Shown here: positions 1-64,000 of the stretch, piece by piece
Layout of the letters: the number at the start of each line of letters is the position of its first letter
How positions within the stretch are numbered: position 1 is the first letter of the stretch
Notes under the pieces: model-generated
Databases searched by the model: none
Told to the model about the DNA's origin: nothing
The model's input: the letters and a program-made list of their open reading frames with translations, nothing else
Program-made: the position numbers and the translations under genes
NCBI RefSeq assembly: GCF_001307765.1
Contig: NZ_LKBA01000024.1
Span: forward strand, 124,001 to 188,000
From: Aliiroseovarius crassostreae
GTDB lineage: Bacteria > Pseudomonadota > Alphaproteobacteria > Rhodobacterales > Rhodobacteraceae
Length of the DNA: 64,000 bases
Reading direction: 5' to 3'

Positions 1-490
1 TATAGGCGGCCTTGGCCTCAAGATAGTCGCGGAACCCTGCCATCTTGGGATCAGAGCTGTTCATAAGCCCATTGATGTTGCGGTTGAGCGAATTGAGCCC
101 CCCCAGCTGCGCGCGAATGTTCTTGGGCTTAACGGCGGGTCGGACAGAAGATTTTGGGGCCGTTTTACGGGGGGCTTTTGTCGCCGCCTTGGGTGCGGGC
201 GCGCCAGAAGATTTTGCGCCGCCGGATTTGGAACCTTTTGCGCTCCAGTCCTTGCGACCGCCACCTTTACCACCGCGATCTTTGCCATCACGATCCTTGC
301 CACCGCGGTCACCACGGTCGCCGCGGTCACCACCACCGCCGCCACCATTGCCACCGCCATTACCGTTCTTGGCATGGGCCGCTCCGATTTGTGCGGTGGA
401 TCCATCCAATGTGTCTGACACCAGTTCGGGTGCCATCAGTCCAACTGCGGACAGAACCATTACTCCGACAATACCTTTCAGGGGGCGCAT
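1..490 (-). CDS. Partial exported Gly/Arg/Asp/Lys-rich protein of unknown function
   Basis: The reading frame starts at an ATG (490-488) behind a good ribosome site (GGAGGAAAG) and stays open to the window edge, so the C-terminus is missing. About 163 residues are visible. An N-terminal hydrophobic stretch (about residues 5-25) looks like a signal peptide. It is followed by a low-complexity segment (about 42-75) of Gly runs and GDRGDRGGKDRDGK-type repeats, then an Ala/Pro/Lys linker, and from about residue 118 a more ordinary segment containing QLGGLNSLNRNINGLM. The GC-rich repeat also creates open frames on the other strand, but those lack a start region or sensible composition. No family was recognised. 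The basic, flexible middle suggests an envelope or surface protein, which is inference. Confidence 0.65.
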   Translation of the reverse strand, partial: MRPLKGIVGVMVLSAVGLMAPELVSDTLDGSTAQIGAAHAKNGNGGGNGGGGGGDRGDRGDRGGKDRDGKDRGGKGGGRKDWSAKGSKSGGAKSSGAPAPKAATKAPRKTAPKSSVRPAVKPKNIRAQLGGLNSLNRNINGLMNSSDPKMAGFRDYLEAKAAY

Positions 491-740
491 ACGTCTTTCC
501 TCCGATTCGCATCTTTGGAACTGTTTTGTCATAAAAATAGGGCATGCTTGAGGCACCCCCAGCCTTTCGGATAGGTCTTGGCGAAGCTCTGCCGATTGCC
601 GGCCATTCCCTACCGTTTTTCGCTGATACGGGTTTTCGAACGACCTGCGGGAAAATTGGATCCAACATGCAATTTTCACCCTCCAACTCTCTTCATCTGA
701 GCGAAGCAACCTGCTAGCCTCTCTGAAAACGTGAGGGAAC

Positions 741-1409
741 ATGCAGCTCAAGTCAGTCGATCCAGTTGATATCTCCAAAACGGCCTCTGCCGCCTCGATC
801 ATCTTCAACGCGTTGAAGAAGGCGATCATCGAAGGGGATCTGGAGGAAGGGGCGCCGCTGCGCCAGGATGAGATTGCCCGCATGTTCAACACGTCCCGCA
901 TACCGGTGCGCGAAGCGATCTCACGGCTGGAAGAACACGGGCTGGTCAAGTCGCAGCGTTATAAGGGGGCGGTGGTCTCTGGCCTCTCAGCGGAGGAAGC
1001 GGACGAGATCTTCGATTACCGGTCCCTGCTTGAACCCCATGTGATCCGCGCAGCCGTGCCCAACATGACCCCGGCCATTCTGACCAAGGCCCGCGCCTAT
1101 CTTGAGGCATTTGCCAAATCGGAAGATCCGATGGAATGGGGCAACCTGAACCGGCAGTTCCACGCAACACTCTATAATGCATCCGGCCTGAGCTTTCATC
1201 TGGAGGCCATCGAGAGCGCGCTGGACCGGATTGACCGATATCTGCGCGCGCAACTGGTTCTGAGCGACGGCATGATCCGCGCCAATGATGAGCATATCCG
1301 CATTCTGGCCGCCTGCGAACGGGGCGACGCGGACACCGCCGCAGAGCTGACCCGCCAGCACATCCTCGGATCCAAAGACAGCCTGCTGAAGAACCTCAGC
1401 AAGTTGTAA
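741..1409 (+). CDS. GntR-family (FadR/FCD subfamily) transcriptional regulator
   Basis: A 222-residue protein with an N-terminal winged helix-turn-helix (about 18-80; EGAPLRQDEIARMF and TSRIPVREAISRLEEHGLV are classic GntR motifs). The all-helical FCD ligand domain follows (about 90-215), with the metal-ligand style segments RSLLEPHVIRAA and NRQFHATLY. Regulators of this class usually repress nearby catabolic or uptake genes and release DNA on binding an organic acid. It is convergent with the small secreted gene (5 bp between stops) and is the nearest regulator to the minus-strand hydrolase/ABC importer group, which is a plausible but unproven target. The start follows GAGGGA at good spacing. 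Confidence 0.9.
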   Translation: MQLKSVDPVDISKTASAASIIFNALKKAIIEGDLEEGAPLRQDEIARMFNTSRIPVREAISRLEEHGLVKSQRYKGAVVSGLSAEEADEIFDYRSLLEPHVIRAAVPNMTPAILTKARAYLEAFAKSEDPMEWGNLNRQFHATLYNASGLSFHLEAIESALDRIDRYLRAQLVLSDGMIRANDEHIRILAACERGDADTAAELTRQHILGSKDSLLKNLSKL

Positions 1410-1414
1410 CGCAT

Positions 1415-1909
1415 CTATTGCCCCAACATGGCCCCGGCAAAGGGTGGGGTTTTCAGTAGCACGGTAAAGCTGGTCGCCCCATTGATGCTGAGGACACGAA
1501 ATTGTGGTGCCCCCCAGTAAGCAGCCTCCTCTCCTTTTTCTTTGCAGGTTAGCGATGAAAACCTTGTGACGTGTCGCCGGATATCACACGGCGAAGTCTG
1601 ATCTGTAGCTGTCATTTCGATTTTCACATCCGTTTCGGTTTCGCGGGTAACAAAAATCCGAATTGCATGACTTGGCTTGTCACTCAGCGTAACACGTTCG
1701 TATAAAATCATAGCCCGATCCTGTAGACACATGGGCAGGTATGATACCTCAGCCGTTTCGCCCACCAAAATATCGGAAAGAAAACGGCTGCCATCCAGAC
1801 GTTGAATGTCCTTTCTCTCCATATCCACCACAAAGCCCCCTTCTGCACCGGCAGCGGTCGGCAGAAATAGCCCGGACATGAGGACCGCAATGATCGCAAA
1901 GGACCGCAT
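1415..1909 (-). CDS. Small secreted protein of unknown function
   Basis: A 164-residue protein with a clear Sec signal peptide (MRSFAIIAVLMSGLFLPTAAGA, probable cleavage before EGG). The ATG at 1909 was chosen over the in-frame ATG at 1924 because AAAGAGG lies six bases before it. The mature part is about 140 residues, mixed beta-like, with three Cys residues (in PMCLQD, SPCDIRR and LTCKEK), which may form a disulfide in the periplasm. No family was recognised. It is convergent with the GntR gene and is not obviously co-transcribed with the FAH gene upstream, whose stop is about 100 bp away. Confidence 0.7.
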   Translation of the reverse strand: MRSFAIIAVLMSGLFLPTAAGAEGGFVVDMERKDIQRLDGSRFLSDILVGETAEVSYLPMCLQDRAMILYERVTLSDKPSHAIRIFVTRETETDVKIEMTATDQTSPCDIRRHVTRFSSLTCKEKGEEAAYWGAPQFRVLSINGATSFTVLLKTPPFAGAMLGQ

Positions 1910-2010
1910 GAATACCTCTTTCATTTCAATACACCGTCACCATGACGGGGTATTGGTTAATTCGAGGTTTCACCATTCAAAGGAAGTGCGATGCACGGGC
2001 GGGGTGGCCG

Positions 2011-2706
2011 TCAGGCAGGTGCAGAAATACGGGTGGTCAACTGCCCTAGCCCGTCAATCTCGACCCGGCAGACATCCCCCGGCACAAGCTGCCCGACCCC
2101 TGCCGGCGTGCCGGTCATGATCAGATCCCCCGGCTGCAATCTCACCATCTCCGACAAAAACGAAATCACGTCAGACACCGACCAGATCATGTCCGAGAGG
2201 TCTGCCTCCTGCCGGGTTTCGCCATTCACGCTCAGGGCGATGCGCCCCAATAGGGGATGCTGTCCGCCCTTTACCGGATGGACCGGGCCGATCGGCGCAG
2301 AGAGGTCAAACCCTTTCGCCATGTCCCATGGGCGCCCCATTTCCTTCGCCACCGCCTGCAAATCGCGGCGGGTCAGGTCGTTACCGATGGCGTAGCCGAA
2401 CACATGCTCCAGCGCGGTGCCGGACGGGATATTTGCCCCGCCCTGCCCAATCGCCACCACCAGCTCGGCCTCGAAATGCAGGGTCTTCGTGGCGGGCGGA
2501 TAGGGGATGTCCACCCCGTCGCCCACCAGAGCATCCGCGGGTTTCGAAAAGAAAAACGGCGGTTCACGCTTGGGGTCATGGCCCATCTCGCGCGCATGGG
2601 CGGCGTAGTTGCGGCCCACACAAAAGATACGCCGCACAGGGAATTGATCCTCGGTCCCGACAACAGGCAGCGCAGGGCGCGGCGACGGGGCAAACACCCA
2701 ACTCAT
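2011..2706 (-). CDS. Fumarylacetoacetate hydrolase (FAH) family protein
   Basis: A 231-residue single-domain FAH-fold protein. The signature FCVGRNYAAHAREMG is near residue 29, followed by PPFFFSKP, the metal-binding acidic strand HFEAELVVAIG, and the C-terminal LQPGDLIMTGTPAGVG. Members are Mg-dependent C-C hydrolases or decarboxylases acting on acylpyruvate-type diketo acids (fumarylpyruvate, oxaloacetate, 2-hydroxyhepta-2,4-diene-1,7-dioate); the substrate here is unknown. The start was set at the ATG that overlaps the stop of the upstream phosphodiesterase gene (ATGA), so the two are translationally coupled. A longer in-frame start at 2790 would lie deep in the upstream gene and add a residue tail not seen in the family. 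Confidence 0.88.
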   Translation of the reverse strand: MSWVFAPSPRPALPVVGTEDQFPVRRIFCVGRNYAAHAREMGHDPKREPPFFFSKPADALVGDGVDIPYPPATKTLHFEAELVVAIGQGGANIPSGTALEHVFGYAIGNDLTRRDLQAVAKEMGRPWDMAKGFDLSAPIGPVHPVKGGQHPLLGRIALSVNGETRQEADLSDMIWSVSDVISFLSEMVRLQPGDLIMTGTPAGVGQLVPGDVCRVEIDGLGQLTTRISAPA

Positions 2707-3539
2707 TTCAGAAACACCTTGCCTTTCATCGTCTCGGCAATCGGGGCCCCCATCAACGACAACACGGTGGGGGCAAGCTGGGTCTGGCACAGGATTTCGC
2801 TGTCATCCGCCACCTCGGCATCCCCGAAATAATAAAGCGCCACGTCCTGCTGAACATCCTCATGACCGCCATGATGCCCGCGATCCGACTGGCCGTGATC
2901 AGCGGTGACAATGATGTCATAGCCCAGATCACGCCAACGCCGGATGAACGGCGCCATCTGCTCATCGAGGGCAAAACAGCCATGATCCATCTCATGACAT
3001 TCATGGCCAAAACGATGCCCCATACTGTCAAGGGTGCAGGTGTGCAGGATGCCGTAGTCAATGCCCTTACGCTCACACAGCATGGTCAGCGTGGCAAACA
3101 GGTCGGTGTCGGCGGGCGTGGTCTGGTTGATCAGGTTATAGCCGGTCATGGTGTGGAACCGGCCATGGTTGATCGTGTCGCTTTCCGGCTCATCATACTC
3201 AATGTCGCGCACCACGTCGAAGGGCGCACGGTTGAAGAACTCGGACCAGAAAGAATGGGTCACCGCCCCGGTCACGCCCCCCGCCTTGCGCACCTGAGAA
3301 AAGATATCATCGTGGGACAGGCGAAACACATTGTTGTTGCCGGTGCAGCCATGTTCCTGCGGGGTCACACCGGTATGGATCGACGCATAGCAACTGGCCG
3401 AGGTCGAAGGCAGCACCGCGCGCATTGTAAAGCGCTTCGCCTCGCCTGACTGCGCCCAGCCTTCCATATTGCCAAACAGCTTGAGCCAATTGCGAAGCGG
3501 AACCCCGTCGATGATGAGCAGCAGAAGTTTTCTATCCAT
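2703..3539 (-). CDS. Alkaline phosphatase superfamily, type I phosphodiesterase/nucleotide pyrophosphatase-like protein
   Basis: A 278-residue protein with the metal-ligand pattern of the superfamily: LLIIDGVP near the N-terminus (first Asp), a Ser/Thr-rich nucleophile region PSTSASCYASIHTG near residue 48, DSMGHRFGHE (Asp/His) and TADHGQSD plus a His-rich GHHGGHE segment. These would bind two Zn or similar ions and hydrolyse phosphodiesters, phosphonates or sulfate esters. There is no signal peptide, so it is cytosolic. The start at 3539 (MDRKLLLL) is preferred over 3563 because of an AAAGG ribosome site. It is coupled to the FAH gene by ATGA. A strong hairpin at 3652-3680 separates the pair from the ABC importer operon upstream, so partial read-through or an own promoter must drive it. 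Confidence 0.82.
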   Translation of the reverse strand: MDRKLLLLIIDGVPLRNWLKLFGNMEGWAQSGEAKRFTMRAVLPSTSASCYASIHTGVTPQEHGCTGNNNVFRLSHDDIFSQVRKAGGVTGAVTHSFWSEFFNRAPFDVVRDIEYDEPESDTINHGRFHTMTGYNLINQTTPADTDLFATLTMLCERKGIDYGILHTCTLDSMGHRFGHECHEMDHGCFALDEQMAPFIRRWRDLGYDIIVTADHGQSDRGHHGGHEDVQQDVALYYFGDAEVADDSEILCQTQLAPTVLSLMGAPIAETMKGKVFLK

Positions 3540-3651
3540 ATCAACGCCTTTCCCATTGCGCATTTCGTTCCGGTCAGATTGGGCGGTGGTGTCGCTGATT
3601 TATGTAACAGACACGCCAAAAGCCGGTCGGTTTTGACCATTCCAAAAGAAA

Positions 3652-3680
3652 ACCGGGGGCAGCGGTCGGACGCCCCCGGT
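3652..3680 (-). terminator. Rho-independent terminator after the ABC importer operon
   Basis: A perfect 9-bp GC stem (ACCGGGGGC / GCCCCCGGT) with an 11-base loop. On the minus strand it is followed by a T-rich tract (TTTTCTTTT). It lies 31 bp after the stop of the ATPase gene at 3711 and before the phosphodiesterase gene. Confidence 0.85.
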
Positions 3681-3710
3681 CGATTTTCACCCGATCAACT
3701 GACCCACAGA

Positions 3711-5348
3711 TCAGTTCCCGGCGCTTTCCATCTTGCGATGGGAAATCACCTCTTCCAGCCAGCCCAGACGCATTTCCGGCACCGAGCTGAGCAGCAGGTC
3801 GGTGTAGTCGTCAAACGGCGGGCTGAGCACCTCGGCCTTGGTGCCATAGCGCACCACCTTGCCCTGATACATCACCGCAATACTGTCGGCGATCGCCTTG
3901 ACGGTCGCCAGGTCATGGGTGATGAACAGATAGGCCACATCCTCAATTTTCTGAAGGTTTTCCAGAAGCTTGAGGATGCCGTCCGCAACCAGCGGATCCA
4001 GCGCCGAGGTCACCTCGTCACAGATGATCACCTTGGGTTTGGCGGCCAGCGCGCGGGCAATGCAGACACGCTGCTTCTGCCCGCCCGACAGTTCCGCCGG
4101 GTAGCGATCCATAAAGGCTTCGCCCAGTTCGATCTCGTCCAGAAGCTCAATGATCCGCTTGCGCTTTTCCTTGCCCTTCATGCCGAAATAGAACTCCAGC
4201 GGACGACCGATGATGGTGCCGACGGTCTGACGCGGGTTCATCGCCACATCCGCCATCTGATAGATCATCTGCAACTCGCGCAGGTCCTCGCGCGAGCGCC
4301 CTTCCAGATCCGATGACAGTTCGCGACCATCAAAGATGATCCTGCCATCACGCGGCGGCAGAAGGCCGGTGATCACCCGGGCGGTGGTGGATTTGCCCGA
4401 GCCACTTTCGCCCACAACCGCAAGGGTCTGGCCGGGATGCAGATCCATCACCACATTGTGCAGCACGTCGAAACTGGTGCCCTTGTAGCGCGCGGTCACA
4501 TTCTCAACCCGCAACACAGGATTATCCGTGGGCGGTTTGCCCTCATGCTGGGTCGAGCGCACCGACACGAGGTCACGGGTATACTCTTCCTGCGGGTTGT
4601 TGATGATCTGATCGGTGGTGCCATGTTCCACCATGTCACCCATCTTGAGCACCATGATTTCATCTGCCACCTGCGCCACAACAGCCAGATCGTGGGTGAT
4701 GTAGAGCGCGGCAACGCCGGTGTCCCGGATCGCGTCCTTGATCGCCATCAGCACGTCGATCTGCGTGGTCACATCCAGCGCCGTGGTGGGTTCGTCGAAC
4801 ACCACCAGATCCGGTTCCGGGCACAGGGCCAACGCGGTCATGCAGCGTTGCAGCTGACCACCCGACACCTGGTGCGGATAGCGGTCCCCGATATTTTCGG
4901 GATCCGGCAGACCAAGCTTGCTGAACAGCTCCACCGCGCGGGCTTCGGCGTCCTTTTTCGAGAACTTGCCCGCGTGAAGGGACGCTTCAACCACCTGCTC
5001 CATGATCTTCTTGGCCGGATTGAAGCTCGCCGCCGCAGATTGCGACACATAGGTCACTTCAAGCCCACGCAGCTTGCGCAGATCGCGAAGATTGGTGTGC
5101 AGGATTTCCCGCCCATTGACCCAAACCTCGCCGCCGGTGATCTCAACCCCACCACGGCCATACGCCATCGAGGCGAGGCCAATGGTGGATTTGCCAGCGC
5201 CACTTTCCCCGATCAGGCCAAGCACCTTGCCCTTCTCCAGCTCAAATGACACGCCATGCACGATCTCGATATCCTGGGGCTTTTCACCCGGCGGATAAAT
5301 CCGTGCCCCGATCTTCAGGTCTTTGACTTTCAGAAGTGTCTCGCTCAT
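3711..5348 (-). CDS. Oligopeptide-type ABC importer, double ATP-binding protein
   Basis: A 545-residue fusion of two nucleotide-binding domains, equivalent to DppD plus DppF. Domain 1 (about 1-265) has Walker A GESGAGKST at 47-55, signature VSGGQLQR and Walker B LVVFDEPTTALD. Domain 2 (about 280-545) has GESGSGKST, LSGGQKQR and VIICDEVTSALD. Both are complete and should hydrolyse ATP to drive import through the two permeases upstream. Its start overlaps the stop of the preceding permease (ATGA). Double-ATPase proteins of this type serve peptide, opine, glutathione and sugar-oligomer importers in alphaproteobacteria. The substrate cannot be told from sequence. Confidence 0.93.
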   Translation of the reverse strand: MSETLLKVKDLKIGARIYPPGEKPQDIEIVHGVSFELEKGKVLGLIGESGAGKSTIGLASMAYGRGGVEITGGEVWVNGREILHTNLRDLRKLRGLEVTYVSQSAAASFNPAKKIMEQVVEASLHAGKFSKKDAEARAVELFSKLGLPDPENIGDRYPHQVSGGQLQRCMTALALCPEPDLVVFDEPTTALDVTTQIDVLMAIKDAIRDTGVAALYITHDLAVVAQVADEIMVLKMGDMVEHGTTDQIINNPQEEYTRDLVSVRSTQHEGKPPTDNPVLRVENVTARYKGTSFDVLHNVVMDLHPGQTLAVVGESGSGKSTTARVITGLLPPRDGRIIFDGRELSSDLEGRSREDLRELQMIYQMADVAMNPRQTVGTIIGRPLEFYFGMKGKEKRKRIIELLDEIELGEAFMDRYPAELSGGQKQRVCIARALAAKPKVIICDEVTSALDPLVADGILKLLENLQKIEDVAYLFITHDLATVKAIADSIAVMYQGKVVRYGTKAEVLSPPFDDYTDLLLSSVPEMRLGWLEEVISHRKMESAGN

Positions 5349-6160
5349 CCGCGGCCCCCTTTCAGGCTGGTGGTGCGGTTGAGCACCCAGTCGGCCACAA
5401 GGTTCACGGAAATCGCAAGCGTGGCGATGGCGACGGCAGGCACAAGGGCTGCCGGGATGCCATAGACAATCCCGTCTTTGTTTTCTTTCACGATGCCGCC
5501 CCAGTCCGCATTTGGCGGTTGCACGCCAAGGCCAAGGAACGACAGGGTCGAGACAAACAGAACGGCGAAGATGAAGCGCAGCCCCATTTCGGCCACGAGC
5601 GGAGACAACGCGTTGGGCAGGATTTCACGGAAGATGATCCAGCGATTACCCTCGCCGCGCAGCTTGGCCGCTTCGACGAAATCCATCACATTGATATCCA
5701 CCGCAACGGCACGCGCCAGGCGATAGACACGGGTGGAATCCAGCAGACCCATCACGACAATCAGGATCGGCAGGGTCACCGGCATCACGGACAGCACCAC
5801 AAGGGCAAAGATCAGCGTCGGGATCGACATGATCAGGTCAACGAAACGCGACAGAACCTGGTCAATCCAGCCTCCGATCACAGCCGCGCTAAAGCCCAGA
5901 ATCGACCCGGTGACAAAGCTGAGGATGGTGGCGGCGGTTGCGATGAAAATCGTCGTCTGCCCACCATAGATCATCCGCGTCAGCAGATCGCGACCGATGT
6001 TGTCAGTGCCAAGCAAATGTTCAGCCGAGGCAGGTTCCCAGACATCCCCCACAATCTCGGTCATGGAATAGGGCGCAATCCAATGGGCGAAGATCGCCAT
6101 GAAGAAATAGAGCCCGGTGAAAAACAGGCCAATCAAGGCCGCAGGAGGTATTCTCATCAT
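5345..6160 (-). CDS. ABC importer permease, DppC-like
   Basis: A 271-residue inner-membrane permease with about six hydrophobic segments. The periplasmic loop after the first one contains WIAPYS and the subfamily motif LGTDNIGRDLLTRMIYGG. The EAA coupling motif is EAAKLRGEGNRWIIFREILPNAL (about 160-182). The ATG start overlaps the stop of the DppB-like gene, and its own stop overlaps the ATPase start, so the operon is tightly coupled. Confidence 0.92.
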   Translation of the reverse strand: MMRIPPAALIGLFFTGLYFFMAIFAHWIAPYSMTEIVGDVWEPASAEHLLGTDNIGRDLLTRMIYGGQTTIFIATAATILSFVTGSILGFSAAVIGGWIDQVLSRFVDLIMSIPTLIFALVVLSVMPVTLPILIVVMGLLDSTRVYRLARAVAVDINVMDFVEAAKLRGEGNRWIIFREILPNALSPLVAEMGLRFIFAVLFVSTLSFLGLGVQPPNADWGGIVKENKDGIVYGIPAALVPAVAIATLAISVNLVADWVLNRTTSLKGGRG

Positions 6161-7113
6161 TTCGGATGCCTCAGCCTTGGATTTGCCAGAATGGACACGA
6201 TGTCAGCCACCATGTTGAGCCCGATATAGACGGCGGCGAAGATCAGGCCACAGGCCTGCACAACCGGCACGTCACGTTTGGCCACATGGTCCACGAGGTA
6301 TTGGCCCATGCCCGGATAGACAAAAACCACCTCGACCACGACAACACCAACAACCAGATAGGCCAGGTTCAGCATCACCACGTTCACAACCGGCGCAATC
6401 GCGTTCGGAAACGCATGGCGCGCAATCACCTGAAAGCTGGTCAAACCCTTCAGTTCCGCCGTTTCGATATAGGCAGACTGCATCACGTTCAGGATCGCGG
6501 CGCGGGTCATACGCATCATATGTGCCAGAACCACCATGGTCAGAACGGTCACCGGCAACGCAATGGCCGAAAGCTTTTCGCCCAGCGACATGCTGTCATA
6601 GATCGTCGAGACGGTCGGAGCCCAGCCCAGCTTTACCCCGACATAGAACATCAGCACGTAACCGATCAGAAACTCGGGCACCGAAATCGAGGCGAGCGTT
6701 ACCGCCGAGATCAGCTTGTCCGGCCAGCGTTCACGATAGCGCACCGCCAGAAGGCCAAGGAAAATGGCCAGCGGCACGGCCACGACAGCGGCCCAGAACG
6801 CAAGGAACAGGGTGTTCTTCAGGCGTCCGCCCAGACTGTCGGCAATGTCACGCCCGTTGGTCAGCGCGGTCCCAAGGTCCCCCTGCATCACGCCGAACAG
6901 CCAGTTGAAATATCGTTGAGTTGCGGGAACATCCATGCCGAGTTCCTTGCGCAGGTTGGCAAGGCTTTCCGGCGTGGCGGCCTGCCCCAGAATGCTCTGG
7001 GCCACGTCGCCTGGCAGGATCGTGGTGCCGACAAAAATCAGCACCGACGCCGCAAGAAGAAGCAGGGTGCTCAGCGCCAAGCGCTGAGCCACCAGTTTTA
7101 AGATGGGATGCAT
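6157..7113 (-). CDS. ABC importer permease, DppB-like
   Basis: A 318-residue inner-membrane permease with an N-terminal segment MHPILKLVAQRLALSTLLLLAASVLIF and the family features LPGDVAQSILG near residue 33, YFNWLFGVMQGDLG, and an EAA-type loop ETAELKGLTSFQVIARHAFPNA. About six membrane spans. It pairs with the DppC-like subunit to form the pore of the peptide-type importer. Nine base pairs separate it from the binding-protein gene upstream. Confidence 0.92.
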   Translation of the reverse strand: MHPILKLVAQRLALSTLLLLAASVLIFVGTTILPGDVAQSILGQAATPESLANLRKELGMDVPATQRYFNWLFGVMQGDLGTALTNGRDIADSLGGRLKNTLFLAFWAAVVAVPLAIFLGLLAVRYRERWPDKLISAVTLASISVPEFLIGYVLMFYVGVKLGWAPTVSTIYDSMSLGEKLSAIALPVTVLTMVVLAHMMRMTRAAILNVMQSAYIETAELKGLTSFQVIARHAFPNAIAPVVNVVMLNLAYLVVGVVVVEVVFVYPGMGQYLVDHVAKRDVPVVQACGLIFAAVYIGLNMVADIVSILANPRLRHPK

Positions 7114-7122
7114 GTGGGGTCC

Positions 7123-8712
7123 TTATGCATCCAGCCAGCATTTGACGGGCGCATACATATTCATCAGGAAATTGTTTGGGTCATCCTCATACCCCATAAC
7201 CTGCTTTGACACGCCGTCCACGAAATCGTTGAACATCGGAGCAATCAGGCCGCTTTCGTCACGCACCAGCTGGCCCATACGCGAATACATCGCCTTGCGC
7301 TTGACCGGATCCAACTCGCCCCGCGCCTTGATCAGCAGATCATCGAACTCTGCGTTGTTGAAGCGGGTGTCGTTCCAGTCCGCCTGCGAGTGGTAAGCGG
7401 TGGTGTACATCTGATCCTGCACCGGGCGACCCGACCAGTAAGACGCACAGAACGGTTTGTTGTTCCAGACTTCCGACCAGTAACCATCCGACGGTTCACG
7501 CTTGATTTCCAGCGGGATACCGGCGGCAGCGGCAGATTGCTGGAACAGCTGGGCGGCATCGACCGCGCCTGCAAAGGCGGCATCCGACACACGCAGGATG
7601 ATCGGCGAACCATCATGGCCGGACTTTTTGTAAAGCTCGGCGGCCATTTCCGGGTCGTATTTGCGTTGCTCAATCGTATCGTCAAACAGCGGGTAAGATG
7701 CGTTGATAGGCATATCATTTCCAACAGACCCAAAGCCGCGCAGGATCTTTTCAACCATTTCCTCGCGGTTGATCGCGTATTTCAACGCCATACGCAGGTC
7801 TTTGTTGTCAAACGGTGCGGTGTTCGAATGCATGATGAACACATAGTGGGCGCGACCGGCAACATTGCGCACTTCTAGGTTCGGCGCACGGTTCAGCAGG
7901 CTGGCCACTTTCGGATCCACCCCGTTGACCATGTGCACCTGCCCCGATTGCAGGGCGGACATACGGGCGGTGTTGTCGTTGACGACCAGCACCTCAACTT
8001 CATCCACATGGCCGCGGGTGTCATCCCAGTAGTTCGGGTTTTTCTTGAAGGCGTGGCGCACGCCCGGTTCATCCACCTCGACCATGTAAGGGCCGGTGCC
8101 GACACCTGCGGTCGGATTGTCGAACCCACCGTCCGGCTGCACAACCAGGTGCCAATCCGCCATCAGATAGGGCAGGTCAGCGGTCGGGTTTTCCATTTTT
8201 ACGACAAAGTCGTTGCCATCAACGCTCAGGCTTTCGATGCCTTGCAGCACGCCCAGCGCACCGGATTTGGATTCTTCATTGGCGTGGCGCTCAACAGTGC
8301 GCTTGAGGTCTTCGGCGGTCATGGTCTTACCATTATGGAATTCCACACCCTCACGGGCCGTGAAACGCCACTCGCGCGCATCCGTTGAGCTTTCAATGCT
8401 TTCGGCCAGGCGCAGCTCGATCTCACCCGTGGCTGAGACATCCACGATCTGGTCACCATAAAGGCGCAGGTTCATACCGGGAACCTGAGTGGCCGCGACG
8501 GCCGGATCAAGCGTGTTGGTGCTTTCACCCCCCAAACTACCGACCTTCATGGTGCCGCCTTTCTTTGGCCCCTCGGCAAGCGCAGCGGTAGACAGCATCG
8601 ACCCGGCTGCGGCAGCAGAAACGCCAAGCGCAGAAGCACGCCCCATAAAATCACGGCGCGACATCTTTCGTTGAGCCACGCGTTTGGACAGGTATTCGAG
8701 TTCGTTGGACAT
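7123..8712 (-). CDS. ABC importer periplasmic substrate-binding protein, family 5 (DppA/OppA-like)
   Basis: A 529-residue extracytoplasmic solute-binding protein of the peptide/nickel family. The N-terminus carries a twin-arginine export motif (SRRDFMG at about 18-24) and an Ala-rich hydrophobic stretch ending near TAALAEG, suggesting Tat export already folded. Family landmarks include FTAREGVEFHNGKTMTAEDLK and the loop YPLFDDTIEQRKYDPEMAAELYKKSG. It is the first gene of the importer operon, in keeping with the usual excess of binding protein over permease. The ligand is not deducible. The neighbouring FAH and phosphodiesterase enzymes may act on the imported compound, which is inference. Confidence 0.92.
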   Translation of the reverse strand: MSNELEYLSKRVAQRKMSRRDFMGRASALGVSAAAAGSMLSTAALAEGPKKGGTMKVGSLGGESTNTLDPAVAATQVPGMNLRLYGDQIVDVSATGEIELRLAESIESSTDAREWRFTAREGVEFHNGKTMTAEDLKRTVERHANEESKSGALGVLQGIESLSVDGNDFVVKMENPTADLPYLMADWHLVVQPDGGFDNPTAGVGTGPYMVEVDEPGVRHAFKKNPNYWDDTRGHVDEVEVLVVNDNTARMSALQSGQVHMVNGVDPKVASLLNRAPNLEVRNVAGRAHYVFIMHSNTAPFDNKDLRMALKYAINREEMVEKILRGFGSVGNDMPINASYPLFDDTIEQRKYDPEMAAELYKKSGHDGSPIILRVSDAAFAGAVDAAQLFQQSAAAAGIPLEIKREPSDGYWSEVWNNKPFCASYWSGRPVQDQMYTTAYHSQADWNDTRFNNAEFDDLLIKARGELDPVKRKAMYSRMGQLVRDESGLIAPMFNDFVDGVSKQVMGYEDDPNNFLMNMYAPVKCWLDA

Positions 8713-8876
8713 TTATTTCTCCCTAGATCGAGGTCAGTTCGACCTACATGTTTTTCTTGCTGTCTGATCAAAACTTTGCTCAGAAGTTAGCGAATGACAA
8801 GGGTCGTAACCGACTAGCGATGTCATTTATACGACACAGCGGTGATTGTTCGCGACAAACACCCGCTGCGCAATAA

Positions 8877-8905
8877 AAAAGACCGGGAGAGCGCCCGGTC
8901 TTTTC
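8877..8905 (-). terminator. Terminator downstream of the TRAP operon
   Basis: A stem AAAGACCGGG / CCCGGTCTTT with a 6-base loop, flanked by A- and T-runs so that it can work in both directions. It sits 20 bp past the stop of the TRAP large-permease gene and before the ABC importer promoter region. Confidence 0.85.
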
Positions 8906-8924
8906 ATTAATTTCTCGTGTGATC

Positions 8925-11579
8925 TCAGAAATTCAGAGAGATATCCCTGTGATAGGCTGTGCAAGACGCCATCGCGAGCGCCTGATCGCGGGTAAATCTG
9001 GGCTGCAAACGCACACCCAGAGTGCCCCGAATCCCCTCGAGATAGGCTTCAATCCCGGGGCGCAATTTGGCCTCGGCATCCTGACGCCACGTCAGCTGCG
9101 CCTCATAGGCTTTCAGCGCCTTTTCGTATTCGGCCAGGGCTTTTTCGCGATCCGGGGTCTTGGATTTCAGCGCATTGCGGACTTTGCCAAGCGCCTTTTT
9201 CACATCACCTGCCCCTTCCACGTCACCAACCCGCTTTGCGAAGTCTTTCACAACCCCTTCCCCTTCCTTCTCAGGCAGGGTTTCGATGCTTTGGCGCAGG
9301 GCCAGCAGATCCACGTGCAGCTTGGCGTAGGCCGCATTGGCGTCAAGCACCGCCAGCACCTCCTCCGGCCCCTCGTAAGAGGCATCCGCAGCGCGACGAT
9401 AAAGCGACCGCGCCTTGTTTTCGGCCTGTGTCAGCTTTAGGAACTCAGCCTGTTTTTCGGCCCATTCCGCAGGGATGGTTGCGCGCAGCGCATCAGCCTC
9501 GGCAACCAGCAGGTCCAGTTGAGATTGCAGTTTCGCCCGCTTCTGTGCCTCACTGTCGTCCCGCATACGGCTGATCGTGGTTTCAAGGTCCCGCACATGT
9601 GCTTCGATATTACGGATCTGTTTCTCAACAGCACGCACCTCTCCATGCATCGGGCGATAGGCGGGGGCGGCCTCCTGAACCGTCGCCGCAGCGTCAAACG
9701 CTTCGTTCAGCTTCGCCACCGCCAGATCGGCCTGATCAAACCCTTCGGTCAGATCCTTGGCGAGGGATTTGGGCAGGACTGACAGATCCATTCCACGCGC
9801 CAGCTTGATGGCATCCCGCGTGGCGCTGCTTTCCGCCAATTGCTGCCCGACATAATCTTCCAGACAAAGCTGCAGTTTCGGGTTGCGCGGCGGCGGGCTG
9901 CTTTCGGAAAGAAAACTCACCCGGTTCGGCAGGTAATTCACCAGCGGCGGATACAGCCCGACGATGGCCAGGGCCGAGATCTGCAGCAGGATGAAGGCAA
10001 TCACGCCCTTGTACATCTGCACCGTTTTCACCACCGCAGGCGCCACGCCGCGCAGATAGAAAAGCGCAAACCCGAAGGGCGGCGTGAGGAAACTGGTCTG
10101 GATGTTCAGGCCAATCATCACACCCAGCCAAACAGCCGTGATGTTTGCCGAGGGATCCGCCAGCAGGATCGGCGCCACGATCGGCACCACCACCACGGCA
10201 ATCTCGATGAAATCGAGGAAGAACCCCAGAATGAAGATCACAAGCATCACGATGATGAACTGCGTCCAGAACCCACCCGGCAGACCCAGCAGGAACTCCT
10301 TCACCAGATCTTCGCCCCCGAAGGCCCGGAAGGCGGCGGTCAGCATTGCGGCCCCCAAAAGGATGATAAACACGAGCGAGGTGGTTTTTGCCGTTTCCAG
10401 CATCACCCCCTGCAACGTGTTGTCGATCTTGAAGATGCGGAAACCTGACCAGACCAGCGCAACCAGCAACAGCACCGTGGCCATAACACCCAGCGCGATT
10501 CCCAGACGGTCGGTCCCGTCCTCGATCGACTTCACATTCATGTCGAAATTGGCAAGGGCAACGCCGACAAGAACCATCGCCGCAATTGCCAGAAACGCAG
10601 GGTAGTATAGCGTCTTGCCCCCTTTGGGCAGACGATAGCTTGCCATGATCATCGCACCAGCTGCCCCGATCGCCCCAGCCTGGTTCACAGTGGCAATCCC
10701 GGCAATGATCGAGCCCAGAACCAGAAAGATCAGCGCCAGTGGCGGCACCAGGGTGATGGCCACGTTTTTGACAAAGCCCAGGTCGTATTTGCCCTCGTAA
10801 GGCACCGCCGGGGCCTGTTTCGGACGCAGAATTGCGAAGATCAGGATATAGGCCATGTAAAGCCCAACCAGCAACATGCCCGGCACAAAGGCCCCAAGGA
10901 ACATCTCACCGGCTGAGGTGGACGCGACGTCGAACACGGACGGCATCGACAGCTCGCCGGTGGCATCCTTGTGCAGCAGTTTGCGCGCGGTTGAGGCCTG
11001 ATCCGTGGCCGAGGCCAGCTGGTCTGCCAGAATGATCAGCACAATCGACGGCGGGATGATCTGCCCCAACGTGCCCGAGGCGGCGATGGTCCCGGTTGCC
11101 AGAGGTGAAGAATAGTTGTTGCGCAGCATCGCAGGCAGGGAAATCAACCCCATCGCCACCACGGTGGCGCCGACGATACCCGTGGTGGCCGCCAAAAGCG
11201 CCCCCACGAAAACAACCGAAATTCCCAGCCCCCCCGGCACCGGGCCAAACAGCTGCGCCATGGTGACCAGAAGGTCTTCGGCGATCTTGGACCGCTGCAG
11301 CATGATGCCCATGAAGATGAACAGCGGAATGGCAATCAGCGTGTCCCGCTCAACCTCCCAGTAAACCCCCCTGAGGTTTGTCACCCCCGCAGAAAGCCAC
11401 TGACTGGGGCCACCAGAATGGAAATAGGCGTCAGTCGAGCCTGCAAAGATGTAACCGGCACCTGCCGCCAGCCCGATGGTGATGATCGCGGCACCGGGCA
11501 ACGCAAAGGCCACCGGATAACCCGAGCCAAGAGCCGCAGCCATGATCAGGATAAGAAGGGCGAGGAAATAGAGTTCCAT
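8925..11579 (-). CDS. TRAP transporter large permease (DctM-type) with a long C-terminal helical extension
   Basis: An 884-residue protein. The first 560 residues or so form the DctM sodium-coupled membrane subunit, with many hydrophobic segments and landmarks such as PLFIFMGIMLQRS, LGQIIPPSIVLIILADQ and LNIQTSFLTPPFGFALFYLRG. The typical subunit is about 430-450 residues. This one has an extra insert around residues 200-260 and 330-390, and a hydrophilic charged tail from about 570 to 884 rich in Glu/Lys/Ala/Gln that looks helical or coiled coil (for example AEKQAEFLKLTQAENKA). Extended large subunits are known in the keto-acid (Tak-like) TRAP branch. It ends at the terminator at 8877-8905 and follows the small permease by 14 bp. 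Confidence 0.9.
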   Translation of the reverse strand: MELYFLALLILIMAAALGSGYPVAFALPGAAIITIGLAAGAGYIFAGSTDAYFHSGGPSQWLSAGVTNLRGVYWEVERDTLIAIPLFIFMGIMLQRSKIAEDLLVTMAQLFGPVPGGLGISVVFVGALLAATTGIVGATVVAMGLISLPAMLRNNYSSPLATGTIAASGTLGQIIPPSIVLIILADQLASATDQASTARKLLHKDATGELSMPSVFDVASTSAGEMFLGAFVPGMLLVGLYMAYILIFAILRPKQAPAVPYEGKYDLGFVKNVAITLVPPLALIFLVLGSIIAGIATVNQAGAIGAAGAMIMASYRLPKGGKTLYYPAFLAIAAMVLVGVALANFDMNVKSIEDGTDRLGIALGVMATVLLLVALVWSGFRIFKIDNTLQGVMLETAKTTSLVFIILLGAAMLTAAFRAFGGEDLVKEFLLGLPGGFWTQFIIVMLVIFILGFFLDFIEIAVVVVPIVAPILLADPSANITAVWLGVMIGLNIQTSFLTPPFGFALFYLRGVAPAVVKTVQMYKGVIAFILLQISALAIVGLYPPLVNYLPNRVSFLSESSPPPRNPKLQLCLEDYVGQQLAESSATRDAIKLARGMDLSVLPKSLAKDLTEGFDQADLAVAKLNEAFDAAATVQEAAPAYRPMHGEVRAVEKQIRNIEAHVRDLETTISRMRDDSEAQKRAKLQSQLDLLVAEADALRATIPAEWAEKQAEFLKLTQAENKARSLYRRAADASYEGPEEVLAVLDANAAYAKLHVDLLALRQSIETLPEKEGEGVVKDFAKRVGDVEGAGDVKKALGKVRNALKSKTPDREKALAEYEKALKAYEAQLTWRQDAEAKLRPGIEAYLEGIRGTLGVRLQPRFTRDQALAMASCTAYHRDISLNF

Positions 11580-11593
11580 ATTCTGTTATCCTC

Positions 11594-12583
11594 TTAATGT
11601 GCCGCCGGAGCGACTTCCCGGTGGCCGGGTTCATCGCGTTTATCCGCAACGGCCTCAAGGAAATAGCTGACGAATTGGATCAGCATGGTGATGGCAAAAA
11701 TGCCCAGAAAGGCCGCCATCTGGTATTTGATGAACATCCCCACGGCCCCGGCCTGCGAGATCTCGAAATTGACAACCGGGCTGTTGATGATCGAGGTTTT
11801 GCCGCTGAGCCCGACCATGAGGATAACCCATGTCGTCGACATGCCCAGCACGATCGAGCCGAACGCGTTGACAAAGCCGCGGGTGGTGCGGCCGAAACCG
11901 GCATAAAGCACGTCAACCCGCACATGCCCCTCTTCAAACAGCGTATAGGCCGAAGCGAACAGGAACAGCGCCGCATACCAATAGCGCACGAGGTCCCCCA
12001 TCAGCGCCTGCTCATAGGAGAAGACAAAGCGCGACAGCACAATGATCAGCTCAGCCATTACAATCATCAGCGCAAGCCATGTGAAGCCCAGCGTGCGGGT
12101 GAATGCCGCCATGACAAACCCCGCGATCAGCAGCGGGATGTGGATATAGGGGGCCACCCAGCGGGATTTGGCAAAGAGCTTGGTGGTGTCTTGCGAAAAG
12201 AAAATCTCCAGCAGACCTTCAACCCGCATGAAGGCGATCGCACTGTCGGCCACACCGATGAACAGAACCGACCAGAAACAGGCGCGGATCAGATAGACAT
12301 TGAACCGGTGGATTGCCATGGCGTCCCACCTGAGGGACGTGGCGCGACGGCCCAGAACGTAAACGGCCGCCAGCGCAATCGACACCAGATAAACCGCCAT
12401 GTTCACCCAGGCCCCGGCGGCACCATTTCCCGTCAGGACCTGTCTGGCCCCGGGCAGCCCAAAGCCGACCTCAAGCGCGTTATTGACCAGAAAGGCAAAC
12501 AGGAACCCCAGCATGCCCCATGCAAACAGGCGCGCGGCAATGGCAGGTTCTCCGGTCCGTGGAATGTCAGTGAAATCCGTCAC
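11594..12583 (-). CDS. TRAP transporter small permease (DctQ-type), long form
   Basis: A 329-residue membrane protein, about twice the usual DctQ length. The C-terminal half carries the DctQ-like region (RYWYAALFLFASAYTLFEEGHVRVDVLY, then FGSIVLGMSTTWVILMVG). The N-terminal half adds further hydrophobic segments (LFAWGMLGFLFAFLVNNALE and others). Long small subunits go with the extended large subunit found next door. It lies between the binding protein and large permease genes, and a hairpin at 12635-12659 lies just upstream. Confidence 0.87.
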   Translation of the reverse strand: MTDFTDIPRTGEPAIAARLFAWGMLGFLFAFLVNNALEVGFGLPGARQVLTGNGAAGAWVNMAVYLVSIALAAVYVLGRRATSLRWDAMAIHRFNVYLIRACFWSVLFIGVADSAIAFMRVEGLLEIFFSQDTTKLFAKSRWVAPYIHIPLLIAGFVMAAFTRTLGFTWLALMIVMAELIIVLSRFVFSYEQALMGDLVRYWYAALFLFASAYTLFEEGHVRVDVLYAGFGRTTRGFVNAFGSIVLGMSTTWVILMVGLSGKTSIINSPVVNFEISQAGAVGMFIKYQMAAFLGIFAITMLIQFVSYFLEAVADKRDEPGHREVAPAAH

Positions 12584-12634
12584 GATATGCTCCCCTCAAA
12601 CGCGCGCAGGCACAGGGCCGCCGCACGATTGCAA

Positions 12635-12659
12635 AGAGCGGGACCGAAGCCCCGCTCTC
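12635..12659 (-). terminator. Hairpin between TRAP binding protein and permease genes (possible attenuator)
   Basis: A perfect 8-bp stem AGAGCGGG / CCCGCTCT with a GC-rich loop, placed 22 bp after the stop of the binding-protein gene on the minus strand and only weakly followed by Ts. Such structures in import operons let the binding protein be made in excess over the permeases. Confidence 0.6.
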
Positions 12660-12681
12660 GTATTTTCAACCCGATCGCCTA

Positions 12682-13767
12682 TCAGACGAGGCCCAGCACG
12701 CGGTTGCGCTGGTTCGCATAGCCGATTTCGAAATTGGCGTTCATGGTGCCCATCTCACGCAGCTTGGACTGGAACGAGTCATCGACACGCGCAGCGAGGT
12801 CCGAATGGTCGCGGGTTTCTTCGAACACTTCCGCAGAAGCTTCACCAAAGCTGTCCCAGACTTCGTCGTTGAAGTTGCGGATCTGCACACCCTGCTCATC
12901 CACCAGCTTGGCCAGATACTCACCGTTCTTGGCGATGTTTTCTTCGTAAGCGGCTGCGTTTTCTTCCATACAGGCCGCTTCGATCACGGCTTTTTCCCAG
13001 TCGGACAGACCTTCGAACCAAGACTTGTTCATCGAAAAGGCCAGACCGCCACCCGGCTCGTGCATACCTGCGGTATAATAGAATTTGGCGGCTTCGTAGA
13101 ACTTCATGAAATAGTCATTGAACGGACCCACCCATTCGGTTGCATCAATGGCACCAGAAACGAGGTTTTCATAGATCTGCGACCCCGGCAGCGACACGGT
13201 TGAAGCGCCCAGTTTCGACATCACCTGACCGCCAAGGCCCGGAATACGCATCTTCAGCCCCTTCAGATCATCAGCGCTTTCGATTTCCCTGTTAAACCAG
13301 CCGCCGGCCTGGGTGCCGGTCGAACCTGCTGCAAAGGCTTTCAGACCAAATTCACCCGACACTTCATCCCAAAGCTCCTGGCCGCCGCCGAACTTGATCC
13401 AGGCGTTCCATTCCGGGTTGGTCATGCCAAACGGCACCGAGGTGAAATAGGCAAAGGCAGGGTGTTTGCCGGTGAAGTAATATTCGGCGCCGATATAGGC
13501 CTGCGCGTTGCCAGAGGCCACTTCGTCAAACACATCAAATGCGCCCACGCGCTCACCCGAGGCGAAATATTCCACATTCAGGGCGCCATCCGACAGCTGT
13601 GCAATACGCGCAGCGAGGCGCTGCGCCGAAATACCCAGGCCCGGGAAGTCCCGCGGCCAGGTCGACACGATGGTCAGGGTTTTACCACTTTGCGCCAGTG
13701 CCGGCGTCGCCAGCGCGGTTGCACCTGCGCCCAGCGCGGCGCCTGTCAGAAACTTACGGCGTTCCAT
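12682..13767 (-). CDS. TRAP transporter substrate-binding protein (DctP family, TakP-like)
   Basis: A 361-residue periplasmic binding protein. The signal MERRKFLTGAALGAG then TPALAQS has an RRKFL twin-arginine-like start. Landmarks shared with the 2-oxo-acid binding protein TakP of Rhodobacter include GGWFNREI near residue 150, LKGLKMRIPGLGG, and AIDATEWVGP near 220. These make a 2-oxo acid or hydroxy-carboxylate ligand likely, bound through a cation; this is inference from recalled similarity. It is the first gene of the operon, followed by the long small permease and the extended large permease. Confidence 0.88.
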   Translation of the reverse strand: MERRKFLTGAALGAGATALATPALAQSGKTLTIVSTWPRDFPGLGISAQRLAARIAQLSDGALNVEYFASGERVGAFDVFDEVASGNAQAYIGAEYYFTGKHPAFAYFTSVPFGMTNPEWNAWIKFGGGQELWDEVSGEFGLKAFAAGSTGTQAGGWFNREIESADDLKGLKMRIPGLGGQVMSKLGASTVSLPGSQIYENLVSGAIDATEWVGPFNDYFMKFYEAAKFYYTAGMHEPGGGLAFSMNKSWFEGLSDWEKAVIEAACMEENAAAYEENIAKNGEYLAKLVDEQGVQIRNFNDEVWDSFGEASAEVFEETRDHSDLAARVDDSFQSKLREMGTMNANFEIGYANQRNRVLGLV

Positions 13768-14133
13768 ATGAAAATTCCTCCTCCGAGATCTTCAGTTCAT
13801 TTTATAGTCAATTGCAGCCAATCCCGTAGATCTGTCCGAAACCAGCCATATTGCCACGGCCATTACTAAGGAAGTCAGTCCAGATTTCAATTGATAAATT
13901 ACAGATCTGGTAAGGTGGCTTTACCACCTCACCCCACACTCCATGATTGGAGGCGCAACCGCTTTGTTTTTCTGGCCCAGGCCTTTTCCACCGCCAAACG
14001 CCAGAAAGTTGACGGAACGGCCACTTTTGCCGCCAATCCCGCTGACCCCGGCTTGGCAGCAGCTTTATTTCTCCTATTGGATATTTCATTAAATGAACTA
14101 TATTGACGGAATTGCAGATCGACAGAGGCACAG
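13768..14133 (+). other. Intergenic region between the TRAP operon and the MarR-RND operon
   Basis: A 366-bp divergent promoter region. It is richer in A/T than the flanking genes and must hold the leftward TRAP promoter and the rightward marR promoter. Short open frames here have no ribosome site or credible composition. The only distinct element is the palindrome at 14085-14097. Confidence 0.6.
14085..14097. promoter_or_regulatory. Palindrome upstream of marR, candidate MarR operator
   Basis: A perfect 13-base palindrome TTCATTAAATGAA, 36 bp before the marR start in A/T-rich DNA. MarR-family dimers bind short palindromes over their own promoter, so autoregulation of the efflux operon is the natural reading. 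This is inference from position and symmetry. Confidence 0.5.
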
Positions 14134-14661
14134 ATGGGTTCCCGCAGCGACGACCGTATCCACATGCACCAGGCCGACCCGCAGCTTGAACCAGAGTTTC
14201 GGGCCTTCATGGGCATCATGGCATTTCACTCTTTTCTGGAAAACCAGATGTGCGACCACCATCCGGGGGCGGAACTGACAAAGCTGCAATCCAGCATTAT
14301 CGTGCGGCTGAAAGCCCCCAAACGCCTTGGCCAGCTGGCCCGTGAAACCAGCTCGCTCCCCTCGACCATGACCGCCGCCGCAGATCAGATGGAGCGGATG
14401 GGCCTGGTCAGCCGCCAGCGCGATCCGAACGACCGGCGCGCATGGCTGCTGGCCCTCACCGAGACCGGACAGCATCTGCGTCAGGAATACACCCGCCTGT
14501 CGCGCCTCCTGCTGCAGGACCTTCTGCATCTTGATGATGCGGAACTTGAAACGCTTGCCCGGATCGGCACCAAATTACACACCAACATTCAGTATGTGGT
14601 GCAAAATCCTCAGCTGATTGATGAGCTTGACACCTCTTCCCTAGAAAGAACCCCAGCATGA
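14134..14661 (+). CDS. MarR-family transcriptional regulator
   Basis: A 175-residue protein with a MarR winged helix-turn-helix. The recognition region runs through PKRLGQLARETSSLPSTMT (about 64-82) and the wing contains SRQRDPNDRRAWLLALTETG, a very typical MarR signature. Flanking helices would form the dimer interface. Its stop overlaps the start of the RND adaptor gene (ATGA at 14658), so it is the first gene of the efflux operon and probably a repressor relieved by a toxic small molecule. Confidence 0.92.
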   Translation: MGSRSDDRIHMHQADPQLEPEFRAFMGIMAFHSFLENQMCDHHPGAELTKLQSSIIVRLKAPKRLGQLARETSSLPSTMTAAADQMERMGLVSRQRDPNDRRAWLLALTETGQHLRQEYTRLSRLLLQDLLHLDDAELETLARIGTKLHTNIQYVVQNPQLIDELDTSSLERTPA

Positions 14662-15707
14662 CATTTTTGAAACCCGTTCTGGCAACGGCCACATTTGCCC
14701 TTGGCCTGTCCTTCACCCCGGCTTTTGCCCAAGACCCGATCAAACCGGTCAAGCTGATGACCGTGGTTGAGGGCAGCGCCGATCTTGACCGCATCTTTTT
14801 TGGCAAGGTGGTGGCCCGTCAGACCATTGATCTGTCCTTTCAGGTGGGGGGGCAAATCATCGACTTCCCGGTGATCGAAGGGGATGTCATCAAACAGGGC
14901 TCACTGATTGCACAGCTGGATCAGGAGCAATATGCGCTTGCTTTGGAAAAAGCGGTTTTGCAGAAGGATCAGGCCGACCGCACCCTGACCCGGCTGGAAA
15001 AGCTGCGCGGCCAGACCGTCAGCCAGGTGGCGCTGGATGATGCCGCCACCCAGGCCAAGCTGGCCGATGTGGCCGTTCGCAAAGCAGAGTTCGATCTAGA
15101 ACACACCACCCTGGTTGCGCCGTTCGACGCGCTGGTGGCTGAACGCAATGTCGGGAATTTCGTCACCACGGCGGCAGGCACCCCGGTTGTGCGCCTGCAC
15201 GACATGAGCGAAATTCGCATCGACATTGATGTGCCGGAAATCCTGTTTCAGAAGGCCAGCGGCGACAAGAACGTCCGCCTGACGGCACGCTTTCCCGCCA
15301 ATGACACCGCGTATCCTCTGGTATTGCGAGAGTTCAACGCAGATGCATCAGGGGTGGGGCAGTCCTACCGGCTGACGCTTGGGATGAAGGCCCCTGTCGG
15401 GTTGCGGATCCTGCCGGGGTCCTCGGCGAAAGTGATTGCCCATGCAGAAACCGATGATCGTGAAATCATCGTGCCGGTCACCGCAATCGTGACCAATTCG
15501 GACAAATCCCTTTCGGTGATGACATATACGGAAACCGAAACCGGGTCCGGAATTGTGCACAAAACCCCCATTCAGGCCACCCCTGCTGAAAACGGCAATA
15601 TGATTGTTACCTCGGGGCTGGCGCCCGGCCAGACCATCGTTGCCGCCGGGGCCGGACAGGTGCCCGATGGAGAAGCCGTGCGCCCCTTTACCGGCTATTC
15701 GAACTAG
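14658..15707 (+). CDS. RND efflux periplasmic adaptor (membrane fusion protein)
   Basis: A 349-residue HlyD/AcrA-type adaptor with a signal peptide ending near TPAFAQD. The order is a barrel-sandwich (lipoyl) half with LSFQVGGQIIDFPVIEGDVIKQGSLIAQLD (about 55-85), a short helical hairpin (QKDQADRTLTRLEKLRGQTVS), the second lipoyl half TTLVAPFDALVAERNVGNFV, then beta-barrel and membrane-proximal domains. It links the inner-membrane pump to an outer-membrane channel. No channel gene is present in this operon, so a TolC-like protein from elsewhere is presumably used. Confidence 0.92.
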   Translation: MTFLKPVLATATFALGLSFTPAFAQDPIKPVKLMTVVEGSADLDRIFFGKVVARQTIDLSFQVGGQIIDFPVIEGDVIKQGSLIAQLDQEQYALALEKAVLQKDQADRTLTRLEKLRGQTVSQVALDDAATQAKLADVAVRKAEFDLEHTTLVAPFDALVAERNVGNFVTTAAGTPVVRLHDMSEIRIDIDVPEILFQKASGDKNVRLTARFPANDTAYPLVLREFNADASGVGQSYRLTLGMKAPVGLRILPGSSAKVIAHAETDDREIIVPVTAIVTNSDKSLSVMTYTETETGSGIVHKTPIQATPAENGNMIVTSGLAPGQTIVAAGAGQVPDGEAVRPFTGYSN

Positions 15708-15716
15708 GAACATCCC

Positions 15717-18700
15717 ATGGTCAATATTGCTAAAGCATCCATCGACAAGCCGCTTTACACCTGGCTTGTCATCCTGACCATGCTGCTTGGCGGCATCTAC
15801 GGGTTCTTCAACCTTGGGCGGCTGGAAGATCCGGCCTTCACCATCAAACAGGCGGTGGTCATTACCCAATATCCCGGCGCAAGCGCCGAACAGGTCGCCA
15901 CAGAGGTGTCAGAGCCTTTGGAAAGCGCCATCCAGAAAATGGAAGAGGTGGATAAGATCACCTCGGACAACCAGCCCGGCATTTCCCGCATCGACGTCGA
16001 GATCCGCGACACGTTCAAGGCCGATGAACTGCCTGCGATCTGGACCCGGCTGCGCGCCCGGGTCGGGGATGCGGCACGTGGCCTGCCTCAGGGGGTCTCT
16101 ACCCCGATGGTCAATGACAGCTTCGGTGATGTGTTCGGACTGTATTTTGCGGTCACCGCACCGGGGTTTTCTGACGCGGAATTACATGAGCTGGGCACAT
16201 TTCTGCGACGGGAGCTTCTGACTGTTGACGGGGTGGCCGATGTTGATGTCTCCGGGCTTCCTGAAGAGGTGATCTATGTCGAACCCAACATGACGCTGAC
16301 CTCCAATCAGGGCATCCCCCCCAATGCGATCAACGGCGCGCTGAGTGATGCCAACTCGGTTGCGTCCGCAGGGGCGATCAGCGGCCCGACCAATCGAACC
16401 CGGCTTGAGACGCCGGAAGGCTCCGATACGGTCTCGGCCATTGCCGAACTGAGCGTGGGGGTGAATGGGGAGCTTCTGAACCTCGTCGATTTTGCGGATG
16501 TGACACGCACACGAGACGCCAATCCGTCCCAGATCATCCGCTTCAACGGGCAGGACAGCTTCACCCTTGCCGTGGCCGGGCTGGAAACCGAAGACATCGT
16601 GAAGGTGGGGCACAAGGTTGACGCCAAGCTGGCGGAACTGGATGCGGACATCCCCTATGGTGTCGAACTGCACCCGATTTACCAACAGCATCTGGTGGTC
16701 GAACAGGCCTCCAACGACTTTCTGGTCAACCTTGCCATGTCGGTGGGTATCGTGATTGTGGTTCTGGGCCTGTTCATGGGCTGGCGGGCGGCGATCGTGA
16801 TCGGCACCACGCTGCTGCTGACCGTGGTGGGCACCATCATGTTCATGTGGCTCTTTTCCATCGAGATGGAACGGATTTCGCTGGGCGCCCTGATCATTGC
16901 GATGGGGATGCTGGTCGACAACGCCATTGTGGTGGCCGAGGGGATGCAGATCTCGATGCTGCGCGGGCGCAATTCGCGTCAGGCCGCAGACGATGCCGCC
17001 AGGAAAACGCAGATCCCTCTTCTGGGGGCCACCGTGATTGGCATCATGGCCTTTTCCGGCATCGGCCTGTCCCCGGACAGCACGGGCGAGTTTCTGTTCT
17101 CACTCTTTGCCGTGATCGGCATTTCGCTCATGCTGAGCTGGGTGCTGGCCCTGACCGTAACCCCCTATCTGGGCCATCTTCTGTTCAAACACGGAAATCA
17201 GAACGCGGATGACGCCTTTTCCGGCCCGTTTTTCCGCATCTACAAGGCGTCACTTGACTGGGCGCTCAGCCTGAGATGGCTGGTGGTCGCCGGTCTGATT
17301 GCCGTAACTGTCATCTGCTATGCGGGTTTTGGGCTGGTGAAACAGCAGTTCTTCCCCAATTCCAACACGCCGCTGTTCTTTGTCCGTTACCAGCTGCCAC
17401 AGGGCAGTTCGATCCAGAAAACCTCGGACGATCTGAAGGTCATGGAGGACTGGCTGCTGGCGCAGGACGAGGTGGTCTCGGTTGCCTCTTATGCAGGTCA
17501 GGGGGCGACACGTTTCATGCTCACCTATGATGCCGGGAAATCCAATCCGGGCTACGGGCACCTGATCATCCGCACCGACAGCATCGCCGAGATCCCCCCG
17601 TTGCGCCAACGGCTGGAAACCTTCGGCGCGGAAACCTTCCCCGAAGGGGAATTCCGGGTTGAACGGCTGATCTTTGGCCCTGGCGGCGGTGCCCCCATTC
17701 AGGTGCGCCTGTCCGGGAGTGACCCCGAAATGCTGCGCCACCTGGCCGAGCAGACCGCACAGGTGATGCGTGACGCCTCTGACAACCTGCTGAACATGCG
17801 TATCGACTGGCGCGAACAGGAACTGACCATCACCCCGATCTATGCCACCAACCGGGCACAATCTGCGGGCGTCAGCCGCGATGACATCGCACAGGCCCTG
17901 GCCTTTTCAACCGACGGGGTGCGCGCGGGCACCTATCGTGAACGCGAACGGCTGATCCCGATCATTTCACGCAGGCCCGCAGATGGCGAATACAACCTGA
18001 ACAACCAACTGGTCTATTCTTCGGTCAAAGGGGGGTATCTGCCGATTGAGCAGGTCACGGACGGGTTCGAGCTTCGGGTCGAGAACACCCAGTTCAACCG
18101 CTGGAACCGCGTGCCGACCATCACGGTTGGGGCCGACATCCCTGCCGACCTGACCGCCGCATCGGTTCATAGCGAAATCCGCGCCGCGGTTGAGGCCATG
18201 GATCTGCCGATTGGCTATTCGATGGAGTGGGGCGGCGAGTTTGAGAACTCTTCGAAGGCCAATGAAAGCCTTGGCAAGCAACTGCCGATCAGCCTGCTGA
18301 TCATGGTGATGATCTCGATCCTTCTGTTCAACGCGATCCGCCAGCCGATCATCATCTGGCTTCTGGTGCCGATGTCGGTAAACGGGGTGGTGATTGGCCT
18401 TCTTGGCACCGGGCTTCCCTTTACCTTCACCGCGCTTCTGGGCCTGCTCAGCCTGTCGGGCATGCTGATCAAGAACGGCATTGTTCTGGTGGAAGAGATT
18501 GATCTGGTGCGCAAAGACGGGGTGCCCATGCGCAAGGCCATCATCGACGCCTCGGCCTCGCGGGTGCGCCCGGTGGCATTGGCGGCAATCACCACGATCC
18601 TCGGCATGGTGCCGCTTTTGGGGGATGCGTTCTTTGTGTCGATGGCGATCACAATCATGGGCGGGCTTGCCTTCGCCTCGGTGCTCACGCTGGTCGCAGC

Positions 18701-18773
18701 CCCGGTGTTTTATTACATCTTTTTCAAGCGCGGCGAAAAACGGGAGCGGGAACTGGAAGGGCTCGCCACCTGA
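15717..18773 (+). CDS. RND efflux inner-membrane permease (AcrB/HAE-type)
   Basis: A 1018-residue pump with 12 expected membrane spans and two large periplasmic loops. Landmarks are QYPGASAEQVATEVSEPLE near residue 45, the transmembrane-4 segment GALIIAMGMLVDNAIVVAEGM around residue 400, and LSGMLIKNGIVLVEEID near residue 915. The central proton-relay position reads VDN where AcrB has DD, as in several non-AcrB branches. The gene ends at a strong terminator. Substrates may be drugs, fatty acids or aromatics; nothing in the sequence decides this. Confidence 0.93.
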   Translation: MVNIAKASIDKPLYTWLVILTMLLGGIYGFFNLGRLEDPAFTIKQAVVITQYPGASAEQVATEVSEPLESAIQKMEEVDKITSDNQPGISRIDVEIRDTFKADELPAIWTRLRARVGDAARGLPQGVSTPMVNDSFGDVFGLYFAVTAPGFSDAELHELGTFLRRELLTVDGVADVDVSGLPEEVIYVEPNMTLTSNQGIPPNAINGALSDANSVASAGAISGPTNRTRLETPEGSDTVSAIAELSVGVNGELLNLVDFADVTRTRDANPSQIIRFNGQDSFTLAVAGLETEDIVKVGHKVDAKLAELDADIPYGVELHPIYQQHLVVEQASNDFLVNLAMSVGIVIVVLGLFMGWRAAIVIGTTLLLTVVGTIMFMWLFSIEMERISLGALIIAMGMLVDNAIVVAEGMQISMLRGRNSRQAADDAARKTQIPLLGATVIGIMAFSGIGLSPDSTGEFLFSLFAVIGISLMLSWVLALTVTPYLGHLLFKHGNQNADDAFSGPFFRIYKASLDWALSLRWLVVAGLIAVTVICYAGFGLVKQQFFPNSNTPLFFVRYQLPQGSSIQKTSDDLKVMEDWLLAQDEVVSVASYAGQGATRFMLTYDAGKSNPGYGHLIIRTDSIAEIPPLRQRLETFGAETFPEGEFRVERLIFGPGGGAPIQVRLSGSDPEMLRHLAEQTAQVMRDASDNLLNMRIDWREQELTITPIYATNRAQSAGVSRDDIAQALAFSTDGVRAGTYRERERLIPIISRRPADGEYNLNNQLVYSSVKGGYLPIEQVTDGFELRVENTQFNRWNRVPTITVGADIPADLTAASVHSEIRAAVEAMDLPIGYSMEWGGEFENSSKANESLGKQLPISLLIMVMISILLFNAIRQPIIIWLLVPMSVNGVVIGLLGTGLPFTFTALLGLLSLSGMLIKNGIVLVEEIDLVRKDGVPMRKAIIDASASRVRPVALAAITTILGMVPLLGDAFFVSMAITIMGGLAFASVLTLVAAPVFYYIFFKRGEKRERELEGLAT

Positions 18774-18790
18774 CCCCAACATGACCACAG

Positions 18791-18820
18791 AAAAACGACC
18801 CCGCCTCATGGGGTCGTTTT
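18791..18820 (+). terminator. Terminator of the MarR-RND operon
   Basis: Stem AAACGACCCC / GGGGTCGTTT around a short loop, ending in a T run, 18 bp past the RND permease stop. Confidence 0.9.
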
Positions 18821-18930
18821 CACTCCCACCCCAAGGCCACTCCAGCCCGACCACCATGGGGCCTTGACCCGGACGGGGTGCGCCTCCTATTGCGACAGAA
18901 GCGACCACCTTACCCGTTCGGAGAGCCCCC

Positions 18931-19971
18931 ATGAGCGACAACAGCCTGCCCACCGAAAGTGCCATGGGCTTTTTCGAACGCTACCTGACCCTTTGGATCG
19001 CGATGGCAATGGCAGGTGGCATTGCACTGGGCGCCATCGCCCCCGGCCTTGTCGGAATTGTGGCGGGTGCGGAACTGGCCTCGATCAATCTTGTGGTCGC
19101 CGTGCTGATCTGGGCGATGGTCTATCCGATGATGGTTGGTGTCGATTTCGGGGCCGTGGCCGGCGTGGCCCGCCAGCCGAAAGGGCTGATCGTGACCCTT
19201 GTGGTCAACTGGCTGGTCAAACCCTTCACCATGGCCCTGATGGCGGTGCTGTTTTTCGATTATGTCTTTGCGCCGTGGATCACCCCCGAAGACGCCGCCC
19301 AGTATACGGCCGGGCTGATCTTACTGGGGGCCGCCCCCTGCACGGCAATGGTATTTGTCTGGTCACAGCTCACCCGCGGCGACGCCACCTACACGCTGGT
19401 GCAGGTTTCCGTGAATGACCTGATCATGGTGGTGGCCTTTGCCCCGATCGTGGCATTTTTGCTGGGCGTGACCGAAATCACGGTCCCCTGGCAGACCCTG
19501 GTTCTGGCCACGGTACTTTACGTGGTACTGCCACTGATCGCGGGGCTGCTCACCCGCCGGGCGTTGGGATCTGAAGAAGCGATCAGCCGTTTCATTGCCC
19601 GCGTGAAACCGATTTCCATCATCGGGCTGATTGCCACCGTGGTCATCCTGTTTGGCCTGCAGGGAGAGGTGATCTTGTCACGCCCTCTGGTCATCGGGCT
19701 GATCGCCGTGCCGATCCTGATCCAGAGCTATGGCATCTTTGCCCTGGCCTATGGCGCCGCTTATGCGCTGAAAGTGCCGCACCGCATTGCCGCCCCCTGT
19801 GCCATGATCGGCACGTCAAATTTCTTTGAACTGGCGGTGGCCGTTGCAATCAGCCTGTTTGGCCTGCATTCCGGGGCGGCCCTAGCCACGGTGGTCGGTG
19901 TGCTGGTTGAAGTGCCGGTGATGCTGTCACTGGTGGGATTTGCCAATCGAACCCGCGCCCGGTTTGCCTGA
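18931..19971 (+). CDS. acr3: ACR3-family arsenite efflux transporter
   Basis: A 346-residue membrane protein with about ten hydrophobic segments. The ACR3 hallmark [19 protein letters not shown] places the conserved functional Cys at residue 137. The second signature, [18 protein letters not shown], carries the conserved Glu. These proteins export As(III) (and sometimes Sb(III)) using the proton gradient. There is no arsR, arsC or arsH next to it in the window, so this is an orphan exporter or its partners are elsewhere. It is convergent with glpK with only 2 bp between stops. Ribosome site GGAGAG is five bases before the ATG. Confidence 0.93.
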
Positions 19972-19973
19972 CA

Positions 19974-21461
19974 TCAGACCGACAATGTTGCCGCCACAGC
20001 GCGTTTCCAACGGGCGTATTTTGCCTCCCGTTCCTGGCTGGACATCACCGGGGTGAACCTCTTCTCCAACGCCCACTCCCGAGCAAATCCCGCCTGATCC
20101 GGGTAGATGCCCGCCTTCATACCCGCAAGCCATGCAACCCCCAGAGCGGTGGTTTCCAGCACCTCCGGCCGATCCACGGGGGCGCCGATAATATCGGACA
20201 GGAACTGCATCGACCAGTCCGACGCACTCATCCCGCCATCCACGCGCAGCACCTGATCACCGCCATCGCCGCTCCAGTCTGCCACCATGGCCTGCATCAG
20301 ATCGCGGGTCTGATACCCCACGCTTTCCAGCGCCGCCCTGGACAGTTCCGCCGCCCCGGAATTCCGGGTCAACCCGTAGACCGCACCGCGACAATCAGCG
20401 TTCCAATAGGGCGCACCAAGCCCGACAAAAGCCGGCACCAGCACCACGTCCTGCGCCGGGTCTGCCGCCTCAGCCAATGCCTGCGTGTCGCCCGCTTGGC
20501 CAATCAGCTTCACCCCGTCGCGCAGCCATTGCACCACCGCGCCGGCCACAAAAATCGACCCTTCCAGCGCATAAGTTGGCTTTCCATCAAGCTGATAGGC
20601 AATGGTGGTCAGCAGGCGGTTCCCGGAGCGGACCGGCGTTTCCCCGGTGTTCAGAAACGCAAAACATCCGGTGCCATAGGTGGATTTCATCATCCCCGGT
20701 TCAAAACAGGCCTGCCCCACGGTCGCGGCCTGCTGGTCCCCCGCCACACCAAGGATCGGCAAGGCGGCCCCCAGCAAAGCGGAGTCAGTGACACCAAACG
20801 CATCCGCGCAATCCTTGACCTCGGGCAACATGCCCATCGGAATATTCAGAAGCGCGCAGATAGTCTTGCTCCACCGCCCTTTGTGGATATCGTAAAGCAG
20901 TGTCCGCGCGGCATTGGTGGCATCTGTGGCATGGCTTTTGCCACCGGTCAGCTTCCAGATCAGATAGCAATCCACCGTGCCAAACAGAAGCTCACCTGCT
21001 TCTGCCCTTGCCCGCGCACCATCAACATTGTCCAGGATCCACGCCAGCTTGGTGGCCGAGAAATAGGGATCCAGCAGCAGGCCGGTGCGCCCTGTCACCA
21101 TCTCCTCATGGCCGGCCTCACGCAGGGTCTGGCACAGAGCCGAGGTGCGCCGATCCTGCCAGACAATGGCGTTATAGACGGGTGCGCCGGTGATCCGGTC
21201 CCACACCAAGGTGGTTTCGCGCTGGTTGGTGATCCCGATCGCCGCAACATCCGCTGCGGGAACGGCCGCCGTGTCCAAAGCCTCACGGCAGGTTGTCAGA
21301 GTGCTCTCCCACAGGTCTGCCGGATCATGTTCCACCCAGCCGGATGCGGGATAATGCTGTGGGAATTCCTGTTGCGCCACAGCCTGCACACGCATCGCCT
21401 GATCAAACACAATGGCACGCGAGGAGGTGGTGCCCTGATCAATCGCCAGAATATGTGACAT
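19974..21461 (-). CDS. glpK: Glycerol kinase
   Basis: A 495-residue FGGY-family kinase that phosphorylates glycerol to sn-glycerol-3-phosphate. The N-terminal phosphate loop reads [16 protein letters not shown]. Other glycerol kinase landmarks are [42 protein letters not shown], and [14 protein letters not shown]. Length is typical of the family. It follows glpD by 71 bp on the same strand, and the two likely form one operon under GlpR control. No glycerol facilitator gene is seen in the window. Confidence 0.96.
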
Positions 21462-21532
21462 GGGGACCTCGACTGTTTTCTGTTGTTCCTTATGGGTTTA
21501 CACCGGGCGGGATATTTTCCCAAACTCTGATT

Positions 21533-23140
21533 TCATCCGCTCTGCGCGGGCGTTGCCAGATAGGTTTCCATCCAGTTCCGGAGCCGGGAGATCTCATCTT
21601 CACTTAAACGCAGGCCAAGTTTGTTGCGGCGCCAGATCACGTCTTCCGCGCTGCGTGCAAACTCTTTGCGGATCAGCCATGTCACCTCACGCGCCGTCAG
21701 GGTTGCGCCGAAATCCTCACCCAGCTGATCTGCGCGGATGGCATTGCCCAAAACCTGCCACGCCTCAGTGCCGTAGGCCCGGATCAGGCGCCGCGCCCAG
21801 AAGGCGGACAGGAACGTGTATTCCGCACGCAGCAGCTCGACCAGCCGATCCACCTGATCGATGGCAAAACCCCCTCCCGGCAAGGCCACACCTGCGGTCC
21901 ACTTGCCGGGAAGTCCCGCAAAATGCGGGGCAAGCTTCTCCATCGCCGCCTCTGCCAGCCTGCGATAGGTGGTGATCTTGCCACCAAACACATTCAGAAC
22001 CGGCACGCCCTCTGCATCATCCAGCGTCAGAACATAGTCGCGCGTGGCCGCAGTGGCGCTTGATGCCCCATCATCATAAAGCGGGCGCACGCCGGAATAG
22101 GTCCAGACAATGTCATCGCGCGTCACAGAGCGTTCGAAATACTGCGAGGCAAAGCTGCACAGATAGTCCTGCTCGGCCTCGGTGCAGACCGGGCGCGTGT
22201 CCGGATCCGGGTGATCCTGATCCGTGGTGCCAATCAGGGTAAAGTCGGTCTCATAGGGAATTGCGAAAATGATCCGCCCGTCCTGCCCCTGAAAGAAATA
22301 GCATTTGTCATGGTCAAACAGACGTTTGGTCACGATATGGCTGCCCCGCACCAGGCGTACGTTTTCGCGCGAGGGCACATGGATGCGCGACTGGATCACG
22401 TCCCCGACCCATGGGCCACCCGCATTGACCAGAGCACGCGCTTTTTGAACACGGGTTTGCCCGGTGACCCCATCGCGCAAGGTCACGGCCCAATGCGGTC
22501 CGTCTCGCATCGCGGAAACAACTTCGGTGCGCACCAGAATCTGCGCCCCACGCGCTTCGGCATCCCGGGCATTCAGGACCACCAGACGGGCATCCTCAAC
22601 CCAGCAATCGGAATATTCAAACGCCTTAGCAAAGCGGTGCTGAAGCGGTTTGCCTTCAGGCGCCCGGCGCAGGTTGATCGAGGTGGTGCCCGGCAGGATT
22701 TTGCGTCCTCCAAGATGGTCATACAGGAACAGGCCCATCCGGATCAGCCAGCCGGGCCGCCGCCCCTTCATCCACGGCATCCCGATGCGCAGCAGCCGGG
22801 ACACCGGTGTTTCCGCATCAAAACGCATATCGTCATGATAAGGCAGCACAAAACGCATCGGCCAGGAGATATGCGGCATCGCCCTGAGCAGGATTTCGCG
22901 CTCAATCAGCGCCTCGCGCACCAGACGCAGTTCAAAATATTCCAGATAGCGCAGCCCGCCATGAAACAGCTTTGTTGACGCCGAGGACGTGGCGGAGGCC
23001 AGATCGTTTTTTTCGGCCAGCATCACGGACAAACCCCGTCCAGCAGCGTCGCGGGCAATCCCGGCCCCGTTGATGCCGCCCCCGATGACAAAAAGGTCGC
23101 AGATCTCAGGCGTGGGAGAGTTGGGGGAAGAACTGGCCAA
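21533..23140 (-). CDS. glpD: FAD-dependent glycerol-3-phosphate dehydrogenase
   Basis: A 535-residue membrane-associated flavoprotein that oxidises sn-glycerol-3-phosphate to dihydroxyacetone phosphate and feeds electrons to quinone. The Rossmann FAD motif is DLFVIGGGINGAGIARDAAGRG (about 15-36). GlpD-type segments follow: SSASTKLFHGGLRYLE near residue 53, TDFTLIGTTDQDH, and VLNVFGGKITTYRRLAE. Translation starts at TTG (23140), supported by AGGAG six bases upstream. It is divergent from glpR. Confidence 0.95.
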   Translation of the reverse strand: MASSSPNSPTPEICDLFVIGGGINGAGIARDAAGRGLSVMLAEKNDLASATSSASTKLFHGGLRYLEYFELRLVREALIEREILLRAMPHISWPMRFVLPYHDDMRFDAETPVSRLLRIGMPWMKGRRPGWLIRMGLFLYDHLGGRKILPGTTSINLRRAPEGKPLQHRFAKAFEYSDCWVEDARLVVLNARDAEARGAQILVRTEVVSAMRDGPHWAVTLRDGVTGQTRVQKARALVNAGGPWVGDVIQSRIHVPSRENVRLVRGSHIVTKRLFDHDKCYFFQGQDGRIIFAIPYETDFTLIGTTDQDHPDPDTRPVCTEAEQDYLCSFASQYFERSVTRDDIVWTYSGVRPLYDDGASSATAATRDYVLTLDDAEGVPVLNVFGGKITTYRRLAEAAMEKLAPHFAGLPGKWTAGVALPGGGFAIDQVDRLVELLRAEYTFLSAFWARRLIRAYGTEAWQVLGNAIRADQLGEDFGATLTAREVTWLIRKEFARSAEDVIWRRNKLGLRLSEDEISRLRNWMETYLATPAQSG

Positions 23141-23211
23141 GGGGGCTCCTGCGATGCCGTTATTTCATATGCCTTAAACCCTAACACCGAGATTGTGCGA
23201 TTCTCCACTTC

Positions 23212-23249
23212 TTTTTTCGTTTTTCTTCGCTTTTTACGCTTTTCGCTCG
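23212..23249. promoter_or_regulatory. Tandem TTTCG-type motifs, candidate GlpR operators
   Basis: A T-rich run containing repeated TTTTCG, CTTCG and TTTCGC units at roughly 10-base spacing in the glpD-glpR divergent promoter. DeoR/GlpR-family repressors often bind arrays of TTTCG-like half-sites. No biochemical certainty. Confidence 0.45.
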
Positions 23250-23365
23250 TTATCGGTGATAATCGTGCCGGCTTTCTCAAAATATGCCGGAAACTCAGGC
23301 GGGTTGAAACAATCCGAACAATCCCGCACAATGCGCCAGCTCTTCCCTTCACCAAAGGTGCCCCC

Positions 23366-24130
23366 ATGTCCCTCTCATTTCGCCAGACGGATATTCTTGA
23401 AATCGCCAAGACCGATGGGCGGGTTACGGTGGAAGGGCTGGCCGCCCGGTTTGATGTGACCGTCCAGACCATTCGCCGCGATCTGAGCGAGCTTGCTGAC
23501 GCGGGCAAACTGGAACGCGTGCATGGGGGGGCAGTGCTGAGTTCGGGTGTGTCCAATATCGGATATGCGGATCGGAGGGGCCTGCATGAAACCGCGAAGG
23601 CCGATATTGCCCGGGCCTGCGCCGAGGCGATCCCGGACGGGGCATCCGTTTTCCTGAACATCGGCACCACCACCGAGGCGGTTGCGCAAGAGCTGCTGTC
23701 GCATCGGGATCTTCTGGTGGTCACAAACAATCTGAACGTTGCCCAAATACTGGCCGCCAATCCCCAATGTGAGATCATTGTGGCCGGCGGGGTGCTGCGC
23801 CGCACCGACGCGGGGCTGGTGGGAAATCTGACCATCGCCGCAATCGAGCAGTTCAAATTCGATTACACCGTGACCAGTTGTTCGGCGCTGGACACGGAGG
23901 GCGACATGATGGATTTCGACCTGCAGGAAGTGAATGTGAGCCGGGTGATTCTATCGAAGGCGCGCCGCTCCTTCCTAGTGGCGGATCATTCGAAATTCCA
24001 TCGCAGCGCCCCCGCCCGGATCGCCTCCCTGCAGGAGATCGACACCTTCTTTACCGATCAGCCCGTCACAGAACTGCTTGCTGCGTGTTGTGCCGACTGG
24101 CACACGGAGATCCGGGTCTGCACGGCGTGA
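23366..24130 (+). CDS. glpR: DeoR/GlpR-family transcriptional regulator
   Basis: A 254-residue regulator. The DeoR helix-turn-helix is at about 5-57 (RQTDILEIAKTDGRVTVEGLAARF, then VTVQTIRRDLSELADAGKLERVHGGA). The C-terminal sugar-phosphate sensor domain has FLNIGTTTEAVAQEL and the segment GDMMDFDLQEVNVSRVIL. Start at 23366 gives the standard N-terminus after AAAGGTG; an upstream in-frame ATG at 23195 would add a T-tract-encoded tail. It is divergent from glpD and presumably represses glpD-glpK until glycerol-3-phosphate accumulates. Confidence 0.9.
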   Translation: MSLSFRQTDILEIAKTDGRVTVEGLAARFDVTVQTIRRDLSELADAGKLERVHGGAVLSSGVSNIGYADRRGLHETAKADIARACAEAIPDGASVFLNIGTTTEAVAQELLSHRDLLVVTNNLNVAQILAANPQCEIIVAGGVLRRTDAGLVGNLTIAAIEQFKFDYTVTSCSALDTEGDMMDFDLQEVNVSRVILSKARRSFLVADHSKFHRSAPARIASLQEIDTFFTDQPVTELLAACCADWHTEIRVCTA

Positions 24131-24265
24131 GCCTTACGATCATCCTGACCGTAAGCATTGCCTTGCAGCGGGTGGAAACGCTACCCTTCAAAGGCACCAG
24201 CTAAAGCCGTTTCTACTTATTGTTAGATCACAATGAGTAAGTGGCAACGCCTATGCCTTCTTGGT

Positions 24266-24326
24266 GTTTCGACTTTTCCCTATCTCAGGTTAAAGTCGAA
24301 ACGCTTTAATCTCGAAATGCTTTGCC
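24266..24326. repeat. Small dispersed repeat element before the dehalogenase gene
   Basis: Perfect 11-base inverted repeat GTTTCGACTTT (24266-24276) and AAAGTCGAAAC (24292-24302), followed by TTAATCTCGAAATGCTTT (24309-24326). Versions of the same units recur on the far side of the dehalogenase gene (25018-25035 inverted, one mismatch; 25117-25133; 25154-25179). Confidence 0.75.
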
Positions 24327-24335
24327 GGAGGCCCC

Positions 24336-25019
24336 ATGCCACAAAAGATCAAAGCCGTCATATTCGACGCCTACGGCACCCTGTTTGATGTCTTTTCAAT
24401 CGCCAAACTTGCAGAGGATCTGTTTCCGGGAAAAGGGCAGGAGATGGCGCAAATCTGGCGCGACAAGCAGATCGAATACACACGGCTGCGCACCCTTAGC
24501 AACCGCCATGCGGACTTTCGGAAGGTAACGCAGGATGCGCTGGTCTATACCTGTGCGCTGCTTGATCTGGACCTGGCAACCGACGCAAGAAACCAGCTGA
24601 TGGGGCAATATGACAGGCTGGCGGCTTTCACCGAAAACAGATCCGTGCTTTTGGAGCTGAAGGCAGAAGGCATACCGCTTGCCATCCTGTCGAACGGCAC
24701 AGCTGACATGCTGCAACGGGTGACGCAGAATGCCGGGTTTTCAGACCTGTTCGACCATGTGCTGAGCGTCGAGAGTGTCGGCAGGTTCAAGACAGCCCCG
24801 GAAACCTATCAACTGGGGCCGGATGCGTTCGACCTGCCTGCAGAGAACATATTGTTTGTATCCTCGAATTGCTGGGATGCCTGTGGCGCAACCTGGTTTG
24901 GGTATCAGACGATCTGGCTGAACCGGTACGGCCTGCCCCTTGAGCAGCTGGATGTCACGCCCCATCATACCGGCGCGTCCCTGAAGGATGTGGCCGAAAT
25001 CGTTGCGAACCAAAGCTAA
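24336..25019 (+). CDS. Haloacid dehalogenase, type II (L-2-haloacid dehalogenase-like)
   Basis: A 227-residue HAD-superfamily hydrolase. Catalytic landmarks match L-2-haloacid dehalogenases closely: nucleophile Asp11 in FDAYGTLFD, Arg42 in IWRDKQIEY, Ser119 in LSNG, Lys152 in RFKTAPE, and FVSSNCWDACGA with Asp181. The reaction would be hydrolytic removal of halogen from short L-2-haloacids to D-2-hydroxyacids in the cytosol. Start follows GGAGG by five bases. The gene stands alone between two sets of short repeats, and its stop codon merges directly into the downstream repeat, hinting at a cassette-like history. Confidence 0.9.
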   Translation: MPQKIKAVIFDAYGTLFDVFSIAKLAEDLFPGKGQEMAQIWRDKQIEYTRLRTLSNRHADFRKVTQDALVYTCALLDLDLATDARNQLMGQYDRLAAFTENRSVLLELKAEGIPLAILSNGTADMLQRVTQNAGFSDLFDHVLSVESVGRFKTAPETYQLGPDAFDLPAENILFVSSNCWDACGATWFGYQTIWLNRYGLPLEQLDVTPHHTGASLKDVAEIVANQS

Positions 25020-25179
25020 AGCGTTTCGAGATTAACTTGAGACACAAGTTGATTTCGAAACGCCCGCAACATCAGTAGGTTTCGAGCGTTTCGCCTCAGT
25101 ATTGTGTCTCAATAATAAGTCGAAACACTTTAAGGCAAGGCCGTTTCCCCTGCCTCAGGTCAGGTCCAAAACGCTTTAG
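25018..25179. repeat. Cluster of small GTTTCGA-type repeat units after the dehalogenase gene
   Basis: The first unit (25021-25063) folds into a long hairpin, GCGTTTCGA ... TCGAAACGC with an inner AACTTG/CAAGTT stem, loop AGACA. A second unit AAGTCGAAACACTTTAA (25117-25133) matches 24293-24309 with one mismatch. A third (25154-25179, CTCAGGT then AAACGCTTTAG) matches 24284-24309 in 19 of 26 bases and encodes the last codons of the GGDEF-EAL gene. Confidence 0.75.
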
Positions 25180-28100
25180 CCTTCGCCTTTGCAACACGGG
25201 TCACCCGCTCACCCTCTCGGCTGTTCAGCAGATCCTTCAACGGCACGGGATGCTCAAACAGATAGCCCTGACCAAAATCAGCGCCAATCTGTGCCAGAAA
25301 GGCGCATTGGTTTTCTGTTTCGATCCCTTCAGCGACAACTTGCACATTAAGGCGATGGGCCATTTCGACCATTGATCGACACAGGGTTTCGGCCGTGTTG
25401 TTCCCGGACAGATCCCGTACGAAGGCCTGGTCAATCTTGAGATAGTCGATCTTGTATTTGAGGAAATGGAAAAGCGAGGAATACCCCTTGCCAAAATCAT
25501 CCAGCGCAAGCTGGAAACCTGCCCGCTGCAGGGTGTCCAGCTTGTCCACCAACGGGCCTTGCGTTTCCAGCAAAGCGTTTTCGGTGATCTCGATGATGAA
25601 CCCATCCCCCCTCTGTCCACTTTCCTCCAGCCTTTGCAGCCAGCTCTGGAAACCCTTCACGGAAGAGATCAACTGCAGCGGGGAAACATTGATGCTGATC
25701 TGAAACGCGGGCCCAAAGCAGCGACGCAATAATGGCAAAGCTTCGCAGCATTGCTCAAACACCAGTTCCCCCAGCCGGTCGATCAATCCCGCTTCTTCGG
25801 CCAGCGGTATGAACTGCGCAGGCGGCACCTGTCCAAGTGAGTCGCTGTGCCATCTCAACAGGGCTTCCGCCTTGCAGGTCTTTCCGGTTTTCAAATCAAT
25901 GATCGGCTGAAAATGGACATCCATCTGCTTGTTGCGCACCGCCTTTTGCAATGCGGACACAAGGTTCATCTTTTCCACTACCGCACGGCGCATTTCGGAG
26001 CTGAAGGGAACCGCCCGGTTCCGTCCACCAGACTTGGCAACATACATCGCCTGATCCGCGGCCGAGATCAGATCTTCTGCGGTGACCGCATCCGTCGGAT
26101 AGCGCGCAATGCCCAGGCTACCGGTCAGATGCACCACGTCTTTCTCAATCCCGAACGGGATCGCAACCTCTTCGAGCAAGGTTTCGACAATTTGCGCCTG
26201 CTCGGCGATGTGGTTTTGATCAAGCACCACAATGAACTCATCCCCTCCATAGCGCGCAATTGTCACCCCCTGCGCCAAACAGTTGCGCAGCCGGTCGGAA
26301 ACGCGCTTCAACACCTGATCCCCGGCCGCATGACCCAACCGGTCATTGACCTGCTTCAACCCGTCGAGATCCAAGAACAGGAGCGCAATTTCCTTGCGGC
26401 CCGCGCTGGCGGCCCGGATCACATCCTCAAGATATTCGCCCAGCGCCGCACGGTTCAGCAGGCCGGTCAACACATCGATATGCGCCTGCTTCCAAATCGT
26501 TTCATTTGCCTTCTTCTGAGCGGTCATGTCTCGCACCAGAATGACATAGCGATAAGGGGAATTCGTCTTGTCGAAAATGGCGTTGATCGTCAACCAGACC
26601 GGAATGGATCGCCCGGCACGACACAGGATCTGCACCTCACCCCCCCAACCTTTTCCCCCGACCCTGGCACGAGCAAACCCATTGCGCAGCTTGCGCCGCA
26701 TCGGGGCGGGCAAGAGTGACCGTAAATTGCGGCCAATCAGGGCCTTGTCATCCTGCCCAACCAGCCTTGTCAATGCCGGGTTGGTTGTCAGAATATGGTG
26801 CGCGGCATCGGTAACAATCATGCCTTCCGAGCTGCTTTCATACACCATTGCGGCAAGGCGCATTGCCTCCTCTGCATTGCGCCGATTGGTAATATTGCGC
26901 ATGATGAGGATGGTTTCCCGCCCCCCGTGAACAGGACAGGCGCGTGCCTCGAAATGGCGTGCCTCTCCGTTGATATCCAGGCTGTAATCCCAACTGACCA
27001 TATCCTGGCTTTGCTGGTGCCTTTCGATGTTTTCCCGAAACTTCTGTGCTGCCTCCGACGGTAGAAGATCCTTCATATTCCGGCCCAGAAACTCCTCTGG
27101 CGGAAACAGGAGGTCATCATGTTCCCGGGCCCTGCAATCCAGCACCACGTAATTCCGATCCAGACGGAAATAAAGATCAGGCAGGGCATCCAGAACGGCT
27201 TCAAGCTGTTCCTGACGCATGTGTTCCGCCTTCTCTGCCGCAAGACGCCCCCCTTTTGCCTTTGCAAATTCCGCACTCAGAAAGCCAAACTCCTCCACAT
27301 TGGCAGAGCGCGAGGTGCGAGGGGACCACACCGCGTCATTCTCGACTTCCTGTTTCAGGCCCCGCGGCGGGGGTAATATTGCCCGCTGCGTCACGTACCT
27401 GACCAGCCAAAGAAAGCCCCCACCAAAGCCCAAAAACAGGGCCAGACTGAGGAACGCCCGCCAGTTGGCAGCGGCAAGTGCTGCATCAATTGGCAGCCCT
27501 ACACCCACATACAGCACGGCCCCCGCATCATCCTCAAACACGCGTTCATGACGAAACAGGCGGCGCAGACCATCAGGCCCTGCGACAATGCCATTCTTCT
27601 CGGTCCCGCTCTGCCCCTGCCCCACCTCGGGCGGCAGTTGGGCTTGCCCCAATACCTCCCCGCGTCGGGGCGCAAGGGCCACAACGCGTTGCGCCTCCTC
27701 AACCACATAGGAAATAACACCCTTCGGCGCGGTCAGCTGATCGAGCTGCTGCGCCCATCGCTTCGGTGATGCCACCGCAACCACCACGCCAGCAACGGGC
27801 CCATCCGCCCCGTCCGGCTGGATCGGGTGCGCAAAGGTCATGTCTGGCAATCCCGCCGCCCGCTCCCCTCGCATCATGGACACCGAGAAACGGCGCTGGT
27901 CCCGGGCCTGACGAAAATAGGGCCGATCCTGCACATTGACAGCACGGGGCAGCGCAGTGGCATTGCATAAAAGCTCCCCATCCGCGCGCGCCACCGCAAG
28001 GTTGACATAGGTCGGGTTCAGATCAACCACCTCAGCAAGGAATGCTGAGCATTGCTGGGCATCCTGCACCTGTGGGGAGCGCGCCAGCCGCATCAGAAAC

Positions 28101-28285
28101 TGCCGCGCTTCATCCATGAACTGCTTTTGCTCCAACGCCAATGCGCCAGCAGTCCGCTCTGCCTCTTCACCAATCCCGATCAGGACCTCTCGACGTTCAA
28201 AAAAGGCCTGCAGAACAACCAGAACCACCGTGGGCAAAGCCAACAGCAACAGAACGGATCTGAGGCGGGCATGGAGCGTTTTCAT
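25160..28285 (-). CDS. Membrane-bound CACHE-PAS-GGDEF-EAL cyclic-di-GMP signalling protein
   Basis: A 1041-residue protein. Order: transmembrane segment (about 8-26), periplasmic double-CACHE-type sensor (about 30-280), second transmembrane segment (about 285-305), PAS with a segment near VVLDCRAREHDDLLFPPEE, second PAS with its PAC motif, GGDEF domain (about 600-765; RYGGDEFIVVLD intact), and EAL domain (about 785-1025; AEALLRW, SINVSPLQL, EITENALLE, LDDFGKGYSS, LKIDQAFVRD, VAEGIETENQ all present). Both cyclase and phosphodiesterase centres look intact. No RxxD inhibitory site is seen just before GGDEF. The last codons (AFWT) are read from a copy of the neighbouring repeat. The start lacks a strong ribosome site. 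Confidence 0.92.
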   Translation of the reverse strand: MKTLHARLRSVLLLLALPTVVLVVLQAFFERREVLIGIGEEAERTAGALALEQKQFMDEARQFLMRLARSPQVQDAQQCSAFLAEVVDLNPTYVNLAVARADGELLCNATALPRAVNVQDRPYFRQARDQRRFSVSMMRGERAAGLPDMTFAHPIQPDGADGPVAGVVVAVASPKRWAQQLDQLTAPKGVISYVVEEAQRVVALAPRRGEVLGQAQLPPEVGQGQSGTEKNGIVAGPDGLRRLFRHERVFEDDAGAVLYVGVGLPIDAALAAANWRAFLSLALFLGFGGGFLWLVRYVTQRAILPPPRGLKQEVENDAVWSPRTSRSANVEEFGFLSAEFAKAKGGRLAAEKAEHMRQEQLEAVLDALPDLYFRLDRNYVVLDCRAREHDDLLFPPEEFLGRNMKDLLPSEAAQKFRENIERHQQSQDMVSWDYSLDINGEARHFEARACPVHGGRETILIMRNITNRRNAEEAMRLAAMVYESSSEGMIVTDAAHHILTTNPALTRLVGQDDKALIGRNLRSLLPAPMRRKLRNGFARARVGGKGWGGEVQILCRAGRSIPVWLTINAIFDKTNSPYRYVILVRDMTAQKKANETIWKQAHIDVLTGLLNRAALGEYLEDVIRAASAGRKEIALLFLDLDGLKQVNDRLGHAAGDQVLKRVSDRLRNCLAQGVTIARYGGDEFIVVLDQNHIAEQAQIVETLLEEVAIPFGIEKDVVHLTGSLGIARYPTDAVTAEDLISAADQAMYVAKSGGRNRAVPFSSEMRRAVVEKMNLVSALQKAVRNKQMDVHFQPIIDLKTGKTCKAEALLRWHSDSLGQVPPAQFIPLAEEAGLIDRLGELVFEQCCEALPLLRRCFGPAFQISINVSPLQLISSVKGFQSWLQRLEESGQRGDGFIIEITENALLETQGPLVDKLDTLQRAGFQLALDDFGKGYSSLFHFLKYKIDYLKIDQAFVRDLSGNNTAETLCRSMVEMAHRLNVQVVAEGIETENQCAFLAQIGADFGQGYLFEHPVPLKDLLNSREGERVTRVAKAKAKAFWT

Positions 28286-29167
28286 TGTAAATTATACTCA
28301 AAAACTTTGAACAATCCTAAAAGCTGCTCCAAACAACGCAACCCAAGATTTAAATCCCTTAGCGAACGCACGGGGAGTGGCGCATCATAGACACGGGGCA
28401 TGTGCCAGTCAGAACAGGGTTGAAAAGAAGGCCAGCCGCCCACCGATACATGATCGGTAGCGGCCTCATTTTGCACCTAGATGCAATCAGACGGCTGGCA
28501 GTATGTGCGGCGCCCCCATGACCGTTCCTTCACGGGACATTGCACATGATCGTTCCCGGTGTCTGCTAACCTCACCCAAAGACAGCAGGATTGGAAACGA
28601 AGAGGCCGCATTCCGTGTTTGCGATGACAAACGCGCCCCGAAGGACGGAAAATGCGTCGGCGCCAGCCGGACAAGGGACGCAGCCAGCTGGCGCCTGACC
28701 CACGAACCTGCCGGGAATACTCGATTTCGCGAATGACGTGTGGGAGGTCGAAATCGCAGGAGAGAGTGGCAAGACGGGGTGTTCGAGATGAAAGAAGCGG
28801 GGACAATGGGCAGATGTCGTCGGCACCGGGAAAATCCCCGGAGCGATCCACGTGCCTTTGGGGTGACCCCATCAATTCCTCCTTACTGAAGGCCGCAAGA
28901 CTTCACCCCGCGGCCAGTGTAAACCTGCCTGTAGCATGACGAGCTTTCCCCGGTGCGTTCTTAACGAAAGTCAAGATTGTCGCAGTTCCTGCAATTTTTT
29001 TGATCGGGGGAAATCGACGGAAAGCTGGCATCATACCTGCACTCTGTCGGAAAAATGACGGACCCGTTCACACATGTTACCCGCGCGCGTAACGCGATCC
29101 GGTTAATTGACCAGGTTTGCGATCAATGCCGGGCTGCGCACGAAAGTTCAAATTTTCGTTAGCATCG
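28286..29167 (+). other. Long intergenic region upstream of nirS
   Basis: About 880 bp with no recognisable gene. Several open frames cross it on both strands, but none shows a family match or balanced composition. One minus-strand frame (28477-28872) has a perfect AAGGAGG ribosome site yet encodes a Cys/Arg-rich sequence of no known type. The last 200 bp become A/T-richer and lead into the nirS promoter. Confidence 0.55.
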
Positions 29168-29181
29168 TTGACAAATGTCAA
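29168..29181. promoter_or_regulatory. FNR/DNR/NnrR-type box upstream of nirS
   Basis: TTGACAAATGTCAA, a perfect inverted repeat TTGAC-N4-GTCAA, centred about 69 bp before the nirS start. Crp/FNR-family regulators that answer to low oxygen or NO bind this consensus in denitrifiers, activating nir genes. Confidence 0.85.
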
Positions 29182-29243
29182 GACTCACCAAGGCCCCACC
29201 GCCCATCTTTCCCCCAGCCTTACCAAGCAAACGGAGAGTGATC

Positions 29244-30917
29244 ATGTCACTTGGAATCACCAACAAAACACGCCACACGCTAGGGATCGGTTTCGCAATC
29301 CTGCTCGGCAGCGTCGCTCTGCCGGCTGTTGCCGAAGGTCCGACCCTGAGCGAGGAAGCATTTGAAGCTTCGAAACAACTCTACTTTGAACGTTGCGCCG
29401 GTTGTCACGGCGTTCTGCGCAAAGGCGCCACCGGTAAAAGCCTTGAGCCGGTTGTGAAGAAAAAGAACGCCGACGGCACCGAGACCATCAGCGGCACGCT
29501 GAAACTGGGTCAGGAGCGCCTGGAGAAAATCATCTCTTGGGGAACCGAAGGCGGCATGAACAACTTCTCGGACATCATGTCTGAGCAGGAAATCAAGGAC
29601 ATGGCGACCTACATCCAGATGGATCCGCCGAAGCCGCCAGAAATGTCGCTTGCTCAGATGAAACAGACCCGCAAGGTCTATGTCGAAGAGGCTGACTACC
29701 CGACCGAGCCGCTGCACGGCCGCAACTGGGAAAACTTCTTCGTTGTCATCGAGCGTGACGTAGGCACGGTGGCCGTGATCGACGGCGACACCAAAGAAGT
29801 TCTGGCACACATCCCGACCGGTTATGCTGTGCACGTGATGAAAGCCTCTGAGCACCACAAGCTGGAAGAGCCGGAAAACCCGGGCCGTTTCTGGTACACC
29901 ATGGGCCGCGATGGCAAGATGACCAAGATCGACCTCTGGCAGACGCCGGACAAGATGCTGGTTTCGGAAGTCAAGATCGCATACGACGCACGTGACGTGG
30001 CAGTTTCCGGCGACGGTAAATACGTGATCGGTGGCGCTTACTGGCCTCCGCACTTCGCCATCGTTGATGCCATGACCATGGAACCGCTGAAAGTTGTTTC
30101 GACCCGCGGTGTGAACGTTGACGGTGACTATGTGGAAGAAGCCCGCGTGGCAGCCATCTACACCACCCCCAACGAACCAACCTGGATCGTTGCCGTGAAA
30201 GAGCTGGGCCAGCTGTGGCAAGTTGACTACTCGGACCTGGACAACCTGCGCATCGACAAGATCGACTCAGCCAAGTTCCTGCACGACGGCTTCTTCGATC
30301 CAACAGGTCGTTACTTCCAGATCGCTGCGAACGCATCGAACAAAATGGTTGTTGTCGACACCAAAGAGCGCAAGCTTGAGGCCATGATCGACGTTGCTGC
30401 CCTGCCGCACCCCGGCCCGGGCGCCAACTGGAACGACCCGAACTGCGGCCCGGTGGCTGCGACCACCCACCTCGGCGCAGGTACTGTGACCGTCTGGGGC
30501 AACGACCCCAAAGGCACCCCGGACAAAGCTTGGAAAACCTGTTACGAGGTTGAAACCGACGGCCCGGGCCTGTTCGTCCGGACGCACCCGAACTCGGATT
30601 ACATCTGGGCTGACCAGACCAAAACTCCGGATCTCGAAGTGCAGCAATCGGTTCAGGTCATCTCGAAAGAGACTGGTGAGATCGTGAAAACGATCCAGAT
30701 TACCGAAGAAGAAGGCAACGTTGCTGTTCACTTCGAATTCAACAAGGACGGCACCGAAGTGTGGGTTTCGAAATGGAACCGCGCAACTTCAAAAGAGCCG
30801 AATGGCGAAATGGTCATCTATGACGCCAAAACTCTGGAAGAGATCGGTCGCGTGAAAGGGCTGTATGCTCCGACCGGTAAGTTCAACGTCTACAACCGTT
30901 CGAACCACGTGACCTAA
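29244..30917 (+). CDS. nirS: Cytochrome cd1 nitrite reductase
   Basis: A 557-residue periplasmic enzyme reducing nitrite to nitric oxide, the defining step of denitrification. The signal peptide ends near Ala30 (LPAVA-EG). The N-terminal heme c domain has CAGCH at 51-55. The eight-bladed d1 propeller shows the d1 heme ligand region GYAVHVMKAS (His197) and the two active-site His residues in FLHDGFFD (His347) and LPHPGPGANW (His389). ATG at 29244 was chosen because it gives the signal peptide and follows GGAGAG; an earlier in-frame ATG at 29175 lies inside the FNR box. The gene is followed by a strong terminator, so it is probably expressed at a higher level than the rest of the cluster. Confidence 0.98.
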   Translation: MSLGITNKTRHTLGIGFAILLGSVALPAVAEGPTLSEEAFEASKQLYFERCAGCHGVLRKGATGKSLEPVVKKKNADGTETISGTLKLGQERLEKIISWGTEGGMNNFSDIMSEQEIKDMATYIQMDPPKPPEMSLAQMKQTRKVYVEEADYPTEPLHGRNWENFFVVIERDVGTVAVIDGDTKEVLAHIPTGYAVHVMKASEHHKLEEPENPGRFWYTMGRDGKMTKIDLWQTPDKMLVSEVKIAYDARDVAVSGDGKYVIGGAYWPPHFAIVDAMTMEPLKVVSTRGVNVDGDYVEEARVAAIYTTPNEPTWIVAVKELGQLWQVDYSDLDNLRIDKIDSAKFLHDGFFDPTGRYFQIAANASNKMVVVDTKERKLEAMIDVAALPHPGPGANWNDPNCGPVAATTHLGAGTVTVWGNDPKGTPDKAWKTCYEVETDGPGLFVRTHPNSDYIWADQTKTPDLEVQQSVQVISKETGEIVKTIQITEEEGNVAVHFEFNKDGTEVWVSKWNRATSKEPNGEMVIYDAKTLEEIGRVKGLYAPTGKFNVYNRSNHVT

Positions 30918-30949
30918 GTCAAGACATCGCCCCCATGGGCGAGCCGATA

Positions 30950-30982
30950 AAGGGGCGGGCACCACGCCCGCCCCTTTTTTTT
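30950..30982 (+). terminator. Strong terminator after nirS
   Basis: Stem AAGGGGCGGGC / GCCCGCCCCTT, loop ACCAC-like, followed by an uninterrupted T run. It makes nirS a largely separate transcript with some read-through into the next gene. Confidence 0.93.
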
Positions 30983-31034
30983 GGCGCCCCTCACGCGCCC
31001 AACAAAACCAAACACAGCCAAACGGAGCGGGGAC

Positions 31035-32834
31035 ATGACCCAGACCAACGGTGCTGAACCGAAAAAGCCAATTTGGCGACGCTATTTCCTTTGGGGAATG
31101 CCCGTTGCCGGAATCGCCGGTGTCTTTGTCGCCGGGATCATCTTCTGGGGTGGTTTCAACACCGCCATGGAAGCAACCAACACCATGCCATTCTGCATCT
31201 CGTGCCACGAGATGGAGGATTACGTTTATGAAGAATACAAAGGCACGATCCACGATGTGAACCGATCGGGCGTCGGCGCGGTCTGTTCCGACTGTCACGT
31301 GCCAAAAGACTGGACCCACAAGATCATCCGCAAGATCAAAGCCTCGAAAGAGGTTTGGGGCAAGCTGACCGGCACAATCTCGACCCCCGAGAAGTTTGAT
31401 GCCAAACGCCTGCATCTGGCGATGAACGAATGGGAGCGGATGAAGGCCACCGACTCGCGCGAATGCCGCAACTGTCACGATTTCGAATCGATGATGCCGG
31501 AATTCCAGCGGCCGCGGGCACGCCAACAGCACTTGAACGCCATGTCCACGGGTCAAACCTGTATCGACTGCCACAAGGGCATCGCACACAGGAACATTCG
31601 TGACCGGGCCGAAGATGAATATCTCGAAGTTCTCGAGGCTCCGAACCCGGATTTCATCCGTGAAATTCCGAAGGAGTATATGGAGAGCCTTGCACGGGTG
31701 GAAGCCAAGGAAGCCGCCGAAGCAGAAGCAGCAAAGGCCGCGAAAGCAGCCGAACAAGAGGCCTTGCAGGCGCGAATCGCTGCGGCGGTTGATGCAGCAG
31801 TGGCTGAAGAGCGCGCGCTGGCGGCAGGGGAAGCCCCGGCAGCAGTTAGCGGTGGCGCAGATGTGGCCCCCGGCATTGACTGGGCCGCTGTCCCTTCGAC
31901 CGACCTAACCCTGTTCTATCCTGGCCAAGCCTCGTTTGAATGGGTGCAGAACGGTAAACAGCACGGCGGCGCACGCCCGCTGACCCAGGGTGGCGACCAA
32001 TGCACCACCTGCCACGCTAAAGAACTTGACGCGATCGGCGGCAAGATCGTCGCTGGCGGTGGCGGCAAGCAAGATGAGCTGGAACCGACCCCGATCCCGG
32101 GCAAGCCGGGTACCATCAGCGCAACCTTGAAAGCGGCCCATGATGCGGACAACATGTATATCCAACTCAGCTGGGCAGATACAGGTCACAACCCCGCCCC
32201 CTTCGTGGATGGTGGCAAAATGGACCCGGAAAATCAGGTCAAAGTGGCAATGATGATCTCTGGTGACAGTGTCGAAATGGGCAACCAGGTCGGCTGTTGG
32301 GCCACCTGCCACGCAGACAACACCTACATGCCGTTTGATCCGGGCGCAGATGCGATTGCCGCCAATGATACGGTGGCCGCTCAGCTGCAAGCTCAGGGGT
32401 CGATCACCAAATATCTGTCGCAAACCCGCACCAAGATCGAGATCAAGGGGCGTCGCGGCAAGGCACAAGGTGGCTGGGACCAGCTGAAGTCGCCGGAAGA
32501 GATCGAGCAGATGCTGGCAGATGGAACCTTTATGGACCTGATGCGCGTCTATGCCGACGGCTCTGCCTCAAACGGCTATCTTCTGGACCGCCGGGTGCAA
32601 AATGGCGGTGAGATCACCGCCTCTGCCAACCTGTCCGGCGGTATGTGGACCGTCACCTTCGCCCGTCCGCTGGCCGGTGCCGTAGGCGACGTGGCTCTGG
32701 AAGCAGGCAAAACCTACACGGTTGGCTTTGCCATCCATGACGACTTTGCCGCAGCGCGCTTCCACCATGTCACGCTGAACACCACCATGGCCCTGGACAA
32801 CGCAGACGCCCAGATCAACGTGGCTGGACAATAA
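31035..32834 (+). CDS. NapC/NirT-type tetraheme cytochrome fused to an ethylbenzene-dehydrogenase-type heme-binding domain
   Basis: A 599-residue membrane-anchored multiheme protein. A transmembrane helix (about 18-40) precedes a NapC/NirT domain with four heme c motifs: CISCH 54-58, CSDCH 84-88, CRNCH 144-148 and CIDCH 176-180. An Ala/Glu-rich helical linker (about 222-270) leads to a second domain with CTTCH 323-327 and CWATCH 421-426. That domain resembles the EB_dh heme-binding family (segments such as [14 protein letters not shown] and a C-terminal [19 protein letters not shown]). The N-terminal module should take electrons from quinol and pass them toward periplasmic nitrite reductase; classical NirT is only about 200 residues. 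The start at 31035 follows GGAG at seven bases. A terminator follows the gene. Confidence 0.88.
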
Positions 32835-32873
32835 CCCCCAGAGGGTTGGCCGGATCCCCCTCCGGCCAGCAAC

Positions 32874-32905
32874 CGGGCCTCGCATCACGCGGGGCCCGTT
32901 TTGTT
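32874..32905 (+). terminator. Terminator after the NirT-like fusion gene
   Basis: A stem of about ten pairs, CGGGCCTCGC / GCGGGGCCCG with one G-T wobble, loop ATCA, followed by TTTTGTTT. Confidence 0.85.
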
Positions 32906-33028
32906 TGATACCTCCCAGAAACCTGTATAGATTTGCACTCGAACTTCTCTGTGCGTTCCCACAGATCAACGTGTTCTATGATGCGAAGACGACCCACCCA
33001 GCGGCTTTTCATCACCCACAGGAGAACA

Positions 33029-33457
33029 ATGATGCAGATGACGAAATCCCTACCGATCCTATTGCTGACCTGTCTGGCCGCGGCCCCGACCTGGGCCAAG
33101 GAAAAGGACATGACAAAGATCTGCGGCGAAGCCGAAGAGCGATACGTCGAACTGTTTGGCCATCCTTCTTCCGAAGAAGAAGGGGTGACGGTTGTGAAGA
33201 TGTATAAATACAGCTTCTGCCCGGTTGACCTGACTGTGCCGCTCGGAACCACCGTGCGCTGGGTCAATGTGGACAAACGCACCAGCCATTCGGTGATCGT
33301 GAAAGGCTCCGGCGAACCGGAAAGCGACCGCGCCTTTCCAGAAGAGTTCCTTGAATTCACCTTCCTGACCGACGGCCCGCAGGAGATTCTTTGCGGCCCC
33401 CATTGGGAAACCCGGGACATGATTGGCCGCATCACCGTTGACACATCCGGCAATTGA
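33029..33457 (+). CDS. Secreted cupredoxin (plastocyanin/azurin-like type 1 copper protein)
   Basis: A 142-residue protein with a signal peptide (LPILLLTCLAAAPTWA, cleavage near residue 23). The mature part has the cupredoxin core and a type-1 copper ligand set: His87 in TSHSVIV, then Cys122, His125 and Met131 in ILCGPHWETRDMIG. Two further Cys (32 and 64) may form a disulfide. Its position between the NirT-like gene and nirE suggests it shuttles electrons to cytochrome cd1, as pseudoazurin does in other denitrifiers; that role is inference. A nearby ATG (33032) is an equally good start with respect to GGAGA. Confidence 0.85.
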   Translation: MMQMTKSLPILLLTCLAAAPTWAKEKDMTKICGEAEERYVELFGHPSSEEEGVTVVKMYKYSFCPVDLTVPLGTTVRWVNVDKRTSHSVIVKGSGEPESDRAFPEEFLEFTFLTDGPQEILCGPHWETRDMIGRITVDTSGN

Positions 33458-33518
33458 GCCGGTTTTGGGGAAATATTTTCACCGTTAACAAGCCCAGCCG
33501 CCCAAAAACCGGGCCACC

Positions 33519-33532
33519 TTAACACATGTCAA
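33519..33532. promoter_or_regulatory. FNR/DNR/NnrR-type box upstream of nirE
   Basis: TTAACACATGTCAA, one base away from the TTGAC-N4-GTCAA consensus, about 160 bp before the nirE start. It probably drives the heme d1 biosynthesis run separately from nirS. Confidence 0.7.
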
Positions 33533-33690
33533 GGAATCACACCGACGAGCCGTTAATTCTGTGATCATAAAGCCTGGCCCTCAAAGGCTCCGTTCTCATC
33601 GCTGCCCCTCACCCCCACCCACAGGCAGCCATGTCGCCAAACCGGAGAGGGTCCGGCGTCCAGCCATCCATAGGACGAGCGAGACCAGAT

Positions 33691-34452
33691 ATGACGGGTA
33701 AAGTATATCTCATCGGCGCGGGGCCCGGCGACCCGGAGCTAATGACAATGAAGGCCGTGCGCCTGCTGCAAGAGGCGGATGTCGTGGTCTATGACCGGCT
33801 GGTCTCAGACGAAATCATCGCCATGTCTCCGAAACAGGCCAAGATGATTTTCGTTGGAAAATCTGCCCATAATCACCCGGTGCCCCAAGACGAAATCAAC
33901 GCCATTCTCGTGCGTGAGGCCAAGGCGGGCAACAAGGTGGCCCGGATCAAAGGCGGCGACCCGCTGATCTTCGGGCGCGGGTCTGAAGAGGCGGCAGACC
34001 TGGCCGCTGAGGGTGTGGAATGCGAATATGTTCCGGGGATCACCGCAGCGCAGGGCGCCGCATCTATTTCCGGCGTGCCGCTGACCCATCGCGATCTGGC
34101 GACGGGTGTGCAATATGTTACGGGCCACCGCGCCCGCGATGAAAAACTCGACCTGGACTGGAAACGTCTGGCCGATCCGATGACCACGCTGGTGGTCTAT
34201 ATGGGCGTGGCCAATATTGGTCAGATCGCCGTTGGTCTCATGACCGAAGGGCTGGATCCCGCCACCCCGGTTTTTGCGATTTCCCGCGCCACCACACCTG
34301 ATGAACGCCGCATGGTATCCACGCTGAACCGGGTGGCACAGGATGCCCGTGACGCCGGCCTGAAGCCCCCTACCCTGTTCATCATCGGGCGCGTGGTCTC
34401 ACTTTATCAATCCGAACAGGTGGAGCCCGAAGGGATCTCTGCCAATGGCTAA
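33691..34452 (+). CDS. nirE: Uroporphyrinogen-III C-methyltransferase (heme d1 branch)
   Basis: A 253-residue S-adenosylmethionine-dependent methyltransferase that makes precorrin-2 from uroporphyrinogen III, the entry into heme d1 synthesis. Landmarks of the family are GAGPGDPEL (9-17), VVVYDRLVS, KGGDPLIFGRGSEE, the loop YVPGITAAQGAA and PLTHRDLA. Length fits stand-alone NirE/CobA. The start at 33691 gives the normal family N-terminus MTGKVYLIG; an upstream in-frame ATG at 33631 would add 20 residues. It overlaps nirC. Confidence 0.95.
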   Translation: MTGKVYLIGAGPGDPELMTMKAVRLLQEADVVVYDRLVSDEIIAMSPKQAKMIFVGKSAHNHPVPQDEINAILVREAKAGNKVARIKGGDPLIFGRGSEEAADLAAEGVECEYVPGITAAQGAASISGVPLTHRDLATGVQYVTGHRARDEKLDLDWKRLADPMTTLVVYMGVANIGQIAVGLMTEGLDPATPVFAISRATTPDERRMVSTLNRVAQDARDAGLKPPTLFIIGRVVSLYQSEQVEPEGISANG

Positions 34453-34801
34453 TGCGCTGCCCCCTCTCTCCCTACTGCCCGCAATGGCGATTGCGGCATT
34501 GGCAGCGCTTACCCCCCCGGTCGCATTGGCTGGCAGTGCCGGTGCGGATCGGGGGCTGAATACCGAAGAGCTGAAGCGCCTGGTGCACCAGGACTGCGGG
34601 TCCTGTCACGGGCTGACGCTCAAAGGGGGGCTTGGCCCCGATATCCGTCCGGAAAACCTCACCCATTACGACCCGGACATTCTGGAAATGCTGATCCTTG
34701 ACGGGATCCCGGACACGGCGATGCCGCCATGGCGCCCCCTCATCACCCAAGAGGAAGCCCAGTGGATCGCCCTTTACCTTTTAAACGGAGACGCGCAATG
34801 A
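34445..34801 (+). CDS. nirC: Small periplasmic cytochrome c (NirC / cytochrome c55x type)
   Basis: A 118-residue monoheme cytochrome. A signal peptide covers about 1-29 (AIAALAALTPPVALA). CGSCH at 51-55 binds heme, with the likely distal Met93 in TAMPPW. The start overlaps the end of nirE by eight bases, and the stop overlaps the start of nirF (ATGA). NirC-type cytochromes accept electrons in the last steps of d1 maturation or donate to NirS. Confidence 0.92.
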   Translation: MANALPPLSLLPAMAIAALAALTPPVALAGSAGADRGLNTEELKRLVHQDCGSCHGLTLKGGLGPDIRPENLTHYDPDILEMLILDGIPDTAMPPWRPLITQEEAQWIALYLLNGDAQ

Positions 34802-35964
34802 AACCGTTCCGCACCGCGCTCGCACTTTCGCTTTTGATGACCACCACGGCGCTGGCCGAAACCAGGACCATCGCCACCGGCGATCTGGGGCTGGTGATCG
34901 AGCGCGCCAAGGGGTCGGTGGTTCTGGTCGATCAGTCCGACCGCGCCGCCCTTGCCCGGATCGAAGGGCTGGGCGACCTCAGCCACGCATCAATGGTGTA
35001 TTCGCCTGATGAGCGTTATGCCTATGTGTTTGGACGTGACGGGGGTCTGACCAAGGTCGATATCGTCGAGCGCAAAGTGGCCAACCGCGTTGTTCAGGGG
35101 GGCAATTCGATCGGCGGCGCCATCTCTGACGATGGTAAGCTCGTAGCGGTGTCAAACTATGAACCCGGCGGCGTGAAGATCTTTGACGCGGACACGCTGG
35201 ACCTCGTTGCCGATATTCCCACCGGGTCGAAAACCATTGGCCTTGTGGATGCGCCGGGTCGCCGCTTCGTCTTTACCATGTGGGACACCGGGGAGACCTG
35301 GATTGCCGATATGTCGGCCGTGGCCACGGGGGGCGAAGTCCAGATCACCAAGATCCCCGATATGGGCAAAAACCCCTATGATGCACTGATCACTGCCAAT
35401 GGCCGCACCTATATCACCGGATTGTTTGGGGAGGACGGGCTGACTGCGCTGGACCTTTGGGATGAGACACCCGAACCGATCCGGGTCTTGCCAAATTATG
35501 GCCGCGGACAAGAAGAAATGCCCGTCTATAAAATGCCCCACCTGGAAGGCTGGGCGCATACCGGCGCCGAGTTTGTGCTGCCTGCTGTGGGCCACCACGA
35601 GGTTCTTTGGGTCGATGCAAACACGCTTGAAGAAACTGCGCGCACCAAAACCTATGGCCAGCCTGTGTTCGCGATGGCGCGCCCCGATGGACGGCAGGTT
35701 TGGGTGAACTTTGCCCACCCGCTGAATGACACGATCCAGGTGATCGACAGCGTCTCGAAAGAGGTCATTCACGAATTCAAACCCGGCCCCGCCGTGCTGC
35801 ATATGGAATTCACCCCGCGCGGTAATGAAATCTGGATCTCGGTGCGCGATGAGAACAAGGTCAAGATCTACGACACGCGCACGTTTGAGCTGTTGCGCGA
35901 AATTGAAGCCGACAGCCCCTCAGGCATTTTCTTTACCGCCCGCGCCCACCGCACGGGGCTGTGA
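34798..35964 (+). CDS. nirF: Heme d1 biosynthesis protein NirF
   Basis: A 388-residue periplasmic beta-propeller related to the d1 domain of NirS but without a heme c motif. Signal peptide about 1-20 (ALALSLLMTTTALA). It contains NirS-like repeats such as DGKLVAVSNYEPGGVKIFD, GLVDAPGRRFVFTMWDTGETW and RGNEIWISVRDENKVKIYD. NirF is an essential late maturation factor acting on dihydro-heme d1. ATG at 34798 was preferred over 34729, which would lie inside nirC and give no signal peptide. Confidence 0.95.
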   Translation: MKPFRTALALSLLMTTTALAETRTIATGDLGLVIERAKGSVVLVDQSDRAALARIEGLGDLSHASMVYSPDERYAYVFGRDGGLTKVDIVERKVANRVVQGGNSIGGAISDDGKLVAVSNYEPGGVKIFDADTLDLVADIPTGSKTIGLVDAPGRRFVFTMWDTGETWIADMSAVATGGEVQITKIPDMGKNPYDALITANGRTYITGLFGEDGLTALDLWDETPEPIRVLPNYGRGQEEMPVYKMPHLEGWAHTGAEFVLPAVGHHEVLWVDANTLEETARTKTYGQPVFAMARPDGRQVWVNFAHPLNDTIQVIDSVSKEVIHEFKPGPAVLHMEFTPRGNEIWISVRDENKVKIYDTRTFELLREIEADSPSGIFFTARAHRTGL

Positions 35965-35967
35965 CCC

Positions 35968-36963
35968 GTGGACCATTTTGATGACATTGACCGCGCCCTC
36001 TTGGACGGGTGGCAACGGGAGTTTCCCCTCTCGCACCGCCCGTTTCAGACCATTGGCAGCGCGTTGGGCATTGGCGAAGATACCGTTATGAGCCGATATG
36101 CACGCCTGCTTGATGACGGGCAGATCAGCCGGATCGGGGCCACCTGCGCACCCAACACTGTTTCGGCCTCGACACTTGCCGCCGTGGCAGCACCCGAAGA
36201 CCAGATCGAAGAGATCGCCGCCCTGATCAATGAAGAAGACGGCGTGAATCACTCCTATCTGCGCGAAGATACCTGGAACATCTGGTTTGTCATGACCGGC
36301 CCGGATCGCACAGATGTGGACGCGGCACTGGAGCGGATCAGTGAACGCACCGGGCTGCGGGTGCTTGACCTGCGGCTGGTGCGCCCGTTCAACATCGACC
36401 TTGGCTTCAAACTGACCGGCAAGGGCGAGGCCATGCCGCCCGCCCGCAAGGTGGACCGCTCTGTTTTGACAGAAGGCGACCGGCCGATCATGGCGGCGCT
36501 GTCCTCGGGTATGCCCCTCTCTGCGACCCCCTATATCGACCTTGCCACCGAACTGGACCGGGACGAAGAGGATCTTCTTGCGCGCATCCGCATCCTGCAA
36601 GACGCCCGGCTTATCTCACGCCTGGGAGTGATCGTGCGCCACCGCAAGCTGGGCTGGTCCTCAAACGCAATGGTGGTCTGGGATGTGGACGCAGATCAGA
36701 TCGGGACCATCGGCCCCAAACTGGCGGCACAAAAAGGCGTGACGCTCTGCTATGAGCGCCGCCCGGTGGCGGACGTCTGGCCCTGGCGCCTTTACACCAT
36801 GTTCCACGCAAAATCCCGCGAAGTGGCGCTGGAAAATATTGAAAGGGCGGCCAGCCTGCCCGAGCTTTCCGGCACAGACCGCAAGGTGCTCTTTTCCACC
36901 CGCTGCTTCAAACAGAAAGGGGCGCTGATCGACCGTGCCCGCAATACGGAGGTCCCCGCATGA
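35968..36963 (+). CDS. nirDL: Fused siroheme decarboxylase subunit NirDL
   Basis: A 331-residue fusion of two Lrp/AsnC-like halves. Residues about 1-155 match NirD/AhbA, with HSYLREDTWNIWFVM and TGLRVLDLRLVRPFNIDLGF. Residues about 165-331 match NirL/AhbB, with LCYERRPVADVWPWRLYTMFHAKS. These proteins decarboxylate the C12 and C18 acetates of siroheme to didecarboxysiroheme, working with NirG and NirH. Each half begins with a helix-turn-helix-like segment that in this family serves structure rather than DNA binding. It starts with GTG three bases after the nirF stop, and its end overlaps nirG by ATGA. Confidence 0.95.
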   Translation: MDHFDDIDRALLDGWQREFPLSHRPFQTIGSALGIGEDTVMSRYARLLDDGQISRIGATCAPNTVSASTLAAVAAPEDQIEEIAALINEEDGVNHSYLREDTWNIWFVMTGPDRTDVDAALERISERTGLRVLDLRLVRPFNIDLGFKLTGKGEAMPPARKVDRSVLTEGDRPIMAALSSGMPLSATPYIDLATELDRDEEDLLARIRILQDARLISRLGVIVRHRKLGWSSNAMVVWDVDADQIGTIGPKLAAQKGVTLCYERRPVADVWPWRLYTMFHAKSREVALENIERAASLPELSGTDRKVLFSTRCFKQKGALIDRARNTEVPA

Positions 36964-37409
36964 CTTTGGACCAGATTGACCGCCAGATCATCAACGCACT
37001 GCAAGATGACCTGCCCATGACCCACCGCCCGTTTCAGCCGCTGGCTGAAAAGCTGGGCATCACCGAGGCCGAGCTTCTGGACCGGATCCGCACCATGAAA
37101 GATGCCGGTGTTCTGACCCGCTTTGGCCCGTTCTTTGATGCCGCCGCCATGGGGGGGGCCTTCTGCCTTTGCGCCATGGCCGTGCCCGAGGACAAATTTG
37201 AAGCGGTCCTAACAAAGGTCAATGCACATCCCGAGGTGGCGCATAATTATGAACGCAAGCATTCGCTGAACATGTGGTTTGTTCTGGCCTGCGAAACGCC
37301 GGAAGGCATCGGCCAGATCGCGGATGTGATCGAAGGGGAAACCGGGCTGACGGTCCACCAATTCCCCAAACTGCAGGAATTCTACATTGGCTTTCGGGTG
37401 GCGGCATGA
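36960..37409 (+). CDS. nirG: Siroheme decarboxylase subunit NirG
   Basis: A 149-residue Lrp/AsnC-type protein of the NirD/NirG (AhbA-like) kind. It shows the motifs HNYERKHSLNMWFVLAC and TGLTVHQFPKLQEFYIGF, the equivalents of the NirD active-site face. Both ends overlap neighbours (ATGA with nirDL and nirH), so expression is coupled and stoichiometric. Confidence 0.93.
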   Translation: MTLDQIDRQIINALQDDLPMTHRPFQPLAEKLGITEAELLDRIRTMKDAGVLTRFGPFFDAAAMGGAFCLCAMAVPEDKFEAVLTKVNAHPEVAHNYERKHSLNMWFVLACETPEGIGQIADVIEGETGLTVHQFPKLQEFYIGFRVAA

Positions 37410-37891
37410 CTATCGACACAACAGACCGCAAGATCATTGAGGTAACCCAGTCGGGTCTGCCGCTCTCGCCCACGCCCTATGCTGACCTGGGGGCCATCCT
37501 TGGACTTGGCGAAGACGAAATCATGCAGCGGATCACCGCGATGAAGGACAGCGGCGTGATCCGTCGCATTGCCGCGGCCCCCAATCACTACAAGCTGGGG
37601 ATGACCGCAAACGGGATGAGCGTCTGGGACGTGGCCGATGATCAACTGACTAAGCTGGGGCAGAAAATTGGCGCGCTTCCTTACGTGACCCATTGCTATG
37701 AACGCCCCCGGGCGCTGCCCGACTGGCCCTATAACCTGTTTGCCATGATCCATGGGGAAACCGCAGGCGAAGTGGAAGAGAAACGCGCCGAAATCACCAG
37801 CATTCTGGGCGACGCGCTGCGCGGCAAAGACATTCTCTATTCCACCCGCATTTTGAAAAAGACGGGGCTTCGGCTTCGTAAGAAAGGGTGA
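37406..37891 (+). CDS. nirH: Siroheme decarboxylase subunit NirH
   Basis: A 161-residue Lrp/AsnC-type protein of the NirL/NirH (AhbB-like) kind. Landmarks are [19 protein letters not shown] and [23 protein letters not shown]. It partners NirG and NirDL in siroheme decarboxylation. The start was set at the ATG overlapping the nirG stop; a longer in-frame start at 37274 would lie wholly inside nirG. Confidence 0.93.
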
Positions 37892-37895
37892 GCCA

Positions 37896-39110
37896 ATGTT
37901 CCGCCTGACCGAATATATGAACCAACTTGTCAATCCGACCCCAGTGCGCCAGCGCCGCGGATCGGGAATGGTAAAACCGGTGGTGATCTGGAACCTGACC
38001 CGCCGGTGTAACCTGCGGTGTCGTCACTGCTATACCGTGTCGGCGGATGTGAATTTCCCCGGCGAGCTTGATGAAGCGCAGGCCATGAACGTGCTGGACG
38101 ACCTGGGGGATTTCAAGGTCCCTGCGCTGATCCTTTCAGGCGGCGAGCCTCTCGACAGCCCCTATCTGTTCCCACTGGCGAAAGCCGCGCGGGACAAGGT
38201 GCGTGTGCTGGCGCTGTCGACAAACGGCACCAAGATTTTTGGCGAAACCGCCGACAAGGTGGCCGAAATCGGCTTTGACTATGTGGGCATTTCCATCGAC
38301 GGGATCGGCGAGACAAATGACTGGTTCCGCGGCGTGAACGGCGCCTATGATGCCGCCGTGCGCGGTGTGCGCGAGCTGAAGAAGCGCGGCGTGAAGGTGG
38401 GGCTGCGCTTTTGCCTGACCGAAGGCACCCAGCACCACCTGCCGGATCTGCTGAAGCTTTGTGACGACGAAGGCGTGGACAAGTTTTACCTCTCGCACCT
38501 GGTTTACGCCGGGCGGGGCGACAAGCACCGTGGCGAAGATGCGCATCACCAGATGACCCGCAAAGGGCTGGACATGCTGCTGGAACGCGCCTGGCAGGCT
38601 GTGTCAGAAGACAAGCCGCTGGACATCGTAACCGGCAATAATGACGCCGATGCGGGCTATTTCCTGCAATGGGCGGAGGAGCGATTTGACGCCGACAAGG
38701 TGGCCAATCTGCGCGAACACCTGACCGCCTGGGGGGGGAACTCCTCTGGTCTGGGCGTCGCCAATATCGACTATCTGGGATATGTGCACCCCGACACCTA
38801 CTGGTCCGATTACACCATTGGGAATGTGAAGAAGAAGAAGTTTTCCGAATGGTGGACCAGCGATGACCAGATGCTGGCCACATTGCGCACCCGCCCGCGT
38901 CCGCTCAAGGGACGTTGCGGCGCGTGCAAGATCAAGGACATCTGCGGCGGCAACACCCGCATTCGCGCCCTGCAGGTGACCGGTGACCCCTGGGCCGAGG
39001 ACCCCGCCTGTTACCTTACAAATGACGAGATCGGCGTGGCCGATGCCGAACGTCTTGAAACCACTCCGTTCCGAGGAAAGAGCAATGACCCGAAACATCA
39101 GTTCTTTTAA
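37896..39110 (+). CDS. nirJ: Radical SAM heme d1 biosynthesis enzyme NirJ
   Basis: A 404-residue radical SAM protein with the cluster motif CNLRCRHC (Cys38, 42, 45) and a C-terminal SPASM-like Cys set ([12 protein letters not shown] ... DPAC). [10 protein letters not shown] is the SAM-binding GGE motif. NirJ removes propionate chains from didecarboxysiroheme to install the keto groups of d1. Four bases separate it from nirH, and its end overlaps nirN by 26 bases. Confidence 0.96.
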
Positions 39111-40656
39111 ACGCTCACGCGCATGGCTGGTCGGTCTCGGGGCATTGGTGCTGAGTGGCACCGCAAGCGCCGATCCGGTCGCGGATTACAAGGAATACTG
39201 TGCCGATTGCCATCTGGAAAACCGTCTTGGCGCCGCTGGCCCCGCCTTGATCCCGGAAACGCTCAAGCGCATGAGGGGACCAAAAATCGAAGCGGTCATC
39301 CGCGAAGGACGCGTTGCCACCCAGATGCCCGGTTTTGGCGACGACCTGTCGGATGAGCAGATCAAGGCGCTGGCGGAATACCTCAAATCTCCGCTGGATA
39401 AGATCCCGCCCTGGGGCAAAGCCGAGATCATGGCAAGCCGCGTGATGAACGAAGACTACGTGGCCGCCCCTGCGCCGGTCTGGAAATCCGATCCGATGAA
39501 CATCACGCTGGTGGTGGAAACCGGTGATCACCATGTGTCGGTTCTGGATGGCGATACCTTTGAACGACTTGATCGTTTCGCCACACCTTTCGCCGTGCAT
39601 GGCGGACCGAAATTCAGCCCGGATGGACATTATGTTTTCATCATGTCGCGCGATGGCTGGGTGCAGAAATATGACATCTGGTCTTTGCAGGAGGTTGGCC
39701 GGGTTCGGGCGGGCCTGAACAGTCGCAACATCGCCATGTCAGGCGATGGGAAATGGCTTGCGGTGGCCAGTTATCTGCCCAATTCACTGACCATCCTGTC
39801 GACCGAAGACCTGTCAGTGGCCGAAGTGCATGAGGTCGTGGGCAAGGATGGAACCCCTTCACGCGTGTCTGCCGTCTATCAGGCGCCCCCCCGCGAAAGT
39901 TTCGTTCTAGCACTGAAGGACGTGCCGGAAATCTGGGAAGTGTCCTATGCAGAATACCCGGACATGAACTATTTTGCCGGCGGGCTTGCCCATGACTGGA
40001 AGATCGAAGGCCCGGCTCCACAGGAAACCAAATTTCCGATCCGCCGGATCACCACACCGGATTTCCTGGATGATTTCTTCTTTGACCAATCTTACGAATA
40101 CGTGATGGGCGCATCGCGCGAAGGGACCGGCGGGTTGGTGATTGATCTGGTGATTGGCCAGAAAGTCGCTGATCTTGACCTGCCGGGGATGCCGCATCTC
40201 GGATCTGGCATCACGTGGAAACGCGGGGACCGAACCGTGATGGCCACCCCGCATCTACGAGATGGAACCGTGTCTGTCATCGATATGGAAAGCTGGGAGA
40301 CCGTGAAGCAGATCAAGACGGAAGGGCCCGGGTTCTTCATGCGCAGCCATGAAAACTCGCCTTATGTCTGGGCGGATGTGTTCTTTGGCCCCAACAAGGA
40401 CAAGATGCATATCATCGACAAGGAAACGCTTGAGATCGTCAAAACGCTTCAACCTGTCCCCGGCGCGACCGTGGCCCATGTTGAGTTCACCAAGGATGGC
40501 AGCCACGCGCTGGTATCAGTTTGGGAAGACAAAGGCGAAGTATTGATCTATGACGCAAAGACGCTGGAAATCGTAAACCGCCTGCCTATGCGCAAACCAT
40601 CAGGGAAATATAATGTCTGGAACAAAATCACCTTCTCCGAAGGCACCAGCCACTGA
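39085..40656 (+). CDS. nirN: Heme d1 maturation cytochrome NirN
   Basis: A 523-residue periplasmic NirS paralogue. Signal peptide about 1-29 ([16 protein letters not shown]). CADCH at 39-43 binds heme c, followed by an eight-bladed propeller with NirS-like segments such as [15 protein letters not shown] and [18 protein letters not shown]. NirN oxidises dihydro-heme d1 in the last step and hands d1 to NirS. The ATG at 39085, after GAGGAAAG, was chosen over 38983 since it gives a signal peptide. It overlaps both nirJ and the next gene. Confidence 0.93.
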
Positions 40657-41377
40657 TGAAGACCAAGCACCGATCGAGGCGCTGATCGTTTCACACGGCC
40701 AGCCCTCGGACCCGGAACCGGCGGAAGAGGCGCTGGCGGAATATGCAGCCGTTATCCAGGCGGCTCTCCCGGATCATGTGATCCGTTCGGCCACTTTGGC
40801 AGCCCCCGGAAAGCTGGAGGCGCAGCTTGCACAAATGGAAGATGGGGGGGTCATTTACCCCCTTTTCATGGCAGATGGCTGGTTCGTGCGCACCGCTCTG
40901 ATCAAACGGATTTCAGAAGCAGCGCTTGGGATTTTGGTCAGCATCATGCCCCCCTATGGTCTGGCTTCGTCCCTGCCCAAAATGGCTGCGGAAAATGTCC
41001 GCAAAGAACTGGCGGCAACCGGATCTGACAAGTTGCTGGTGGTGGCGCATGGGTCAGCATTTGGTGACGCCCCTGCCGCCTCGGCCCGCCTGTTCACAGA
41101 CCGGCTTCAGGCCGAATTGCCAGACCTCACAATCGAACTTGGCTTTCTAGAACAGGAACCGTCGATCGGCGACAAGGCCAAAGCCCTTGGACCCGGTGCA
41201 ATCTGTTTGCCTTTCTTCGCCATGAAGGGTGACCATGTGCGATTGGATGTTCCCGCAGCATTGAAGATGGGAGGGTTTGAGGGAACCATCATGCCATCCA
41301 TCAGCCATATCGACGGTGCCGAGCAAATTGCCATCGACGCCTTGAGACTGGCACTTTCCAAGCGACGCCGCGGTTAA
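40613..41377 (+). CDS. CbiX/SirB-type sirohydrochlorin chelatase-like protein
   Basis: A 254-residue protein with two chelatase-like halves. The N half begins IEALIVSHGQPSD (His28) and has YPLFMADGWFVRTALI where the usual His motif is lost. The C half has VVAHGSAFGDAPA (His146) and the intact GDHVRLDVP (His208). CbiX-like proteins insert Fe or Co into sirohydrochlorin. As last gene of the heme d1 run it would supply the iron step between NirE and NirDLGH; this is inference. The start lies 44 bases inside nirN, with CAGGGAAATA just before it. A precorrin-2 dehydrogenase is not seen in the window. Confidence 0.82.
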   Translation: MSGTKSPSPKAPATDEDQAPIEALIVSHGQPSDPEPAEEALAEYAAVIQAALPDHVIRSATLAAPGKLEAQLAQMEDGGVIYPLFMADGWFVRTALIKRISEAALGILVSIMPPYGLASSLPKMAAENVRKELAATGSDKLLVVAHGSAFGDAPAASARLFTDRLQAELPDLTIELGFLEQEPSIGDKAKALGPGAICLPFFAMKGDHVRLDVPAALKMGGFEGTIMPSISHIDGAEQIAIDALRLALSKRRRG

Positions 41378-41428
41378 AAAACAGCGCCAGAAACTCCGCT
41401 CTTCCTAAACGCATTTGGTATCTTGTAC

Positions 41429-41463
41429 GCTGTCCCCCAGACCGTTTCCGGTTTGTGGGACAG
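41429..41463. terminator. Inverted repeat between convergent nir cluster and LuxR gene
   Basis: Arms GCTGTCCC / GGGACAGC with an inner AGACCG / CGGTTT-like pairing. There is no T run, so it may be a weak bidirectional terminator or an RNA-stabilising 3' hairpin. Confidence 0.5.
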
Positions 41464-41480
41464 CCATGACAGGTCCGCCT

Positions 41481-42200
41481 TCACGCTGCCCGTCCCCCCC
41501 CTAGAAACAGGATCGCCGCTTCGGTCCGGTTGCGCACGCCAAGCTTGTTGATCACGTGGTGGATATGAAGCTTGATGGTATGCTCGGACAGATCAAGCTC
41601 GGTTGCGATGGTTTTGTTGGGCTTGCCCTCGGACACAAGAGCCAGAACCTCCCGTTCCCTTTCGGTCAACTCGGAAAGACCGGCATCAGCATGTGCGATC
41701 CGCAGACTGTCTTCCGGTCCGCCGGACATATCCGCCACCATCTCAACCGGAATGAATTTCCCGCCACATAGCAGCAGGCGCAGAACTGACAGCCAGATGT
41801 CAAACTGCAACCCCATGGGCAAATAGCTGACCTCGCATTGATCCCCCTGCCCGGATAGTTTCTGAAAAACGGAAACCGCCAGCTTGGCATCCCGATAGCC
41901 GAGGACAACCTGACAAGTTGCTTCCGGCTCTTGGAACATTTCCAGAAGATCACCCAGTTGGCCGGCAAGGGCTTCTTCCACGATGACCGCAATCAGGTTT
42001 CCCTGGGCAGCTTTGGAAGTCCTGAAATCAGCGATCGTATCATATCGTTTGAACGCAACCCCTTCAAATTCGATATTGGCAATCCGAATAATCTGGTCAG
42101 AGAAACTCAGTGAACTCCCGACAAAAGCAACGCTTGGTTGGGTTGCTTCCTCTGAAACGTAATCTTTCGACGCAAACGCGCTATTCTCCCCACGAAACAT
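41481..42200 (-). CDS. LuxR-family transcriptional regulator with degenerate receiver-like N-terminus
   Basis: A 239-residue protein. The C-terminal GerE/LuxR helix-turn-helix (about 172-230) is canonical: LTEREREVLALVSEGKPNKTIATELDLSEHTIKLHIHHVINKLGVRNRTEA. The N-terminal 130 residues have receiver-like alternation (VAFVGSSLSFSD, VIVEEALAGQL, CQVVLGYRDAKLA) but lack a convincing acceptor Asp and catalytic pocket, so phosphorylation is doubtful. Ribosome site GGGAGA precedes the ATG. It is convergent with the nir cluster; control of nir genes is possible but not shown. Confidence 0.85.
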   Translation of the reverse strand: MFRGENSAFASKDYVSEEATQPSVAFVGSSLSFSDQIIRIANIEFEGVAFKRYDTIADFRTSKAAQGNLIAVIVEEALAGQLGDLLEMFQEPEATCQVVLGYRDAKLAVSVFQKLSGQGDQCEVSYLPMGLQFDIWLSVLRLLLCGGKFIPVEMVADMSGGPEDSLRIAHADAGLSELTEREREVLALVSEGKPNKTIATELDLSEHTIKLHIHHVINKLGVRNRTEAAILFLGGGRAA

Positions 42201-42581
42201 ATACCATCTCCCTAAAATCGTTTGACAGCAGCGACTTCTTGACAGGGCCCGCCCTGCCTCGAAATATCGATTGGCCTTAAAATGGCTAAGATACTTAACA
42301 ATAATTAATAGTTTAGACGGTGATATGCGTTCGACAACTTGTCTAAAAGGTTAGTTTAAAAAGGCTACCTTTTGCAAAATACCAGTTCATTTGATTAGTA
42401 TGGATATCCTGTCAGGGGGTTATTTATTCATAATTTCATATACTTGTATGGAGCATTCCCTCAACAACAGGCAAAGCACCATTGAGGATACTGACAAAGG
42501 GCAACTGATTCTTTCCAACCCCTCTCAAACCCGCGTTTCAACAGGTATTGCTCGATTCTACGCCCCCCGAAAAACCTGCAA
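42201..42581 (-). other. A/T-rich intergenic region upstream of the LuxR-type gene
   Basis: About 380 bp of A/T-rich DNA with an inverted repeat CAGGGC/GCCCTG at 42243-42256 close to the regulator start. A short plus-strand frame (42391-42624) has no family match or good ribosome site and is not called. It probably contains the luxR-type promoter. Confidence 0.5.
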
Positions 42582-42971
42582 TCAAGGGGCTTTGCCAAAT
42601 CCATGCATACGTTGTGACCATTGATACGCCACCATCAACCCCTTCATCCGTGGCAGAAGCAAAAGCGACGAAACAACCGCGATCGCCGAAAGCCAAAGGG
42701 CAAAAAACAGCGGTTCAGGTTTGAACTGCGTGTAGATGAAGTGCAGGGCAAACCCCAAAATGTGGCCAACAATCAGGATGGTCAGATAGGCCGGGCCATC
42801 GTCCGCACGCTGGTGGAACAATTCCTCACCGCATTCTGCACATTGGTCATTCACCTTGAGATAGGAATGCAACAGCTTACCCTTGCCACAATTCGGACAG
42901 CGCAGCCGCAACCCTTTGGCAACCGCCGGCTTCCAGGGGCGCTCATTGTCTGCGGCCATTTCGCAATCCAT
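42582..42971 (-). CDS. DUF983 family membrane protein
   Basis: A 129-residue protein. A zinc-ribbon-like N part has two CxxC pairs (CPNCGKGKLLHSYL and CAECGEEL), followed by the conserved ADDGPAYLTILIVGHILG and two transmembrane helices (about 60-80 and 85-108). DUF983 proteins are small inner-membrane proteins of unknown role common in alphaproteobacteria. The ATG at 42971 follows AAAGGAA; an ATG-equivalent at 42995 is less likely. Confidence 0.88.
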   Translation of the reverse strand: MDCEMAADNERPWKPAVAKGLRLRCPNCGKGKLLHSYLKVNDQCAECGEELFHQRADDGPAYLTILIVGHILGFALHFIYTQFKPEPLFFALWLSAIAVVSSLLLLPRMKGLMVAYQWSQRMHGFGKAP

Positions 42972-43149
42972 CGTCAAATTCCTTTCGCAAGGCACACCGT
43001 ACCATCAGCTCACCCGATTTTTCTTAACGTGTTTTGTTTTTTCTGCCAAAACAATTTCTTCGCATCCACCGCACCGAAAGCCGCAGCGTTACATTTTGCG
43101 AAACCGGGCTCAGCGGTCTAAACCGATCACACAATCCATGAGGACCGAG

Positions 43150-43950
43150 ATGAGCGACAAACTCCTATTCGAACAGGACGGCCATGTGGCGACCCTGACC
43201 CTGAACGCCCCGGAAACCCGTAACGCCCTGACCGATCAGGAAATGATGGATGCCATTGTCAGAGCCATGGCGAAAATCAACGGGGACATGTCGATCCGAT
43301 GCGCAATTCTGACAGGCGCAGGCAAGGCGTTTTCCTCAGGCGGCAACCTCAAAGACATGCGGGATCGCAGTTCAATCTTTGCGGGCAACGCGTTGGAGAT
43401 CCGCAACGCCTATAAATCGGGCATCCAGAAAGTGGCCCGTGCGGTCTGGGATTGCGAAGTGCCCATGATCGCCGCGGTGAACGGACCGGCCTATGGGGCG
43501 GGCTGCGATCTGACCTGCATGTGCGACATCCGTTTGTGCTCGGACAACGCCGTCTTTGCCGAGAATTTTGCCCGCGTTGGCCTGATTGCCGGAGATGGAG
43601 GGGCATGGTTGCTGCCCAGACAAATCGGGCTATCCCGCGCGGCGGAAATGACATTTACCGGGGAACCTATCTCAGCCCAGCTTGCGGCGGAATGGGGGCT
43701 GGTCAGCAAGGTGACCACCGCCGAGGACCTTCTGCCCAAAGCCAGGTCTCTGGCCCAGCGCATCGCCTATAACCCTCCGCAGCAACTCCGTCTGAACAAA
43801 CGCCTTTTACGCGAGGGGATGAACCTGCGTCTGGATCAATTGCTGGAACTGGCCGCCATCTATCAAGGGGAATGCCACCAGACAGAAGACCATGAAGAAG
43901 CCGTCAACGCCCTGCTGGAGCGGCGCCCGGCCGTCTTCAAAGGTCAGTAA
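43150..43950 (+). CDS. Enoyl-CoA hydratase/isomerase (crotonase) family protein
   Basis: A 266-residue crotonase. Oxyanion-hole segments are AFSSGGNLKDM (about 65-75) and AYGAGCDLTCMCDIR. The region FARVGLIAGDGGAWLLPR is characteristic of a crotonase branch with GDGG, and AAEMTFTG keeps one catalytic Glu. The other usual Glu position appears replaced, so plain enoyl-CoA hydration is less certain than membership of the superfamily. Acts on a CoA thioester in the cytosol. GAGG precedes ATG 43150. The glutathione S-transferase gene starts immediately after its stop. Confidence 0.88.
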   Translation: MSDKLLFEQDGHVATLTLNAPETRNALTDQEMMDAIVRAMAKINGDMSIRCAILTGAGKAFSSGGNLKDMRDRSSIFAGNALEIRNAYKSGIQKVARAVWDCEVPMIAAVNGPAYGAGCDLTCMCDIRLCSDNAVFAENFARVGLIAGDGGAWLLPRQIGLSRAAEMTFTGEPISAQLAAEWGLVSKVTTAEDLLPKARSLAQRIAYNPPQQLRLNKRLLREGMNLRLDQLLELAAIYQGECHQTEDHEEAVNALLERRPAVFKGQ

Positions 43951-44589
43951 ATGCGCCCGCTCCTCTATTCCTTTCGACGTTGCCCCTATGCCATCCGCGC
44001 CCGCCTCGCGATTGCCAGCGCCGGCATCCAGGTCGAGCTGCGTGAAATCCTCTTGCGTGAGAAACCCCCTGCATTTCTGGCCAAGTCGCCCAGCGCCACG
44101 GTCCCCTGTCTGGTCACGGAAGACGGGGTGATTGACGAAAGCCTGGACATTATGAAATGGGCTTTGGATCAGTCAGACCCGGAAGGTCTGCTGCAAATGC
44201 CACAGGAGGGTCACCCCCTGATTGCCCGGTTTGACGGCCCCTTCAAAAAGGCACTGGATCATACAAAATATGCCGTGCGGCACCCGGATCGCGACCCGGA
44301 GGCAGAGCGCGCACGCGCCATGGAAATCATCGATGAGCTGACCGAGTCGCTGGAAAAAAATACCTGGCTGTTTGGCGCCACCCCAAGTTTGGCGGATTTT
44401 GCGATCCTGCCGTTTCTGCGCCAGTTCGCCATGATCGACAAACCGCGCTTTGATCGCGAAGCAGACGCCCCGACGCGGGAATGGCTGGACAGTTTCATCA
44501 ATAGTCAGCGCCTTTTCAACGTGATGACCAAGCATACCCCCTGGAAAGAAGGCGACCCTGTGCTGCTGTTTCCCTCCATTTCCAACTGA
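43951..44589 (+). CDS. Glutathione S-transferase family protein
   Basis: A 212-residue cytosolic protein. The thioredoxin-fold N domain begins LLYSFRRCPYAIRARLAI, with a Cys at the active-site position and the cis-Pro/ES glutathione motif ATVPCLVTEDGVIDES. An all-alpha C domain follows (SLADFAILPFLRQFAMI). It starts at the base after the crotonase stop, so the two form an operon. Substrate is unknown. Confidence 0.9.
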   Translation: MRPLLYSFRRCPYAIRARLAIASAGIQVELREILLREKPPAFLAKSPSATVPCLVTEDGVIDESLDIMKWALDQSDPEGLLQMPQEGHPLIARFDGPFKKALDHTKYAVRHPDRDPEAERARAMEIIDELTESLEKNTWLFGATPSLADFAILPFLRQFAMIDKPRFDREADAPTREWLDSFINSQRLFNVMTKHTPWKEGDPVLLFPSISN

Positions 44590-44687
44590 AGACCCGTTGC
44601 GCAGCCCACCTACCGTACGCTGCTTTGCCCTGAACTTAACAATCTGGTGACGATACTCCCTTCGATTTTCCGCAATTCGAGGGTGCT

Positions 44688-46424
44688 ATGTCCTTTTCCG
44701 CCAACTTGTCCCTGCCATATATTCAAGCCTCACAAGCCCAAAAGCATGTCACCCATAATGAGGGGATGCGCCGACTGGATGCCGTCGTTCAACTGAGCGT
44801 AACCAGCGCAAGCTCTGCCACGCCACCCGGTTCACCCGTTAACGGGCAACGTTTTATCATTCCCTCAGGCGCCACTGGTGATTGGGCCGGACAAACCGGC
44901 AACATCGCGGTTTTCGAAGAAAATGCCTGGGTCTTCCTGCCTCCGGCTGTGGGCTGGATCTCATTCGTGGAAGATACAGCCAAACCGCAGGTTTTTGATG
45001 GTGCAAACTGGGTTGAGCTGAGCACCACACCAGACACCCAAAACCTGCCGCTGGTCGGTGTCAACGCCACCGCCGACCCCTCTAACCGCCTGTCCGTTTC
45101 ATCCCCGGCGTCGCTGTTCAACAACGAAGGCAACGGCCACCAGATCAAAGTGAATAAGGCCTCAAGCGGAGACACCGCCAGTCTCCTGTTCCAGACCAAC
45201 TGGTCGGGCCGCGCAGAAATGGGCACAACCGGGTCTGACAATTTTGAGATCAAGGTCAGCGCGGATGGCAGTTCGTTTCACCAGGCCCTTGTCGCGGACA
45301 GCGCCACAGGATCCATCAGCTTTCCCTCTGGGGTAAGCGGCCTTGCCCCAGCCGCGCTGACCGGCGATCTGATCACCTCTGGATATGCCCTGGCACGCGG
45401 CACCGATCTGGTGACAAACGGCGGATGTGGGCTTGGCAATGCCTACAATTTCCCAGCAGAGCTGGTTTTTGACGCGCAAACCGCCCCGGATCTGCGCGGC
45501 GCAGTCTGCTTTACCGGTCATCATGTCGGACCAATTGCGATGAACGAACTGATCCCTGTTGATCCGAACCGCGCCTATCGCCTTGGGGCTTATGTTCGAC
45601 AAGAAAGCGTGGCGGGTGACTGGTCCGGCTATTCCGAGGGCGAACGACACCAGCAATATATGGGCCTGACATGTCTGGATGCCGACCAGAACGTGATCGA
45701 AAGCAAACATCACATGCGCTATTATCATGGCGGCACCGACAGCCTGACCACTCTGGCCGCACCGCTCCAGCCGGGCGACACCACCATCACCCTGACAAAT
45801 TCCGCCGGATGGAATGAAAGCAGCGCAGATGCCAACCAGCAGGGGGTGATTATTTTCGGCTACAAGGACAGCGACGGTCGGGGATATGCGCATTACTCTC
45901 GTCTTGTTGAAGCTGGTCTGTTTGATCTGGGACAGGTCAATAAAACCACCCATGTCGTCACACTGAACCAGCCGCTGCCCGCAAGCCTGGGCAACCCCGA
46001 CGATCCTTCGGGGATCTGGCCCGCGGGCACGTCAATTGCCAATAGCGGTATTGGCAACGACAAGAACGTGGTTCTGGAGGGAGATTATATCCCGGCGATG
46101 GACAGCTGGTATGACGCATCTGCCCATATTGGCGGTATTGACACATCTGGAACAAACGCCCCCTTCAACTTCGCCCCCGGCACCGCCTATGTGCGCGTGT
46201 TCTGGCAGGCCAACTACTCCAACCGTTCGGGCGGGTTTGCGGGACACCCCGACACCGGCGCGGCCCATAAGGTCTGGTTCGCAGGGGTGTCGATGCAGCC
46301 AGTGCCGCTTGCAGCCATGAGTGCCGCCGCCAACGGGTCAGTTGACCTTAAAATTCCTGTCAGTGATTTCGGTTCCGGAGCTGTGTCTTTGGCAACCGCT
46401 ACGCGGCAGATCGAAGCCGTTTGA
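44688..46424 (+). CDS. DUF2793-containing protein, phage-tail-like, of unknown function
   Basis: A 578-residue protein. Residues about 1-110 form the DUF2793 domain with the hallmark start LSLPYIQASQAQKHVTHNEGMRRLDAVVQLSV, common near gene transfer agent and tail genes in Rhodobacteraceae. The rest is beta-rich (residues about 230-578), with a segment resembling carbohydrate-binding or surface-adhesion modules. There are no other tail genes nearby, so it stands alone, next to the flagellar block. It ends with a clear terminator. Confidence 0.75.
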   Translation: MSFSANLSLPYIQASQAQKHVTHNEGMRRLDAVVQLSVTSASSATPPGSPVNGQRFIIPSGATGDWAGQTGNIAVFEENAWVFLPPAVGWISFVEDTAKPQVFDGANWVELSTTPDTQNLPLVGVNATADPSNRLSVSSPASLFNNEGNGHQIKVNKASSGDTASLLFQTNWSGRAEMGTTGSDNFEIKVSADGSSFHQALVADSATGSISFPSGVSGLAPAALTGDLITSGYALARGTDLVTNGGCGLGNAYNFPAELVFDAQTAPDLRGAVCFTGHHVGPIAMNELIPVDPNRAYRLGAYVRQESVAGDWSGYSEGERHQQYMGLTCLDADQNVIESKHHMRYYHGGTDSLTTLAAPLQPGDTTITLTNSAGWNESSADANQQGVIIFGYKDSDGRGYAHYSRLVEAGLFDLGQVNKTTHVVTLNQPLPASLGNPDDPSGIWPAGTSIANSGIGNDKNVVLEGDYIPAMDSWYDASAHIGGIDTSGTNAPFNFAPGTAYVRVFWQANYSNRSGGFAGHPDTGAAHKVWFAGVSMQPVPLAAMSAAANGSVDLKIPVSDFGSGAVSLATATRQIEAV

Positions 46425-46439
46425 TCCAGAAAACGATTT

Positions 46440-46470
46440 GGGGGTCGCCAGAAACGCGGCCCCCATTTTT
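46440..46470 (+). terminator. Terminator after the DUF2793 gene
   Basis: Stem GGGGGTCGC / GCGGCCCCC, loop CAGAAAC, followed by ATTTTT. Confidence 0.9.
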
Positions 46471-46480
46471 CCTTGCGCTG

Positions 46481-46834
46481 CTAGATCGATTTTTTTTTCA
46501 AAAGGGACTTGATGACTTCGGCTCTTCCCATTGCGGTGCGGGCAGCCGCCATTCTGTCTTCCCGCTCCGCACTGAGTTTCGCCAGCTCGATATTCCGGGC
46601 TTTTATCTTGGTCTGTACCCAGGCGTTCCATCGCTCATCCTGACCAGCATATTGAGCAAGGTCTGGCATCTCGGTCTGACCTAATTCATGAACACGTCTT
46701 TCCTGATCCCGCCTTACCTTCTGGTTTTCAGCCTGCAGGGCGCCAATCTGCTGGGCCACCGTTTGAAGGTCCGCCAGTTTGAGATCGAGGATCATGTTCG
46801 ACACCTCGCCAAGTTGCTGAAGTTGCTTCTTCAT
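46481..46834 (-). CDS. FliJ-like small coiled-coil protein in the flagellar operon
   Basis: A 117-residue protein, hydrophilic and almost wholly helical (LADLQTVAQQIGALQAENQKVRRDQERRV, KARNIELAKLSAEREDRMAAARTAMGRAEVIKSLL). The start overlaps the flhB stop (ATGA), making it the last gene of the flagellar run. Length and coiled-coil character resemble FliJ, the export ATPase stalk protein, but identity with FliJ cannot be shown from sequence alone and no export ATPase gene is adjacent. Confidence 0.55.
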   Translation of the reverse strand: MKKQLQQLGEVSNMILDLKLADLQTVAQQIGALQAENQKVRRDQERRVHELGQTEMPDLAQYAGQDERWNAWVQTKIKARNIELAKLSAEREDRMAAARTAMGRAEVIKSLLKKKSI

Positions 46835-47922
46835 TTGCGACCTCCAAAGGCACGGGCCCGTTTGCGCATCGCTTCTGCAAACCGGACTGCCGCCGCAACA
46901 GCCTGGTACTGCTCCGGCAAAATCTCTTGTCCAATTTCGACCGAAGCATGTATCGCGCGCGCTGTTGGCGGATCCCGATGGATCGGCACCCCTGCCTCTT
47001 GCGCAACTTCACGAATGCGCGCCGCAATCTCATCCACCCCTTTGGCAACACAGACAGGCGCTTCACCGGGCAGACGAGACCACCTTAGCGCAATGGCATA
47101 ATGGGTCGGGTTCACAATCACGACATCCGCATCAGGCACATCCGCCAGCATCTGGTTCATCGCTATTTCATACCCCTTCTGCCGACGCTGCCCTTTCACA
47201 TGTGGATCACCTTCATTCTGCTTGACCTCATCCATCAGCTCTTTATGCGACATCCGGTTCTTGCGAAGATGTTCCTGCCACTGCCACAGGTAGTCCACAC
47301 CGCCGATTGCCAGCATGACCACACAAACCAATGCAAAAAACTGCATCGACAGGTCAAGCAAAGTGGCTGTTGCCATCGCAGGCGTCAGGTAAAGCGTCCC
47401 GACAATCTGCGGCAGCTTCGCAAAGAGGAAAACCCCGAGAATGACCGAATAGATCAATAGCTTGGTGAAGCTCTTCGCGAACTCAAACAGCCCGTTGCGC
47501 CCAAACTTGTTTTTCGCGTTGGATAGTGGCGAGACCTTTGAAAGCTTTGGTTTGAGTTTTTCTGGAGCCACAACAAAACTTCTGGTGGCAATGGTCAGAA
47601 GTATTGCCGCCAACGCAGGTATTGCAAACCACGGCGCCATGTTTCGTGAGACACCCAATAGCAACGTGCCAATGCCGGTGGGGCCGCCGCCATTGAACAG
47701 ATCAATCGAAAAGGTATCGGCGCGCGCAAGCAGGTTTGCCAGGAAAGTTCCCAATGCCTCCAAACTACGCGCGCCAAGCGCAGCACCTACAATCAACACG
47801 CCCCCAAAAGCGGCAGTTGTCGTGAGGTCCTGAGAACGCGGCACCTCGCCGCGTTTGCGGGCATCATCCAGTTTCTTCTGTGTCGCCTCGTGTTGCTTAT
47901 CGTCGTCTTCACCATCTGCCAT
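46831..47922 (-). CDS. flhB: Flagellar type III export protein FlhB
   Basis: A 363-residue export-gate protein. An N-terminal hydrophilic lead (ATQKKLDDARKRGEVPRSQDL) is followed by four membrane helices, and a C-terminal cytosolic domain carries the self-cleavage motif NPTH (VIVNPTHYAIAL). It switches export from rod-hook to filament substrates. The ATG at 47922 shares its A with the stop of fliR (TGATG), which supports this start over a GTG three bases before. Confidence 0.96.
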   Translation of the reverse strand: MADGEDDDKQHEATQKKLDDARKRGEVPRSQDLTTTAAFGGVLIVGAALGARSLEALGTFLANLLARADTFSIDLFNGGGPTGIGTLLLGVSRNMAPWFAIPALAAILLTIATRSFVVAPEKLKPKLSKVSPLSNAKNKFGRNGLFEFAKSFTKLLIYSVILGVFLFAKLPQIVGTLYLTPAMATATLLDLSMQFFALVCVVMLAIGGVDYLWQWQEHLRKNRMSHKELMDEVKQNEGDPHVKGQRRQKGYEIAMNQMLADVPDADVVIVNPTHYAIALRWSRLPGEAPVCVAKGVDEIAARIREVAQEAGVPIHRDPPTARAIHASVEIGQEILPEQYQAVAAAVRFAEAMRKRARAFGGRK

Positions 47923-48698
47923 CACGGTTCCCCAAATGGCCGGTCAAGAAACGCAACCAAGGCATCCACCCATAAGGGCAGCAAAAGCGGCGCACAAATA
48001 AACAGCAAAATCAGGCCGCCCGCCGTAATTGCTGGCGCCCCAACAAACGCCACCATCAACTGGGGCATCGCGCGGTTTATGACACCCAGCGCCACGTTGT
48101 AGATCAACGATGCAATCAGGAAGGGGGCCGCCAATGTGAAGGCCAAACCGAAAATCCGGGCAACAAGATCCAGGGCCCATTGACTGAGAATATCGCCCGC
48201 AACGAACTGCCCCGCCGGCATGACTTCATAAGACAGGATGAACAATTCAGCCAACCGCACATGCAGGCCCAGCATCACCGCAAGGGCCAGACCAGAAATC
48301 AGCAACACATAGCCAATCGCAGGCTGAGGATCCGAGTTTGCCCCCCCAAAGATCTGCGCCAAAGACGTGGATTGCGCCGCCATACTGCCCGCAATTTGCA
48401 GCGCCAGAATAAACAGGCGCACCGCTCCGCCCAGAACCAGCCCGGCGATCGGCTCTGAAAAAACCATTACACTGGCACGCATGGGATCGGAAAGCGCGGT
48501 TTCAACCTGCAAGGCACTGGCAGGTGCCACAATCAAGGTAAAGGCAAACCCCAGAAAGAGCCGCACGCGTTCTGGAACTGATCGTTCACCAAAGGCTGGC
48601 AAAAGCGCCATTGCGGCACCCACGCGCAAGAACACAAAAAAACCAACAATCAGTGCAGATTGCCCAAACCCCAACAGCTCTGCCAATTGAAAACTCAC
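47922..48698 (-). CDS. fliR: Flagellar export gate protein FliR
   Basis: A 258-residue membrane protein with about six spans, part of the FliPQR export gate. Conserved segments are FLRVGAAMALLPAFGERSVPERVRLFL and RLFILALQIAGSMAAQSTSLAQIFG. Start is GTG (48698) overlapping the stop of flhA (GTGA). Confidence 0.94.
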   Translation of the reverse strand: MSFQLAELLGFGQSALIVGFFVFLRVGAAMALLPAFGERSVPERVRLFLGFAFTLIVAPASALQVETALSDPMRASVMVFSEPIAGLVLGGAVRLFILALQIAGSMAAQSTSLAQIFGGANSDPQPAIGYVLLISGLALAVMLGLHVRLAELFILSYEVMPAGQFVAGDILSQWALDLVARIFGLAFTLAAPFLIASLIYNVALGVINRAMPQLMVAFVGAPAITAGGLILLFICAPLLLPLWVDALVAFLDRPFGEP

Positions 48699-50782
48699 AC
48701 TGGCACCATTCCCACCAGCGACGGGCGGGCCTCAGTACCGATCTCCTCAAAAGACAGGACCGGGTTGGCAATTCCTTTTGCCACCATGACGGTTTTCAAA
48801 AAACGTCTGCGGCGGGTGGACGTCACCAGGGCAGGATAGATCCCGGTTTCTCCTGCCTTGGCAATACGGTCAGCGATTGAGGAGGCAAGCCGATTGAACT
48901 CATCCGGAGGCAAGGCAACATCCTGTGGTCCACGGTCACTCTCAATCTGATAGGTCGAGAAACGCTCCTCCCATTCCGGGGCAAGCTGCACGAGGGGAAT
49001 GGTACCATCTGGGCGTTTCAACTCTGAGACCAATTGAAACCCGAGGCGATGCCGGACATGTTCACAAATGCCCTCAGGAGTTGGCAACATCGGACGGGCC
49101 TCGGCAATGCTTTCCAGGATCAACGGCAAGTTTCGAATGGAAACCCGCTCTTCCAGCAGCAGGCGCAGGACTGATAGCAGGAGATCCAAGGGTACTTTTT
49201 CCGGCACAAGCTCATCCAGAAGCCGCCTGTTGGCTTCGGCCCGCACGGGATCGGACAGGTTGACAAATTCATCCATCAACCGTCGCAACGCCCTGAGCGT
49301 GAGCAGCCGCGGGAAGTTGCGTTTGATCACTTCCAGAAGATGTGTCGCCAGCACCTCTGTCGGGCTGACAATAGTGCCCCCCTGCAAGGCGGCATCTTCC
49401 TGATCATCAGCATTGATCCACCTTGCAGGCGCACCATAAACCGGCTCGCGCACATCATCCCCGTCAGGAAGATCAATTTCGGTCCCGCTAAGGATCATCA
49501 GGACCCTGTCCATTTCCAGACGATCGGTAGCCTGGACAACGCCTTGAATTTTAATAACATACCCTCCCGGCTGGAGGGATCCGTCATCTGTCAGGCGAAT
49601 TTCGGGTAGGATAAGCCCAAAAGTACCGGCCACATGGCTTCGCATATTGTTGATCCGGGCATCCAGGCCAGTCGCAGGATCAAGCACCATCGGGATGAGA
49701 TCGGGAGCGAACGCTACATGGATGTCGTCAAGATCAAGAATATCACCGATGCTCTCTTCTTTTTTCTCTTCAGCCTCAAGCACCTCTTCAGACTGGATCT
49801 TTTGCGCCTTTTCAAGTTGTTTACGGTTGGCAACCCAGGCAGCAATGCCTAGCGCAATCGCCCCGGAAACAAACGGCAAAAACGGCAACCCTGGCACAAG
49901 GGCAAACAATGCCATCAAAACGGCAACCGTTCCCAAGGCAGCAGGGTAACCACCCAACTGCGAAAAAAGGGCGAGATCGGTGGAGCCTGTCGCCCCACCC
50001 CGCGCCAAGAGCAGGGCCGAGGCAATGGAAATGATCACGGCGGGGATCTGACTGACCAGCCCATCACCAACCGTCAAGATTGCATAGGTTTCAAACGCGC
50101 GCCCCAGATCCATGCCATGGATCGCCACTCCGATTACCAAACCCATCACGATGTTCAGAAGGGTGATCAGCAGGCCGGCAATGGCATCCCCCTTCACAAA
50201 TTTTGACGCGCCATCCAATGATCCAAAAAACGTGGTTTCTGCCTGTTCTTTTTCCCGGCGCGCCTTGGCTTCAGCGTGGTCGATTGCCCCGGCGGACATA
50301 TCGCTATCAATGGCCAACTGTTTGCCGGGCATTCCATCCAATGCAAACCGCGCCCCGACCTCAGCCATACGGGTTGCGCCTTTGGTGATGACAATGAAAT
50401 TAACGATCAGGAGAACACAGAAAACCACCAGCCCGAGAAGCACACTTCCGCCCATGACGAAATTGGCAAACCCTTCGATCACATCACCAGCAGCGGAGGT
50501 CCCGGTGTGCCCTTGACCAATAATTAGTTTGGTCGATGAGACATTCATCGAAAGGCGTAACATCAACGAGGCCAGAAGGACGGTGGGAAATGCGGAAAAA
50601 TCCAAAGGCCGCTCGATAAACAGGGTCACCGTGAACATCAAGATGGCCAAGGCAAATGACGTGGCCAGCCCGATATCCAATACCCAAGCGGGCATTGGCA
50701 AAATCATCATTACGATGATAGCCATCAAAGCCAATGCAAGCAAAATGGTGGGTTTGAAAATCTCCGACAGGCTAAAGGTCAT
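48695..50782 (-). CDS. flhA: Flagellar export protein FlhA
   Basis: A 695-residue export-gate protein. About eight membrane helices occupy the first 330 residues, with the FHIPEP-type loop including RPLDFSAFPTVLLASLMLRLSMNVSSTKLI and GARFALDGMPGKQLAIDSDM. The C-terminal cytosolic ring domain follows. It binds export substrates and chaperones. It lies 6 bp after the SltF-like gene. Confidence 0.96.
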   Translation of the reverse strand: MTFSLSEIFKPTILLALALMAIIVMMILPMPAWVLDIGLATSFALAILMFTVTLFIERPLDFSAFPTVLLASLMLRLSMNVSSTKLIIGQGHTGTSAAGDVIEGFANFVMGGSVLLGLVVFCVLLIVNFIVITKGATRMAEVGARFALDGMPGKQLAIDSDMSAGAIDHAEAKARREKEQAETTFFGSLDGASKFVKGDAIAGLLITLLNIVMGLVIGVAIHGMDLGRAFETYAILTVGDGLVSQIPAVIISIASALLLARGGATGSTDLALFSQLGGYPAALGTVAVLMALFALVPGLPFLPFVSGAIALGIAAWVANRKQLEKAQKIQSEEVLEAEEKKEESIGDILDLDDIHVAFAPDLIPMVLDPATGLDARINNMRSHVAGTFGLILPEIRLTDDGSLQPGGYVIKIQGVVQATDRLEMDRVLMILSGTEIDLPDGDDVREPVYGAPARWINADDQEDAALQGGTIVSPTEVLATHLLEVIKRNFPRLLTLRALRRLMDEFVNLSDPVRAEANRRLLDELVPEKVPLDLLLSVLRLLLEERVSIRNLPLILESIAEARPMLPTPEGICEHVRHRLGFQLVSELKRPDGTIPLVQLAPEWEERFSTYQIESDRGPQDVALPPDEFNRLASSIADRIAKAGETGIYPALVTSTRRRRFLKTVMVAKGIANPVLSFEEIGTEARPSLVGMVPV

Positions 50783-50788
50783 GATTGG

Positions 50789-51565
50789 TTACCCGTTACC
50801 GTTTGAGAAAAAGGGCCTGATCATCCCCCGACCGGCTGGCACCAGAGAACCGAGTGATTTTGTGCCAGTTCCTGTTTGCAAAAGTGGGAAATTATTGACG
50901 CGCGGCGCCAATGACAATTCCGGGATAGGCGTGGTTTCTACGGTTGGATCTCCCGCATCTGCGAGAGCCAGAACTGGTGGGTTTTTGTCCTGCTCCGCAA
51001 ACCGAGACCGAAACTTTGAAAACCGTGCTTTATACTTATCTGCGTATTTGGGAGTGCGCGAGTGATAAGCACCTGCCGCATCCCGCCAATTTCCTTTTTC
51101 CACGAAGAGATCATTGAGAAATTTCGCCGCATATAACCCATTGGCCAGCGGATCAAACATCTCCTCCAAAGAGCTAAAATTCTGGTGATGCCATTTGTAA
51201 TTTATCTGGAAACACCCGACGTCAAAGCTACGCGCACCTCGCTTAAAGTGCTTGAAAACATAGGATTTGGCCTCATCTTCAGTGTCAAACCAAACCCCTT
51301 TTCCCTCCATGTTGACCGTCCAGGGCCATGGTCGCATCGCCCCCCCCTTTTTTCGGCCTGTTTCCGTTAGGGCGATTGCCTTCAGAACAGAAATGGGAAC
51401 GCCGGTTTGCGCTGATGCAGCAGCAGCAATCTGGTCACAAATGTAAGAGTCATCCCCCTCAGCATGAGCCTGTAAAGCGCTGAAAGCAAACAGGAACGCA
51501 GCCTTGCCGACAACATTTCCAAAGGAATTTTTGGCCTTTTTGAGGCTATTGACACTTCTTGTCAT
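50789..51565 (-). CDS. Flagellum-associated lytic transglycosylase (SltF-like)
   Basis: A 258-residue periplasmic protein. Signal peptide about 15-36 (GKAAFLFAFSALQAHA). The SLT domain (about 42-185) has the catalytic Glu in IALTETGRK and the motifs SFDVGCFQINYKWH and AGAYHSRTPKYADKYKARF. A disordered C-terminal tail follows. Such enzymes open peptidoglycan so the rod can cross; the SltF of Rhodobacter sphaeroides has the same role and genomic company. Identification with SltF is by family and context. Confidence 0.88.
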   Translation of the reverse strand: MTRSVNSLKKAKNSFGNVVGKAAFLFAFSALQAHAEGDDSYICDQIAAAASAQTGVPISVLKAIALTETGRKKGGAMRPWPWTVNMEGKGVWFDTEDEAKSYVFKHFKRGARSFDVGCFQINYKWHHQNFSSLEEMFDPLANGLYAAKFLNDLFVEKGNWRDAAGAYHSRTPKYADKYKARFSKFRSRFAEQDKNPPVLALADAGDPTVETTPIPELSLAPRVNNFPLLQTGTGTKSLGSLVPAGRGMIRPFFSNGNG

Positions 51566-51636
51566 TTTACGCGCACTTCTTGCCGATGTTGGTTAACCCC
51601 AACCTAGCGATCATGTATTTACAAAACGTAATCACA

Positions 51637-53967
51637 TTAGGGATGTGGCAATTCCGTGAGCAGATTTTCGATTGTTGTCCGCATCGCGGCACTTTCCGTC
51701 AAAATACTGGCATTGCGTGCCAGCGAGCCCACGTTTTGATCCACATCTTGTGTCGAAGACGCAGAAATAAGGCGCCCCATGTCTTTCAACGCCACAGGAC
51801 CAGACTGTGAAAGGCCGTCCCAATCACCCCCACGCAGTTCTGCTTTGACCTGCTTTTCAGTTTCTCCCAGGGTTCGATATATTTCTGCCGCCGCGTCAAA
51901 ATCACCCGAAACTTCCCATGCTTGTGCGCGCAACAGGTTTGCCTCCGGCGTTTCCAGCCCAGCCAGATAACCAAGTGCCACCTCAGACTTACCCTCCAAT
52001 AGTGCAATAGTTGCGTAAACCAACCGGCGTGAAGGATCGGGAACCACGGTTGCCGTGTCCAAGAGGGCTCTCGCCTGTGACGAAAACCCCAAGTCAGACA
52101 ACCGGGCAGACAGAGATGTTTTCAGGCCTTCATCAAGGAAACCCAAGGCTGAAGACGCTCCTGAAACATATCTTAAGAACTGGGCATCCGAGCCGTTCTT
52201 CTCCAGCTTTGAAAACACGAATTGTTGCAGGTTCCCAAGCTTTTCGTCGTCAAAGAGGTTTGCTTTTTGAGCCATTTTCATCTGGACAAAAGCTTCATTA
52301 AAATCAGACGCCATGACCCGCGCTCTGATCTCTGCGGATTTCAGGTCAGCACCCAGGGGCAGGTCTCTTTGTTCGAAAGCATAAGTGGAGAGAATTTCCA
52401 AAAATCTTTCGGGGACAGGCTGGTCCTGAGTAATGCGGGAGTTGACAAATTCTAAGGCTGCAACCGGAGCTATATCTGAATCGTCATTAACAAGTTGCGT
52501 GAGCGTATGTTCAGCATTTTCAAACGCCCCAGATTGCAACTCGAGACGCGCCTCCAATAGGTTGAAACTTGGGCCATGGTCCCCTTCAGCACGATCCAGG
52601 AGATTGCGCAGAGCGTTGGCAGTACCCGCATCCCCAAATGCCAGGAATTTTTGTGCCAAGTCTGGGCCAAGGTGGCGGCGCAAATGCAAAGGCAATTCGG
52701 AAAATGACAAAATAATGGCTTTTTGATTAATCTCTTGCCCCGGACGAAACTCCGGTTGTGCAAGAGCAGCCCACAGAGCTGTTTTGCCGTCACAGCCCAT
52801 TTGTGGTGCGAATTCACGAAAATTCGCCGATTTGTGCCAGTCCATGACTTCTGCAATCTGTTGAATAATCTCCGGCCGCCCCACGGCCTGAGGAAACTCG
52901 CGTGCAAGGAGCATCGCCTCAGCACCAAATGTCAGATACAGTTGGTGGCGAATATAGGCATTCAACATGTCGGGGTTTGGTTGATCAAACTCTCCTAATA
53001 TTAAAGATGCGTATTTTGCGAGTTCCGCGCCATTTCTGACATCTCCGCCCCAGGTTGCTATATCGTATTCGGTATCGGGGATGCAGGCAAAACCCTCTTG
53101 GGTAGACAGGACTTCCGACTTCCGCAGGCTCGTTTCTCGGTCGATAGAGGTTTGCACAGCGATGTGATCATTGGCATCAATTGTCGGAACCGGTTGCAGG
53201 TCTGGAACCGGGGCGGTCTCATCTGGTTCCTGAGCTTTGATTGGGTGCGTTATTCTATCCACTTCTGCTTCCAGTGTTGAAAGATTGGCATCAACCAAAC
53301 CTTGGGCGGCAGCGCGCCCAATTTGCTCTATCAGAGCAAGCTCGGTCTGCGTCACTCGTTCTTCGGAAGACACCACTTCACTCTGATCATCACGAGCGTA
53401 TTCACCGGGCAAGAGCGGTTTCTCCTGCTCTGAACCTCCCTGTGTTTCTTCCAGTTTCTCATTCTCGGGTTGCAGATATTTGGCCAGATCCGACTGAGGT
53501 CTGGGAAACAAAGGCAGGCCTAACCGGGCGATCGCGCTATTTTCTGTCCCGGGAGAAACCTGCAGTGGCAGCTGATCCAGAAATGCTTCATATTTGGCAC
53601 TCTCATCTCCCGGTTTTCCGGATCGGATATCGACAACAATTTGCCCCCCATAGGCGATGAAAACATCTGCGTAGCATTGACAATCAATGTCCAGAAACAG
53701 CGTGCCACTCCCCCGGTCTTCGAGGTTTTTGATGCGTGATCGGGGGATCAAATTGAATGCCCGTGACAAATCAAAACCAACGTCATCAGTGGCCAACCTA
53801 AGCTCATACCCCCCGGGCACACGGCCGAATTTCCAACCCGAAGGTTGCTGGGTATAGACCACAAGACGTGTGAATTGATCATGCTCACCTGACCGAACGG
53901 CCAAATCTCGAGCAATGCCGGGCTGTGCCGTCAACAACACGATCATCAGTACCCAAAGTCGTTTCAT
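51637..53967 (-). CDS. Large periplasmic helical-repeat protein of unknown function in the flagellar operon
   Basis: A 776-residue protein. Signal peptide about 1-20 (LWVLMIVLLTAQPGIA). The first 100-110 residues look like a small beta domain of AMIN type (GEHDQFTRLVVYTQQPSGWKF, LRLATDDVGFDLSRAF, DIDCQCYADVFIAYGGQIVVDIRSG). A Pro/Glu/Gln-rich disordered stretch follows (about 120-285), then a long helical C part (about 290-776) with TPR-like helix pairs. It starts on the A of the motA stop (TGATG), so it is coupled to motA, and precedes the SltF-like gene. The site between motA and cell-wall enzyme suggests a motor- or peptidoglycan-linked role, perhaps like MotC of rhizobia; that is inference. 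No motB is adjacent. Confidence 0.75.
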   Translation of the reverse strand: MKRLWVLMIVLLTAQPGIARDLAVRSGEHDQFTRLVVYTQQPSGWKFGRVPGGYELRLATDDVGFDLSRAFNLIPRSRIKNLEDRGSGTLFLDIDCQCYADVFIAYGGQIVVDIRSGKPGDESAKYEAFLDQLPLQVSPGTENSAIARLGLPLFPRPQSDLAKYLQPENEKLEETQGGSEQEKPLLPGEYARDDQSEVVSSEERVTQTELALIEQIGRAAAQGLVDANLSTLEAEVDRITHPIKAQEPDETAPVPDLQPVPTIDANDHIAVQTSIDRETSLRKSEVLSTQEGFACIPDTEYDIATWGGDVRNGAELAKYASLILGEFDQPNPDMLNAYIRHQLYLTFGAEAMLLAREFPQAVGRPEIIQQIAEVMDWHKSANFREFAPQMGCDGKTALWAALAQPEFRPGQEINQKAIILSFSELPLHLRRHLGPDLAQKFLAFGDAGTANALRNLLDRAEGDHGPSFNLLEARLELQSGAFENAEHTLTQLVNDDSDIAPVAALEFVNSRITQDQPVPERFLEILSTYAFEQRDLPLGADLKSAEIRARVMASDFNEAFVQMKMAQKANLFDDEKLGNLQQFVFSKLEKNGSDAQFLRYVSGASSALGFLDEGLKTSLSARLSDLGFSSQARALLDTATVVPDPSRRLVYATIALLEGKSEVALGYLAGLETPEANLLRAQAWEVSGDFDAAAEIYRTLGETEKQVKAELRGGDWDGLSQSGPVALKDMGRLISASSTQDVDQNVGSLARNASILTESAAMRTTIENLLTELPHP

Positions 53968-54836
53968 CACGCCGCCGCTTTCTTGACTTCCTTCAACGCT
54001 TCTTCAAGCTCCGAGTAGCTTGGGCGACAATGACCTGGGGTGTTCTGGCGTCCGACTTCGATACAAATATTAACTGAGTGATTGTAGAGATTCGCAACAA
54101 GCACCTCGCGGATCAGTTGGTAGAAGTGGGCATCCTCTTCCACCACAGTTTTAACCTTCGAGGAAAACGGCGCCACAAGCCCATAAGCGAGAAACACCCC
54201 CAGAAATGTTCCAACAAGCGCGCCCCCAATCATTTTCCCAAGGATCTCAGGTGGCTGATCAATGGAACCCATGGTTTTAATAACCCCCAAAACCGCCGCC
54301 ACGATCCCCAGCGCAGGCAACCCATCCGCAACCGACTGCAAAGCATGACTGCCGTGCAATGCGTGGTGCAAATTCGCCTCCATTCGCTTTTCAAGCACCT
54401 CTTCCACCTGATGCGGGTCATCATAATTCATGGATGCCGATCTCAGCGTGTCGCAGATAAGTTCGATGGCCTCCTTGTCACCCAGGATTTTGGGGTAACG
54501 GTTGAAGATGGCGCTTTCCTCAGGGTTTTCGATATGCTCTTCCAGTGCAACTGCATTCTGGCGGGCCTGGCGGATCAGTTCGAAAAGCAGGCACAGCAGA
54601 TCTCGGTAATCCTCATGTGCCCATTGTGGTCCTTTGAAAACCTTTCCGACATCTTTGAGCGTATGTTTGATCGCCGGCACATCATTTGAGATAACAAAAG
54701 CACCAGCCGCCGCCCCCCCAATCATGGTAAATTCAAAGGGTAGGGATTTCAGAATAATCCCCATTTTTCCGCCGGCGGCCAAATAACCACCGAACACCAT
54801 GATAAAAATCAGGGCAATGCCAATGATACCAATCAT
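53967..54836 (-). CDS. motA: Flagellar motor stator protein MotA
   Basis: A 289-residue stator subunit with four membrane helices. Landmarks are MIGIIGIALIFIMVFGGYLAAGGKMG at the N-terminus, EFTMIGGAAAGAFVI, and PALGIVAAVLGVIKTMGSI (third helix) with VGTFLGVFLAYGLVAPF (fourth). The cytosolic loop between helices 2 and 3 contacts FliG. Its partner motB is not in the window. Confidence 0.95.
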   Translation of the reverse strand: MIGIIGIALIFIMVFGGYLAAGGKMGIILKSLPFEFTMIGGAAAGAFVISNDVPAIKHTLKDVGKVFKGPQWAHEDYRDLLCLLFELIRQARQNAVALEEHIENPEESAIFNRYPKILGDKEAIELICDTLRSASMNYDDPHQVEEVLEKRMEANLHHALHGSHALQSVADGLPALGIVAAVLGVIKTMGSIDQPPEILGKMIGGALVGTFLGVFLAYGLVAPFSSKVKTVVEEDAHFYQLIREVLVANLYNHSVNICIEVGRQNTPGHCRPSYSELEEALKEVKKAAA

Positions 54837-54909
54837 TCAACTGTCTCCACAAAACTGGTCCCGACACCGAGAACATGGCAAACGTCCATTAAAAAACCGT
54901 GCTCAGATC

Positions 54910-55527
54910 TTAGTTGGTTGGGACATTTGAGTTACGCCCTGCCAAAATAACGCTGATGGCATATGATTTTTGAGGGTCCAGCCCGGCCATGATCTGTGCC
55001 GCGACCTCGGACCTCATACGACCTAAGAAACCTGCCGCAAACTGAGGATCCATTTGCGAAAACAGTGGGATAGCTTGCTTGGGTTTCATGTTTTCATAGA
55101 CTTGTGTCAACTGGGTCAGATCCCTTTCGGCAGCACCATCTGCCAAGGCCATTGTCGATTTCAAAGCTTCCTCAGCATCCACAAGAACCGACATTTTCTT
55201 TTCAATCTGCTCTTCAGCCGCCTTCAAAACCTGCAGTCGGCTTTCGAGGTTTCTTTCCCGCTCTTCCAAAACGGTTTCCCGCTCCCGCAGAAGCCCCAGG
55301 ACCTGCGCGATATCCTCTTCCGTCTCGCAAGTTTCGCCCCCGTTATCGTCATGGGCAACCTTTCCCGCGAGCACACCAACTTCCTTGGCAACCGCAACCC
55401 CATGCTCGCCAAGACGCAGCATCCCGGACGACAGGAACAAAACAGCAATTACCCATAAAACACCTCGGCCCGCCGCTTTCTTTCGCTGGGGGGGCATGGA
55501 GGCCGCCTTTTTATTTCGACCAAACAT
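54910..55527 (-). CDS. motE: MotE-like protein (MgtE-N-like domain)
   Basis: A 205-residue protein. One membrane helix (about 23-41; GVLWVIAVLFLSSGMLRLG), then a coiled coil (about 75-125; LGLLRERETVLEERERNLESRLQVLK) and a small C-terminal domain (about 140-190) of the type found in MotE and in the cytosolic N-domain of MgtE. MotE proteins stabilise stator-associated factors in the periplasm of alphaproteobacteria. The ATG at 55527 shares its A with the upstream stop. Confidence 0.8.
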   Translation of the reverse strand: MFGRNKKAASMPPQRKKAAGRGVLWVIAVLFLSSGMLRLGEHGVAVAKEVGVLAGKVAHDDNGGETCETEEDIAQVLGLLRERETVLEERERNLESRLQVLKAAEEQIEKKMSVLVDAEEALKSTMALADGAAERDLTQLTQVYENMKPKQAIPLFSQMDPQFAAGFLGRMRSEVAAQIMAGLDPQKSYAISVILAGRNSNVPTN

Positions 55528-55937
55528 CACTCTGCGGCCTCCATGCGGTTCTGGCGATGACTTAAAAACATCGGAATGTCAGATGCCCTGGGCTCAGGTG
55601 TAGGGGCTGGTTCCGGTTCGACAGATGAGGTTTGTGCAGCTGGGGGCGTCACGTCAGGCAGGTCATGAAGACTTGCCATCATAAGCTCAAGTTTACGCGA
55701 CGCAGCCTCGGCCCGTTGGGTCAAATCGGACAGCTGAGCGGCACTTGCACCTGCAGCCAATCGCGCTTTTTCCAGGGTTTTTGTCATATCATCCACCTGC
55801 GCGGACAATACGGCAACCGCCCCCCCCATCCCGTTCTGCAGATTGTTAAACCGCTTCAGACGACGGGCCAGGACGATGCAATAGACTGCCGCACCAATCG
55901 CACCAGCCGCCAAAAGTACATCTGCTATAAGGTCCAT
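55527..55937 (-). CDS. PflI-like (DUF6468-type) flagellar positioning protein
   Basis: A 136-residue bitopic membrane protein. One membrane helix (about 5-23; DVLLAAGAIGAAVYCIVLARRL) is followed by a coiled coil (about 40-100) and a Pro/Glu-rich tail. That layout and the position next to fliL match PflI of Caulobacter, which affects flagellar placement; sequence-level identity could not be checked. GGAGGGA precedes the ATG. Confidence 0.6.
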   Translation of the reverse strand: MDLIADVLLAAGAIGAAVYCIVLARRLKRFNNLQNGMGGAVAVLSAQVDDMTKTLEKARLAAGASAAQLSDLTQRAEAASRKLELMMASLHDLPDVTPPAAQTSSVEPEPAPTPEPRASDIPMFLSHRQNRMEAAE

Positions 55938-55955
55938 TTCTTGTCCCTCCGGAAA

Positions 55956-56453
55956 TCAGTTCAAAACAAACTCGAGAATCAGCAGGTCTCGCACCCGCCC
56001 TTCTCCTGTTACAAGTTGGATGCGCCGCAACATCTGGGCGCGTAATTTGACAAGCATGCTGGGGTCTTCCAGGTCAGACATCTCAACCGCCCTGAGATAG
56101 GTGTTGAGAACATCCAGCACCCTGGGACGCACTTGAACCACATCTTCGGCATAAGCTGGATCCACCTCGAGGGAGCCACGAAATCTCAGGTGTTTGTTGC
56201 TTCCGGATGTTCCAAGGGAAATGACCAGCGGATCCAGTTCGACATAAGATACGCTGGGAAGGTCGAGCACCATCTCCGCCTCTTCGACCATCTCTTCCTC
56301 AGTGGAAGGGGCGAGAATCATGCCGGAATAAACGGCAAAAAACCCACCACCTCCCAGCACAAGTGAAAGGATCAGCCCAATAATCAGGCCCTTTTTGGAT
56401 TTTTTCTTCGGCGCATCTTCTTCGCCTTCTACCGGTTCTTCAGCTTCTGCCAT
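55956..56453 (-). CDS. fliL: Flagellar basal body-associated protein FliL
   Basis: A 165-residue protein with a short acidic/Lys-rich cytosolic start (EEPVEGEEDAPKKKSKK), one membrane helix (about 22-42), and a periplasmic FliL domain ending in the typical GRVRDLLILEFVLN. It supports the stator and swimming torque. It is the first gene of the leftward run and divergent from fliF. Confidence 0.94.
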   Translation of the reverse strand: MAEAEEPVEGEEDAPKKKSKKGLIIGLILSLVLGGGGFFAVYSGMILAPSTEEEMVEEAEMVLDLPSVSYVELDPLVISLGTSGSNKHLRFRGSLEVDPAYAEDVVQVRPRVLDVLNTYLRAVEMSDLEDPSMLVKLRAQMLRRIQLVTGEGRVRDLLILEFVLN

Positions 56454-56500
56454 CTCATCACCAGATTTATTTTCTACGAATCGTTATAGACCGGCGGGCA

Positions 56501-56515
56501 CTAACCGATTGTTAA
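56501..56515. promoter_or_regulatory. CtrA-like site in the fliL-fliF divergent promoter
   Basis: Reads CTAA-N7-TTAA on the plus strand (TTAA-N7-TTAG on the minus strand), one base off the TTAA-N7-TTAA CtrA consensus of alphaproteobacteria. Position between two divergent flagellar runs favours regulation of both. Confidence 0.5.
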
Positions 56516-56579
56516 GGCTGGTCGTAGAAAACTGTTGGCATGACGGGGGCAGAAGCCCGCTCGAAGAAGGAGTTACGTC

Positions 56580-58262
56580 TTGCAACAGATCCAAACTGTC
56601 TGGTCTGCACTGGACATGCGTAAAAAAGTGATTGTCGTTCTGGCGACGTTGGCAATGTTTGCTGCCGTGCTTGGCATTTCTCGTATGGCCAGCAAGCCGT
56701 CGATGAGTCTTTTATACGCAGGGCTGGAACCGGGGGCTGCTGGTGAAGTGATCAAGGCGTTAGAGGCACAGTCCGCCAGCTTTGAGGTCCGCAACGGCGC
56801 AATCTATGTCAATGCCTCTCAACGTGACGGGTTACGAATGACCCTCGCCAGCGAAGGGTTGCCGTCAAATTCTGCCAAAGGATATGAGTTGCTTGATGGG
56901 TTGTCCGGCTTTGGGACGACCTCTCAGATGTTTGATGCCGCCTATTGGCGTGCAAAAGAAGGCGAACTGGCACGGACCATCGTCTCCAGCCCCTTTGTCC
57001 AAAGCGCGCGGGTTCACATCGCTCAATCTGTCCAACAGGGTTTGCGGAGGCGCGCAAAACCAACCGGGTCGGTGACCCTGAGCGGCACGTCCGGCACAAT
57101 TTCTTCGGCACAGGCAAAGGCATTCAAATATCTTGTTTCATCTGCGGTGCCGGGCATGTCCCCGGAAGATGTTTCCATCATCGACAGCCGGGGGGGGTTG
57201 ATCACTGCAGGGGATGACATCGAAACCGCACAATCCTCTCTCGGAAATCGCGCAGAAGAAATAAAGGCCAATATTCAACACCTCCTGGAAGCACGCGTGG
57301 GCCTTGGGAATGCGGTGGTTGAACTGAGCCTGGAAACGGCGACAGAACGCGAATCGATACTGGAAAAAACATTCGACCCCAACAGCCGCGTCGCGATTTC
57401 CACTGAGACCCAGGAAAATTCCAGTCAGAGTTCTGACAACGGGAATGGCAGCGTGACCGTTGCATCCAACCTTCCAGACGGGGAGGGCAGCGCGGGGGCC
57501 TCATCCTCAACCCAGAACAGTGAGACACGGGAGAGGATCAATTATGAGGTGTCAGAAACAACCCGTGAGATCATCCGCACCCCAGGCGCCACCAAACGCA
57601 TAACCGTGGCCGTTCTGGTCGATGGGTTGCGTAGCGTAAATGAGGCGGGTGAAACAATCTGGCAACCGCGCTCGGAGGAAGAACTGAACAGCCTGCGTGA
57701 CCTGGTGGCCTCTGCCATTGGCTTTGATCAGTCCCGCGGCGATACGATTACCATTAAAACCATGGAGTTTGAGCAGGTTTCGGAGGCGGGCACTGAGGTG
57801 ACGTCGTCCTTGATGCAAGGTGTCGAATTTGACCTTATGTCCATCATTCAACTTGCCGTTCTGGCAGTTGTGGCCCTCATTCTCGGGCTGTTTGTGATCA
57901 GGCCGATCCTTGCCAATTCAAAGGGTGCGCTGGAGAATACACCCTCAGCGGGCGCCCTGCCCGGCCCCCAGATGGCCGGAGGTCAACAGCCCTCTCCTGC
58001 GGCAGAAGCCTCATCGGACATGCTGGCTCCCGCCCCAATTCAGTTCAATACCGATTTTTCGGATATGCCGTCGCTGTCGGGTGAAATTGATGACGGGGAA
58101 TTTTCGGCGCCACAAATGGCGACAGTTTCGGACATCGGCTTCGACGAAGACCCGCTTGGCGGGTCCGATGATCCGGTTAAACGCCTGCGTAATCTGATCG
58201 AAGAGCGGCAAAGTGAAACCCTCGAAATTCTTCGGGGCTGGATGGATGAGGAGACTGTCTGA
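56580..58262 (+). CDS. fliF: Flagellar MS-ring protein FliF
   Basis: A 560-residue inner-membrane ring protein. First membrane helix about 15-34, periplasmic ring-building motifs with FGTTSQMFDAAYWRAKEGELARTI near 105, and IREIIRTPGATKRITVAVLVDG. A second membrane helix (about 425-443; QLAVLAVVALILGLFVIRPIL) is followed by a Ser/Ala/Pro-rich linker and C-terminal helix PVKRLRNLIEERQSETLEILRGWM that binds FliG. It starts with TTG (56580) behind GGAG at seven bases. The stop overlaps the start of fliH. Confidence 0.95.
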   Translation: MQQIQTVWSALDMRKKVIVVLATLAMFAAVLGISRMASKPSMSLLYAGLEPGAAGEVIKALEAQSASFEVRNGAIYVNASQRDGLRMTLASEGLPSNSAKGYELLDGLSGFGTTSQMFDAAYWRAKEGELARTIVSSPFVQSARVHIAQSVQQGLRRRAKPTGSVTLSGTSGTISSAQAKAFKYLVSSAVPGMSPEDVSIIDSRGGLITAGDDIETAQSSLGNRAEEIKANIQHLLEARVGLGNAVVELSLETATERESILEKTFDPNSRVAISTETQENSSQSSDNGNGSVTVASNLPDGEGSAGASSSTQNSETRERINYEVSETTREIIRTPGATKRITVAVLVDGLRSVNEAGETIWQPRSEEELNSLRDLVASAIGFDQSRGDTITIKTMEFEQVSEAGTEVTSSLMQGVEFDLMSIIQLAVLAVVALILGLFVIRPILANSKGALENTPSAGALPGPQMAGGQQPSPAAEASSDMLAPAPIQFNTDFSDMPSLSGEIDDGEFSAPQMATVSDIGFDEDPLGGSDDPVKRLRNLIEERQSETLEILRGWMDEETV

Positions 58263-58882
58263 TGCCGCCGATTTTTCCGCTCCAAGATTTCGACACGCCC
58301 CTTTCCAGTCCGCAGCCAATCAATCCGACATCCTCACCTGCTGCAACCCCAACAGCAGCAGATCTGGAAAAGGCGCGGCTGGAAGGATATGAAGTGGGCT
58401 ATCAGGCTGGATGGGATGATGCCATCCGAGCAGGTGACGAAAATAAGTCCCAGATCAGTGCCGAGTTTGCACGCAACTTGCAGGATCTCGGCTTTACCTT
58501 TCACGAGGCTCGAAGCCATGTCATGAAATCGCTGGAACCCCTTTTGGCCAACATGGTCGAGAAGGTCCTTCCCAGCCTTGTCTCAGACACAATCGGCCAT
58601 GCAATCATAGAAGAAATCCTGCCGCTGGCCGCAGATGCGGCAGACTCCCCCATGCAGGTCGTCATTTACCCTGGTGGGCGGGACATGCTCGAAGCATTGC
58701 TGTCGCAAAATACCCCGGTCCCAATAGAACTTGTTGAAGAGGAGACACTGGCCGAAGGGCAGGTCTATATCCGCATGGGGGCCACTGAAAAACAGATCGA
58801 CCTGAGCGGTGCCATACACCGGATCGGGGAGGCAGTTTCGGGTCTGTATCAAATCAACGAAAAGGCAAAACAAAATGGCTGA
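58262..58882 (+). CDS. fliH: FliH-like flagellar export protein
   Basis: A 206-residue cytosolic protein. The N-terminus is disordered (PPIFPLQDFDTPLSSPQPINP), then the helical segment LEKARLEGYEVGYQAGWDDAI with GxxxG-like spacing typical of FliH, and a C-terminal domain ending EGQVYIRMGATEKQIDLSGAIHRI. FliH holds and regulates the export ATPase. Coupled to fliF by a one-base overlap; its end overlaps fliN by eight bases. Confidence 0.82.
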   Translation: MPPIFPLQDFDTPLSSPQPINPTSSPAATPTAADLEKARLEGYEVGYQAGWDDAIRAGDENKSQISAEFARNLQDLGFTFHEARSHVMKSLEPLLANMVEKVLPSLVSDTIGHAIIEEILPLAADAADSPMQVVIYPGGRDMLEALLSQNTPVPIELVEEETLAEGQVYIRMGATEKQIDLSGAIHRIGEAVSGLYQINEKAKQNG

Positions 58883-59156
58883 TGACACTCAGAATGCAGC
58901 TCAGACGAGCCCCTTCACCCAGGTGCCTATTGAAATCATGATTTCTGTCGGCAAAGCCCGACCAACAGTGCACGAATTGCTGCGACTGAAAACCGACAGC
59001 ATCCTGCAACTGGACAAAAAGCTGGAAGATCCGGTTGAGCTTTATGTCGGGGACAAGTTGATAGCCCGTGGCGAGTTGGAAGAGGTTGGCGGCGAAGGGT
59101 CGGGCCAGCTTGCGGTCCGGTTGACGGAAGTTGCCGATCTCTCAACCGGTCTCTGA
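58875..59156 (+). CDS. fliN: Flagellar motor switch protein FliN
   Basis: A 93-residue single SpoA-domain protein (about 20-90) with VPIEIMISVGKARPTVHELLRL, VELYVGDKLIARGELEEV. It forms the lower C-ring of the switch complex. The ATG at 58875 gives the normal short N-terminus; a longer in-frame start at 58809 would lie deep inside fliH. Confidence 0.94.
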   Translation: MADDTQNAAQTSPFTQVPIEIMISVGKARPTVHELLRLKTDSILQLDKKLEDPVELYVGDKLIARGELEEVGGEGSGQLAVRLTEVADLSTGL

Positions 59157-59158
59157 CG

Positions 59159-59908
59159 ATGATCTCTACTCAAATCAATCACAAAGGATTCGCATGTGCT
59201 GTCCTGTTAACCATGATGCTGGTGCTTCCAACATCATTGTCCGCACAGGACATCGCCATCAACCTTGGCGACGATGGATCGCTTGCAACCCGTTCCATCC
59301 AACTGATGCTCCTCATCACATTGCTCAGTCTGGTTCCCGGACTGGCAATCATGGTCACCTGTTTCCCGTTCATCGTGACCGTTCTGTCAATTCTGCGTCA
59401 GGCCATCGGGTTGCAGCAGTCCCCCCCCAACATGCTGATCATCAGCCTGGCCCTTTTCCTGACTTACTTTGTGATGGAACCGGTGTTCAACGAAGCCTGG
59501 CGCCTTGGGGCGGAACCCTACACAAAGGGTGAAATGGCTTTGGAACCCGCATTCAATGCCGCGCTGGAACCCTTTCGCGTTTTCATGGCAAATCGGATCG
59601 ACCCCGAAACGTTCCAACATCTTGCTTCGCTGCGCCCTGATGAAACGGGAGAGCTGGCGGCCTCATCCCCCTTGTCGATACTTGTGCCGTCCTTCCTTCT
59701 GTCCGAAGTGGAACGCGCTTTTCAGATCGGTTTTCTGGTGTTTCTACCGTTCCTCATCATTGACCTGGTTGTCGCGGCCATCTTGATGTCAATGGGGATG
59801 ATGATGGTGCCGCCGGCCATCGTGTCCCTGCCGTTCAAACTTGCCTTTTTTGTCGTAGCCGATGGTTGGACACTGATTTCCGGGGCGCTGGTCCGAAGTT
59901 ACTTCTGA
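59159..59908 (+). CDS. fliP: Flagellar export gate protein FliP
   Basis: A 249-residue membrane protein with a cleavable signal (AVLLTMMLVLPTSLSA) and four helices. Landmarks are LVPGLAIMVTCFPFIVTVLSILRQAIG, PPNMLIISLALFLTYFVMEP, FLIIDLVVAAILMSMGMMMVPPAIVSLPFKLAFFVVADGWTL. It is two bases after fliN and convergent with the enolase-superfamily gene with only 4 bp between stops. Confidence 0.96.
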   Translation: MISTQINHKGFACAVLLTMMLVLPTSLSAQDIAINLGDDGSLATRSIQLMLLITLLSLVPGLAIMVTCFPFIVTVLSILRQAIGLQQSPPNMLIISLALFLTYFVMEPVFNEAWRLGAEPYTKGEMALEPAFNAALEPFRVFMANRIDPETFQHLASLRPDETGELAASSPLSILVPSFLLSEVERAFQIGFLVFLPFLIIDLVVAAILMSMGMMMVPPAIVSLPFKLAFFVVADGWTLISGALVRSYF

Positions 59909-59912
59909 TACG

Positions 59913-61121
59913 TCAAACCTGCACGGGGCTTGTCTGCGGCTCCAGATGCAGCGCCTGACCCTCATATGGCATTGCTGCAATCGCCGCATCGTCCAGTTCC
60001 ACCCCCAACCCCGGAGAGCTGGGCGGAATGACATAGCCGTCCTGCCAAACGATCCCCCCCAAGATCACATCGGTATAGGGCGCGTCAAAACGCCCGATAC
60101 TTTCCAAAATCAGAAAATTGGGACTACAGGTCGCTATCTGGATATTCGCCGCAGCCACCACGGGGCCACAATACAGGTGAGGTGCAATCTGGGCCTGTCG
60201 GGTCTCTGCCATTGCGGCAATTTTCTTTGCTTCAAGGATGCCGCCAACACGCCCCAGGTTCATCTGAAGGATTGACGCAGCCCCTGCTTCCAGCAGTCGA
60301 GCAAATTCATGCTTGCTGCAAAGGCGCTCCCCCGCCGCAATCGGAACGGAGATAAAACGCGCCACTTCGGCCATGTCAGCTGGGTTTTCCGGGGGGACAG
60401 GCTCTTCGAACCAGAGCGGATCATAGGTTTCCAACCGCCGCGCCAACCGCTTGGCTCCCGACACGGTAAACTGCCCATGGGTTCCAAAGAGCAGGTCTGC
60501 GCGCATCCCCACCGCTTCACGGATCCGTCTGCAAAACATCTCACTCCGCTCAAGATCTTCCAGCCGGGGCTGGCGGCCATCATAAATCGTATACGGGCCA
60601 GCGGGATCAAACTTAACCGCCGTAAATCCCTGCTCGACCATCTCCAGCGCGGCTTCGGCCGCAAGATCAGGATCGTTATAGACATTGGGCTGGGTCTCAT
60701 CCGGGTAAACATCCCCTTCCGGTGGGTAAAGATAGGTATAGCTGCGCAACCTGTCATATATCTTCCCGCCGAGGAGTTCATAGACCGGCTTGTCAGCGGC
60801 CTTGCCTATGATGTCCCAACAGGCCATCTCCAGCCCACTGAGAACCCCCATAACGGTGATGTCCGGGCGGGCCGAGTAGCCAGCGCCATATGCTGATCGC
60901 CACATGTGCTCAATATGATGTGGATCGGACCCATGGAAGTGACGCCCGAACATGTCCCGCGCCATGGCCGCACAGAGGTCAGGACCAAAAGTTGCGTTAT
61001 AAATCTCACCCACACCGGTCACACCACATCTGGTGGTCAGGCGCAGCAGGATAAAATAGCGCCCCCCATGGCGCGGCGGCGGGTTCCCCACGACAAAGGT
61101 TTCAATTTTATCAAGCTGCAT
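59913..61121 (-). CDS. Enolase-superfamily mandelate racemase/muconate lactonizing enzyme-like dehydratase
   Basis: A 402-residue enzyme. An N-terminal capping domain (about 1-125) is followed by a TIM barrel with the expected catalytic set: Lys in FTAVKFDPAG, the His in LLFGTHGQF, metal-binding Glu in WFEEPVPPEN and AAGERLCSKHE, and a His in IAPHLYCGP. The HGQF motif is typical of sugar-acid dehydratases of the galactonate dehydratase-like branch; the exact substrate is unknown. It lies 3 bp after the GMC oxidoreductase, so oxidation and dehydration of one substrate is a reasonable inference. Confidence 0.87.
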   Translation of the reverse strand: MQLDKIETFVVGNPPPRHGGRYFILLRLTTRCGVTGVGEIYNATFGPDLCAAMARDMFGRHFHGSDPHHIEHMWRSAYGAGYSARPDITVMGVLSGLEMACWDIIGKAADKPVYELLGGKIYDRLRSYTYLYPPEGDVYPDETQPNVYNDPDLAAEAALEMVEQGFTAVKFDPAGPYTIYDGRQPRLEDLERSEMFCRRIREAVGMRADLLFGTHGQFTVSGAKRLARRLETYDPLWFEEPVPPENPADMAEVARFISVPIAAGERLCSKHEFARLLEAGAASILQMNLGRVGGILEAKKIAAMAETRQAQIAPHLYCGPVVAAANIQIATCSPNFLILESIGRFDAPYTDVILGGIVWQDGYVIPPSSPGLGVELDDAAIAAMPYEGQALHLEPQTSPVQV

Positions 61122-61124
61122 GGT

Positions 61125-62750
61125 TCATTCCTCTCTGCGGCACAGGTCGCGAAAAATCAGCTCAGACGCCCGATATGCCAGCATCATGGTCGGCGCATTG
61201 GTGTTGCCCGACGTGATGTTTGGAAAGGCCGAGGCATCAACCACCCGCAAACCGCGCAAACCACGCACCCGCAGGCGATGGTCCAGCACAGACACGCCAT
61301 CATCCTTACCCATTGCACAGGTTCCACAGGGGTGAAACACCGTGCCGGCCCGTTGCCGGAAGTTCTCCAGCATCTCCTGTTCCGTCATCGTCAGCAGGTC
61401 CGGTTCGTGCCTGGTCTTGATGACTGTTTTCATCGCCCGCGTGTGCGCCAGGGTCTTCAGAAGGAGCGAGGCCAGAATGGCGTCAGTCACATCGTGCGGG
61501 GTTGAGAGGGAACAGGGCGATATCCGGGGCGGAGATCGGGGGTCGGCAGAGGTGATCTGGATATGTCCGCGGCTGGTCGGACGACAGGGCTGCACCGACA
61601 GAATAAACCCCGGATCACGGCCCATCTTCGGCTTGCCGTTCTCAGGGATCGAATAGGTGGCCGGATTACAATAAAGCTGAAATGTGGATGGCCCGGCCCC
61701 CGATCTGTCCCGGATATATCCCCCCACCTGATTGACCGGCACGCTCAGCGCACCACCACGCGTCAGGGCATATTGCAGCGCCGCAATGCCCAGCCCCCAA
61801 AATGATCCAAGACGGTTGTTGAGCGTCGGTTTGGTCGCGGCAAAATGATGGGTGATCGCCAGATGATCCTGCAACCCGGCCCCCACGCCGGGATGGTCTT
61901 TCACAACATCAACACCAACCCTTTGCAAAAGCTCACCGGGTCCGATGCCGGAAAGCTGCAGCAACTGGGGCGAATTGATTGCCCCTGCACTCAGGATCAC
62001 GCTGGCACGCGCGCGCGCAAACTGGCGCTGGCCTTTCGAGAGAAAATAAACGCCGTTCGCCCGACCTTCCCTTACCGAAATACGTTCAACCATGGCGCCG
62101 GAAATGACCCTGACATTCTGCCGTTTTCGGGCGGGTTTGAGAAAGGCATCCACCGCCGACCAGCGCCTGCCTTTCCACACCGAGCTTCGATACCGCCCCA
62201 CTCCCTCCGTTTCGATCTCATTCATGTCATCAACAACCGGCCAGCCCATTTCCTTTGCCGCCTGCAGGAAATGGTTGCTGAAAGGATGCATGTCCCGGCT
62301 GAGGTCGGATACGAAAACCGGCCCCGCCCCGGTCACGAGGAGCTGCCCGTTCTGGTCCCGGGTCACACGGGTTTCCATCAGGTCATAGCTGCGGCGGACC
62401 GTGTCCCAGCCCCACCCCACAGCACCAGCCTGTTCCCAATCTGCAAAATCCCGCGGCAGCCCCCGCACATAGGCCATGGCATTGATTGAGCCGGACCCGC
62501 CAATCACCCGCCCACGCGGCCAGTAAGCCTGACGCCCGGCAAGGCCCGGATCAGCCGAAGCCACATATCCCCAGTTCAAACGAGGATCAGCAAATGTCCG
62601 CGCATATCCCACCGGCAGTTTGATCCAGGGATTGCGCGCCTCTCCGCCCGCTTCCAGAACAAGCACGCTGAGCGCCCCCTCGGCACTGAGGCGCTCCGCC
62701 AGAACGCATCCCGCGCTGCCGGCACCGACAATGACAACATCAAATTCCAT
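61125..62750 (-). CDS. GMC-family FAD oxidoreductase (choline dehydrogenase-like)
   Basis: A 541-residue flavoenzyme. FAD-binding motif FDVVIVGAGSAGCVLAERL near the N-terminus, GMC signature 1 WPRGRVIGGSGSINAMAYVRG (about 80-100), signature 2 region VILSAGAINSPQLLQLSGIGP (about 250-272), and the C-terminal FHPCGTCAMGKDDG with the catalytic His and GNTNAPTMMLAYRAS. Acts on an alcohol or sugar-type substrate. The ATG at 62750, after GGGGA, begins the Rossmann strand directly and is preferred over 62810. Confidence 0.92.
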   Translation of the reverse strand: MEFDVVIVGAGSAGCVLAERLSAEGALSVLVLEAGGEARNPWIKLPVGYARTFADPRLNWGYVASADPGLAGRQAYWPRGRVIGGSGSINAMAYVRGLPRDFADWEQAGAVGWGWDTVRRSYDLMETRVTRDQNGQLLVTGAGPVFVSDLSRDMHPFSNHFLQAAKEMGWPVVDDMNEIETEGVGRYRSSVWKGRRWSAVDAFLKPARKRQNVRVISGAMVERISVREGRANGVYFLSKGQRQFARARASVILSAGAINSPQLLQLSGIGPGELLQRVGVDVVKDHPGVGAGLQDHLAITHHFAATKPTLNNRLGSFWGLGIAALQYALTRGGALSVPVNQVGGYIRDRSGAGPSTFQLYCNPATYSIPENGKPKMGRDPGFILSVQPCRPTSRGHIQITSADPRSPPRISPCSLSTPHDVTDAILASLLLKTLAHTRAMKTVIKTRHEPDLLTMTEQEMLENFRQRAGTVFHPCGTCAMGKDDGVSVLDHRLRVRGLRGLRVVDASAFPNITSGNTNAPTMMLAYRASELIFRDLCRREE

Positions 62751-62875
62751 TCCCCAAAACCATTTGGCTGGCGTCAAGATCATGAGAAGCCAAGCAAAGC
62801 CACAATTCAAACAATGGTTTTGACGCCTTTGTCTAAACTATATTTAATGCTTTTATTCCAAACTCAGGCAACAGC

Positions 62876-63781
62876 ATGACCACACTCCCGCATATGATCT
62901 GGTTGCGTAGCTTCGAAGCCGCCGCCCGTCTTGGCAGTTTTACCAGTGCCGCGCAGGAGCTGAACCTTACCCCGGCTGCGATCAGCCAACAAATCAGGTT
63001 GCTGGAACAACATCTTGGTGCCCCCCTGTTCACCCGCCTGCCCCGCGGTGTTGCCCTGACCGATATTGGTCACGCCTATGCACAACCGATCCGCAAATCC
63101 TTTACCGACATGCAGGAGGCAACAAATGGGTTATTTGCCCGGCCTGCCAAACGTCCGCTCCGCATACGGGCCTCAATCAGCTTTGCCACACTGATCCTTG
63201 CCCCGCGCCTTGGCGCGTTTCAAAAACACCACCCGGATATCGACCTACAAGTCAGCACAAGCGTCTGGACGCCAGCTGCGGGCAAAGAACCGGTGGATCT
63301 GGAAATTCGCTATGGTCACGGGGATTGGGCCGAACGGGACATCCGGCCACTTGGGCATCGGTTCGGGATCCTGGTCTGCACCCCGGACCTGGCGCGCGGC
63401 CTCGACCCCGCCGAAGGGTTTGACAAACTGGCTGAACGGGCCATTCACATCATCGGATCAGAAACCGACTGGGGGCAGATGGCGACCCTGCTGGGACGGC
63501 CCTACCCACACACCCCACGAATCATGAAAGTTGATAGTTCACTGATGGCCCTTCAGGTTCTGACCACCGGGTCAGGGGCGGTTATTGTCGCCGAAGATTT
63601 TGCCCGTGACTTTCTGGACCGGGGGCACGTCATCTGCCCATTGCCCCACCGTCTGCCACTGAGCCGCAGCTTTTATGCCGTTGCGCCAGATCACAACAAC
63701 ACAAACCCTGACGTTCAGGCTTTCTGTGGCTGGTTGCTTCAATCAATCAACCCAGACGAATCCCCAGATAATCTGACCTGA
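62876..63781 (+). CDS. LysR-family transcriptional regulator (GcvA-like)
   Basis: A 301-residue regulator. Helix-turn-helix at about 7-65 (WLRSFEAAARLGSFTSAAQELNLTPAAISQQIRLLEQHLG) and a C-terminal effector domain resembling GcvA-type regulators (DLEIRYGHGDWAERD, MALQVLTTGSGAVIVAEDFARDFL). It is divergent from the GMC/enolase pair across a 125-bp intergenic region, the usual arrangement for a LysR activator of a catabolic operon. Confidence 0.93.
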   Translation: MTTLPHMIWLRSFEAAARLGSFTSAAQELNLTPAAISQQIRLLEQHLGAPLFTRLPRGVALTDIGHAYAQPIRKSFTDMQEATNGLFARPAKRPLRIRASISFATLILAPRLGAFQKHHPDIDLQVSTSVWTPAAGKEPVDLEIRYGHGDWAERDIRPLGHRFGILVCTPDLARGLDPAEGFDKLAERAIHIIGSETDWGQMATLLGRPYPHTPRIMKVDSSLMALQVLTTGSGAVIVAEDFARDFLDRGHVICPLPHRLPLSRSFYAVAPDHNNTNPDVQAFCGWLLQSINPDESPDNLT

Positions 63782-64000
63782 ATTTTCGCAATCCCCCCTG
63801 TAAATCGCGCAGCCACCCCCGTTTCTTTTGACATTTTCAGAACCCAAAACAAAAAGCTTGCCCCCAGAAGCCCCAACCAGGATCCGGTGCAACACCTGAC
63901 ATTACGTTAAGAACACATCCCTTTTTATTTCACAGTTAAAGGAATTTACAAAATTCACATTTGAAATGGAAATAAATTTACCAAAAAACTGTTGCTACAC

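Follow-up and report, generated by a model that had tools for sequence, protein, structure and literature searches.

A gene lying directly after nirS in Aliiroseovarius crassostreae encodes a protein far larger than the nitrite reductase partner expected there, and raises the question of what its second half is and where its electrons would go. We address this here for the window, by which we mean the whole 64,000-nucleotide stretch of DNA analysed, and for related loci in other genomes. The initial annotation had described a NirT-like tetraheme module followed by an EB_dh-type domain with two further c-heme motifs, in a nirS cluster, and family searches with Pfam confirm this description.

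Architecture of the fused gene and its surroundings

The features of the gene and cluster are as follows, all on the forward strand.

29244..30917, +, nirS, cytochrome cd1 nitrite reductase (Pfam Cytochrom_D1, E 7.2e-118, and Cytochrom_C, E 2e-9)
30949..30977, +, GC-rich hairpin and T run between nirS and the fusion (hairpin scan)
31035..32834, +, fused NirT-NirB gene, 599 aa (ORF reading; ATG at 31035, stop ending at 32834)
31083..31154, +, putative hydrophobic N-terminal anchor, about residues 17-40 (read from the sequence alone)
31113..31595, +, NapC/NirT domain, residues 27-187 (PF03264)
31194..31208, +, heme motif 1, CISCH, C54 (motif reading)
31284..31298, +, heme motif 2, CSDCH, C84 (motif reading)
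31464..31478, +, heme motif 3, CRNCH, C144 (motif reading)
31560..31574, +, heme motif 4, CIDCH, C176 (motif reading)
31596..31880, +, linker, residues 188-282, its second half Ala/Glu-rich (gap between the two Pfam matches)
31881..32771, +, EB_dh domain, residues 283-579, read as NirB (PF09459)
32001..32015, +, heme motif 5, CTTCH, residue 323 (motif reading, alignment)
32295..32312, +, heme motif 6, CWATCH (CX3CH), residue 421 (motif reading, alignment)
32874..32898, +, terminator-like hairpin 3' of the fusion (hairpin scan)
33032..33457, +, plastocyanin-like cupredoxin (phmmer to plastocyanin 1bxu, E 6.6e-7)
33691..34452, +, cobA/nirE, uroporphyrinogen-III C-methyltransferase (TIGR01469, above cut-off)
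34445..34801, +, nirC-like monoheme cytochrome (weak cytochrome c matches below cut-off; named by position)
34798..35964, +, nirF-like protein (relatives are cytochrome D1 domain-containing; named by position)
35968..39110, +, nirDL, nirG, nirH and nirJ-like heme d1 genes (ORFs; named by position)

The longest ORF of the fused gene starts 18 residues upstream of the chosen ATG, and residue numbers have been corrected by 18; the nirS start codon was likewise picked by reading, its full ORF being 29175-30917. The first domain matches Cytochrom_NNT at residues 27-187 (E 1.4e-70, 237 bits compared to a gathering score of 24.1), and its four CxxCH motifs downstream of the predicted anchor form the NapC/NirT family pattern, while the cut-off of the NCBIfam NapC/NirT subfamily model TIGR02161 is missed (265.4 versus 310.6 bits), a result that we count against the main electron route proposed below. 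The second domain matches EB_dh (E 3.9e-28, 99.5 bits compared to a gathering score of 33.3), as the initial annotation had anticipated, and this match rules out a plain NirT tail or a low-complexity region. The Ala/Glu-rich linker that had also been described is present, and a full-length model of low confidence draws a putative helix at 213-263. The corresponding linker of an Azospirillum protein is Pro/Ala-rich, and the start-to-start spacing from motif 4 to motif 5 ranges from 106 to 161 residues across fused relatives; a variable-length tether fits both linker types. AlphaFold2 gave a mean pLDDT of 47.5 and pTM of 0.37 for the full protein (39 rows), and 46.2 and 0.51 for the NirB domain alone (45 rows), values too poor for use of either model at the heme sites.

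The cupredoxin matches no Pfam family at E 0.001, and its NCBIfam plastocyanin and halocyanin matches lie under their cut-offs; relatives are annotated as plastocyanin/azurin family or copper-binding proteins. Relatives of the nirDL, nirG, nirH and nirJ-like ORFs are annotated as AsnC family regulators and NirJ. On the other side of nirS, at 25160-28285 on the reverse strand, a 1041-aa protein reads as a PAS/GGDEF/EAL signalling protein. The host genome has a single EB_dh match and encodes a second NapC/NirT-family protein elsewhere, so that the fused copy is probably not the host's general NapC. A phage origin of the fused gene was considered and set aside, there being no match in the phage collection.

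Of the position directly after nirS and the terminator of its own, both proposed initially, the first is borne out, and for the second there is the terminator-like hairpin at 32874-32898, a counterpart of which occurs 3' of nirTB in 64 of 88 relatives. Between nirS and nirTB, a GC-rich hairpin with T run is found in 82 of 88 intergenic stretches of relatives; dinucleotide shuffling, done three times, left 2, 1, and 4 of 88. The relatives are mostly close kin, and the cases are not independent. The hairpin scan as a whole shows no excess (10 sites versus a shuffle mean of 8.6). The nirS-nirTB hairpin may terminate or attenuate transcription, thereby lowering nirTB compared to nirS. Both GGGCGGGC and GCCCGCCC are present in 70 of the 88 nirS-nirTB stretches.

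Identity of the second domain

Among the relatives, two loci carry the same units unfused after nirS. L130 has the order nirS, nirT, EB_dh diheme gene, and L131 the order nirS, nirT (202 aa), EB_dh diheme gene (336 aa), a c551-like frame (assigned by reading), nirC, nirF and heme d1 genes; both EB_dh proteins exceed the Pfam cut-off. The L131 order agrees with the nirSTBM region in the title of Jungst et al. 1991, as listed by PMC13086519, and with the nirMCFDLGH order that PMC13086519 itself gives. According to the portion of PMC13086519 consulted, tetraheme NirT and diheme NirB likewise follow nirS directly in the nirSTBM cluster of Stutzerimonas (Pseudomonas) stutzeri; there the two are separate proteins, whereas the window has one polypeptide and then a cupredoxin gene, the likeness being drawn without sequence alignment. 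In a nirS cluster, a unit with two c-type motifs comes after NirT as part of the same protein here and as a separate protein in L130 and L131. In P. stutzeri RCH2, Psest_0817, at the nirB position, is annotated “Ethylbenzene dehydrogenase”, and its chromate fitness value of −1.5 stands beside −1.6 for NirS (Psest_0815) and −1.5 for NirF (Psest_0821) in the portion of PMC5554334 consulted; counting against the parallel, Psest_0816, at the nirT position, is absent from Table 1 of that portion, which gives chromate effects of −1 or lower. Taken together, its position, this one entry in a table, and the domain match make NirB, the diheme cytochrome encoded in nirSTB clusters, the best reading of the EB_dh domain.

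The initial annotation was right to see a fusion in the nirS cluster; it missed the NirB identity, and hence that two known partners are joined. A fused NirTB is already in print: the consulted portion of PMC13086519, citing Li et al. 2018, mentions one from Halomonas sp. 2A and describes it as NirT and NirB in one protein, the description being our basis for likening it to the window's protein, which adds another example of this known arrangement. The electron chain NirT to NirB to NirS has also been stated before, in the portion of PMC8954225 consulted. The Marinobacter paper PMC6152468 does not mention nirT or nirB, and our literature word search found no paper pairing nirT and nirS with Roseobacter.

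Exactly six heme motifs occur in all 90 sequences of one fused set, the last always CX3CH; L100 and L143 are the same gene, which leaves 89 different ones, the majority closely related to the window's. Because every sequence keeps exactly six, the pattern is more than chance. Motif 6 is CWASCH in 48, CWATCH in 30, CWSSCH in 7, CWVTCH in 2, CWGTCH in 2, and CWSTCH in 1. In an alignment of NirB-type domains (43 fused, 9 split, and 10 long), the CX3CH cysteines and histidine never vary. CxxCH and CX3CH are the sole motifs of the split, nirS-linked EB_dh proteins of L130 and L131, and NirB is a diheme c-type cytochrome according to the papers, so CX3CH would have to bind the second heme; this supports, rather than proves, covalent heme at the predicted site. 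H568 and H577 are invariant in the fused, split, and long groups, while H310 is invariant in the fused group, present in 78% of the split group and absent from the long group, yet invariant in alignment A4. Our guess from this conservation is that H310, H568, and H577 could be distal heme ligands.

Known multiheme proteins resemble one half of the fusion or the other. The NapC/NrfH quinol dehydrogenases share the NapC/NirT domain with four CxxCH motifs, but are without the diheme EB_dh tail; among solved structures, the full protein matched one chain, that of NrfH (2j7a_C, E 0.0023). TorC-type pentaheme cytochromes likewise have a NapC-like domain and a C-terminal extension, which in TorC bears heme. 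The match to TIGR02162 (TorC) reaches 236 bits compared to a cut-off of 478 and stops at residue 231, and the window's extension, unlike that of TorC, is EB_dh-type with two motifs.

Distribution, linkage, and variants of the fusion

Among the matches listed, the closest named matches to the window's NirB domain are from Aliiroseovarius, and 13 of 21 genomes within the genus have a strong match. With a threshold of E 0.001, matches were found in 20 of 398 genomes sampled from the phylum, in 18 of 289 from the window's class, and in 35 of 274 from the class to which genome G083 belongs; many of these matches are partial and weak. The two class samples yielded 35 stretches, with 20 complete fused genes, 4 genes cut by contig ends (L211, L215, L218, and L237), and 11 unfused EB_dh genes, and nirS was not recognised on these last 11 stretches. 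In scanning genome contigs with the C-terminal domain, the best 80 of 332 relatives were kept, so fused counts lean to the window's kin. The gene is plasmid-borne in three Ruegeria strains (the copy of strain AD91A being known from a database listing), one Aliiroseovarius, and one Azospirillum brasilense, and for this reason looks accessory. Among the matches listed for the full-length protein, all five plasmid records call it “NapC/NirT family cytochrome c”, an annotation that hides the NirB half.

Linkage to nirS is nearly constant. Across 109 fused loci, nirS lies upstream in 107, a cupredoxin gene downstream in 104, and both in 102. The two without nirS, L209 and L029, are on contigs that begin 355 and 735 bases before the gene; the cupredoxin was not recognised in five of the 109 (L207, L208, L137, L030, and L220). 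In the 90-sequence set, nirS precedes 88 of the 89 distinct genes, the exception being L029 at its contig end. The 24 entries scored as not fused, which include L211, L215, L218, and L237 with their missing ends, comprise two with nirS and no cupredoxin (L130 and L131), 21 with neither, and one, the contig-end-cut L211, with a cupredoxin and no nirS. Directly upstream of the fused nirTB of L219 (4005-7462) is a tandem pair of nirS-like genes.

Three loci extend the arrangement to an octaheme NirT-NirB-NirB protein, with eight motifs in one ORF after nirS:

L206:7345-10314, octaheme ORF of 989 aa
L207:7196-9961, octaheme ORF of 921 aa
L208:1181-3940, −, octaheme ORF of 919 aa

Within one ORF, the two NirB copies share 77% identity in L207 and 73% in L208, and the contig-end-cut L211 and L215 hold parts of two consecutive NirB domains. 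In the tree, the L206 copies pair together, whereas the first copies of L207 and L208 pair with each other, as do their second copies; two separate NirB duplications therefore probably took place.

The two domains give different histories for the fusion. In the NirB-domain tree, which uses 13 hand-picked loci of 84 (L001-L004 and L006-L085) and omits L211, L215, L236, and L237 as incomplete at their ends, the 43 fused rows form one group (98/94); L218, included as fused by hand labelling, has its N-terminus cut by the contig end and one motif before the domain. In the NirT-domain tree, which omits L218, the fused rows do not form one group: there are three label changes, at least two of them forced by well-supported branches, and fused rows L228-L231 are placed among unfused rows. 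Since the trees disagree, we do not claim a single fusion event; one fusion with later NirT replacement, or several fusions, are both possible.

A pair of NapC/NirT and EB_dh genes on the reverse strand of L141 (5944-10201) adjoins an aldehyde oxidase-type molybdopterin-binding protein.

Proposed electron route to NirS and its alternatives

We consider it likely that NirTB carries quinol electrons to NirS, either directly or via the cupredoxin, as a dedicated branch beside the bc1 complex. Ubiquinol would be oxidised by the membrane-anchored NirT part on the periplasmic side of the membrane; hemes 1-4 would relay the electrons to the NirB pair (CxxCH and CX3CH) on the variable tether, and NirB would hand them to NirS or to the adjoining cupredoxin as its probable partner. 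We infer the direction of this flow. Joining NirT to NirB would mainly fix that one transfer step. The initial proposal that the fusion could replace a soluble carrier finds no support, since a cupredoxin gene nearly always follows the fused gene, making replacement unlikely. NirTB is thus put forward as a concrete candidate for electron supply to cytochrome cd1 in nirS denitrifiers that have a cluster cupredoxin.

Electrons may also reach NirS without NirTB, because the genome encodes a cytochrome c1 and the cluster a cupredoxin. NirTB could accordingly serve mainly as an activator of NirS, its electrons converting the as-made cytochrome cd1 while turnover is fed by bc1 via the cupredoxin. 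Reductive activation of cytochrome cd1 by NapC (Zajicek et al. 2004 as cited in the consulted portion of PMC13086519) and the presence of both carriers favor this role, and low expression of nirTB compared to nirS would suit the conserved hairpin 3' of nirS. However, activation has no obvious need for two extra hemes or for the octaheme extension, and the requirement of NirT for nitrite reduction in strain ZoBell, according to the same portion, is compatible with either role; we regard activation as the main function as unlikely.

The route may run differently in relatives of the pair. Unfused NapC/NirT and EB_dh diheme pairs adjoin flavoprotein genes of flavocytochrome c sulfide dehydrogenase (FCSD) in two loci:

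L129:7573-9277, unfused pair beside the FCSD flavoprotein gene and SoxY
L132:8793-10492, −, unfused pair beside the FCSD flavoprotein gene

Such pairs may connect sulfide oxidation with the quinone pool, and flow there could be reversed; we count them against the main route. They are the evidence for a module that runs in reverse, or both ways, from a periplasmic donor to the quinone pool, which for the fused protein we judge very improbable: the FCSD-linked pairs are unfused and sit on a separate branch of the NirB tree, whereas the fused gene is accompanied by nirS in almost every locus. Our word search of the literature found no paper joining flavocytochrome c, NapC, and ethylbenzene dehydrogenase.

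The ethylbenzene dehydrogenase gamma subunit (2ivf_C) and nitrite oxidoreductase subunit C (7b04_C) are likewise EB_dh-type and are subunits of molybdoenzymes; EbdC holds heme b. Profile A4 matches them over the whole sequence at E 1.5e-5 and 2.8e-6, respectively, the best single stretches being weaker (5e-4 and 4e-3), and it is mostly the C-terminal part that aligns. That the window's EB_dh part holds heme b and serves a molybdoenzyme, as these matches and the Pfam family might invite, is hardly credible given two c-type motifs invariant in 62 of 62 aligned NirB-type domains and the lack of a molybdoenzyme among the neighbours identified by family searches of part of the window's genes. The two motifs, one of them CX3CH, set the domain apart from 2ivf_C and 7b04_C and suggest heme c instead of heme b.

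Returning to the quinol-to-NirS route, we tentatively extend it to a broader picture, in which nirS, fused nirTB, and the cupredoxin gene would make up a conserved unit of three genes, dedicated to a bc1-bypassing quinol-to-nitrite branch, in many proteobacteria, extendable to an octaheme NirT-NirB-NirB wire, with an unfused relative serving sulfide-oxidising flavocytochrome c. If so, NirT and NirB would be a general two-way connector of the quinone pool to periplasmic redox enzymes. More immediately, the little-studied NirB is linked to EB_dh proteins and to a CX3CH motif that does not vary, and since nirTB has been linked to nitrite accumulation in Stutzerimonas (in the portion of PMC13086519 consulted), the presence of the fused form in a genome may be of help in predicting such accumulation.

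Beyond these genes lies a separate clade of longer EB_dh diheme proteins (438-483 aa) with CxxCH and CX3CH, some adjoining a NapC-like gene; nirS was not recognised near them:

L138:8586-10025, L140:6400-7839, and L134:7877-9328, longer EB_dh clade; also L221-L223, L226, and L232-L234

Finally, on the reverse strand of L133 (5872-9857), an EB_dh diheme protein with motifs CLECH and CWAVCH adjoins a ten-motif cytochrome and an MtrB/PioB-type outer-membrane barrel, a gene group that looks as if it were part of an extracellular electron transfer system.
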